Shown here in pieces: positions 1 to 35,963 of a DNA stretch of 35,963 nt. Every line of letters begins with the position of its first letter. Position 1 is the stretch's first letter. The position numbers were made by a program, and so were the translations under genes. Source of the DNA: a bacterium (GTDB lineage: Bacteria > Sumerlaeota > Sumerlaeia > MVZB01); contig JAJFUE010000127.1 in assembly GCA_021372575.1 (NCBI GenBank), positions 1 through 35,963 on the forward strand. The letters are read 5' to 3'. The notes beneath the pieces were generated by a model. That model was given only the letters and a program-made list of their open reading frames with translations, was not told where the DNA came from and ran no database searches.

Positions 1-44
1 CACGAAAGAGAGAACACGAAAGACACGAAAAAGTTCCGGCAATT

Positions 45-166
45 CGATGGCTGAAGCCGGGCCCGAAAAGCGCGCTGAAGCGCGCTGATAAGAAAACCAA
101 TGGATCGCTGACCACCGGCTGAAGCCGGTGGCAACCCGTTCGGCCCGCTAAAGCGGGCAGCGCAAA
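45..166. repeat. Cluster of CTGAAG/CTAAAG-centred palindromes, copy 1
   Basis: Several short perfect palindromes lie in a row: a GGCTGAAGCC type, GCGCGCTGAAGCGCGC, CCACCGGCTGAAGCCGGTGG and GCCCGCTAAAGCGGGC. The last two are joined by GCAACCCGTTCG. The same pair in the same order, with two base changes in the joiner, recurs at 13217-13264. This is a dispersed compound intergenic repeat with several stable hairpins. I see no transposase beside it. Confidence 0.8.
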
Positions 167-210
167 AAGCTGTTGCGCGCAACACGCCGGACACCAAGGG
201 GAGACCATAA

Positions 211-243
211 AATCTTGTTGGAAAAACAAGATTCCGACGGATA
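211..243. repeat. AATCTTGT...ACAAGATT hairpin repeat, copy 1
   Basis: AATCTTGTT (211-219) and AACAAGATT (225-233) form a 9-bp stem with a 5-nt loop, followed by CCGACGGATA. A near-identical unit occurs at 15045-15077. The rest of the first 348 bases is also intergenic: a cacgaaagac-type low-complexity stretch at 1-37, this hairpin, and a GGGAATGAT-rich run at about 285-335. Confidence 0.7.
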
Positions 244-284
244 GTAGTACGAAAAAGTCAATCCGGCTGGAAGGGCTCTGAAAA

Positions 285-335
285 ATGGGAATCATGGGAA
301 TGATGAGAATTATGGGAGTGATGGGAATGATGCGG
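285..335. repeat. ATGGGAATGAT low-complexity repeat
   Basis: This is an imperfect tandem array of ATGGGAATGATGAGAAT-like units just downstream of the stop codon of the minus-strand gene that follows. It resembles the other simple intergenic runs of this window (CATTCATCATTC, GATTACGATTACG) and has no visible coding role. Confidence 0.55.
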
Positions 336-348
336 CCGATGGATTTGA

Positions 349-1353
349 TCAGTGAGTTTCGGGCGGGCCGTTGGCGATGAGGTTGATGTCGTGGCGGTAG
401 GGGTATTTCGGGTCGCGGAGTTTGGCGGCGTATTTTTTCTTGAATGCGTCGGCGTCGAGGTCGCAGGCCCAAATTCCCCAAAGCATGTCGTCGATTTTGT
501 CCTGCTTCATGATCTTGTGGGCGTGGGTAATGAAAAAGTCAAAATCCAGAAGGGCAATCGAGGCCATTTCGTAGCTCATCGCCTCGGCCACGTGGCCGTC
601 CATGCGGGGCATCATGAGGAACATCGATTGCAGGGCGATAGCGTTTTTCATTTCGGCAAGGTTTGCGCTGATTTCAAGCAGCGTATAATAATCGGTCGTG
701 ATCTTGTCATCGTCGTCGTAAGCCTCATCGAGGCTTTTCATGAGCGCGCGACGGATAAACATTGAATCCTTTGCGACATCATCGGGACTGCGATCCAGGA
801 TTCGGATTTTCAGATAACGTGAGAAGGCCTCGAAGTATTCGCCGGACTTGGCAAGGTTCAGTTTTGCCAATTGCACGCGCATTTGTGGGGTGAAGCGGTC
901 GCGTTTGGAGACCATGTAGTCCGCGGCAAAGGGAATCACGCACGGGTATGTTTGGATTTGGGTGAGTAATGTTGGGGAATCAATAAAATCTTTTCGTTTT
1001 GTGAAGAATTCCCATGCGCTCGCGTGCTCAGAGAGAAAACGATGAGTTGGATCGTCTTTTCTTGTGAGAAGGCCATCATTCACAATGAACTTCGGGTTGG
1101 ATGGCGCTGACGGCTTCGCAAGAATGCCGCGGAAAAAGCGATACGCGTCCGGATCGTCGCGGGTCGCGAGAATACGAATGATGTCATAGCGGTTATCGAA
1201 TGAGCTGGAATGGCTGGTGTAAGTGGCCACGAGTTCAAGGGATGATCTGGCTTCAAGAATTGAGCGATTCGGGGGCGCGGCCTGAAGCGATTGGATGGAG
1301 AAAAAGATCGCGATGGCCCAAAGGAAATGAGAGGGACGATTGGGCGTTTGCAT
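349..1353 (-). CDS. Secreted hypothetical protein
   Basis: This encodes 334 residues. The N-terminus looks like a signal peptide: polar start, hydrophobic core around WAIAIFFSI and an LQA-like cleavage site near residue 25. The remainder is mixed helical without a motif I recognise. It is rich in Asp and Arg, with segments such as RILATRDDPDAYRFFRGIL that recall helical HEAT-like repeats, but that is only an impression. The ATG at 1353 is not preceded by a clear Shine-Dalgarno sequence. The gene stands alone between repeat-rich intergenic regions and points away from the lyase gene. I do not recognise the family and the function is unknown. Confidence 0.75.
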   Translation of the reverse strand: MQTPNRPSHFLWAIAIFFSIQSLQAAPPNRSILEARSSLELVATYTSHSSSFDNRYDIIRILATRDDPDAYRFFRGILAKPSAPSNPKFIVNDGLLTRKDDPTHRFLSEHASAWEFFTKRKDFIDSPTLLTQIQTYPCVIPFAADYMVSKRDRFTPQMRVQLAKLNLAKSGEYFEAFSRYLKIRILDRSPDDVAKDSMFIRRALMKSLDEAYDDDDKITTDYYTLLEISANLAEMKNAIALQSMFLMMPRMDGHVAEAMSYEMASIALLDFDFFITHAHKIMKQDKIDDMLWGIWACDLDADAFKKKYAAKLRDPKYPYRHDINLIANGPPETH

Positions 1354-1469
1354 AAAAAAACCGATCGATGGATTTCAAACGTGAAGATGATAACCAATCG
1401 TGCGCGGAAAGGGAAGGGGATGGTAGGATGAATGGCTGAAGCATGATGAAGAAATTGTGCGGTTTGTGT

Positions 1470-1573
1470 CGCCCCTCCGGGGCTCGGGGGAAAATTATAA
1501 ATGCGAACCCAGGGTTGCGCTCGCAACAGCCTCGCTCCACCCTGGGCAAACATATTTCGCCCCTGACGGGGCT
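1470..1573. repeat. Compound palindromic repeat bounded by CCCCTCCGGGGC and CCCCTGACGGGGC
   Basis: Two small GC palindromes (1470-1484 and 1558-1573) bracket a larger hairpin whose arms are CCCAGGG (1508-1514) and CCCTGGG (1540-1546). The rest of 1354-1861 holds a TCCCTCGCTCACGC... repeat at 1619-1645, the promoter of the next gene, and open frames that run through the repeats and look spurious. No gene is supported here. Confidence 0.7.
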
Positions 1574-1618
1574 TGGTGGAAAGCGAATCAGCAAGGGACA
1601 ATATCGGTTGGGCGGTGG

Positions 1619-1645
1619 TCCCTCGCTCACGCTCGGGCTACTGCA
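1619..1645. repeat. 27-bp dispersed repeat, copy 1 (inverted copy at 33762-33788)
   Basis: The 27 bases from TCCCTCGC to CTACTGCA are the exact reverse complement of 33762-33788, about 32 kb away. The core pairs CTCGCTCACGCTCG with itself imperfectly. The second copy overlaps the stop codon of larB. Confidence 0.85.
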
Positions 1646-1791
1646 TTCCGTGCCGCGGTCGGCGGCCCCGGCCTGTCGCGGCAGGCGATCAGCAAACGCG
1701 GTAGGCCGTTTTCGCCGTAAAGCGCCATGGAGTCGGAACGCACGCATGCTAAAAGCGACGCCGAAGCGACCCACGCATATCGTTTTCTATG

Positions 1792-1820
1792 TTGAAAACA
1801 TCTTTTCAGGCATCTATCAT
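1792..1820 (+). promoter_or_regulatory. Sigma-70 type promoter for the lyase gene
   Basis: A -35 box TTGAAA (1792-1797) and a -10 box TATCAT (1815-1820) are separated by exactly 17 bases. Transcription would start near 1827, leaving a 5' leader of about 35 nt before the ATG at 1862. The spacing and both hexamers are close to consensus. Confidence 0.6.
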
Positions 1821-1861
1821 CCGTTCGTGTTTGAACAAAACATTCCTTCAGGAAGGGCATC

Positions 1862-4800
1862 ATGAACAAGCTTAGACTCGGCATCGTTTTGCTGGTCCTG
1901 GTCCTGGCCGCCGGGCAGGTCCGGGCGGCGGATTCGGGGGCGCCCGCGCTCCAGGACGCCACGTGGAGCGAGGATTTCGAAAACGGCACGAGCTGCGGGT
2001 GGGACAGCTACCCGGCGTTCGAGGACACCGCTTTCGACTTCACGCTGATCTCGGGGCGGTTTTTGCCCCGCTACCACCTGCAGGGCTACCTGCAAAGCGG
2101 CGAGTTCTTTTATCCAGTCGGCGTCACGCCTCCCGGCAATGACTCCGCCAACACGCGCTACCTGTTAAGGAACCTGCGCCCCAACTCGGCGTCAAGCCAG
2201 TTGATCGGCGTCGTTCAGAAATTCCCGAACCTCTACGCGGGCGCGGGAACGAACGTTGAATTTGACTATTGGCTCCAACTGCCGCACGGCAAGAACGCAC
2301 TACGGGTCGAGCTCGCGGGCGGCGACGGCCAGCGCTACCAGACGGTCATCAATGACCTCAAGGTGCAGGAATGGGTGCGCGCCAAGCTGCCGGTTTCGGC
2401 GTTCAAGTCGAAGGAAGGCGCAATGGCCGATGGCACGCAGATCCAGGCGCTGGTCATCGCGGCGGAGATCGAGCGCGGCAACCCGTCGGAGTATGTGTTC
2501 GTCGGCGTCGATAACGTGAAGATCAACGGCAAGGCGCGCGTGGGCTTCAAGCTGACGACGCCGGTCTCGACCGCATACAAAAACTGGGAAATCAACTTCC
2601 TCGACCGGCAGTATAGCCCCGGCCAGACGCTCGCGATCGAGGCCGAAAGCGACGGCGGCGCGCTCGAGGGCGTGACGGCCAGCCTCAAGACCTATGACGG
2701 CAAGGTGCTGGCGAACAACGTCGCGCTGACCGGCGGGCCCGAAAAATTCTCGGCCACCTCGGCCTATCAGTTTACCAAGGAAAATCTCGGGCCGCTGACG
2801 CTCACGATCGAGGGCAAGAAGAGCGATGGCTCGGTGGCCAGGACCGACTTCCGCATGTGGAACATCACCCCCGTTCCATCGTCGCACCCGCGCGTGATGA
2901 TCAAGGAAGCCGACAAGGACCGCGTGGCCGCGCTGATGCGGACGCCGGAGTGGAACAAGACGCTTCCCGATGTTATCAGGAACGCCGACGGCGTCATGGC
3001 CGGCCTGCGCAACGGCCGTCCCAACACGAACCCGGGCGGCTCCGGCGACGCGCCGCCGAAGATCCAGTCCGAACTGCTGCCGACGGATTACCTGTTCGCG
3101 ACGAACGAGAACATCATCCCTGCGAATATTTTCCGGCGGTTCTGCGACCGCATCGAGCCGGCCGCGTGGGCGTATTACTACACCGGCGACCGCAAGTATG
3201 GCGACTGGGCCAAGAAGCAGATGATGAACCTGATCCAGTGGGACACGTGGATCAGCCCGTGGTTCGAATTCCAGGGCCGCCCGTTCTACTATCCGGCCGG
3301 CCAGGGAACCGAGGAACTCGCGGTGGCTTATGATTTGATCCGGCCGTTGCTGAGCGACACTGAGGCGGCCCAGGTGCGGCAGGCGATCTTCGAGAAGGGG
3401 ATCAAGAAGGCGTGGACCGAATGGTTCGAGAACAACCGCGTCCCGTTCAGCACGTCCAACTGGATTGCCCATTCGATGGCCAGCCCGCACATCGCGCTCA
3501 TGGCGATCATGAACGAAGGCCGCAGCGAATTCATGAACCAGTACGGCGAGCCGTATTTCTCGACCACCGCCGAGAAGGTCCTCGAGATGGCCCACCGGAC
3601 GATGCGGCCCGACGGCGGCTGGGGCGAGGATTACAGCTACCAGGATTATGCAAACCAGGCCGCGCAGCGCTGGCTGTATGCGGCGGCGAACCTGCTGGGC
3701 GCCGAGGACCTCGCCGAGCAGCTCAATTATACCAAGGGCCACCTTTTCCCGATGTACATGACGGTCATGACACCGAGCCGTTCGGTGCTGTCGATGGGCG
3801 ACAGCTTTGACCGGCCCGTTCCCGGCCTGAATTTCACGTGGGAATGCGGCAAATCGACCGATCCGTCCGCGCACTGGTTCCGCGGCAAACAGGGCGCCTC
3901 GAACCTCGAGATGCTGATGAGCTCGCACCTGCTGAACGTGCCGCCGAAGTCTCCGGCCGAACTCGGGATGCCGCTCGGGCGGGTGTTCCCGCTCAAGGGC
4001 AACGCGGTGTTCCGCACGGGCTGGGATCCGGATTCGGCGTTGATCAACTTCCGCGCGGGCCCGTGGTACAACCACACGCACGTCGATATGGGCAACTTCC
4101 GGTTCGTCGCGTTCGGCAAGGAAGTGGCGACCGAAAGCGGCCACGTCGAGTATTACGGCGACCCGTGGTTCTGGGGATTCTTCACCCAGGCCGGCGGGCA
4201 CAACTGCATGCTCGTCGATGACAACAACGAGAGCCAGTATCCGGGCGATTTCGACAGCGAAGTCAAGGCGCTCAAGGACAGCGCGCGGATGACGGCGTGG
4301 GTCGCGGGCGACGGCGTGAGCTTTGCCACGGCGAACCTGGCGCCGGTCTATAAGAACCCGATGAAGGCGTATGAACGCCGGATGTATTTCGTCGCGCCGG
4401 GCTATGTGGTGTTCAACGACCGCATCCGCTCGGCCGACGGCGATCACAGCTTCCATTGGCAGGTTTATCCTCCAGCCAAGGAAAACCTGAAGGTTGAGGG
4501 CACCGCGGCTCAGGTTGTCGTCGATGACGTGACGATGCAGGTGGCGGTGGCCTCGCCGGAGAACGCCCGGCTGATCGTCAAGGACGTTCCGATCCCGGTG
4601 GCCGAATACGGCGGCTTCCCGAAGAAAAAGATGGATCCGCGCGCGGTGCTGCAGATCGTGAACGCGCAGCCGGCCGACTCGGCCGACTTCGTGGTCGCGC
4701 TGCTGCCGCACAAGTCGGCGGGCGCCGCATGGAAGAGCACGCCGCTTCAGGGGCGCGGATACAAGGGGATCAGGATCGAGGGCGAAGGCAAGGTCGATAC

Positions 4801-5107
4801 GATCTGCTTCGCCGCCGACGGCAAGATCAGCGGCGACGTGGCGACCGACGGCGCCTCGGCGTTTGCCCGCAGCGAAGGCGGCAGGATCACCATGGCCGCC
4901 GTTGAAAACGCCAAGACGCTCAAGGTCGATGGCAAACCGGTGCTCGAGTCGCAGGCCCCTGTCAGCGCGTCGTGCATCGCCGTGGCCGACGGCATGAAGT
5001 GGTCGTTCAACAGCCCGCTCGGCGGCACGGTTCGCGTGATCGACGCGTCGGGCAACCTGAAGACGGTAAACGTGCGTCAGGGTGAATCGACGCAAATCGT
5101 CAAGTAA
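1862..5107 (+). CDS. Large secreted heparinase II/III-family polysaccharide lyase
   Basis: The product (1081 residues) probably cleaves a uronate-containing polysaccharide by beta-elimination outside the cytoplasm. The start is set by AGGAAGGG just upstream of the ATG. A signal peptide ends at about residue 22 (VRA/AD). Residues about 25-220 look like a beta-rich carbohydrate-binding-type module and 225-330 like an Ig-type module. From 345 there is an alpha/alpha-toroid segment with SNW at 532-534, the usual place of the catalytic Asn in this superfamily. It is followed by the heparinase II/III beta-sandwich with NHTHVD (His738, His740, Asp742). About 150 further beta-rich residues close the protein. 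It is longer than typical 600-800 residue members because of the added modules. The substrate (alginate, heparin-like, glucuronan or other) cannot be told from sequence. It forms its own transcription unit. Confidence 0.87.
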   Translation: MNKLRLGIVLLVLVLAAGQVRAADSGAPALQDATWSEDFENGTSCGWDSYPAFEDTAFDFTLISGRFLPRYHLQGYLQSGEFFYPVGVTPPGNDSANTRYLLRNLRPNSASSQLIGVVQKFPNLYAGAGTNVEFDYWLQLPHGKNALRVELAGGDGQRYQTVINDLKVQEWVRAKLPVSAFKSKEGAMADGTQIQALVIAAEIERGNPSEYVFVGVDNVKINGKARVGFKLTTPVSTAYKNWEINFLDRQYSPGQTLAIEAESDGGALEGVTASLKTYDGKVLANNVALTGGPEKFSATSAYQFTKENLGPLTLTIEGKKSDGSVARTDFRMWNITPVPSSHPRVMIKEADKDRVAALMRTPEWNKTLPDVIRNADGVMAGLRNGRPNTNPGGSGDAPPKIQSELLPTDYLFATNENIIPANIFRRFCDRIEPAAWAYYYTGDRKYGDWAKKQMMNLIQWDTWISPWFEFQGRPFYYPAGQGTEELAVAYDLIRPLLSDTEAAQVRQAIFEKGIKKAWTEWFENNRVPFSTSNWIAHSMASPHIALMAIMNEGRSEFMNQYGEPYFSTTAEKVLEMAHRTMRPDGGWGEDYSYQDYANQAAQRWLYAAANLLGAEDLAEQLNYTKGHLFPMYMTVMTPSRSVLSMGDSFDRPVPGLNFTWECGKSTDPSAHWFRGKQGASNLEMLMSSHLLNVPPKSPAELGMPLGRVFPLKGNAVFRTGWDPDSALINFRAGPWYNHTHVDMGNFRFVAFGKEVATESGHVEYYGDPWFWGFFTQAGGHNCMLVDDNNESQYPGDFDSEVKALKDSARMTAWVAGDGVSFATANLAPVYKNPMKAYERRMYFVAPGYVVFNDRIRSADGDHSFHWQVYPPAKENLKVEGTAAQVVVDDVTMQVAVASPENARLIVKDVPIPVAEYGGFPKKKMDPRAVLQIVNAQPADSADFVVALLPHKSAGAAWKSTPLQGRGYKGIRIEGEGKVDTICFAADGKISGDVATDGASAFARSEGGRITMAAVENAKTLKVDGKPVLESQAPVSASCIAVADGMKWSFNSPLGGTVRVIDASGNLKTVNVRQGESTQIVK

Positions 5108-5125
5108 CGGAAGGGGAGGACAAGG

Positions 5126-5157
5126 ATGAGGGCGCATCGGAAACGGTGCGCCCTCAT
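5126..5157 (+). terminator. GNRA-capped hairpin terminator after the lyase gene
   Basis: ATGAGGGCGCA (5126-5136) pairs with TGCGCCCTCAT (5147-5157). The stem extends inward by three more pairs to a GAAA tetraloop. The tract after it (TGTGTTTG) is only moderately T-rich, so termination may be partial. Confidence 0.65.
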
Positions 5158-5284
5158 TGTGTTTGAATCAAGGGCCCAAGGGACTGAAAGAACCAAAACT
5201 TTCATTTTTCATTTGGGCAATTAAATTGCATGATAAGAACGGGCAGATTTACAGGCTGCCGGGAAGATTTGGCGCGAGTCGCAC

Positions 5285-6640
5285 ATGCCGAATTCCGGAA
5301 CCATCGCCACGATTCTGATCACCGACGACGACGCGGGGCAGCGTAGCCTCCTCGAGTCGTATCTGACGGGCCAGGGCTATCGCGTCGAGACGGCGAAATC
5401 GGCCGAGGACGCGCTCGCGAGGCTCAAGGAGCGGCGATTCGCGTTGCTCATTTCCGATGTGCGCATGCCGGGGATGTCCGGGCTCGAAATGCTGGGGCGC
5501 GTGCGGCACGACTGGCCCGACCTGCCGGTGCTGATGGTGACGGCGTTCCCCGACATTCGCGGCGCGGTCGAGGCGATGCGCGATGGCGCGCTCAATTACC
5601 TCGAAAAACCGATCGATTTCGGCGAGCTGATCGGGCTGGTGCGCAAGGCGGTCGGCAAAACCGGCGCGCCGCCGGTCAAGCCGGCCAATCACATCGCGCC
5701 GCCCGAGGGCGTGATCGCCGAGAGCCCGGCGATGCTGGCCGTGATCCGCGAGTCCGCGCTGGCCGCGCCGTCGGAAGTGCGCATCCTGATCACCGGCGAA
5801 AGCGGCGTGGGCAAGGAAGTCGTGGCCGACCTCGTGCACCGCCTGAGCAAGCGGGCGGCGGGGCCGCTCGTCAAGGTGAACTGCGCGGCGATCCCGGAGA
5901 ACCTGCTCGAGAGCGAACTGTTCGGCCACGAGCGCGGATCGTTCACGGGCGCGTCGAACCAGCGCATCGGGCGCTTCGAGGAAGCCAACGGCGGGACGAT
6001 CCTGCTCGACGAGATCGGAGAGATGAGCCCGGGCCTGCAGGCAAAATTGTTGCGCGTGATCGAGGACGGAAGCTTCCAGCGCGTCGGGTCCAACCGCACG
6101 CGCCACACCGACTCGCGGCTGCTGGCTTCGACCAATCGCGACCTGGAATCGGAGGTGGCGTCGGGGCGATTCCGCGAGGATTTGTTCTTCAGGCTGAACG
6201 TGCTCGAGATTCACGTTCCGCCGTTGCGCGAGCGCTCCGCCGATATCATCCCGCTGGCGCATGCGTTCGCGAAGGAGTTTGGAGGCGGCCGGCCGCGGCT
6301 TGCGCCGGCGACCATCGCGCAGCTCGAGGCCTACTCGTGGCCGGGGAACGTGCGCGAACTGCGCAACGCGATGGAGCGCGCGGTGCTGATGGCGCATGGC
6401 GATCTGATCCTGCCCGAGCACCTGCCGAGGCGCGTGCAATCGGCGGCCGGCCAGTCCGAGGCGCAGCCGTCGGGTGCGGGACGGATGGACGAGGTCGAGC
6501 GCGCGGTGATTTTGCAGACGCTTCGGGAAAATGGTTTTAATCGCAGTGAAACGGCGCGCGCGCTCGGGATCAGCCGCAGGGCGCTGCTCTACAAGCTTCA
6601 GAGATATCGTGAACAGGGTTTCCCCACCGAATCCGAGTAG
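5285..6640 (+). CDS. NtrC-family sigma-54-dependent response regulator
   Basis: This 451-residue protein has the three classical domains. The receiver (about 8-122) has acidic residues Asp14/Asp15, phospho-acceptor Asp58, Thr86 and Lys108. The AAA+ domain (about 143-375) has Walker A GESGVGKE (171-178), the sigma-54 contact loop GSFTGA (218-223) and Walker B LLDEIGE around Asp242/Glu243. The C-terminus carries a Fis-type helix-turn-helix (RSETARALGISRRALLYKL). The loop has Ser where most members have Ala (GAFTGA), a tolerated variant. It should activate RNA polymerase-sigma-54 when phosphorylated. No histidine kinase is next to it and I found no convincing -24/-12 promoter nearby, so partner and targets are unknown. 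Confidence 0.93.
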   Translation: MPNSGTIATILITDDDAGQRSLLESYLTGQGYRVETAKSAEDALARLKERRFALLISDVRMPGMSGLEMLGRVRHDWPDLPVLMVTAFPDIRGAVEAMRDGALNYLEKPIDFGELIGLVRKAVGKTGAPPVKPANHIAPPEGVIAESPAMLAVIRESALAAPSEVRILITGESGVGKEVVADLVHRLSKRAAGPLVKVNCAAIPENLLESELFGHERGSFTGASNQRIGRFEEANGGTILLDEIGEMSPGLQAKLLRVIEDGSFQRVGSNRTRHTDSRLLASTNRDLESEVASGRFREDLFFRLNVLEIHVPPLRERSADIIPLAHAFAKEFGGGRPRLAPATIAQLEAYSWPGNVRELRNAMERAVLMAHGDLILPEHLPRRVQSAAGQSEAQPSGAGRMDEVERAVILQTLRENGFNRSETARALGISRRALLYKLQRYREQGFPTESE

Positions 6641-6650
6641 CTTATTTTTT

Positions 6651-6681
6651 CATCATTCATCATTGATTCTCATTCTTTCTT
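6651..6681. repeat. CATCATTCATCATTGATTC low-complexity repeat
   Basis: A short (CATCATT)-like run lies between the regulator and panB. Very similar runs occur at 10315-10345 (before galU) and 35249-35296 (before rnpB), each between genes. Confidence 0.6.
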
Positions 6682-6736
6682 TACTTCACCTGTTCGTGGT
6701 TTAACATGGAGCTGTTGCGATTTGGAGGCGCTGAAT

Positions 6737-7555
6737 ATGACTACTCCCTCAAACTCACCGGTCACCACCCATACGCTGAGGCAGATGAAACGCGAACAGC
6801 GGCGCATTACGATGGCGACGGCTTACGACGCGATCACCGCGGCATGGGTCGAGGCCGCTGGAATCGATACGATCCTTGTCGGCGACTCGCTGACCAACAC
6901 GGCTCTCGGGCAGCCGGACACGATCGGCGCGACGCTGGACATGATGATTCATCACTGCGCGGCGGTTGCGCTCGGCGCGGGGCGCGCGCTGACGATCGGC
7001 GACATGCCGTTCATGACCTACAAGATCAGCGCGGAACAGGCGATGGCGAGCGCGGCGCGGATGATGCAGGAAGGGCGCATGAAGGCGGTCAAGCTCGAAG
7101 GCGGGCGCGAGGTCGCGCCGATCGTCGCGCGCATGGTCGATGCCGGGATACCGGTGCTGGGCCACATCGGGCTCGTGCCGCAGTCGTATCATGCGCTGGG
7201 CGGATACCGGATTCAGGGGCGCGGCGAGACCGACGCCAAGCGGCTGATGAACGACGCGATCGCGCTCGAGGACGCGGGGGCGTTCGGGATCGTGCTCGAG
7301 AAAATGCCGGCGCAGCTTTCGGAGGAAATCACGAAGCACCTCGCAATCCCGACGATCAGCATCGGGGCCGGGCCGGGGTGCGATGGCCAGGTGCTTGTGC
7401 TGGCCGACCTGCTCGGGATGACCGGGATGCCGCCGTTCAAGTTCGTGAAGCAGTATGCAAACCTGCGGGAAGTCGCGGTCGGCGCGTTGCGGCAATATGC
7501 CGAGGACGTGCGCGGCGGCGCATTCCCCGGACCGGAGCACTCCTACGATGCTTAA
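6737..7555 (+). CDS. panB: 3-methyl-2-oxobutanoate hydroxymethyltransferase (ketopantoate hydroxymethyltransferase)
   Basis: PanB transfers a hydroxymethyl group from 5,10-methylenetetrahydrofolate to 2-oxoisovalerate, the first committed step to pantothenate and coenzyme A. I place the start at the ATG at 6737 (272 residues) because GGAGG lies 8 nt upstream; an in-frame TTG at 6722 precedes that site. The family hallmarks are present: VGDSL with Asp50 and GDMPFMTY with Asp89 (the metal-binding pair), the T..M..H segment, and VLEKMP carrying the catalytic Glu. Length is usual for the family. Its last 8 bases overlap the nadC start, so the two are almost certainly co-transcribed. panC and panD are not in the window. 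Confidence 0.96.
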   Translation: MTTPSNSPVTTHTLRQMKREQRRITMATAYDAITAAWVEAAGIDTILVGDSLTNTALGQPDTIGATLDMMIHHCAAVALGAGRALTIGDMPFMTYKISAEQAMASAARMMQEGRMKAVKLEGGREVAPIVARMVDAGIPVLGHIGLVPQSYHALGGYRIQGRGETDAKRLMNDAIALEDAGAFGIVLEKMPAQLSEEITKHLAIPTISIGAGPGCDGQVLVLADLLGMTGMPPFKFVKQYANLREVAVGALRQYAEDVRGGAFPGPEHSYDA

Positions 7556-8420
7556 CCGCGCCCACCCACGGCTGGAGGTGACGGCTGAACTGGCGCGACT
7601 GCTCAAGGCCGCGCTGGCCGAGGACGTCGGCACGGGCGACGTGACGACGAAATCGATCGTGCCGCCGGCGCTCCAGGGGCGGGGTGAGATCATCGCCAAG
7701 GCCGAGGGCGTCCTGTGCGGCGCATGCATCGCAGATCACGTCTGGCGGCTCGCGAGCCGCAAGATCGAGGTCAAGTGGCTTGCGCACGACGGCGATCGTG
7801 TGGAGCCGGGGCAACGCGTCGCCGAGATGAAAGGACCGATGGCGGGATTGCTGACGGGGGAGCGCGTCGCGCTGAATTTCCTGCAGCAGCTTTCGGGCGT
7901 GGCGACATTCACGGCGAAGTTCCACGAGGCGGCGGGCGGATCGGCCGGGCCGCTCATTTGCGACACGCGCAAGACGACGCCGTTGTGGCGGCGGCTGGAG
8001 CGCTACGCGGTGGCGGTCGGCGGCGGATGCAATCACCGCTTCGGGTTGTTCGACATGGTTTTAATCAAAGAAAACCACGCGCGGGCGGCCGGGGGTCTGG
8101 GCGAGGCGATTCGTCGCGCAAGAAAAGGCGCGCCGGGATTGCGCATTGCCGCCGAGGCGCGCGACCGCGAGGAAGTGCGCGTCTGCTGCGAAGGGCACGT
8201 GGATTTGATTTTGCTCGATAATTTCACGCCGGCCAAAGCCAGGGCGGTGATCGACGAGTTCCGCTCGACGGGGATTCCGTTCGAGATCAGCGGCGGCGTG
8301 ACGTTGAAAAACATTGCGGCATACGCCAAGGCGGGCGCGGACAGGATTTCGATCGGAGCCCTCACGCATTCGGCCCCGGCGCTGGATTTGTCGGTGCAGT
8401 TGTATCAGGTTGAGGATTAA
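7548..8420 (+). CDS. nadC: Nicotinate-nucleotide diphosphorylase (carboxylating), quinolinate phosphoribosyltransferase
   Basis: NadC converts quinolinate and PRPP to nicotinate mononucleotide, CO2 and PPi in de novo NAD synthesis. The ATG at 7548 overlaps the panB stop (ATGCTTAA) and has GGAG about 10 nt upstream, giving 290 residues, normal for the family. An in-frame reading begins 93 nt earlier but lies inside panB. Conserved features are EDVGTGDVTT near the N-terminus, TRKTTPLWR with the substrate-binding Arg/Lys, GGGCNHRFGL, the LIKENH loop, LLDNF, and the C-terminal EISGGV and GADRISIGALTHS phosphate-binding segments. nadA and nadB are not nearby; pairing with panB makes this a small cofactor operon. 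Confidence 0.96.
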   Translation: MLNRAHPRLEVTAELARLLKAALAEDVGTGDVTTKSIVPPALQGRGEIIAKAEGVLCGACIADHVWRLASRKIEVKWLAHDGDRVEPGQRVAEMKGPMAGLLTGERVALNFLQQLSGVATFTAKFHEAAGGSAGPLICDTRKTTPLWRRLERYAVAVGGGCNHRFGLFDMVLIKENHARAAGGLGEAIRRARKGAPGLRIAAEARDREEVRVCCEGHVDLILLDNFTPAKARAVIDEFRSTGIPFEISGGVTLKNIAAYAKAGADRISIGALTHSAPALDLSVQLYQVED

Positions 8421-8443
8421 ACTGGATCTGATATGATTGATTT

Positions 8444-8653
8444 ATGAGAGACAACGCCAAAACCATCCGCACGGGCTGGGATTCTAAAACGCCGGAAAAC
8501 AAAGTGCGTTGGTTTCGATCATTGAGCATCGATGAGCGCGTTCAAGCGATTTGCGACTATTACGATTTAATAACCGGAATGCAGCCTGATATCGCGAAGC
8601 GGAAACATGCTCCACAAGCTCAAGGCCCTGTTCAAATCATTACAAGAAAATGA
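8444..8653 (+). CDS. Small uncharacterised protein upstream of and overlapping a nucleotidyltransferase
   Basis: The 69-residue charged protein has a central helical segment (VRWFRSLSIDERVQAI) followed by DYYDLITGMQPDI and a basic tail ending VQIITRK. Its 3' end overlaps the next gene by 47 nt in another frame, a sign of translational coupling. No good Shine-Dalgarno site is visible. A small partner gene coupled to a MNT/AbiEii-like nucleotidyltransferase suggests a toxin-antitoxin-type module, but this is inference from arrangement. The frame could be non-coding, though its composition looks protein-like. Confidence 0.6.
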   Translation: MRDNAKTIRTGWDSKTPENKVRWFRSLSIDERVQAICDYYDLITGMQPDIAKRKHAPQAQGPVQIITRK

Positions 8654-9044
8654 TGCCCGTTACCTCGTGATCGGCGGCATTGCCGTAGCGCTTTACGGCG
8701 TTCCACCGAATACGTTCGATACCGATATCACGATCGAAGCAACGCTCGAGAATGCCGGGAAGATTCTACGCGCGTTAAAAGAGGCGGGATTTGCCACTGC
8801 CGACTTGATCGATGCCGCCGGGTTGCTCAGAAACGAGGTCACGATCTTTGATGATTTCGTTCAAGTTGATGTGCAGACACGAACACCGGGCTTGGAATTC
8901 GGTTCCGCCTGGTCGCGGCGTGAAATGATGCAGGTGCAAGGGCAACCATTTTACGTGGTAAGCAAACAGGATTTGATTGCCTCGAAGCGCGCGGCGGGAC
9001 GGCCGGTTGATTTGGAAGACGTCCGACTGCTGGAATTGGAATAA
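8607..9044 (+). CDS. MNT/AbiEii-like nucleotidyltransferase
   Basis: This is a 145-residue pol-beta-superfamily protein. VIGGIAVALYG provides the GG signature (Gly23-Gly24), followed by the D-x-D metal site (Asp38, Asp40), and VQVDVQTR later supplies a likely third acidic strand. The C-terminal part (VVSKQDLIASKRAAGRPVDLEDVRLLE) matches the usual end of small nucleotidyltransferases whose closing helix follows an LI.KK.A.GR..D..D pattern. Such proteins are often toxins or antitoxins of MNT/HEPN or AbiE-type modules, or stand-alone modifiers. It is coupled to the preceding small gene; no HEPN partner is seen. It ends 2 nt before the next start. Confidence 0.85.
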   Translation: MLHKLKALFKSLQENDARYLVIGGIAVALYGVPPNTFDTDITIEATLENAGKILRALKEAGFATADLIDAAGLLRNEVTIFDDFVQVDVQTRTPGLEFGSAWSRREMMQVQGQPFYVVSKQDLIASKRAAGRPVDLEDVRLLELE

Positions 9045-9046
9045 TC

Positions 9047-9721
9047 ATGAATTTCAATAACGAACCTCGGGATTCCGACGACCTGGACCTTGTCGTTGTT
9101 TATACGACAACCGATCAGGTGACGGCAGCGCTGGCGGGGTCTTGCCTTGAAGGCGAGCAGATTCCGTTCATGGTCCGGCACGAAGGCCTGCAAAGCACGC
9201 TGGGCATCCCGTCGTTCGGCAGTTTCAACCCGGCGATCGTTCCGCTCGAGCTGCTCGTGCCGGCAAAATATGCGGAAGAAGCAATCAAGGTATTGCAGGT
9301 GTGGGAGCAGTCGCGCGAGCCCGAACCGGGCGCGGCGGCGGATGAAAACAAAACGCCGCCGATGCGCGTTAAGAAGATCGTCTTTGCGATCTGCATGATG
9401 ATGGTGGGATTCAACATCGCGGCCGGCGCGTTTTACCCGGGATCGCTGCTGATCGTCGTTCCGGTCACCGGGCTGCTGCTGCTGTCGCTGCCGGGGTATT
9501 TGTATTGGAACCACCTGCACCGGCTCGGCTATGAATGGCCGACGATTAGCGACGCGCATCGGATCCGGTGGTGCTGCGCGAAGCATGCGTACGAATTGCC
9601 GCCGGCCTCGGAAGTCGAAACCCTCCCCGGCATCGAGCGCAACAGCGAAAGCATCATTCAGTTTCTGATCAATATTGATGAATACAAGCGCGGCGCGCGG
9701 AAAAAAGATTCGGGCGAGTAA
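9047..9721 (+). CDS. DUF2007-like (putative signal-transducing) membrane protein
   Basis: The product has 224 residues. The first 90 fit the DUF2007 ferredoxin-like fold: a strand VVVYTTTD, a helix TAALAGSCLEGEQI, then PFMVRHEG and PLELLVPAKYAEEAIKVLQ. A charged linker follows, then two hydrophobic membrane segments at about 108-130 and 132-152, and a cytoplasmic tail with a Cys pair (WCCAKHAYELP). DUF2007 modules are thought to bind a small ligand or partner, but no function is established. It begins 2 nt after the nucleotidyltransferase stop, so it probably shares that transcript. Confidence 0.75.
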   Translation: MNFNNEPRDSDDLDLVVVYTTTDQVTAALAGSCLEGEQIPFMVRHEGLQSTLGIPSFGSFNPAIVPLELLVPAKYAEEAIKVLQVWEQSREPEPGAAADENKTPPMRVKKIVFAICMMMVGFNIAAGAFYPGSLLIVVPVTGLLLLSLPGYLYWNHLHRLGYEWPTISDAHRIRWCCAKHAYELPPASEVETLPGIERNSESIIQFLINIDEYKRGARKKDSGE

Positions 9722-9746
9722 TTTTGAGTCGCGCGTGAACCCAGGT

Positions 9747-9977
9747 TCAAGATTTTAGCAACCGAATCAAATCCGCCCTCGTAAGTTCGGTATCGCGAAG
9801 AATTTTGCCGAGCAATCCATGACCTATTGTTTCACCCGCGTGCAGTGGAACACTTGTCGTTCGGCCGTCGGGGTGTCGCAGAAAGTGATGACTGCCGTTA
9901 ATTCTAACGACGGCAAAGCCCGCTTTCGCGAGGGCATTGATAAGTCTTTGTCCATCCAAGGCGGGCAATTTGCTCAT
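9747..9977 (-). CDS. hicA: HicA-type mRNA interferase toxin
   Basis: This 76-residue dsRBD-like protein has the HicA/YcfA hallmark RINGSHHFLRHPDGR, with His30 as the expected catalytic residue, followed by SVPLHAGETIGHGLLGKIL, typical of the family. HicA cleaves mRNA independently of ribosomes when not neutralised by HicB. It lies 24 nt downstream of hicB on the same strand, so the order is antitoxin first, the reverse of the hicA-hicB order common in E. coli-type loci. It is convergent with the DUF2007-like gene. Confidence 0.9.
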   Translation of the reverse strand: MSKLPALDGQRLINALAKAGFAVVRINGSHHFLRHPDGRTTSVPLHAGETIGHGLLGKILRDTELTRADLIRLLKS

Positions 9978-10001
9978 ATCAATATTTTCCGCGAGAGTTA
10001 A

Positions 10002-10214
10002 TTAAAGCGCAAATCGCTGAACGCCGATAAAACGGGTGCGAGTTTTGGGTTTTTGCTCGCTTTCGCAAAGTTCGATGACTTCGCGAAGGCGTTCCATGAG
10101 CTCATCCATCGAGCGGGCCTGGGTGTAGCAGCTTTTTAACGCGGGAACTTCCGCGACAAAATAGCCATCCTCGTCCTGCTCGATAATGACCGTATATTCC
10201 CGGTGCTTTTTCAT
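10002..10214 (-). CDS. hicB: HicB-type antitoxin
   Basis: I chose the ATG at 10214 (70 residues) because GGAGG lies 8 nt before it; an in-frame ATG at 10229 includes part of that site. The protein matches the HicB partial RNase H-like fold: YTVIIEQDEDGYFVAEVPALKSC with the G(Y/W)..EVP.L.G-type motif, then the helix MDELMERLREVIELC. There is no C-terminal DNA-binding domain, so autoregulation would have to use another route. It binds and neutralises the HicA product encoded 24 nt downstream. Confidence 0.9.
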   Translation of the reverse strand: MKKHREYTVIIEQDEDGYFVAEVPALKSCYTQARSMDELMERLREVIELCESEQKPKTRTRFIGVQRFAL

Positions 10215-10237
10215 GCCCTCAGCCTCCATATGCTACA

Positions 10238-10267
10238 ATTATGCAGGAATGCTCGGCGAAAACTCAA
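10238..10267 (-). promoter_or_regulatory. Possible sigma-70 promoter for hicBA
   Basis: On the minus strand TTGAGT (10267-10262) and CATAAT (10243-10238) are separated by 18 nt, with the hicB start 24 nt further on. Both boxes are moderately close to consensus; other -10 choices (TAGCAT) are possible. Confidence 0.35.
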
Positions 10268-10314
10268 CATGGAACCCATCGCCGCAAAATCAGCCCCAAA
10301 ATGAATCCGTTCTT

Positions 10315-10345
10315 TTCATCATTCCTCATTCATCTTTCATCATTT
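10315..10345. repeat. CATTCCTCATTCATC low-complexity repeat
   Basis: A short CATCATT-type run upstream of galU, of the same type as those at 6651-6681 and 35249-35296. Confidence 0.55.
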
Positions 10346-10412
10346 TCTTGACCCTCATTGCCCAAAAAAGCACACTGTTATGGCGACTCGTAACGTCTTG
10401 GAGAATGTGAAC

Positions 10413-11309
10413 ATGGTGATCAAAAATGCAGTTTTGCCGGTGGCCGGGTTGGGGACGAGGCTCCTGCCGGCGACCAAGTGCCAGCCCAAGGAAATGCTGC
10501 CGGTCGGCAAGCGGCCGGTCGTGCAATACATCGTCGAAGAGCTCGAGCGCAACAATTTCGAGCGCGTCCTGCTTATCACGGGGCCCAACAAATACTCGAT
10601 CGAGAACCACTTCGACACCGACGCGGACCTGATCCGGCACCTGCGCGAAACGAAGAAGGAAGACCTGCTCGCCGAGCTCGAGTTCGAGCGGTCGAAACTG
10701 CGCTTTTTCTACACGCGCCAGAAACTTCAGCGCGGACTGGGCGACGCGGTCCTGCACGCCGAGGAATTCGCCGGCAACCAGCCGTTCGCGGTCGCGCTCG
10801 GCGACTCGATCCTTGGCATGCACGCCGGCAGCAGGACGCTCTCGTTCATGCGCGATGTGTTCACGGAGACGCCGTGCGCGGCGGTCGTCGCCTTCGAGGA
10901 AGTGCCGCTCGATGAGGTCAGCCAGTATGGCATCGCCGAGCCGGTCACGCCCCCAACCGATGGCGGCGCGTTCGAGGTCAGGAGCCTGATCGAGAAACCG
11001 TCGGTCAAGGAATCTCCAAGCCGGCTGGCGATCGCGGCGCGCTACATTTTCTCGCCGCAGATCTTTCAGGCGCTGCACGTCACGAAGCCCGGGCGTGGCG
11101 GCGAAATCCAGCTCACCGACGCGATCCGCATCATGATCGACGGCGGCGAAAAAGTCCTCGGCGTCAAGCTGCCGGCGGGCGAGCGCCGCTACGACATCGG
11201 CAATTTCGAGAGCTATTTCAAGGCCTTCATCGAGTTCGCGCTGAACGATCCAGAATACGGCACGGAACTGCGCGACTATACCCGGAGGCTGCTCAATGAG
11301 GATCATTGA
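10413..11309 (+). CDS. galU: UTP--glucose-1-phosphate uridylyltransferase (UDP-sugar pyrophosphorylase)
   Basis: GalU joins UTP and a sugar 1-phosphate to give UDP-sugar and PPi. The ATG at 10413 (298 residues) is preceded by GGAG at good spacing; the in-frame ATG at 10380 lacks one. The nucleotide-binding loop AVLPVAGLGTRLLPATK is at the N-terminus, followed by QPKEMLPVGKRP, VALGDSILG (metal-binding Asp), DEVSQYGIAEP, LIEKPS, GGEIQLTDAI and a GERRYDIGN motif, all typical of bacterial GalU. The last 14 nt overlap the following sugar kinase gene, implying that the two enzymes act together. In that context the substrate may be glucuronate 1-phosphate as well as, or instead of, glucose 1-phosphate. 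Confidence 0.94.
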   Translation: MVIKNAVLPVAGLGTRLLPATKCQPKEMLPVGKRPVVQYIVEELERNNFERVLLITGPNKYSIENHFDTDADLIRHLRETKKEDLLAELEFERSKLRFFYTRQKLQRGLGDAVLHAEEFAGNQPFAVALGDSILGMHAGSRTLSFMRDVFTETPCAAVVAFEEVPLDEVSQYGIAEPVTPPTDGGAFEVRSLIEKPSVKESPSRLAIAARYIFSPQIFQALHVTKPGRGGEIQLTDAIRIMIDGGEKVLGVKLPAGERRYDIGNFESYFKAFIEFALNDPEYGTELRDYTRRLLNEDH

Positions 11310-12330
11310 GACCCGCGCCCATGCCAGAGCCGGCTTGGTCGGCAATCCGTCCGACGGCTACTTCGGCAAGACGATCTCCTTCACGTTCTCGGATTTCTTC
11401 GCGCGCGTCATCATCTACGATTGGCCGACGCTCGAAATCCTGCCGTGCGAGCAGGACAAGGACACGTTCGACAACCTGTGCGAACTGGTCGAGGACGTCA
11501 AGCGCAACGGCTACTACGGCGGGTTGCGGCTGGTCAAGGCCTCGGTCAAGAAATTCTGGGATTACTGCACGTCGGTCGGGATCGTGCTGCCCGAGCGGAA
11601 CTTCACGATCCGCTACGAGACGACCATTCCGCGGCAGGTGGGGCTTGCGGGAAGCTCGGCGATCATCACGGCCACGTTCCGCGCGTTGATGGCGTTCTAC
11701 GACGTTCAGATCCCGCCCGAGATCATGCCGAACTGGGTGCTGGCGACGGAGGTCGAGGAACTCCACATCCGTGCCGGCCTGCAGGACCGCGTCGCGCAGT
11801 GCTACGACGGCCTCGTTTACATGAACTTCGCGAAAGAATTACTTGAACGCGACAAGCACGGTTTTTACGAGCCGCTCGACACGGCGCTCCTGCCGAACAT
11901 CTATATCGCTTACCAGGTCGTGCTGGCCGAGGTTTCGGACGTGGTGCACAGCAACCTGCGCGAGCGCTGGGAACACGGCGACAAGGACATCGTCGATGCG
12001 ATGAAGAAATTCGCGGAGCTTGCCGAACGCGGCCGCGCGTGCCTGCTCGAGGGCGATCATGCCGGGCTCGCGAATGTGATGAACGCCAACTTCGACCTGC
12101 GGCGCAGCATCATCCACATCAGCGCCGACAACATCAAGATGGTCGAGACGGCGAGGGCGTGCGGTGCGTCGGCGAAGTTCGCCGGCAGCGGCGGCGCAAT
12201 TGTCGGGACGTACACCGACGAGGCCATGTTCGAGGAACTCACGCGCGAGCTGACGAAAATCGGATGCCGGGTGATCAAGCCGGCCCTGACGACGGGGCGG
12301 GTGAAACCGAAGGTCGGGACGACGGTATAA
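11296..12330 (+). CDS. GHMP-family sugar kinase resembling plant glucuronokinase
   Basis: This 344-residue kinase starts at an ATG inside the galU 3' end with GGAGG 7 nt upstream. The N-terminus has GLVGNPSDGYFGKTISFTF, the ATP loop is IPRQVGLAGSSAIIT (GHMP motif 2), followed by AGLQDRVAQCYDGLVYMNF and NFDLRRSI, and motif 3 is AKFAGSGGAIVG. From memory these stretches closely parallel Arabidopsis glucuronokinase, which phosphorylates D-glucuronate at C1. Coupling to a UDP-sugar pyrophosphorylase gives a plausible two-step salvage route from free glucuronate (or a similar sugar acid) to its UDP form. Galacturonate or a neutral sugar remains possible. Confidence 0.85.
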   Translation: MRIIETRAHARAGLVGNPSDGYFGKTISFTFSDFFARVIIYDWPTLEILPCEQDKDTFDNLCELVEDVKRNGYYGGLRLVKASVKKFWDYCTSVGIVLPERNFTIRYETTIPRQVGLAGSSAIITATFRALMAFYDVQIPPEIMPNWVLATEVEELHIRAGLQDRVAQCYDGLVYMNFAKELLERDKHGFYEPLDTALLPNIYIAYQVVLAEVSDVVHSNLRERWEHGDKDIVDAMKKFAELAERGRACLLEGDHAGLANVMNANFDLRRSIIHISADNIKMVETARACGASAKFAGSGGAIVGTYTDEAMFEELTRELTKIGCRVIKPALTTGRVKPKVGTTV

Positions 12331-12352
12331 GTCCAGACGGTGCGATATTTTG

Positions 12353-12423
12353 AACCACGGAATACACTGAATACACGGAAATAAATTACCCAAGTTTCCG
12401 TGTGGTCCGTGTATTCCGTGGTT
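12353..12423. repeat. Long inverted repeat AACCACGGAATACAC... (hairpin)
   Basis: Left arm 12353-12381 and right arm 12395-12423 (29 nt each) pair except for about five central positions, separated by 13 nt. The right arm is identical, base for base, to 15112-15140. It lies just after the sugar kinase stop and could end that transcript, although no T-run follows. Confidence 0.85.
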
Positions 12424-12453
12424 TGTTCAATTCATGCTCGCGGAAAAATAACC

Positions 12454-13116
12454 ATGACTCGCGACAGCCGCTACCGGTTCATCTGGACGTGCATTTTCGG
12501 GCTCTCGATGGGTTATTTCGAGGCCTCGGTGGTCGTGTATTTGCGCGGGCTTTATTATCCGGAAGGATTCGGGTTCCCGCTCAAGCCGCTTGAGGCGTTC
12601 AACCAGATGCACCTCGCCGTCGAGGCCGGCCGCGAGGCGATGTCGATCGTGATGCTGCTCTCGGTGGCGATGCTGGCGGGGCGCCGTCCGCTCGAGCGCT
12701 TCATCTTGTTCCTGTGCGCGTTTGGCGTGTGGGATATTTTCTATTATCTATTCCTGTATGTGGCGCTCGGGTGGCCGGAGAGCCTGACGACGTGGGACGT
12801 TTTGTTTATGCTGCCGCTGCCGTGGATCGGACCGGTGTGGTCGGCGGCGGTGCTGGCGGTGCTGTTCGTCGTGACGGCCATGATTCATTTGTTGCTCGAA
12901 GATTCGGGCCGGCCGCTCAAACCGACGATCGGCGAATGGGCCGTCGCGATCGCCGGGGCACTCGTGATCGTTTACAGTTTTTGTTACGAGGGGATCGAGG
13001 TCGGCAGAGGCGCGATGCCACACCCGTATCCGTGGTGGTGGTGGGTGGTCGGAACGGGGATGGGAATCGCGGCGTTTGGGAGGGCGATTCGGAGAGCGAT
13101 GGGGAAGAAGAGATGA
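12454..13116 (+). CDS. Multi-pass membrane protein of unknown function
   Basis: The start is placed at the ATG at 12454 (220 residues); an in-frame ATG at 12400 would run through the 12353-12423 hairpin repeat and is unlikely. About six hydrophobic segments are visible: IWTCIFGLSMGYFEASVVV, AMSIVMLLSVAMLAG, FILFLCAFGVWDIFYYLFLY, VWSAAVLAVLFVVTAMIHLL, WAVAIAGALVIVYSF, and a last one after HPYPWWWWVVG. No enzymatic motif is recognisable. It lies downstream of the galU-kinase pair, separated by the hairpin, so co-expression is uncertain. Confidence 0.75.
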   Translation: MTRDSRYRFIWTCIFGLSMGYFEASVVVYLRGLYYPEGFGFPLKPLEAFNQMHLAVEAGREAMSIVMLLSVAMLAGRRPLERFILFLCAFGVWDIFYYLFLYVALGWPESLTTWDVLFMLPLPWIGPVWSAAVLAVLFVVTAMIHLLLEDSGRPLKPTIGEWAVAIAGALVIVYSFCYEGIEVGRGAMPHPYPWWWWVVGTGMGIAAFGRAIRRAMGKKR

Positions 13117-13142
13117 AAGATGAATTGATTCGCGGTTGATGT

Positions 13143-13308
13143 TTGAGGGCTAAAGCCGGGAGTCGAAAAGCCGGCTAAAGCCGGCTCAAATGTTCATAAA
13201 ATGAAAGGACCAGCAACCACCGGCTGAAGCCGGTGGCAACGCGTTCAGCCCGCTAAAGCGGGCTCTTACGATCCACGAATCACGATCCACGATTCACGTT
13301 CCACGAAC
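13143..13308. repeat. CTGAAG/CTAAAG palindrome cluster, copy 2, plus GATCCACG run
   Basis: Palindromes GCCGGCTAAAGCCGGC, CCACCGGCTGAAGCCGGTGG and GCCCGCTAAAGCGGGC occur in the same order and spacing as at 45-166. They are followed by a GATCCACGAATCACGATCCACG low-complexity run at 13270-13308. The cluster separates two convergent genes. Confidence 0.8.
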
Positions 13309-13309
13309 A

Positions 13310-14743
13310 TCACGCGGCGTCGGTCATTGAATCGAGCCAGAGTTTCTCGAGCGTTTCGATGTCTCTGCCATAGACTTTCTTGACGGCGTCGCCGAGCGGG
13401 GTGTTGGCGCCGATCGCGACGAGCAGTTCGCGGAGCTTCCATGGGCGGTAGCGCGCCGCGAGCCACTGGACGAAACTGCGTGACAGCAAATACGCGCGCT
13501 CGACCTGCTGTGTGTCGGTGATCTTGGTGAAGCTCGGCGGGAGCGTGAGGACCGAGACCTGCTCGCCGTTGCGGATCAGCTTGGCGATGGCGCGGCGGTC
13601 GGCCCTGGCGCGCGCGTCGCGGTCGGCGATGTCGCGCTCGTAATACATGGCGAGCCCCTCATTGAGCCACGCGGGAACCTTCGGGCCGGCAAGGTCGATG
13701 ACGACGGCGTGCGTGAGCTCGTGGCGCAGCGTCGTCGTGAGCGCCTTGCTGTCGATTTCGTTTTTGAGCGGCACGCGGATCTTGCCGTCGTAAAGGCCGG
13801 ACGACCAGCCGGGCGCGGCGGTGGCGATGTCGTAAGACTCGCGGCTGTAAAGGACAACGGCGAAGGGGTGTTTGGCGTCGTAGCGCAGGTCGCGGCGGAT
13901 CTGGAACAGGCCGCGGCTCAGGACCTTGATCGCGTCGCCCGCGGTCTGCTCGTTGACCTTGCCTTCGTAGCTAACCTTGAACTCGCGGCTCGTGCGCTGG
14001 TCGAAGTTGCCCTCGACGGCTTCCTCGCGCACGGCTTTTTCGAGCATTGCGCTCAGGCCGGGGATGTTGGGATCGATCGCAGCGGCGGCACGCCAATACT
14101 CGAGCGCGGATGCGGTGTCGCCTTCCTCGTAGAGCATTTCGGCCATCTTGAGCTGGGCGTGGGTGCAGTCCGGGTCGATCTCGAGCGCGCCGGCGAGCAA
14201 CTTGCGGGTGCGCTCGCGATTGCCCTTCGCCAAGGCTTCCTCGGCGGTCGTATAGACATTATAGGCACGGCGTTTGGCGATTTCACGGTGCTGGTCGTCG
14301 GTGGCGGCGTCGGCGTCGGCGCGCACGAGCTGACTTTCCGCCTCGTCATGCTTTTTATTGTCCATCAACTCGGTGGCCCAGTTGATGCGCATGGCGGTCA
14401 TGTTGGCGGTGACCAGCTTATCGGTGGGGAGAAGCTCATGCGCCGTTTCCAGCCGCTCAAGGGCCTGTTCGAATTTTGACTCTTTGGCGAGTTCGACGCC
14501 CCAGGCGTTGTAGGCAAGCGCAAGGTTTCGCTGAAGGTTCGCATCCTGGGGGATGACCCGGCGCGCGGTGGCAAAAGCCTCAGCCGCGGCGGCGTAATTT
14601 CCGGCCTTCATCATGGCCAGGCCGCGGTCGTTGATCTGCTGAACCGACTCGGCCGGGAACGCCTGCGCGGCGCATGCGAAAATCAGCACAACGGCCAAAA
14701 CGATGCGCCGAATCGGGAACACATTGAGACAAAATTTCACCAT
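13310..14743 (-). CDS. Secreted TPR protein with peptidase MA-like gluzincin domain
   Basis: The start is taken as the ATG at 14743 (477 residues) with GGAAGGCGGA 8 nt upstream; a TTG at 14770 is the alternative. An N-terminal signal peptide or anchor (RRIVLAVVLIFACAAQAF) precedes several TPR-type helical repeats (about 30-225; e.g. AAAEAFATARRVIPQDA and ALEYWRAAAAIDPN). The C-terminal domain has HELTH at 341-345 and NEG with Glu362, the HExxH...E zinc site of the peptidase MA superfamily. It is probably an exported metalloprotease or a pseudo-protease with a TPR scaffold. The substrate is unknown. It sits alone between repeats. Confidence 0.85.
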   Translation of the reverse strand: MVKFCLNVFPIRRIVLAVVLIFACAAQAFPAESVQQINDRGLAMMKAGNYAAAAEAFATARRVIPQDANLQRNLALAYNAWGVELAKESKFEQALERLETAHELLPTDKLVTANMTAMRINWATELMDNKKHDEAESQLVRADADAATDDQHREIAKRRAYNVYTTAEEALAKGNRERTRKLLAGALEIDPDCTHAQLKMAEMLYEEGDTASALEYWRAAAAIDPNIPGLSAMLEKAVREEAVEGNFDQRTSREFKVSYEGKVNEQTAGDAIKVLSRGLFQIRRDLRYDAKHPFAVVLYSRESYDIATAAPGWSSGLYDGKIRVPLKNEIDSKALTTTLRHELTHAVVIDLAGPKVPAWLNEGLAMYYERDIADRDARARADRRAIAKLIRNGEQVSVLTLPPSFTKITDTQQVERAYLLSRSFVQWLAARYRPWKLRELLVAIGANTPLGDAVKKVYGRDIETLEKLWLDSMTDAA

Positions 14744-15044
14744 CGAACAAATCCGCCTTCCAACAGGCAAATTATAGCAAAAACACGGCCAGAAAAGAGA
14801 AACGATCTCAAGACATTAAAACCACGAGATACCTGGCGCGGCGGAGCCGCAACCAATAATCCCGGATAAACACGAAATACACAAAAATAAGCACGAAAAT
14901 TCACGAAATGCAGGCTTTTGTCGCAGAGGAGCAGAGTTTGGCAGAGAGGCCGAGAATATTTCTGAACAGAAGAATTGAACAGGAGGAAACGGAGAAAAGG
15001 GAGAAATATTTTGGGGCTGAAATCCCTGTTACCTCCTGTTCAAA

Positions 15045-15140
15045 AATCTTGTCAGGAAAACAAGATTCTGACGGATAAGAGTCCGGACCACGCGGAAAAA
15101 TATCGGGATCATTTCCGTGTGGTCCGTGTATTCCGTGGTT
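15045..15140. repeat. ACAAGATT hairpin copy 2 and second copy of the TTCCGTGGT repeat
   Basis: AATCTTGT (15045-15052) and ACAAGATT (15060-15067) followed by CTGACGGATA repeat the unit at 211-243. GGACCACGCGGAAA (15085-15098) then pairs with 15112-15125, and 15112-15140 is identical to the right arm of the 12353-12423 repeat. The stretch 14744-15149 also holds AT-rich cacgaaa-type sequence around 14870-14910. A 72-codon open frame at 14975-15193 crosses these repeats and overlaps gltX, so I do not call it. Confidence 0.8.
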
Positions 15141-15149
15141 TAGAAATGG

Positions 15150-16661
15150 TTACCGGCCGTAGGACTTCTGGTATTCCTCTTCGAGCTTTTTAAGCTTCTT
15201 GCCTTTGAGCTCGAAACCGGTTTCGGCGAGCTTGGCGAGGGCGTGCGCGAGGCGGCGGCGGGTCATGTCGGCGCCGATGATCTCCATCGTCTCGAACAAG
15301 GGGAGCGCGACGGGCGCGCCGCTGATCGCAACGAAAATCGGCGCCAGCAGGTCGCGCAGCTTGACCGATTCCTTTTCGGCGATCGCGTTCAGGCTGTTCT
15401 TCGCCTGTTCGCCGCTCCACGAGCGCATCTTTTCGAATTCCCACAGGATGATGCGAATGAGGGTTGCGACGCGCTCGCCGTCGAGGCCCTTGGGGATCAG
15501 CAGCGCGGCGTCGTATTGCGGCATGTCGGCAAAAAGGTAGGCGCTCATCGGGACGATGTCGCTCAGCTTTTCGGCGCGCGGCTGAACGAGCGGCAGGATG
15601 CGGCGCCACGTGTCGTCATTCAGCATCCAGCTTTTGAGGCGTTCGAGCAGGTCGTCGGCGCTCTGCTTCTCGCGCATCCAACGGCCGTTGAGCCACGCCA
15701 GCTTCGCCATGTCGAAGACCGGGCCGCCGAGGCTCACGCGGCCGATGTCGAACGAGGCGATCATCTGGCTCAAGTCGAACATCTCGCTGGCGTCGGGCAT
15801 CGAATACGCGATGAGGCCGAGGTAGTTGAGCAACGCCTCGGGCAGGTAGCCGGCCTGCTTGAAGTAGTTGATGCTCGTCGGGTTTTTGCGCTTGCTGAGC
15901 TTGCTTTTGTCGGGATTGCGCAGCAGCGGCAGGTGGATGAGCTCGGGCATCTGCCAGCCGAAGCAGTCGTAAAGGCGGCGGTGCTTGGGGGCGCTGCTGA
16001 TCCACTCCTCGCCGCGGATGACGTGCGTGATGCCCATCAGGTGGTCATCGACGACGTTGGCGAGGTGATACGTCGGGAAGCCGTCGCTTTTCATCAGGAC
16101 CTGGTGGTCGATCTGCGCCCACGGGAACTTGATCTCGCCGCGCAGGCGGTCGTTGATGACGCATTCGCCTTCGGACGGAACGATGAGCCGGATGACGTGC
16201 GGCTCGCCGGCGGCGGCGCGTTTTTCGGCTTCTTCGCTGGAAATGCGGAACTCGCCGCGATAGCCGGGGTTCGCGCCGGATTCGGTCTGCTGCTTGCGGA
16301 GGGCGTCAAGCTGTTCGGGCGTGGAGAAATCGCGATACGCATGGCCGGCCGCGATGAGCTTGTCGCATTCCTCCTTGTAGATCGCGAGCCGTTCGGATTG
16401 GCGATAAGGGCCGCATGGGCCGCCGACGTCAGGGCCCTCGTCGTAGTTCAGGCCGAGCCAGTGCAGGGCGTCGAAGATCGCCTGTTCGCTCTCGCGTGTC
16501 GAGCGTGCCTGATCGGTGTCCTCGACGCGCAGGATGAACTGGCCGCCCTGCGACTTGGCAAACGCAAGGTTGAACAGCGCCATGTAGGCGGTGCCGATAT
16601 GCGGATCGCCGGTGGGGGAGGGGGCGACGCGAGTGCGGACTTGAGGTGTCGAAGTGGTCAT
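15150..16661 (-). CDS. gltX: Glutamyl-tRNA synthetase
   Basis: GluRS charges tRNA-Glu (and possibly tRNA-Gln if non-discriminating). I place the start at the ATG at 16661 (503 residues). Upstream in-frame codons to 16721 come from the AAATCCGAAAT palindrome and give a spurious extension. The class I signature PSPTGDPHIGT (14-24, HIGH-like) and KLSKRK (about 252-257, KMSKS-like) are both present, with RVEDTD, GPYRQSER and DGFPTYHLANVVDDHLMGITHVIRGEEW typical of GluRS. The helical C-terminal anticodon-binding domain is complete. It is separated from the upstream pheT gene on the same strand by the large palindrome. Confidence 0.97.
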   Translation of the reverse strand: MTTSTPQVRTRVAPSPTGDPHIGTAYMALFNLAFAKSQGGQFILRVEDTDQARSTRESEQAIFDALHWLGLNYDEGPDVGGPCGPYRQSERLAIYKEECDKLIAAGHAYRDFSTPEQLDALRKQQTESGANPGYRGEFRISSEEAEKRAAAGEPHVIRLIVPSEGECVINDRLRGEIKFPWAQIDHQVLMKSDGFPTYHLANVVDDHLMGITHVIRGEEWISSAPKHRRLYDCFGWQMPELIHLPLLRNPDKSKLSKRKNPTSINYFKQAGYLPEALLNYLGLIAYSMPDASEMFDLSQMIASFDIGRVSLGGPVFDMAKLAWLNGRWMREKQSADDLLERLKSWMLNDDTWRRILPLVQPRAEKLSDIVPMSAYLFADMPQYDAALLIPKGLDGERVATLIRIILWEFEKMRSWSGEQAKNSLNAIAEKESVKLRDLLAPIFVAISGAPVALPLFETMEIIGADMTRRRLAHALAKLAETGFELKGKKLKKLEEEYQKSYGR

Positions 16662-16666
16662 TGTTA

Positions 16667-16803
16667 AAATCCGAAATCCTAATATCGAAATTCGAAACAA
16701 ATCCGAAATTCTAAATCCCAAATGAATTATCCAAACAAGCGCTTTTTCTCGAATTTCGAATTTAGAATTTTGTTTCGAATTTCGAAATTCGAATTTCGGA
16801 TTT
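16667..16803. repeat. Long imperfect palindrome of the AAATCCGAAATTCGAAA family
   Basis: The left arm (16667-16717) and right arm (16751-16803) are imperfect reverse complements, sharing AAATCCGAAAT, TCGAAATTCGAAACAAA and ATTCTAAAT blocks around a spacer of about 33 nt. It begins 2 nt after the pheT stop codon and could fold into a hairpin of more than 40 pairs in the transcript. A shorter relative lies between pheS and pheT at about 19195-19275. Confidence 0.85.
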
Positions 16804-16805
16804 AT

Positions 16806-19181
16806 TTACGAACGTAGCGTGGCGCCGAATTGCTTTTCGAGGCTTCGCGTGACCTTGTCCATGACCTGCTTGATCTCGTCCTCGGTCAGCGTCTTTTCGG
16901 GCGAGCGCAGGCGCAGGCTCAGGCCGATGCTCTTCTTGTCGGCCGGCAGGCGATCGCCTTCATAGACGTCGAACAGGACCAGGTCTTCAAGCATTGCGCC
17001 GGCGGCGCGGCGCGTGGCGTCGAGAATCTGGCCGACCGGCAGGTCGCGCGCGACAACCAGCGCCAGGTCGCGGTCACTGGCCGGGAACCGCGGCACAGGC
17101 GTGACGCGCCGGCCGGCCCCGCCGGCAACTTCGGCCAGCTTGTTCATCTCGATCCGGGCAAGATAGACACGGCCGCGAAGATCGAGCGCGGCGGCAAGTT
17201 CAGGATGCAACTCGCCCAACTCGCCGACGGTCTGCCCCTTGACGAGCAGCCTGGCCGAACGGCCGGGGTGGAACACCGGCGAATCGGTGAGTGGCTCAAA
17301 CTCGGGCGCGGCGTCGAGCTCGCTGATCAGCGATTCGACGATGCCCTTCATGTCGTAGAAATCGCAATCGCGCGCGGCGGCGGACCACGTCGGCGGCAGG
17401 GGGCCGGTCAGCACGGCGACGGCTTCCCAGCGCTCGGCGTCGGGATCGGCCGGCTTCGAGTCGGGCGGCCAGACCTTGCCGATTTCGAAGAGCGCGATCG
17501 AGGATTCGAAGCGCTTCTGGTTCAGGCCGACGGCGGCCAGCACGCCCGGCAGGACCGACGGGCGCATGATGACCTGATCGACCGTAAGCGGGTTCGCGAT
17601 GCGCGGCTGGCGCGCCGGATCGAACCCGATGCGGCTGGCGTCGGCCTCGCTGATGAAGCTGAAGGACATCGCTTCGAAAAGGCCCATGCGCGCGAGGCTG
17701 TCGCGGAAGCCTTCGATGATGGCGTGCAGCGGCGAGGACGCGGCGATCGGGCACCGCGTGCGCGGCAGGGTCTTCGGGATGTTGTTGTAATTGTACAGGC
17801 GCGCGATGTCCTCGATGAGATCGACGTCGCGGCTGACATCGACGCGGTGACTCGGGGCGCTGACGATGAGCTGTTGCGCGCTGCCGCCGCGGACCTCGAA
17901 TCCAAGGTTGGCAAGGTAGTCGGCAACCTGCGTGCCGGTGAGTTCGATGCCAAGGAGACGATTGACACGGCCGAGATCGAGAACGATGGGTGGGCGTTCG
18001 GCGGCGGCGGTCTGAACATCGATCACGCCGCGGGCGATTTCGCCGCCGGCGAGTTCCTGGATGAGCTGCGCCGCGCGGTGCAGCGCGAGCGTCAGGCCCT
18101 CGCGGTCGGTGCCGCGTTCGAACCGGTAGCTCGCGTCCGTCGAGATCCCATAGCGCTTGCTCGTGCGGCGGATCGTGACCGGATCGAAGTAAGCCGACTC
18201 GAGCAGCACGTTGGTCGTTTCGGAACGCACTTCGCTGTCAAGGCCGCCCATGACGCCGGCCAGGGCGACGCCCCGGTTGGCGTCGGCGATGAGGAGATCC
18301 TCGGCGGTAAGCGTCATCTCGGTGCCGTCGATGATTGTGAGCTTCTCGCCGGTCTCGGCCGTGCGGACGCGAATCTCGCCGCCGGCGAGGTTGTCGAAAT
18401 CGAACGCGTGCAGCGGATGGCCGAGCTCGAGCAGGACGTAGTTCGTGACATCGACGACGTTGTTGATCGAGCGCAGGCCGCTGGCCTCGAGGCGGCGGCG
18501 CATCCACAGCGGGCTTTCGCCGATCGTGACGCCCTTGATGAGGCGGCACGTGTAGCGCGGGCACTGGTTGCGCGCGGGGACGCTGAGCTTCACGAGGCTT
18601 TCGACGCGCGTGAGCATCTCTTTCGGGCGCGGCTTCGGCGGATAGACTTTCTTGCCGTGCATCGCCGCGACTTCGCGCGCCACGCCGAGGATGCTCAGGC
18701 AATCGGGCCGGTTTGGCGTGACCTTGATATCGACGATGAAATCGAACGGCTCGCCGATCGGCGAGTCGTCGGGCAACTGCATGATGCCGGAGTGGTCCTG
18801 GCTCAGCATGAGCTCGGCGGCCGAGCAGAGCATGCCCTGGCTGGCGATGCCGCGGATTTTGCGCGGCTCAATCACCATGCCGCCCGGGAGCGTCGCGCCA
18901 AGGAGCGCGCACGGGTAGATCTCGCCCGCCTTGACGTTCGGCGCGCCGCACACGATCGACAGCGGCTCGCCGCCGGCATCGACCTTGCACAGGGTGAGGT
19001 GGTCGCTCTGCGGGTGCGGGGCGGTCTCGGTGACGCGCGCGATGACGATCTTGCCCGAGCGCATGCCCAGGTCGATTTCTTCCTCGACCTCGAGACCGGC
19101 CATCATCATTGTCTCGATGATCTCATCGACCGGGAGGTCCATGTTGAGGTATTGCTTGAGCCAACGGATGGAGAAACGCAT
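16806..19181 (-). CDS. pheT: Phenylalanyl-tRNA synthetase beta subunit
   Basis: This is the beta subunit of the (alpha-beta)2 PheRS. The start MRFSIRWLKQYL at 19181 gives 791 residues, the usual length. The 26 in-frame residues further upstream come from repeat sequence and are excluded. The tRNA-binding OB-like domain is at about 40-150 (VIARVTETAPHPQSDHLTLCKVD), B3/B4 at about 210-370, B5 at about 400-470, a catalytic-like core after that, and the C-terminal ferredoxin-fold anticodon-binding domain at about 700-791 (VPRFPASDRDLALVV). A repeat-bearing gap of 122 nt separates it from pheS. Confidence 0.97.
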   Translation of the reverse strand: MRFSIRWLKQYLNMDLPVDEIIETMMMAGLEVEEEIDLGMRSGKIVIARVTETAPHPQSDHLTLCKVDAGGEPLSIVCGAPNVKAGEIYPCALLGATLPGGMVIEPRKIRGIASQGMLCSAAELMLSQDHSGIMQLPDDSPIGEPFDFIVDIKVTPNRPDCLSILGVAREVAAMHGKKVYPPKPRPKEMLTRVESLVKLSVPARNQCPRYTCRLIKGVTIGESPLWMRRRLEASGLRSINNVVDVTNYVLLELGHPLHAFDFDNLAGGEIRVRTAETGEKLTIIDGTEMTLTAEDLLIADANRGVALAGVMGGLDSEVRSETTNVLLESAYFDPVTIRRTSKRYGISTDASYRFERGTDREGLTLALHRAAQLIQELAGGEIARGVIDVQTAAAERPPIVLDLGRVNRLLGIELTGTQVADYLANLGFEVRGGSAQQLIVSAPSHRVDVSRDVDLIEDIARLYNYNNIPKTLPRTRCPIAASSPLHAIIEGFRDSLARMGLFEAMSFSFISEADASRIGFDPARQPRIANPLTVDQVIMRPSVLPGVLAAVGLNQKRFESSIALFEIGKVWPPDSKPADPDAERWEAVAVLTGPLPPTWSAAARDCDFYDMKGIVESLISELDAAPEFEPLTDSPVFHPGRSARLLVKGQTVGELGELHPELAAALDLRGRVYLARIEMNKLAEVAGGAGRRVTPVPRFPASDRDLALVVARDLPVGQILDATRRAAGAMLEDLVLFDVYEGDRLPADKKSIGLSLRLRSPEKTLTEDEIKQVMDKVTRSLEKQFGATLRS

Positions 19182-19194
19182 TGGAGCAGCCTTA

Positions 19195-19275
19195 AATTTC
19201 AAAAAATTCGAATCATGCATAAATCCGAAATTCGAAACAATCATTCGGAAATAATTCAATCAGACAAAATGATTC
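19195..19275. repeat. AAATTCGAAACAATCATTCGGAA intergenic repeat between pheS and pheT
   Basis: An AT-rich stretch with AAATCCGAAATTCGAAACAA and several TTCGAA/TTCGGAA words, related to the palindrome at 16667-16803. It interrupts an operon whose other junctions are tight. Confidence 0.6.
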
Positions 19276-19303
19276 CGAACCCGGACGAACGCGTTACGCG
19301 AAA

Positions 19304-20323
19304 TCAAAACTGGCGCAGGAAGCGCTGGTCGTTCTCGTAGAACGCGTGGATGTTATCGACGCCGCTGCGCAGCATGGCGAATCGCTCGACGCCGAGGCCG
19401 AACGCGAAGCCGGTGTACTTTTGCGGGTCGTAGCCGACCGCCTCGAGCACCGCCGGGTGGATCATCCCCGAGCCCAGCACCTCGAGCCAGCTCGTCGAGC
19501 CGTCGTCTTTTTCCCACAGGATGTCGAACTCGGCGCTCGGCTCGGTGAACGGGAAGAACGACGGGCGCATGCGATACGGCCGGTCCTTGCCGAAGAAGCG
19601 CTGCAAGAGCAGTTCGAGGACGCCCTTCAGGTCGCTCATGCGGATGTCCTCGGCGACCATGAAGCCCTCGACCTGCGTGAACATGGGCGAGTGGGTCTGG
19701 TCGGCGTCGCAGCGATAGACGCGGCCGGGGGCGACAACCGCCAGCGGCGGTTTGCGCCCTTTCATCGCGCGAATCTGCACGGGCGACGTGTGTGTGCGCA
19801 GCAGCCCGCCGCCGGCGAGGTAGAACGTGTCCTGCATGTCGCGCGCCGGGTGATCGGCGGGGATGTTGAGGGCCTCGAAGTTGTGGAATTCGTCCTCGAG
19901 GTCGGGGCCGCGGACTTCGTCGAAGCCGATGTCGCGCAGGATGCCGACGATGTCGCGCACGGCCTGGGTGAGGGGATGCAGCCGGCCGCGCGGATGGGGG
20001 CGGCCCGGCAGGGTGATGTCGAGTTTTTCCCCAACAAGCCGGCGGCTGCGCTCGGCTTTTTCAAATTCGGCGCGGCGCCGGTCAATGCGGCCGGAGATGG
20101 CTTCCTTGACCTCGTTGATCACCTGTCCGGCCTGGGGGCGCTGGTCGGGGGTCAGTGATCCAAGCCGGCGCATAAGACCGGCCATTTCGCCTTTTTTGCC
20201 GAGCCACGCCACACGCTCGTTTTCGAGGGCGGGGAGGTCGGCGGCGGCGGCAATGCGTCCGCCGGCGACCTCTCCCAGTTCCCGCGCGCGTGCGATGAGG
20301 CTCTCGAGCTCGCCGTCACTCAT
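19304..20323 (-). CDS. pheS: Phenylalanyl-tRNA synthetase alpha subunit
   Basis: PheS carries the class II catalytic site. The 339-residue protein has an N-terminal coiled-coil for tRNA-Phe (about 1-90), then motif 2 (GRVYRCDADQTHSPMFTQVEG), the HTSPVQIRAM segment, FFPFTEPSAEFD and motif 3 (FGLGVERFAML). The start codon overlaps the rplT stop (ATGA), indicating translational coupling with the ribosomal protein genes. This infC-rpmI-rplT-pheST order is a common bacterial arrangement. Confidence 0.97.
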   Translation of the reverse strand: MSDGELESLIARARELGEVAGGRIAAAADLPALENERVAWLGKKGEMAGLMRRLGSLTPDQRPQAGQVINEVKEAISGRIDRRRAEFEKAERSRRLVGEKLDITLPGRPHPRGRLHPLTQAVRDIVGILRDIGFDEVRGPDLEDEFHNFEALNIPADHPARDMQDTFYLAGGGLLRTHTSPVQIRAMKGRKPPLAVVAPGRVYRCDADQTHSPMFTQVEGFMVAEDIRMSDLKGVLELLLQRFFGKDRPYRMRPSFFPFTEPSAEFDILWEKDDGSTSWLEVLGSGMIHPAVLEAVGYDPQKYTGFAFGLGVERFAMLRSGVDNIHAFYENDQRFLRQF

Positions 20324-20691
20324 TGGGCGGCCGCCTGGCCCAAGCCCCCGCGAACGCGATCGACAATTGCCGTGAACCCCGCCGGGTCATTGGCGGCGAC
20401 ATCGGCCAGCACCTTGCGATCGATCTCAAGCCCGATCTGCTTCAAGCCGTGCATGAACTCGCTGTACTTGAGACCGTTGGCGCGGACGGCGGCGTTGATG
20501 CGCGCGATCCACAGCCCGCGGAACTCACGCTTCTTGACGCGGCGGTCGCGGTACGAGTAGTTCATCCCGCGCAGCACGGTTTCTTTTGCGCTCTTAAAAA
20601 GCTTGGACCGGCCGGCGTAGGCGCCCTTGGCAAGCTTCAGGACTTTCTTCCGGCGGCGCCGCGTGGCGACACTGTTCTTTACGCGTGGCAT
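20320..20691 (-). CDS. rplT: Ribosomal protein L20 (bL20)
   Basis: This 123-residue basic protein is required early in 50S assembly. It begins with MPRVKNSVATRRRRKKVLKL and contains YSYRDRRVKKREFRGLWI and the ARINAAVRANGLKYSEF segment of the L20 family. GGAG lies 6 nt before the ATG. L20 is the classical autogenous repressor of this operon in several bacteria; here the leader ahead of infC has a terminator that could serve such control. Confidence 0.97.
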   Translation of the reverse strand: MPRVKNSVATRRRRKKVLKLAKGAYAGRSKLFKSAKETVLRGMNYSYRDRRVKKREFRGLWIARINAAVRANGLKYSEFMHGLKQIGLEIDRKVLADVAANDPAGFTAIVDRVRGGLGQAAAQ

Positions 20692-20754
20692 GTTAGGCTC
20701 CGTTCAACTGGTGAATTCTAATTCGAATATCGTTCTCAAACCCGAAACCCGCGG

Positions 20755-20949
20755 TCACTGGCCGAGCAGCCGCTTGATCCGCTTGACGTTGGTGGCATCG
20801 ACGACGGTCGTTTCGCGCAGGCGCCGTTTGCGCTTGGCGGTTTTCTTGGTCAGGATGTGGCTGTGGCCGCATTTGGCGCGCTTGAGCTGGCCGCTGGCGG
20901 TCGTGCGGAGGCGCTTCTTGACCGAGCCTTTGACTTTGACTTTCGGCAT
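20755..20949 (-). CDS. rpmI: Ribosomal protein L35 (bL35)
   Basis: This is a 64-residue, very basic protein with the L35 pattern: KVKGSVKKRLRTTASGQLKR, GHSHILTKK, then a KRKRRLR block and IKRLLGQ end. AAGGAG lies upstream. It sits 21 nt after infC and 63 nt before rplT, as expected for the operon. Confidence 0.97.
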   Translation of the reverse strand: MPKVKVKGSVKKRLRTTASGQLKRAKCGHSHILTKKTAKRKRRLRETTVVDATNVKRIKRLLGQ

Positions 20950-20970
20950 GTCTGGGTTGACTCCTTCTGT

Positions 20971-21528
20971 TTATTCGGTCGTGACTGGTTCCTGGGCCGG
21001 CTTGGAGCCGGCGCTCTTGCGCGGTGCCATGATCACCGTCTGCATGCGCATGGCCGCGTTGCCGCGGGTGGAGGACTCGACGGTCGCCATGTCGCCCAGC
21101 ATCTGGACGAGCTCATCGACGCGCTTGGTGCCGATGTCGTAGTGGCGCATTTCGCGGGCCCGGTAACGCATGGTGATCTTGAGCTTGTTGCCCTTCTCGA
21201 GGAACTCGCGCGCGTGCTTGAGCTTGATGCTCATGTCATGCGGGTCGATGTTCGGGCGCAGCTTGATTTCCTTGATGTCGGTCTTGACGGTCTTCTTGCG
21301 CGCCGCCTTCTGCTTGCGCTTCTGCTCGTAAACGAACTTGGTGAAGTCCATGATCCGGCAGACCGGCGGGTCCGAGTCCGGGGCGACCTCGACAAGGTCA
21401 AAGCCCTTGGTGCGCGCCCGCTCCAGCGCCTCGTTGATCGCGATGATCCCGAGCTGCTTGCCGGTCTCGTCGATCAGCCGCACTTCCGGCACGCGGATCT
21501 GATCGTTAGTGCGCGTGTTGGTCCTGAT
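20971..21528 (-). CDS. infC: Translation initiation factor IF-3, probably starting at an ATC codon
   Basis: IF-3 binds the 30S subunit, prevents subunit joining and checks the start codon and initiator tRNA. The first ordinary start codon (GTG, 21492) would truncate the conserved N-terminus. Reading 12 codons further gives RTNTRTNDQIRVPEVRLI, matching IF-3 N-termini, beginning at ATC (21528-21526). A perfect GGAGG (21541-21537) sits 8 nt before that ATC. AUU/AUC/AUA starts are a known feature of infC, because IF-3 discriminates against them and so represses its own translation. The N-domain, helical linker (EQKRKQKAARKK) and C-domain (IKEIKLRPNIDPHD; KITMRYRAREM) are intact. Total length is 185 residues. 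Confidence 0.95.
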   Translation of the reverse strand: MRTNTRTNDQIRVPEVRLIDETGKQLGIIAINEALERARTKGFDLVEVAPDSDPPVCRIMDFTKFVYEQKRKQKAARKKTVKTDIKEIKLRPNIDPHDMSIKLKHAREFLEKGNKLKITMRYRAREMRHYDIGTKRVDELVQMLGDMATVESSTRGNAAMRMQTVIMAPRKSAGSKPAQEPVTTE

Positions 21529-21589
21529 AACGCTACCCTCCTATTTTCAAGGTTTCTAAGCACCCGGGAGCACATTCTGCGCGGGCAAT

Positions 21590-21625
21590 AAAAAAAACCG
21601 CGGCGAAAATGCTCCCGCCCCGGTT
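21590..21625 (-). terminator. Intrinsic terminator/attenuator in the infC leader
   Basis: On the minus strand AACCGGGGCG (21625-21616) pairs with CGCCGCGGTT (21605-21596) apart from one mismatch, across a 10-nt loop, and runs into an uninterrupted T tract (21597-21590). It lies about 60 nt upstream of the infC start and inside its transcript, so it would act as an attenuator. Confidence 0.75.
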
Positions 21626-21672
21626 CGTCTATGGCAAGCCCCGGCCTTAAGCCGTTGGTTGCTTCGATCGCG

Positions 21673-21699
21673 GCGCCAAGCCTTCTCAGGCCTCGGCGC
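21673..21699 (-). promoter_or_regulatory. Structured leader hairpin upstream of infC
   Basis: In the leader RNA, 11 base pairs with one bulged G close a GAGA tetraloop (27 nt in all). It stands between the promoter and the attenuator terminator. The rest of 21529-21839 is leader RNA rich in GC stems (another is GCCTCTTGCGAGGC near 21718); no gene is supported in it. Confidence 0.6.
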
Positions 21700-21839
21700 G
21701 AACCCACCGCACAGCCTCTTGCGAGGCGCTGGGGGTGAGAGGGCGGGATGTTTGCAAGCCCTCTGCTTGACTGCTTCTTAAGTTTTTCGGTCGCGACGGA
21801 TGCCAGCCCACAGGCGGCCGCGCACCCAATCAAACGATA

Positions 21840-21868
21840 CTTATACCCGGCGACGAAGGGGTAGTCAA
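21840..21868 (-). promoter_or_regulatory. Sigma-70 promoter of the infC-rpmI-rplT-pheST operon
   Basis: On the minus strand TTGACT (21868-21863) and TATAAG (21845-21840) are exactly 17 nt apart. Transcription would start near 21833, about 305 nt ahead of the ATC start of infC. Confidence 0.75.
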
Positions 21869-21981
21869 CATGGAAAAGCAACAATAACAACAAAGACATG
21901 GTCGCGAAATGCACGAAAAGCATCACCCACACGGCTGGATTCGGGATTGAAATTCGTGCATTGTTCGGGAATGATGCGGCC

Positions 21982-23532
21982 ATGGAATTATGTTCGCAAA
22001 TCGTACTGGGCGCGGCGGTGGTTGCGTGGGCTTTGGCCGTGCCGGCGTGGGTGGTTGCGGCACTGCTGATTTTCTGGGCCGGCGGCAGCGCTTATCTGAA
22101 ATTCAATGGCGATCGGCGCGGGGTGGTTGAGATCGGGTTTGGCCGGATCGGGCGGGCGCTGGCGTGGCGCGGCGGGGTGGTTGGATTTTTGATCGTGATC
22201 GTTTTCGGCGCGGCGTGGGTCGTGATCCGGCTTCGTCAGTGGGACAGCTTTGGCTATTCGCCATGGACGCTGAGCCTTTATGCGAATGTCGTCTCGAATT
22301 CGCTGCACGGCCACGTGCTGTATTCGTCGGTCATGGGGATGAACCATCTTGGGACGCACTGGTCGCCGATCGTGCTGGGATTCGTGCCGCTGTATGGGAT
22401 TTTCGGCGAGGACCCGCGCATATTGATGATCGTGCAGGCCTTGGCGGTCGCCGCCGCCGCGGCGTTGCTGATCGTTTATGCGAAGGCATGGATCCCCGAT
22501 CGCGCGAACGCGACCGTGATCGGCACGGCGGCCGCGCTGGCCTTTTTGATTTACGAGCCGATGTCGAGCGCGGTGATGCAGGATTTTCATCCATCGACGC
22601 TGGCCCCGCCGTTTCTGGTCCTGGGCTTGATCGCTTTGCGAAAACAAAATGTTTGCTTGCTGGTTTTTGCCGCCGGCGCATTGTTGTGCATCAAGGAAAG
22701 CGCCGTCGTGATGCTGGCCAGCCTTGCGCTTTACGCGTGGCTTGTGATGGGCAACAAGCGAAAGGCGGCCGTGCTCTTTGCGGCCGGCGCGTTGTTGGGC
22801 GTCGTCTATTTCGGCTGGGTCATGCCGCATTTCAATCACTCAGGCTGGCATCAGGCCGGGCGCGTCGCGGGCACATCGTTTTTCGAATGGGAATCGACCG
22901 GCAAGCGGCTTATCTACCTGCTTCGGCTGTTCGGTCCGCTGGCGTTTCTGCCCTTGTTGGATTGGCGCATGCTGGCCGTCGTGGCCCCGAATATCGTCCT
23001 CAATCTCGCCACGAATTACGGCCCGCAGCTTTCGGCGCGAAGCCATTACGACGATGCCGTGGCGCCGCTGCTCGCGGTGGCGCTGATACATCTTGGCGGC
23101 TTGGATAGGTCTTATAGGACCGATGGGACTGATAGGATTTTGAAGGCAGCTTGCCTGCTTTTGCCGTTCACGCTTCTTTTGTTGAGCGGCGGATCTCCCG
23201 GCGATCTTTACCGGCAATACAAACCCAAACCCGATCACGCGCGGCTGCATGAAGCGCTTTGCGAATATGCGCGGCTCCCTTACGACCAGCCGATCATCGC
23301 GCCGGGGAAACTGGCTGCGCCGCTTGCCCAGAGATGCGTGGTCAGCCGCAAACAGACGGCCCTCGCGCCGGAGGATTTCGTGGCGGGAAATCTCCTGGTC
23401 CTGAGCCCGCAACTGAACAACCGCCGCGCCGAGGTTTTCAAGGACTCCCAGCCGCTGATCGAGGCCAATCGCTCGCGCCTCGAAACCCTGCGCCGCGACA
23501 AATTGCTTTGGATCTTCAAGGTCGTCCGATAG
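21982..23532 (+). CDS. DUF2079 multi-pass membrane protein
   Basis: I take the ATG at 21982 (516 residues). The reading frame is open from an ATG at 21898, but that part contains an inverted AATGCACGAA/TTCGTGCATT repeat and does not look like protein. The family signature near the N-terminus is SLYANVVSNSLHGHVLYSS followed by NHLGTHWSPIVLGFVPLY, as in DUF2079 proteins, which look like glycosyltransferase-type (GT-C fold) membrane enzymes of unknown activity. About ten transmembrane segments follow. Near 23106-23141 a 9-bp tandem repeat inserts DRS-YRT-DGT-DRI into a loop. Divergent from the infC operon. Confidence 0.85.
   Translation: MELCSQIVLGAAVVAWALAVPAWVVAALLIFWAGGSAYLKFNGDRRGVVEIGFGRIGRALAWRGGVVGFLIVIVFGAAWVVIRLRQWDSFGYSPWTLSLYANVVSNSLHGHVLYSSVMGMNHLGTHWSPIVLGFVPLYGIFGEDPRILMIVQALAVAAAAALLIVYAKAWIPDRANATVIGTAAALAFLIYEPMSSAVMQDFHPSTLAPPFLVLGLIALRKQNVCLLVFAAGALLCIKESAVVMLASLALYAWLVMGNKRKAAVLFAAGALLGVVYFGWVMPHFNHSGWHQAGRVAGTSFFEWESTGKRLIYLLRLFGPLAFLPLLDWRMLAVVAPNIVLNLATNYGPQLSARSHYDDAVAPLLAVALIHLGGLDRSYRTDGTDRILKAACLLLPFTLLLLSGGSPGDLYRQYKPKPDHARLHEALCEYARLPYDQPIIAPGKLAAPLAQRCVVSRKQTALAPEDFVAGNLLVLSPQLNNRRAEVFKDSQPLIEANRSRLETLRRDKLLWIFKVVR
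23106..23141. repeat. 9-bp tandem repeat inside the DUF2079 gene
   Basis: Four units of the form ATAGG-N4 (ATAGGTCTT, ATAGGACCG, ATGGGACTG, ATAGGATTT) follow one another. Because the unit is 9 bp, the frame is kept and a tripeptide repeat is encoded. The words resemble intergenic low-complexity sequence more than membrane-protein coding sequence. Confidence 0.75.
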
Positions 23533-23680
23533 GGCGATTTGCGGTTCAATACACGAACTTGCCCCGCCGATGGAGCGTGGCCGGACCCAATATTCGCTTT
23601 ACTGGCAACGCGAATTCGTATTTGATGAGGGTGAGCCGCATGGGGCGGCGGAACTTGCGAGAGGGGAGTGCATCTGCGCG

Positions 23681-24076
23681 ATGCGTCGATTGGTTACAAC
23701 CAGAGGCTTTGCCTGGCAATTGATCCTTGCGGTCGTTCTGATCCTTGCGGCGCTGATCGCCCTGTCGATTCCGTACGTCGCCCACGACAAAGCCGAGGAA
23801 CAAGTCCGTCAAACGAAACGCATCCTGGCGGAGATCGCGCTGGCCAAGGCCGCTTACGCGAACGAGAACGGGATCGCCGAAGGGCGCACGGTCACGATCG
23901 AGCAGCTGGTTGGCAAGACAAAACCGGTTTTCCCATTCTGGAACGAAGACAAGCAACAACCTGAAGGCGAATTGGTTCTGATGCCGGTCGGCCAGTTGCC
24001 GGTCTATAAGCTGAAGGACGGCACGGTGATCTCGCCGCTTCTCAAGCCGGGCACCGAAACATACTCGACGGAGTAA
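23681..24076 (+). CDS. Small membrane-anchored protein
   Basis: From the ATG at 23681 (131 residues) there is one N-terminal transmembrane helix (WQLILAVVLILAALIALSIPY) followed by an exported domain with AEIALAKAAYANENG and LMPVGQLPVYKLKDGTVISP. The helix followed by an alanine-rich amphipathic helix recalls pseudopilins or minor pilin-like proteins, but no prepilin peptidase site (G/FTLIE) is present. Shine-Dalgarno spacing is poor, and an ATG at 23570 in frame would add 37 residues of unlikely sequence. It ends 8 nt before the glycosyltransferase gene. Confidence 0.65.
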   Translation: MRRLVTTRGFAWQLILAVVLILAALIALSIPYVAHDKAEEQVRQTKRILAEIALAKAAYANENGIAEGRTVTIEQLVGKTKPVFPFWNEDKQQPEGELVLMPVGQLPVYKLKDGTVISPLLKPGTETYSTE

Positions 24077-24084
24077 CGGATTCG

Positions 24085-25296
24085 ATGGATGACGCAGGTG
24101 CACAGGCCCCTCGCATCGGCATCGACGCCTCGTCCGTTGTCGGCCAGCGCACCGGGATCGGCCACGCCACGGCCAACCTGCTGAGCGCGCTCGCGGGGAT
24201 CTGGCCCGAGGATTGGCCGCCCGCCCGCGTGTGGGTCAACTCGCCGCACCATGGCATCCCGCGCCACGACCCGTGGGTCCGCGCGAACAAGTTCAAGATC
24301 AAGCGCACACGCATCCCGGGGCGGCTTCTGCTGCGAAGCTGGCAGCGTCTGCACTGGCCGCCGATCGAGCGGCTGCTCGGCGCGGCCGACCTCGTGCACG
24401 CGCCGGCCAGTTACATCCCGCCCGTCCAGCGCGCCAGGCGCGTCGTCACCGTTCACGACGTCTATTTCAACCACGCGCCGCAAGACGTCGATGCCTATGG
24501 CGGCGGGTATTTCCTTCAGACGTTTCCCAAGGGGCTGCCGGCCGTCGATCACATTATTTCCGTCTCGCAGTTCACGCGCGACGAATTGCTGCGCTTTTAC
24601 GAGCTCGATCCCGACCGGATCAGCGTGATCCACAGCGGCGTCGATCGCCAGCGATTCAGTTCGGAAGCCTCTTCCGACGACGACAAGGCGCTCGAGCGGT
24701 TCGGCATTGAGCAGCCTTACATCCTGTGCGTGGCGACGCTCGAGCCGCGCAAGAACCTGCCGGCGCTGGTCGAGGGTTTCGCCCGCATGATGCAGATCCT
24801 CAAGGCCGCGCGCCAGCATCCGCCGCGACTCGTGATCGCCGGCCCGCCCGGCTGGAGCACGACCTCGATGGACAAGCTCGTCACCGACAACGAGCTTCGC
24901 CGGATGATCAAGTGGACCGGCTACGTGCCGGACGAGGTTTTGCCCGCGCTTTACCGCAAGGCGTTCGCGCTCATTTTCCCGTCGGTCTATGAAGGATTCG
25001 GCATGCCGGTGCTGGAGGCGATGGCGTGCGGCTGCCCGGTCGTGATGTCCAACGCCGGTTCGCTGCCGGAAATCGGCGGCGATTGCGCGACGTATTTCAA
25101 CCCGCGCTCGTCCGATTCGATCGCGCGCAGCCTGGCCAAATTCATGATCGACCCGCACCTGCGCTCCTATATGAGGGCCTCGGGCCTGAATCACGTCAAG
25201 AAGTTCACCTGGGAATCGACCGCCCGCGCGACGCTCGACGTCTATCGCCGCGTCCTCACCCCGAGCGAATCAAAACTGGTCGGGACCGGCCAGTAA
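24085..25296 (+). CDS. GT4-family glycosyltransferase
   Basis: This 403-residue GT-B enzyme transfers a sugar from a nucleotide-sugar to a glycan or lipid acceptor in the cytoplasm. The N-terminal domain begins with IGIDASSVVGQRTGIGHATANLL and contains VVTVHDVYFNHAP and IISVSQFTRDELL. The C-terminal donor domain starts at YILCVATLEPRKNLPALVEGF and has VIAGPPGW, TGYVPDEVLPALYRKA and the donor-binding FPSVYEGFGMPVLEAMACG (EX7E-type). This resembles mannosyl- or rhamnosyl-type GT4 enzymes of polysaccharide synthesis. It follows a small membrane protein by 8 nt. The acceptor cannot be deduced. Confidence 0.92.
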   Translation: MDDAGAQAPRIGIDASSVVGQRTGIGHATANLLSALAGIWPEDWPPARVWVNSPHHGIPRHDPWVRANKFKIKRTRIPGRLLLRSWQRLHWPPIERLLGAADLVHAPASYIPPVQRARRVVTVHDVYFNHAPQDVDAYGGGYFLQTFPKGLPAVDHIISVSQFTRDELLRFYELDPDRISVIHSGVDRQRFSSEASSDDDKALERFGIEQPYILCVATLEPRKNLPALVEGFARMMQILKAARQHPPRLVIAGPPGWSTTSMDKLVTDNELRRMIKWTGYVPDEVLPALYRKAFALIFPSVYEGFGMPVLEAMACGCPVVMSNAGSLPEIGGDCATYFNPRSSDSIARSLAKFMIDPHLRSYMRASGLNHVKKFTWESTARATLDVYRRVLTPSESKLVGTGQ

Positions 25297-25317
25297 GCCG
25301 CCTGAATTGCCGTCAGC

Positions 25318-28300
25318 CTAACGCCCGATCGTGGCCGTTCCGCCGTGCGATTCGATGCGCGCGGGTTTGGTGATGCGGATCGGGGCGGCGGTGGCGCCGC
25401 TGAAGATGCGCACCGTGCCGCCCGAGTTCACCGCGTCGATCCCTTCCGTGAGCGTGTTGAACGGGAATATTTCGGTGCCCAGTTCCGTTCCGGTATAGTC
25501 GAACTTGACCCAGATCAGGTTCGCGTCGATCGGATCGATCCGTCCCATGACCGTGAAGTGATACGGTGTTCTCGGGATATCGTTGCTCGTGAACTGGATC
25601 GTGCCGGTGAACGTCCCGGCGGTTCCCGTCGGCAGCGAGACGGTGAACGTGTCATAACCGCCCGCGGGTATCGATGCCGAAAGCCCCTCGGTGATGACGA
25701 ACGGCGAACTGATCGTCAGGCCGCTCGTGTTGAGCGCGACCACGCCGCTGTTGTAGAGCGTGAACGTTTTGGTCAGGGCGGGCCCGCCGCGGACGATGCT
25801 CCCCATGTCGACCGGCCCGCTTCCGATCGATACCGATGCCATTCCATCCATCAGCATCGACTCCGGATACGGGCCGCCATATTTCGTTTCAACATAGAAG
25901 ACGTTCGAGCCAAGCGGCGTATAAGGAACGACCGACCCGTCGGTCAGCATGATCAGGATCCGGTAATAATAGACCGATATCGGCGCCAGTCCGCTGTCGA
26001 TCATTTCCGTGAATCCGCCCGTGCGCAGAATCGGCTCCGTGTTGATCGGCGCGTAGGAATTGGGCGCCTCGGCCGTGCTGCGCTGGATCATGAATCCGCG
26101 GGCGCCGGTCGGGATGCCGTCCGTCGTGCTCCATCCGACCTTGACGCACGTCGAGCCGATGATCGTGGCGATGCCGTTGTTCGCGCCCATGTCATCGGTG
26201 ATGGCCAGCGTATAGGTGGTGTTCTCGCCGTGAAGACCGGCCGAGCGTGGGCTTTGCGTCACGCGAACGAGCATCGTCCCCGTCGTCTCGCCCGACCACC
26301 ACGAGATCAATTCATCGGGCCCGCCGGGGCCGTTGTCGTCGCGCGTGATGATCGGGGCGCTCAGGTCCGTGCCGCGATAGACCTCAATTTTTGCATCGCA
26401 ATGACTGGCCTGGCCGGTGATGTTGATTGAATAACAGTGATTCGCGTTCACGATCAGCTTGCACCAGTCTTCGTCGCCGGTTTTCCAGAAATTGTGAACC
26501 TGGCCGGTGTAGTTGAGGTTGTAATAATTGAGCGTGCCCGGCGTGTCGTCGCTGTAGTAGCGATCGTAATCGTCTTCCTCGGGCGGCATCTCCAGGGTCT
26601 GGTACGGCTCGGAGAGCTGCCCTTCGTTGTCGCGAACGTAATAGATCACCGTGTTCACACCGGAGGTTTCGAAATTGGAATAGGCCGCCTCCCAGCGGCT
26701 CGTCGCCGCGTTATAGGCGAGGTTCACCTTTTCGGTGCGATCCTCGATCGGGGTCGCGCCGGGGCGGATCACATAGGCAAAAACCTCGTTGATGCCGGCC
26801 GCGGCCTGAACGCCGCTTGCCCAGAGCAGCCCCTGCCCCGATGGCACATAAGTGAAGACCGCGAAGTCCCCGATGGCGGGCAGGTCGGCGCCGGTAATGA
26901 ACGCCGCGCCAAGATACGTCGTTGCCGCCAGCGCTCCGTCGCGCCAGTCGGAAACGCCCGATCCGTCGTCGTCCATCTGCGCGTTTTGCGTTTCGGCGGA
27001 GATGGTGCGCGTGGCGTTGCGCGCCCCGAAGAACGCGTCGCGCAAATTAATGCCGTTGAATATCCTGTTGAAGAAGTATTGCGAGAACGAGAGCATCCCG
27101 CCCTCCTCGCACCACGAGGACTCGAGGGCGCCGCACGACGCGATCGTGATGCGTGGCTTGCCGGCCGGCGGTGTCAGCGCGGCCAGCCATGCCCCCGACC
27201 GGTTGAATTCCAGGATCACGGTGACCATCGTCGATCCGCCGTTCTGAAGCGTATCGATCCAGCCCTTGAGGTCCGCCGGCAACACGTCGTCGCCGTCGAT
27301 CCCGTCGCCGTCGATGTCGAAGTGCCCGGCGACTTCGCCGCCGACCAGATAGACCGTCAGCTTGCTTGCCCCCGCGGCCGCCGCGATCGCCGATTGCAGG
27401 TTGGACCGGGTCGGCGCTTGATCGACGCCCGCATCGGTCCCGCTGCTCAAGTATGTGACGCGCTCCGCCGTGAACCAGCGCGCGAGCGCCGTCTGATAGG
27501 CCTCGTTCGCGAGGTAATTGCTGTTGGCCCACGGCGAGTTCGAGTCGTAGGCGCCGTCGCCGCACACGATGATCAGGCGCTCGTCCGAGGCGGTCTGGTT
27601 GACATACGTCTGCTTGGGGTAGGACACGCCGCCCCAGATGTCCTCGGCATACAGGTTCACGGCGTAGGTGCCGAGCTGATTGAAATCGCTCGATGTCGCC
27701 TCATAGCGCCCCAACGGCGCGTTATACGCCAGGTTCAGCACGGTCAGATTCGTGACCGGCTGCGAGGGATCAAGCTGCGAGGCCGGGATCATCCCCGGTT
27801 CCGAAACCGTCGCCCACACCTTCTTGATCGGGTAGGCCGAGGAAATATTGCTGGCCCAGATCGTCACCGGCGAATTCGCTGCGGTCAGGAATTGGTTCGG
27901 CGAATTGTTGCCGATTTGCGGCCGGTCCGCGCCGGCGATAAACGTCGCGCCGACATGCGTGCGCCTGGCGACCGCCCCGTCAAAGTCTTTGTCATAAACG
28001 CCGTCGCCGTCGTCGTCCATGCCCGGCTGCTGGTAGCGGTCCATCGCGCCGGACGCCAGCTTGAACGCGTCTTCCAGGTTCATGCCCGAATAGACCGCGG
28101 TCATCATGCTGTTGGTGAACGAGATCAGCCCGCCGGCCGAGAAACATGCAGCCTGCGTGGGCCGCGTCGAGGTGATCACGATGCGGGCCTTGCCGGCGGG
28201 CGCGCCGCTGACCGTTTGCAGGAACGACCCCGCGCGGCAGCAATCAACAACGAGCGTGACCGTGGTGACGTCGTGGTTGGCTTGCAGGTCGTCGAGGAAT

Positions 28301-30720
28301 GCGTCCAGCTGCGAGGCGTAAAGCACTTCGCTTTCGTTGCAGCGGACAAAGCCGTTCGTGCCGTCGGCCGCGGCATCGCCGTGATCGATCAGATACACGA
28401 ACAGGTTGGGGGAGCCCGCGGCGAACCCGTTCATTGCGTCCGTGAAATTCGCCAGTGTCGAGGCGGCGGCGATGTCGTTGCCCGCGTTGCCGTCGCCATC
28501 GACGTCCTGCGCGGGAACGCAATTCAGGTAATGAACGTTTTGCTTCGAGAACCCGCGGTGCAGCAGCGCGCGGTAAATGAAATGCGCGAGGTTGTTGGTG
28601 CTGGGCCACAGGCCGTCGTTGGCCTGCCGCCCGGCCATGATCACCGCCTTGCCGGACGCTGAAAGCTGCGCAGTACTGACGACATTGACATACACCCGGC
28701 CGACGGTGGCGCTCGTATCCACCGCCTCGATGACATCGATGACGCCGGCCTGCGCCCCCGCCGTGTAATTCGCGCCCGCGCCGGCTTGATCGATCGTTGC
28801 GCCGCTGCGGTTGTGAACGAAGCGCCACGTCACCTCGCCGGTCGTGTCGGTCGTGGTCAGCGCATGCGAGCTGCCCGGCGTCAGCGTGACCGATCGCGGG
28901 CTGACCGGGATCGTCTTCGCCATGTTGACATAGCATCGGATGCCGCCGGAGTAGCCGCCAATCAGCAGGTCGTCGTTGCCGTCGCCGTTGAGGTCGCCGG
29001 CGACCGGGAAGTCGATTCCGTCGAAATTGTAGTTCGGGATCATGCTCGCGGTGCGGAACGTGAACTGATACGACTGCGCCGTGCCGGTGTTTTCGAAGTA
29101 ATTGATCTGGCTGGCGATGTCGCTGAGTTTGAAATAGGCCGCGCCGAGAATCAGGTCCAGGTCCCCGTCATGATCGACATCGGAGAAGGTTGGCCCCGCG
29201 GACTGGGCCCCGCCAACCGTCGGCGGCACGATCAAATTGTGGTTGATCAGCTCGACCGGAGCCGTCACGCTGGTCCCATCGATATTCTGGTAATACCAGA
29301 CTCGCGGGAGTTCGTCGGTCCATCCCGAAAACGGCGATTGGCTCATGACCAAGTCCGGGCGCCCGTCGCCGTTCAAATCCGGGAAGCTGAGCTGGCGGAG
29401 TAAATCGTCGCCACCCTGAATGCCCATGAATTGGGTGGTCACCAGGGTCCATTGCGGATTCTGCGGCGTGCCTTCGTTCTTGAACTCGGCGATCCCGCCG
29501 GTGCAGGCGGTCACGAACAGCTCTTGGTTGCCGTCGCCGTCGAAATCGGCCACCGCCGGGTGGAGCCAGCCGCGCGACCCGATCGTCTGCTCGTTGATGC
29601 CGCCGTATTGCGACGTGACGAACCGCCAGTTGGGGCTGAGCGGGTTGCCGATGTTTTCAAAGTAATAGAGCGATCCGCCCGTGTGCGTCCAAACGTCCCC
29701 GCCACCGACGAGCAGGTCCAGGTCCCCGTCGCCGTCCATGTCGGCCAGTTCGGGTTTCGAGACGTCGAACACGTCGAGCGTGAACGGCCGGTTGCGCTGC
29801 TCGAACAGCGGCGTGGTCGGCGTGCCGATATTCTCGAACAGTTCGGTTTTGCCCGAGTAGGTGCTGGCGAGGAATTCAAAATCGCGGTCGCCGTCGAGAT
29901 CGACCACCGCCATTGACCAGAACGAACTCTTCGTTGCGTTTGCAGGCAGAATCGAGTCGTCTTGAACGAACGAGGGAGACGAGGCCGTGCCGTTGTTGCG
30001 ATAAAAGCGATAACTCGAATCGAAATATCCATTATCGACCCAGAATCCAACAAACAGATCGTAATCGCCGTCTCCATCAACGTCACACAACCTCGGATAC
30101 GGCGCCCGTTCGTTTGAGACTTTCAACCGGGCAGTGGGACTAACGGGGATGCTCGACTCGTCGCCAAATTGCGGGTTGGTCTTCGTGCCGGTATTGGGAT
30201 AAAAATGCAAACCGGCATCATCGCCGGTTGCCAGGTCCAGCAGCCCGTCACCGTTGAAATCAACGAGTTCGGGATGAATGCCGGGAACACTGACAGACGA
30301 TGTCCAGACGGGATTGGCCGGCGTTCCGGTATTGAAATAGATCCGTGAGCCTGTTGCCCTCCCGACAACCATGTCGAGGTCGCCGTCGCCGTCGAGGTCG
30401 CCCAGTGTCGGCGACAGATAATTATCCACGCCGCTGTCGCCAAGGACGTTCTGGCTGACGACCGTGAACTCGGCCGAACGGGCCGACCCGTCGTTGCGGA
30501 AATACGCCATCTGGCGGCGGTCGCCGATGAAGCAGTCCGGATCGCCGTCGTTATCGACGTCGCCGAAACAGATCGAGACCATCAGGCCGCCGCGCCAGAA
30601 CAGCGGCGCGCGCTGCTGGTCGAGGATGGCGTTGGTTTCCTCGGCCCAGGTGATATCAGCCCCGCGGCCCAGGCTGCAGATCACGAAGAACAGCACGGCG
30701 AGCAGCATCAGTTTGCGCAT
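25318..30720 (-). CDS. Giant secreted FG-GAP protein with two caspase-fold (C13-like) domains
   Basis: The ATG at 30720 has AAGGAAG upstream and is followed by a signal peptide (MRKLMLLAVLFFVICSLGRG), giving 1800 residues. Residues about 25-630 hold ten DxDxDG-type calcium loops (e.g. DLDGDGDLDMVVG) of FG-GAP/VCBS beta-propeller repeats. About 690-927 is a caspase-fold peptidase with YLIDHGD (His780) and VVDCCRAGSF (Cys828). Ig-like sequence follows, then a second such domain (about 1047-1277) in which YLVGGEV and ILEFNRSGAW replace the dyad with Gly1128 and Asn1173. Next come another Ig-like stretch, a PPC domain (about 1395-1507), an Fn3-like domain (1514-1600), a choice-of-anchor-type Ig domain (1625-1727) and a short terminal tail. 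It is probably an exported adhesin-like peptidase. Monocistronic; the substrate is unknown. Confidence 0.88.
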   Translation of the reverse strand: MRKLMLLAVLFFVICSLGRGADITWAEETNAILDQQRAPLFWRGGLMVSICFGDVDNDGDPDCFIGDRRQMAYFRNDGSARSAEFTVVSQNVLGDSGVDNYLSPTLGDLDGDGDLDMVVGRATGSRIYFNTGTPANPVWTSSVSVPGIHPELVDFNGDGLLDLATGDDAGLHFYPNTGTKTNPQFGDESSIPVSPTARLKVSNERAPYPRLCDVDGDGDYDLFVGFWVDNGYFDSSYRFYRNNGTASSPSFVQDDSILPANATKSSFWSMAVVDLDGDRDFEFLASTYSGKTELFENIGTPTTPLFEQRNRPFTLDVFDVSKPELADMDGDGDLDLLVGGGDVWTHTGGSLYYFENIGNPLSPNWRFVTSQYGGINEQTIGSRGWLHPAVADFDGDGNQELFVTACTGGIAEFKNEGTPQNPQWTLVTTQFMGIQGGDDLLRQLSFPDLNGDGRPDLVMSQSPFSGWTDELPRVWYYQNIDGTSVTAPVELINHNLIVPPTVGGAQSAGPTFSDVDHDGDLDLILGAAYFKLSDIASQINYFENTGTAQSYQFTFRTASMIPNYNFDGIDFPVAGDLNGDGNDDLLIGGYSGGIRCYVNMAKTIPVSPRSVTLTPGSSHALTTTDTTGEVTWRFVHNRSGATIDQAGAGANYTAGAQAGVIDVIEAVDTSATVGRVYVNVVSTAQLSASGKAVIMAGRQANDGLWPSTNNLAHFIYRALLHRGFSKQNVHYLNCVPAQDVDGDGNAGNDIAAASTLANFTDAMNGFAAGSPNLFVYLIDHGDAAADGTNGFVRCNESEVLYASQLDAFLDDLQANHDVTTVTLVVDCCRAGSFLQTVSGAPAGKARIVITSTRPTQAACFSAGGLISFTNSMMTAVYSGMNLEDAFKLASGAMDRYQQPGMDDDGDGVYDKDFDGAVARRTHVGATFIAGADRPQIGNNSPNQFLTAANSPVTIWASNISSAYPIKKVWATVSEPGMIPASQLDPSQPVTNLTVLNLAYNAPLGRYEATSSDFNQLGTYAVNLYAEDIWGGVSYPKQTYVNQTASDERLIIVCGDGAYDSNSPWANSNYLANEAYQTALARWFTAERVTYLSSGTDAGVDQAPTRSNLQSAIAAAAGASKLTVYLVGGEVAGHFDIDGDGIDGDDVLPADLKGWIDTLQNGGSTMVTVILEFNRSGAWLAALTPPAGKPRITIASCGALESSWCEEGGMLSFSQYFFNRIFNGINLRDAFFGARNATRTISAETQNAQMDDDGSGVSDWRDGALAATTYLGAAFITGADLPAIGDFAVFTYVPSGQGLLWASGVQAAAGINEVFAYVIRPGATPIEDRTEKVNLAYNAATSRWEAAYSNFETSGVNTVIYYVRDNEGQLSEPYQTLEMPPEEDDYDRYYSDDTPGTLNYYNLNYTGQVHNFWKTGDEDWCKLIVNANHCYSINITGQASHCDAKIEVYRGTDLSAPIITRDDNGPGGPDELISWWSGETTGTMLVRVTQSPRSAGLHGENTTYTLAITDDMGANNGIATIIGSTCVKVGWSTTDGIPTGARGFMIQRSTAEAPNSYAPINTEPILRTGGFTEMIDSGLAPISVYYYRILIMLTDGSVVPYTPLGSNVFYVETKYGGPYPESMLMDGMASVSIGSGPVDMGSIVRGGPALTKTFTLYNSGVVALNTSGLTISSPFVITEGLSASIPAGGYDTFTVSLPTGTAGTFTGTIQFTSNDIPRTPYHFTVMGRIDPIDANLIWVKFDYTGTELGTEIFPFNTLTEGIDAVNSGGTVRIFSGATAAPIRITKPARIESHGGTATIGR

Positions 30721-31284
30721 CTTGATTCTTCCTTGTGGGTTCCAGATGGAACAAGTTTCCTGCGCCTCATCCATGCAACAGCCGGTTCACGGCGGAGGAA
30801 TTCCCTATCGAATGCTCATATTTTAGACATCTAATTCGGTCGGGGATTATGCGCCCGGCGATGAGTTTTGTCCATTCGGAATATGTTGAAAAAAGAACTT
30901 CATGGCTATTTTCATTAGCCGATCGTGCGATCAAGATAAATGTGCAAATTGCATGCCGAAACAGGTCGGTCGCAGCACGTGAAAACGCCCGAATTCATGA
31001 ATTCAAACAAAATGAACGGTCTATCCGGCGGGTTGCCCTATGATCGATTTCAAAAAGACAATAAAATATTTAATGGGATGATCAATAGCGTGTTTAAAGT
31101 TCAGGATGATTTCGATCAAAGGACATTTTGTCGGCTCATCATGTCCAAATGACCAAATATGGCAAAAATCCGGGCGGCCGGGTTGTGGGTTGATGACCCC
31201 GCCGTGAACAACACGCCGGCTCCACAGCGGCACATGCCGGCCCGATCGGGTCGCCGTTTCCACGTCCCTATCCGGCGATGGGTG
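30721..31284. other. AT-richer intergenic region without a supported gene
   Basis: The 5' leader of the giant protein lies at the left end. Two open frames here (30735-31043 and 30940-31152) have no ribosome-binding site and no recognisable content. I see no repeat or RNA gene. The region probably holds the promoters of the two divergent flanking genes. Confidence 0.5.
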
Positions 31285-31290
31285 TATAAT
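31285..31290 (+). promoter_or_regulatory. -10 element for the STAS gene
   Basis: A perfect TATAAT lies 30 nt before the ATG at 31321, which has GGAGG 6 nt upstream. No good -35 hexamer is found at 16-18 nt, so the promoter may be activator-dependent. Confidence 0.5.
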
Positions 31291-31320
31291 AAGACCAGAT
31301 TCCAGCGATGGAGGCGCGCG

Positions 31321-31698
31321 ATGATTGAATTTAACGAATTAAATGATGGGCACGTGGTAGAGGTCAAGATGAGCGGCCGGCTCGCCCGCGAGGATTACCG
31401 GCATTTCCTGCCCGAGGTGGAGCGTCTCATCGACCGCCACGGAAAAATCAGCGTCCTCATGATCATGGAGGATTTTCATGGCTGGAGCCCGGGCGGGCTC
31501 GCCGCGGACGTGCAGTTCTCGCTGAAGCATTCCCAGCACATCGACCGGATCGCGATGGTCGGCGACAAGAAATGGGAGCGCGGCATGGCCATCGTGTGCA
31601 AGCCGTTCACGTCCGCCCGGATTCAATTCTTCCAGCCTTATCAGGTTGATGCGGCCCGCGACTGGGTGACCGGCCAGACCAAGGCCGAGGCCGCGTGA
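31321..31698 (+). CDS. SpoIIAA-like STAS-fold protein
   Basis: I chose the ATG at 31321 (125 residues) because GGAGG precedes it by 6 nt; a frame open from 31159 has no such support. The sequence fits the SpoIIAA-like family: HVVEVKMSGRLAREDYRHFLPEVERLIDRHGK, then MIMEDFHGW, IDRIAMVGDKKWE and the C-terminal FTSARIQFFQPYQVDAARDWV. These STAS-fold proteins probably act as small binding or regulatory modules, some at the membrane interface, but no specific function is established. The phospho-acceptor Ser of true anti-anti-sigma factors is not evident, so it is not called one. Confidence 0.85.
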   Translation: MIEFNELNDGHVVEVKMSGRLAREDYRHFLPEVERLIDRHGKISVLMIMEDFHGWSPGGLAADVQFSLKHSQHIDRIAMVGDKKWERGMAIVCKPFTSARIQFFQPYQVDAARDWVTGQTKAEAA

Positions 31699-31709
31699 CG
31701 GCAACGAAA

Positions 31710-31731
31710 AAGCCCCCGAAAACGGGGGCTT
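31710..31731 (-). terminator. Strong hairpin terminator for tRNA-Asn
   Basis: AAGCCCCCG (31710-31718) pairs with CGGGGGCTT (31723-31731) over a TTTT/AAAA loop. On the minus strand a T run follows directly, terminating the tRNA transcript. On the plus strand no T run follows, so it is a weaker stop for the STAS gene. Confidence 0.85.
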
Positions 31732-31737
31732 CAAACT

Positions 31738-31813
31738 TGGCTCCGGCGGTAGGACTCGAACCTACAACCTAAGGATTAACAGTCCTCCGCTCTGCCGATT
31801 GAGCTACGCCGGA
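31738..31813 (-). tRNA. tRNA-Asn (GTT), with encoded CCA
   Basis: The gene reads from 31813 down to 31738 and is 76 nt including CCA. The acceptor arms TCCGGCG and CGCCGGA pair fully, the discriminator is G, and the D-arm has GCTCAATCGGCAGAGC. The anticodon loop CTGTTAA gives anticodon GTT (Asn), and the T-arm contains GGTTCGAGTCC. CCA is encoded. Confidence 0.97.
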
Positions 31814-31835
31814 GCATGGCGCGCACACGTGAAGT

Positions 31836-31864
31836 ATTTTTATGGATTACCCGCCGCTTGTCAA
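31836..31864 (-). promoter_or_regulatory. Sigma-70 promoter of tRNA-Asn
   Basis: On the minus strand a perfect TTGACA (31864-31859) is followed 17 nt later by AAAAAT (31841-31836), with the tRNA 5' end 22 nt further on. Confidence 0.6.
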
Positions 31865-31978
31865 GGCGCAACGAGCAAAAAAAATCACATCCCATCCGCG
31901 CGCCCATGCCGGCGATTTTGGGGCGATTATGCTGGAAATGCGCCTGTTTTTGCGGTTTTCTTCCGAAATCGAGCCCCT

Positions 31979-32752
31979 TTATTTCGCGGCGCGCTCGGCC
32001 ACGATCACGACGTCGTCGCTTTTTTCGGGGTCGAACGGATCCAGCCCGATCGAGCCGCACAACCGCGTCCGCGCCCCCTTTTTCTTCAATTCGGCGATGA
32101 TTTTCTTCGGCGGCCACGTCGCGAGCCGCGTTGTCCAGTGCCGCATCTGCCATTCGGCCCCGGCGTTCGGCCGTTCCAGAATGATTGCCAAAAAATCGAC
32201 CGCGCCGCCGTGCCAGTCGTATTGACGCACCGCGATCGTTTCAGCACCGCTTGCATCCCGGTGCGTGCTGAGCGGCAGGAACCGTTCCCCCCGCGCGCGC
32301 AGCATCGCGAAATTCTTGTATTGGATCATCAGGAACCCGCCCGCCTTGACGCAACGGAACAGCCGCGCGAGCGATTCGGCCAGTTCCCCCGGATCCGTGA
32401 CGTAAGGCAGCGAGTTGCCGAGGCACAGCACCGCGTCGAATTTACGGCGCAACGAGAGTCGGTTCCAGCGCGCAACCTTCGCAACCGGCCGGCGCGATTC
32501 TCCGATATTCTTCATGCGCTCGTTGGCCATTTCCACCATCCCCGAAGATGCATCTCTGCCCGTAACGTCCAGACCCTGTTGCGCGAACAGTTCCATGTGC
32601 GCGCCGCTCCCGCACGCCGCGTCCAGCACGGATTGGGTCCGATATTTTTTCCACAACGCCTCGAATAGCGGCCGCTCGAACGCGAGCCGCTTCTCCCACC
32701 GGATCATCCGGTCGTAATACGCCGCCAGTTCCCGATCGAAAACGTCTGTCAT
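31979..32752 (-). CDS. Class I SAM-dependent methyltransferase
   Basis: The start is placed at the ATG at 32752 (MTDVFDREL, 257 residues); the 16 upstream in-frame residues lack support. Motif I is VLDAACGSG (42-50), followed by GLDVTGRDASSGMVEMAN (the acidic residue for SAM ribose), FDAVLCLGNSLPYV and CVKAGGFLMIQYKN, the standard Rossmann methyltransferase order. The N-terminal YYDRMIRWEKRLAFERPLFEAL resembles small-molecule or glycine/sarcosine-type methyltransferases of this superfamily, but the substrate is not evident. It stands alone. Confidence 0.88.
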   Translation of the reverse strand: MTDVFDRELAAYYDRMIRWEKRLAFERPLFEALWKKYRTQSVLDAACGSGAHMELFAQQGLDVTGRDASSGMVEMANERMKNIGESRRPVAKVARWNRLSLRRKFDAVLCLGNSLPYVTDPGELAESLARLFRCVKAGGFLMIQYKNFAMLRARGERFLPLSTHRDASGAETIAVRQYDWHGGAVDFLAIILERPNAGAEWQMRHWTTRLATWPPKKIIAELKKKGARTRLCGSIGLDPFDPEKSDDVVIVAERAAK

Positions 32753-32820
32753 GATCTTTAGTCCTGAGTGCTGAGTCCTGTGTCCAAGAATGATCCTCAA
32801 TCTCTCTCATGATCAACCCT

Positions 32821-32900
32821 GTCCCGCAGGGACGATCGCTTTCAGCCCGCCACGCCAGTGGCGGGTTCAAGGCGACCGACGAAACGAGTCCCGGTGGGAC
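32821..32900. repeat. GTCCCGCAGGGAC compound palindrome
   Basis: GTCCCGCAGGGAC (32821-32833), a hairpin CCCGCCAC/GTGGCGGG (32846-32853 with 32858-32865) and GTCCCGGTGGGAC (32888-32900) form a three-hairpin unit like the 1470-1573 repeat in plan. A GTCCTGAGTGCTGAGTCC run precedes it at about 32761-32780. Confidence 0.7.
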
Positions 32901-33007
32901 GGCCGATTACAATCTCCTCACCCCCCAGTCATTTTAAATTTTAAATTGTGTATTTCACAATTTACATTCAATGATAAATCGGCGGGATCAACAGGAGATG
33001 TGCTGAC

Positions 33008-33769
33008 ATGAACCGCGAAGCCCTGATCGAAATGCTCAACCAGCTCAAGCGCGACGAGATCACGCTCGACGAAGCGCTCGCGCGCCTCAGCTCCATGCCG
33101 TTTGAGGACCTCGGGTTTGCCCGCGTCGATCATCATCGCGCGCTGCGGCACGGCGGCGCGGAGGTGGTCTTTTGCCAGGGCAAAACCCCCGCGCAGGTCG
33201 TCGCGATCATCGACGCCCTCATCAGCCGCGGCGCCAACCCGTTCGCCACGCGCGCGTCCGAGGACCATTACCACGCGGTCCGCGCCAAATTCCCCGACCT
33301 CGTTTATTATTCCGCGGCGCGGGTGATCGGTCCCGCGGAACTGTCCGATGCCGATCGCGGCGAGGGCCTTGTGCTGGTGATCTCGGCGGGCACGGCCGAC
33401 CTGCCGGTCGCCGAGGAGGCGCTTCTGACCGCCCGCGCGATGGGTTCGCGTGCCGAGGCGATCCATGACGTCGGCGTGGCCGGCATTCACCGCCTCCTGG
33501 CCGAAGTCGGCCGCATCCAGCAGGCCCGCGCGCTGATCGTGGTCGCCGGCATGGAAGGCGCCCTGCCGAGCGTGGTCGGCGGCCTCGCCGGCCGGCCCGT
33601 GATCGCCGTCCCGACCTCCGTCGGTTACGGCGCGTCGTTCGGCGGCCTCGCGGCGCTGCTCGGAATGTTGAATTCCTGCGCCTCGAACGTGACCGTCGTG
33701 AACATCGACAACGGTTTCGGCGCCGGTTATGCCGCTTCGATGATCAACCGTTTGCCACCCCTGCAGTAG
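33008..33769 (+). CDS. larB: LarB-type pyridinium-3,5-biscarboxylic acid mononucleotide synthase
   Basis: LarB carboxylates and hydrolyses nicotinic acid adenine dinucleotide in the first step of the nickel-pincer cofactor pathway used by lactate racemase and related LarA enzymes. The 253-residue protein has the family N-terminus (LDEALARLSSMPFEDLGFARVDHHRALRHG), EVVFCQGKTP, and the AIR-carboxylase-like core SAGTADLPVAEEAL, EAIHDVGVAGIHR, VVAGMEGALPSVVGGL, VIAVPTSVGYG and the end NIDNGFGAGYAASMI. AGGAG is upstream. larC, larE and larA are absent from the window, so the cofactor route cannot be confirmed here. Its stop codon overlaps a dispersed 27-bp repeat. Confidence 0.94.
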   Translation: MNREALIEMLNQLKRDEITLDEALARLSSMPFEDLGFARVDHHRALRHGGAEVVFCQGKTPAQVVAIIDALISRGANPFATRASEDHYHAVRAKFPDLVYYSAARVIGPAELSDADRGEGLVLVISAGTADLPVAEEALLTARAMGSRAEAIHDVGVAGIHRLLAEVGRIQQARALIVVAGMEGALPSVVGGLAGRPVIAVPTSVGYGASFGGLAALLGMLNSCASNVTVVNIDNGFGAGYAASMINRLPPLQ

Positions 33770-33788
33770 CCCGAGCGTGAGCGAGGGA
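33762..33788. repeat. 27-bp dispersed repeat, copy 2, overlapping the larB stop
   Basis: This is the exact reverse complement of 1619-1645. The repeat begins within the last codons of larB and supplies its TAG stop (33767-33769). Confidence 0.85.
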
Positions 33789-33807
33789 TCAGCGGGCGTG
33801 AGGTTTT

Positions 33808-33827
33808 CGATTACGATTACGATTACG
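33808..33827. repeat. CGATTACGATTACGATTACG simple repeat
   Basis: Three hexamer units of GATTAC(G) form a short tandem run, followed by GCACGAGCACGA. It separates larB from the next gene. Confidence 0.7.
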
Positions 33828-33868
33828 CGCACGAGCACGAAAGTAAGTTAAAGGAAGTCGATAGCACC

Positions 33869-34582
33869 ATGCACGAGGCATACCGCCCCATTTCGCTCAT
33901 GATCGCGCTCTGGCCGACGCGCGAGTTCGAGTTCCCGGCCGACCTCACGGCGTTCGGCGAACAGATCCGCGCTCAGTTCACGCAGTTCGAGGAAATCCGG
34001 CTCATGCAGTCGGACGGTCCGCTTCCGCCGGAAGTCCCGTGCCTCGTGATGGTCGGCCAGGGCGGGCATTGGGCGCTCGAGCTCGCGCCGGCCAAGATCG
34101 TGCTGCGCCGCATGGTCGAGACCCCGGCCGAACTTAATGAATTGTTCTCGGCCGTCAAGACGCTGCTCATGCCGATCCATTCCTGGATGGCCGAGAACCA
34201 CAACCTGCGCGTCTGCCGGCTCGGATCGCTGACGCAGTTCTTCTGCGACACGCGCTCGAGCGCCAACGACAAGATCGCCGCGTATTTCCTGCAGCCGCGC
34301 GCGCTGCAAGGCCAGGCGCCGATGGAGGTGCAACTCGGAGTCCTCGCGCGCCTCGCGCTCGACGACGGCTCGATCGTCAACCGCTGGGTGCGCGTGCAGC
34401 CGCTGCGCACGGCCGATCCGCGCCAGCTCGACCTCGCGGCCAAGATCGAGATCGATCTCAACACCCCGGCCGAAGACACCCACGTAAGAACCGGCCGCGA
34501 CATCGCCAATTTCATCGACGCCGTGCAAAAGCACCTCGAAGAGCGCCTGCCGCTCTTAAACGATCCGGATTTCTTTGCGTAG
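33869..34582 (+). CDS. Uncharacterised cytoplasmic protein
   Basis: The product has 237 residues with no signal peptide or membrane segment. AGGAAG lies about 11 nt upstream of the ATG. The sequence has regular strand-helix content (SLMIALWPTREFEF, PCLVMVGQGGHWALEL, KIVLRRMV) and an acidic C-terminal helix (FIDAVQKHLEERLPLLND). I do not recognise the family. Composition is high-GC like its neighbours. The next gene starts 20 nt downstream and probably shares the transcript, but it has a quite different base composition. Confidence 0.75.
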   Translation: MHEAYRPISLMIALWPTREFEFPADLTAFGEQIRAQFTQFEEIRLMQSDGPLPPEVPCLVMVGQGGHWALELAPAKIVLRRMVETPAELNELFSAVKTLLMPIHSWMAENHNLRVCRLGSLTQFFCDTRSSANDKIAAYFLQPRALQGQAPMEVQLGVLARLALDDGSIVNRWVRVQPLRTADPRQLDLAAKIEIDLNTPAEDTHVRTGRDIANFIDAVQKHLEERLPLLNDPDFFA

Positions 34583-34602
34583 GCAAATGCAGGGATTCAT
34601 AG

Positions 34603-35178
34603 ATGATTCCGTTTGGCGGCCATTTCGTAGTCCCAGACAGGATCAGCAGACTGGCTGATCCTGAGCATGAGGACTGGCACCGCCGATCACTGCAGATGAT
34701 CTTCGAGATTATACCTCATCAATATTGTTTCATTGACTCCACGCAGTCGCCTGATTATTTCACGAACATGGAAGCAGGTTCGATTTTTGCGCAGTCACTT
34801 GTTCAGCAATTTGAAACCAACCTGAAGTTTATGGGAAGTTCCCTTTTTAACAGGTATATTATTCGTCTTGGCGATCTGCAAAAATTCCCCGACTGGATCC
34901 TCCATTTTACAGAACCGATACTGATCTGGTTTTGCAACCCGAGAAATCTTCAAACACCATCTGTTTTTAACGGTATCCGCGAAAATCTTTGCTACTTTGT
35001 TCCGCAGCACATAACAGGCTCCACGATTTACTTTTGGGATTCTCCCGAAATGGAATTGCTCTCGATAGAAAATATCGATATCTCACCATTGCTCCGTCAC
35101 GGCTGGACTGAGAAAAATCCATCTTCGGGAAAAGTTCATCTTCCATGGCTCGGCCAGATCTTCAACTCATGTAAATAA
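34603..35178 (+). CDS. Uncharacterised AT-rich protein, probably recently acquired
   Basis: This 191-residue protein starts at an ATG with AGGGA 7 nt upstream. It is rich in aromatic residues (IPHQYCFIDS, WILHFTEPILIWFCNP, STIYFWDSPEMELL) and has no motif I recognise. Codon third positions are visibly more A/T than in every neighbouring gene, suggesting transfer from another genome. It lies 20 nt after the preceding uncharacterised gene, so it may have been inserted into or captured by that unit. The function is unknown. Confidence 0.7.
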   Translation: MIPFGGHFVVPDRISRLADPEHEDWHRRSLQMIFEIIPHQYCFIDSTQSPDYFTNMEAGSIFAQSLVQQFETNLKFMGSSLFNRYIIRLGDLQKFPDWILHFTEPILIWFCNPRNLQTPSVFNGIRENLCYFVPQHITGSTIYFWDSPEMELLSIENIDISPLLRHGWTEKNPSSGKVHLPWLGQIFNSCK

Positions 35179-35248
35179 ATAATTCTTGGCGCTCTTGGCG
35201 TCTTGGCGGTGAAAATTCTCAGCTTCCCTGCGATAAAAGCTTTGTTCG

Positions 35249-35296
35249 TTCATTTTTCCCTTTCATCATTCATCATTCATGATTCATCATTGATTG
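35249..35296. repeat. CATCATTCATCATTCATGATTCATC low-complexity repeat
   Basis: A run of CATCATT/CATTCAT words ends 2 nt before the rnpB 5' end; the same type as at 6651 and 10315. Confidence 0.65.
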
Positions 35297-35297
35297 T

Positions 35298-35684
<387 letters not shown>

Positions 35685-35696
35685 GCAATCCTCATC

Positions 35697-35727
35697 GGGC
35701 CGGCCCCCGAATATCAGGGGCCGGCCC
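35697..35727 (+). terminator. Terminator of rnpB
   Basis: GGGCCGGCCCC (35697-35707) and GGGGCCGGCCC (35717-35727) form an 11-bp stem with a 9-nt loop, followed by GTTCAATTTT. Confidence 0.75.
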
Positions 35728-35827
35728 GTTCAATTTTAAAGTTGTTCTCGAAAGTATTTTCTGAGATTCATCCCAACAAGATCACATCGAATCAACTGGC
35801 GCCGTGGGGGCGACCTGAACCGATGTG

Positions 35828-35963
35828 ATAGGGGTAGGGAGAGCCTTCCGACTCCCCCTCCCTCCGAACCGGACGGGCGGGTCTCCCGCATCCGGCTCTC
35901 CGGTCGGTGGTTTTACCGCCGAGCGGACTCAACGGCCAGACGCTGGGCAGTGGTCAGCGAGAA
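35828..35963 (-). mobile_element. 3' end of a group II intron (domains 5 and 6), cut by the window edge
   Basis: On the minus strand 35898-35866 is a 33-nt hairpin that starts GAGCCGGATGCGG and ends CCGTCCGGTTC, the hallmark of group II intron domain 5 with the catalytic AGC triad near its base. Domain 6 follows (35865-35828): an 8-bp stem, then an unpaired A (35835), then a short proximal stem. The intron would end in ...CCCCTAT at 35828, 7 nt after the branch-point A, fitting the AY 3' end rule. The rest of the intron lies beyond the right edge. The interval 35728-35827 is the 3' exon side with no gene. Confidence 0.8.
35913..35963 (-). CDS. Possible C-terminal codons of an intron-encoded protein (partial)
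   Basis: In one frame 16 codons run from the window edge to a TAA at 35915-35913 (ending AQRLAVESARR), 14 nt before domain 5. The other two frames contain stops. The position fits the end of an intron-encoded reverse transcriptase/maturase in domain 4, but the stretch is too short to identify. Confidence 0.3.
   Translation of the reverse strand, partial: FSLTTAQRLAVESARR

Follow-up and report, generated by a model that had tools for sequence, protein, structure and literature searches.

A secreted FG-GAP protein of Sumerlaeota with an intact C13-type peptidase domain followed by a maintained pseudo-peptidase copy

In the window (the whole stretch of 35,963 nucleotides that was analysed), part of a metagenome-assembled genome from an uncultured member of the phylum Sumerlaeota, we detected a gene on the minus strand (25318–30720) for a secreted FG-GAP protein of 1800 amino acids that carries two C13-type, caspase-fold domains in tandem. 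The first is catalytically intact and the second is degenerate at both the His and the Cys position, so that the pair proposed in the initial annotation is borne out by phmmer search, alignment and a table of dyad residues among relatives. Comparison with these relatives indicates that the dead copy arose long ago and has been maintained as a pseudo-peptidase, and that it is not a product of recent decay.

The longest open reading frame (P0001; 25318–30774, 1818 amino acids) extends beyond the ATG at 30720. A Shine-Dalgarno-like AAGGAAG, read directly at 30728–30734, lies 7 bases 5' of this ATG and supports it as the likely start, as had been assumed before. Residue numbers are those of P0001 (the initial annotation used numbers lower by 18), and all features of the window given below lie on the minus strand. 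The N-terminus of P0001 (MRKLMLLAVLFFVICSLG) resembles a signal peptide by eye, as does the stretch that begins at the ATG (MRKLMLLAVLFFVICSLGRGA, 30652–30720). Residues 72–625 approximately (28900–30561) are an FG-GAP repeat region (Pfam PF13517, E = 1.5e-38; PF01839, E = 2.3e-24; end point set by eye), which we infer to be a beta-propeller. Domain 1 (residues 706–954, 27913–28659) was recognized using Pfam, the alignment, the structure model and the dyad table. It is separated by a beta-sandwich (Ig-like) spacer (residues 955–1062, 27589–27912), all-beta in the model, from domain 2 (residues 1063–1301, 26872–27588), which was placed by homology, its own model and fold search, and the dyad table. 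A homologous copy of the spacer follows domain 2 (about residues 1302–1400, 26575–26871) and was recognized by the second-site matches of the spacer query (267–357 and 264–351). The repeated unit is a C13 domain with a beta-sandwich, about 350 amino acids in all, and in relatives it is mostly preceded by an FG-GAP or WD40 propeller. Behind the second beta-sandwich of P0001 are further modules, then a choice-of-anchor-D-like domain (residues 1649–1732, 25579–25830; NCBIfam NF012200, E = 1.1e-9, at 38.8 bits below the curated cut-off of 45) and finally a C-terminal stub of about 70 amino acids (25321–25530) that is common to about 21 proteins of the genome.

Domain 1 contains the catalytic residues His798 (in YLIDHGD, 28381–28383; His780 in the initial annotation) and Cys846 (the second Cys of VVDCCRAGSF, 28237–28239; formerly Cys828), both invariant in first copies. 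They follow the dyad order His-Gly...x-Cys, and the corresponding alignment positions H98, G99 and C146 are invariant in the 19 first or single copies, a conservation in homologues on which the initial claim had been made to depend. Pfam Peptidase_C13 matches domain 1 above its cut-off of 22.8 bits (25.2 bits for the whole protein, 28.5 bits for the domain alone). The same family appears at E < 1 in 15 of 19 relatives, with no other clan CD family among them; Pfam searches gave no C14 match in the domain and no C25 match in P0001. When a profile of the 19 first or single copies was compared with solved structures, GPI-transamidase and legumain were matched with the HG and Cys aligned, the E-values being weak (best 0.0035, PIG-K), and in this search Cys846 aligns with the Cys of PIG-K and of legumain-type enzymes. 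The P0001 sequence alone had no match among PDB sequences. An AF2 model of the tandem (pLDDT 82.5, pTM 0.52) has fold matches to the GPI-transamidase PIG-K (5e-8), MALT1 (Foldseek rank 3) and legumain; with a pTM of 0.52, the relative placement and packing of the two domains are not predicted with confidence. On this modelling, domain 1 has the caspase/haemoglobinase fold of clan CD, and its residues point to a working cysteine peptidase with predicted proteolytic activity. Since the acid two residues before Cys846 is kept (Asp844, 28243–28245, the counterpart of Glu1189 in domain 2), the enzyme probably prefers a basic residue at P1; such a retained acid suggests a basic P1 rather than Asn or Asp. 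The DDDGDG loop (28000–28017) may be a Ca2+ site, judging from its motif.

A single-sequence phmmer search with domain 1 (705–955) as query matches domain 2 (1062–1302) over the full length with an independent E-value of 4.7e-26, and the relation between the two domains is thus far above chance. Domain 2 has Gly1146 at the His position (27337–27339; Gly1128 in the earlier numbering) and Asn1191 at the Cys position (27202–27204; earlier Asn1173), and so lacks the His/Cys dyad of an active clan CD peptidase. Used as a profile query, it gave chance-level matches only and was placed in the clan solely by fold search. When domain 2 was modelled alone with AF2 (pLDDT 85.7, pTM 0.87), its fold matched those of plant asparaginyl endopeptidase (E = 2.7e-8), legumain and caspase-11, so that the dead domain is predicted to have this fold by itself. 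Structure prediction with fold search thus upholds a clan CD assignment for both domains, and a fold unrelated to the clan was not seen.

The final table of tandem proteins, drawn from relatives and named genomes, covers Sumerlaeota and Kiritimatiellota/Verrucomicrobiota. In 23 proteins an intact first copy is followed by a second copy, and none of these 23 second copies has both dyad residues (His kept in 0/23, Cys in 1/23, at locus L145); whether the second site is always degenerate in homologues, a point raised in the initial annotation, is answered in the affirmative. Counted over all proteins, the complete dyad occurs in 23 of 26 first copies and in 28 of 34 single copies, some of the latter being truncated where a contig stops; of the 27 second or later copies, none has it (Fisher p = 4e-15, a descriptive value as the sequences are related and a few entries, such as L058/L059, are near-duplicates). 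The live copy comes first in 23 of 25 two-copy proteins, and no dead copy precedes a live one among the tandem proteins tabulated. The residues replacing His and Cys differ between proteins, which indicates that no other chemistry has been conserved in their place. The idea that domain 2 uses different catalytic residues was therefore rejected, the residues at both sites being unrelated across relatives. Where the first copy is intact, 20 of the 23 pairs have a spacer of 98–110 amino acids (the main group); in the WD40-type group it measures 118–127. A paralogue in the same genome (L021, 5306–9748, plus strand) has the same pair, is 67% identical over the core, and has Cys and Asn at the His and Cys places of its second copy. 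Proteins without any intact copy also occur (L061; L146, with three copies; L150, with partial sites), as do single dead copies (L151, L155, L156 and others); because L061, L146 and L150 carry only dead copies, a dead copy does not always have a live partner to serve in its own chain. The tandem was found in Sumerlaeota, Pontiellaceae/Kiritimatiellae and Verrucomicrobia. It is present in 6 genomes of a 241-genome sample of the Verrucomicrobia phylum, including the already known carriers G061 and G062. The C13 family was found in 12 of 61 genomes searched, all within the class to which the genome of the window belongs.

In a tree of 59 copies, the second copies of the main group cluster together and mirror the first copies, the support for the second-copy clade being modest (SH-aLRT 82). 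For Sumerlaeota (p = 0.009) as well as Verrucomicrobiota (p = 0.0045), the AU test rejects a single clade of first plus second copies; therefore, either the duplication predates the split between these phyla or the unit has moved between them. The WD40-type group (L064, L069 and L070) had an unstable position in a first, smaller tree and may represent a second, independent origin of the tandem. With an enlarged sequence set, one clade of all second copies has an AU p of 0.30, which allows one or two origins. Comparison of the two paralogues of the genome gave a dN/dS of 0.317 in domain 1 and of 0.328 in domain 2. Mean column entropy is 2.07 bits in second copies versus 1.87 bits in first copies. 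The lost His (2.95 bits) and lost Cys (2.70 bits) columns are among the most variable in second copies of those conserved in first copies. As the dead copy appears to have been kept under equal selection since before the versions of the two phyla split, domain 2 probably has a function of its own.

Among positions conserved in at least 85% of first copies, second copies retain LD..Q, the Gly after the Cys motif and Gly897/1241. Two residues ahead of the Cys position, 22/22 second copies have an acid, D or E (Glu1189 in domain 2, 27208–27210); Arg864/1208 is kept in 22/22, and Phe886/1230, the aromatic after Ser885/Ser1229, in 86%. All second copies have the Asp-Asp of the DDxG loop (residues 1268–1269 in the DDDGSG of domain 2, 26956–26973), which first copies conserve less strictly. 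Lost are Asp797 (mostly Gly in second copies), the His and the Cys, and the Gly after the His is kept in only 45%. In clan CD enzymes, the Gly beside the catalytic His is conserved, S1 specificity derives from alpha1, L4 and L5, and a conserved aromatic of L5 contacts the substrate (PMC4357240); F886/F1230 was assigned to L5 by its position in the sequence. Loss of the catalytic centre together with retention of what may be the wall of the pocket would agree with a binding role, but the residues concerned may be structural only.

We regard it as fairly probable that P0001 is an exported legumain-type endopeptidase whose dead twin would act as a non-catalytic docking or stabilising partner. Such a clan CD endopeptidase of C13 type, exported and probably associated with the surface, would cleave by means of the His798/Cys846 thiol dyad of domain 1, and the FG-GAP propeller and the C-terminal modules would place the enzyme on its target or on a surface. 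Domain 2 and its own beta-sandwich would sit at a set distance from domain 1, where domain 2 may bind substrate or prop up the live domain like a second subunit. A more specific reading, to which we give tentative credence, is that of an obligate live/dead legumain-type pair in one exported chain, with fixed order and near-fixed spacing in at least two phyla, the dead domain being a built-in substrate receptor or allosteric subunit; such pairs may have had two origins, one with FG-GAP and one with WD40. A secreted peptidase would fit the proposal, general and not specific to P0001, that Sumerlaeota use protein breakdown as a carbon source, which was based on their peptidase content (PMC8092238).

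Pairs of live and dead clan CD units are already known in other forms (PMC7586951, PMC4626109, PMC6426788), and we found no description of a live/dead C13 tandem in one chain in the openly accessible literature, to which the search was confined. Domain 1 shares with legumain/asparaginyl endopeptidase and PIG-K (MEROPS C13) the fold, the DHG and D/E-x-C motifs and the Peptidase_C13 match. Unlike them, P0001 is bacterial and multidomain, with a propeller (FG-GAP here, WD40 in others) ahead, a beta-sandwich behind the catalytic domain and a dead second copy, and the alpha-helical prodomain of legumain was not seen in its model. The paracaspase-Ig3 part of MALT1 (C14B) likewise has a caspase fold followed by an Ig-like domain, and its S1 pocket carries an acidic residue on L4 (PMC4357240); P0001 differs in having no Pfam C14 match. 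MALT1 is also cytosolic and has a single caspase domain. Gingipain and PorU (C25) are secreted bacterial clan CD peptidases too, and in gingipain a second caspase-like subdomain (A/NSD) lies beside the active one (PMC4626109, PMC4357240); in P0001, however, the dead copy comes after the live one and is a full domain set off by a beta-sandwich, and there is neither a C25 match nor a T9SS tail. Dead clan CD homologues retained for function include c-FLIP(L), the partner of caspase-8, and pseudo-orthocaspases (PMC7586951, PMC6426788), which are separate proteins, whereas the dead copy of P0001 is part of the same chain in fixed order. Separase (C50) has been proposed to contain, next to its active domain, an inactive one of caspase-like type, the existence of which was doubted in a modelling study (PMC4626109); that enzyme is eukaryotic and intracellular, with the dead domain first. 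Pseudo-peptidases that aid a live twin are known mainly from animals (c-FLIP with caspase-8) or as a paired subdomain (gingipain). The bacterial legumain-type enzymes described here, with the dead twin in the same chain and at a nearly constant distance from one phylum to the next, offer a compact system in which the contribution of a dead peptidase can be tested. C13-type peptidases have mostly been studied in eukaryotes, and these proteins show that the family has a secreted and diversified branch in Sumerlaeota and in bacteria of Verrucomicrobiota type.

Domain 2 could instead be a mere spacer or rigid scaffold that has no ligand and makes no contact with the live domain, which we consider unlikely. 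The whole unit of domain and beta-sandwich is repeated, as in other repetitive surface proteins, and AF2 gives no confident packing between the domains; yet the near-equal constraint on both copies and the invariant acid, Arg and Asp-Asp positions of the dead copy exceed the apparent needs of a spacer, and most two-copy proteins have a live first copy. By analogy with GPI transamidase, the initial annotation had also suggested a role in surface display, that is a sortase-like or transpeptidase processing enzyme. PIG-K is the best match in both profile and fold searches, and the C-terminal domain of P0001 is shared with about 20 other proteins of the genome. This stub is, however, nearly private to the genus or family and was not found in C13 proteins of other genomes, although the C13 tandem is spread over phyla, and sequence cannot tell hydrolysis from transfer. 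Tandems of C13 domains are limited to a part of the genomes; C25 peptidases, by contrast, are nearly universal (39 of 41 Sumerlaeota-group genomes searched, G000–G039 being listed, typically with about three each) and would be the better candidates for processing. Such a role for P0001 is very improbable.

The initial annotation had left open a regulatory or substrate-binding pseudo-protease and a domain duplication followed by decay. That the catalytic residues were lost differently in different proteins would agree with a recent duplication and neutral decay of the second copy, but an origin by separate, recent duplication in each of the two main groups is rejected by the AU tests, dN/dS of domain 2 (0.33) equals that of domain 1, and the spacing is fixed. 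This old duplication, equal constraint and fixed spacer disfavour mere decay, to which we give hardly any weight, and leave the retained pseudo-protease. Least probable of all is an intracellular conflict or defence caspase (EACC1-type or WD40-caspase): WD40-C13 members exist and some members have weak NCBIfam caspase_w_EACC1 matches, but these score 21–29 bits against a cut-off of 140, the N-terminus is signal-peptide-like and the FG-GAP and other modules are of extracellular type; PADLOC gave no match for P0001.

The C-terminal stub has the consensus VWVDF..G.E.GTQ..PFNTL.EG...V.SGGT..I..G......RITKP.RIE..GGTATIGR and lies near the end of its carriers, 0–2 residues from the stop in 13 of the 16 checked. 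Besides the copy in the window, it is encoded on contigs C118, C44, C28, C20, C177, C82, C208 and others of the same genome (G000). It had no convincing match in Pfam or NCBIfam and is a candidate for an undescribed C-terminal sorting or anchor domain. Sorting by T9SS was rejected, the Por secretion tail (Por_Secre_tail, PF18962) being found in 0 of 16 genomes tested. The paralogue at L021 lies 120 bp upstream of a gene that by eye is subtilase-like (L021, 9869–15400, plus strand), whose product has FG-GAP-like repeats and the same stub followed by 34 more residues; the two genes are a possible two-peptidase operon.

Another C-terminal motif is W-x-[LMIF]-[FYR]-like (for example GWMLF, NWMLFR and DWTLYE). 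Across 400 kb of one genome, other genes showed no clear enrichment of it under a crude secretion filter. Of 22 complete C13 proteins from Sumerlaeota, about 15 have such an ending (L053, L054, L060, L063–L069, L073, L074, L079, L080 and L084). Finally, a chain of 2437 amino acids (L062, 1905–9215, minus strand) combines FG-GAP repeats and a live C13 domain with a complete C25 (gingipain-family) domain at its end.
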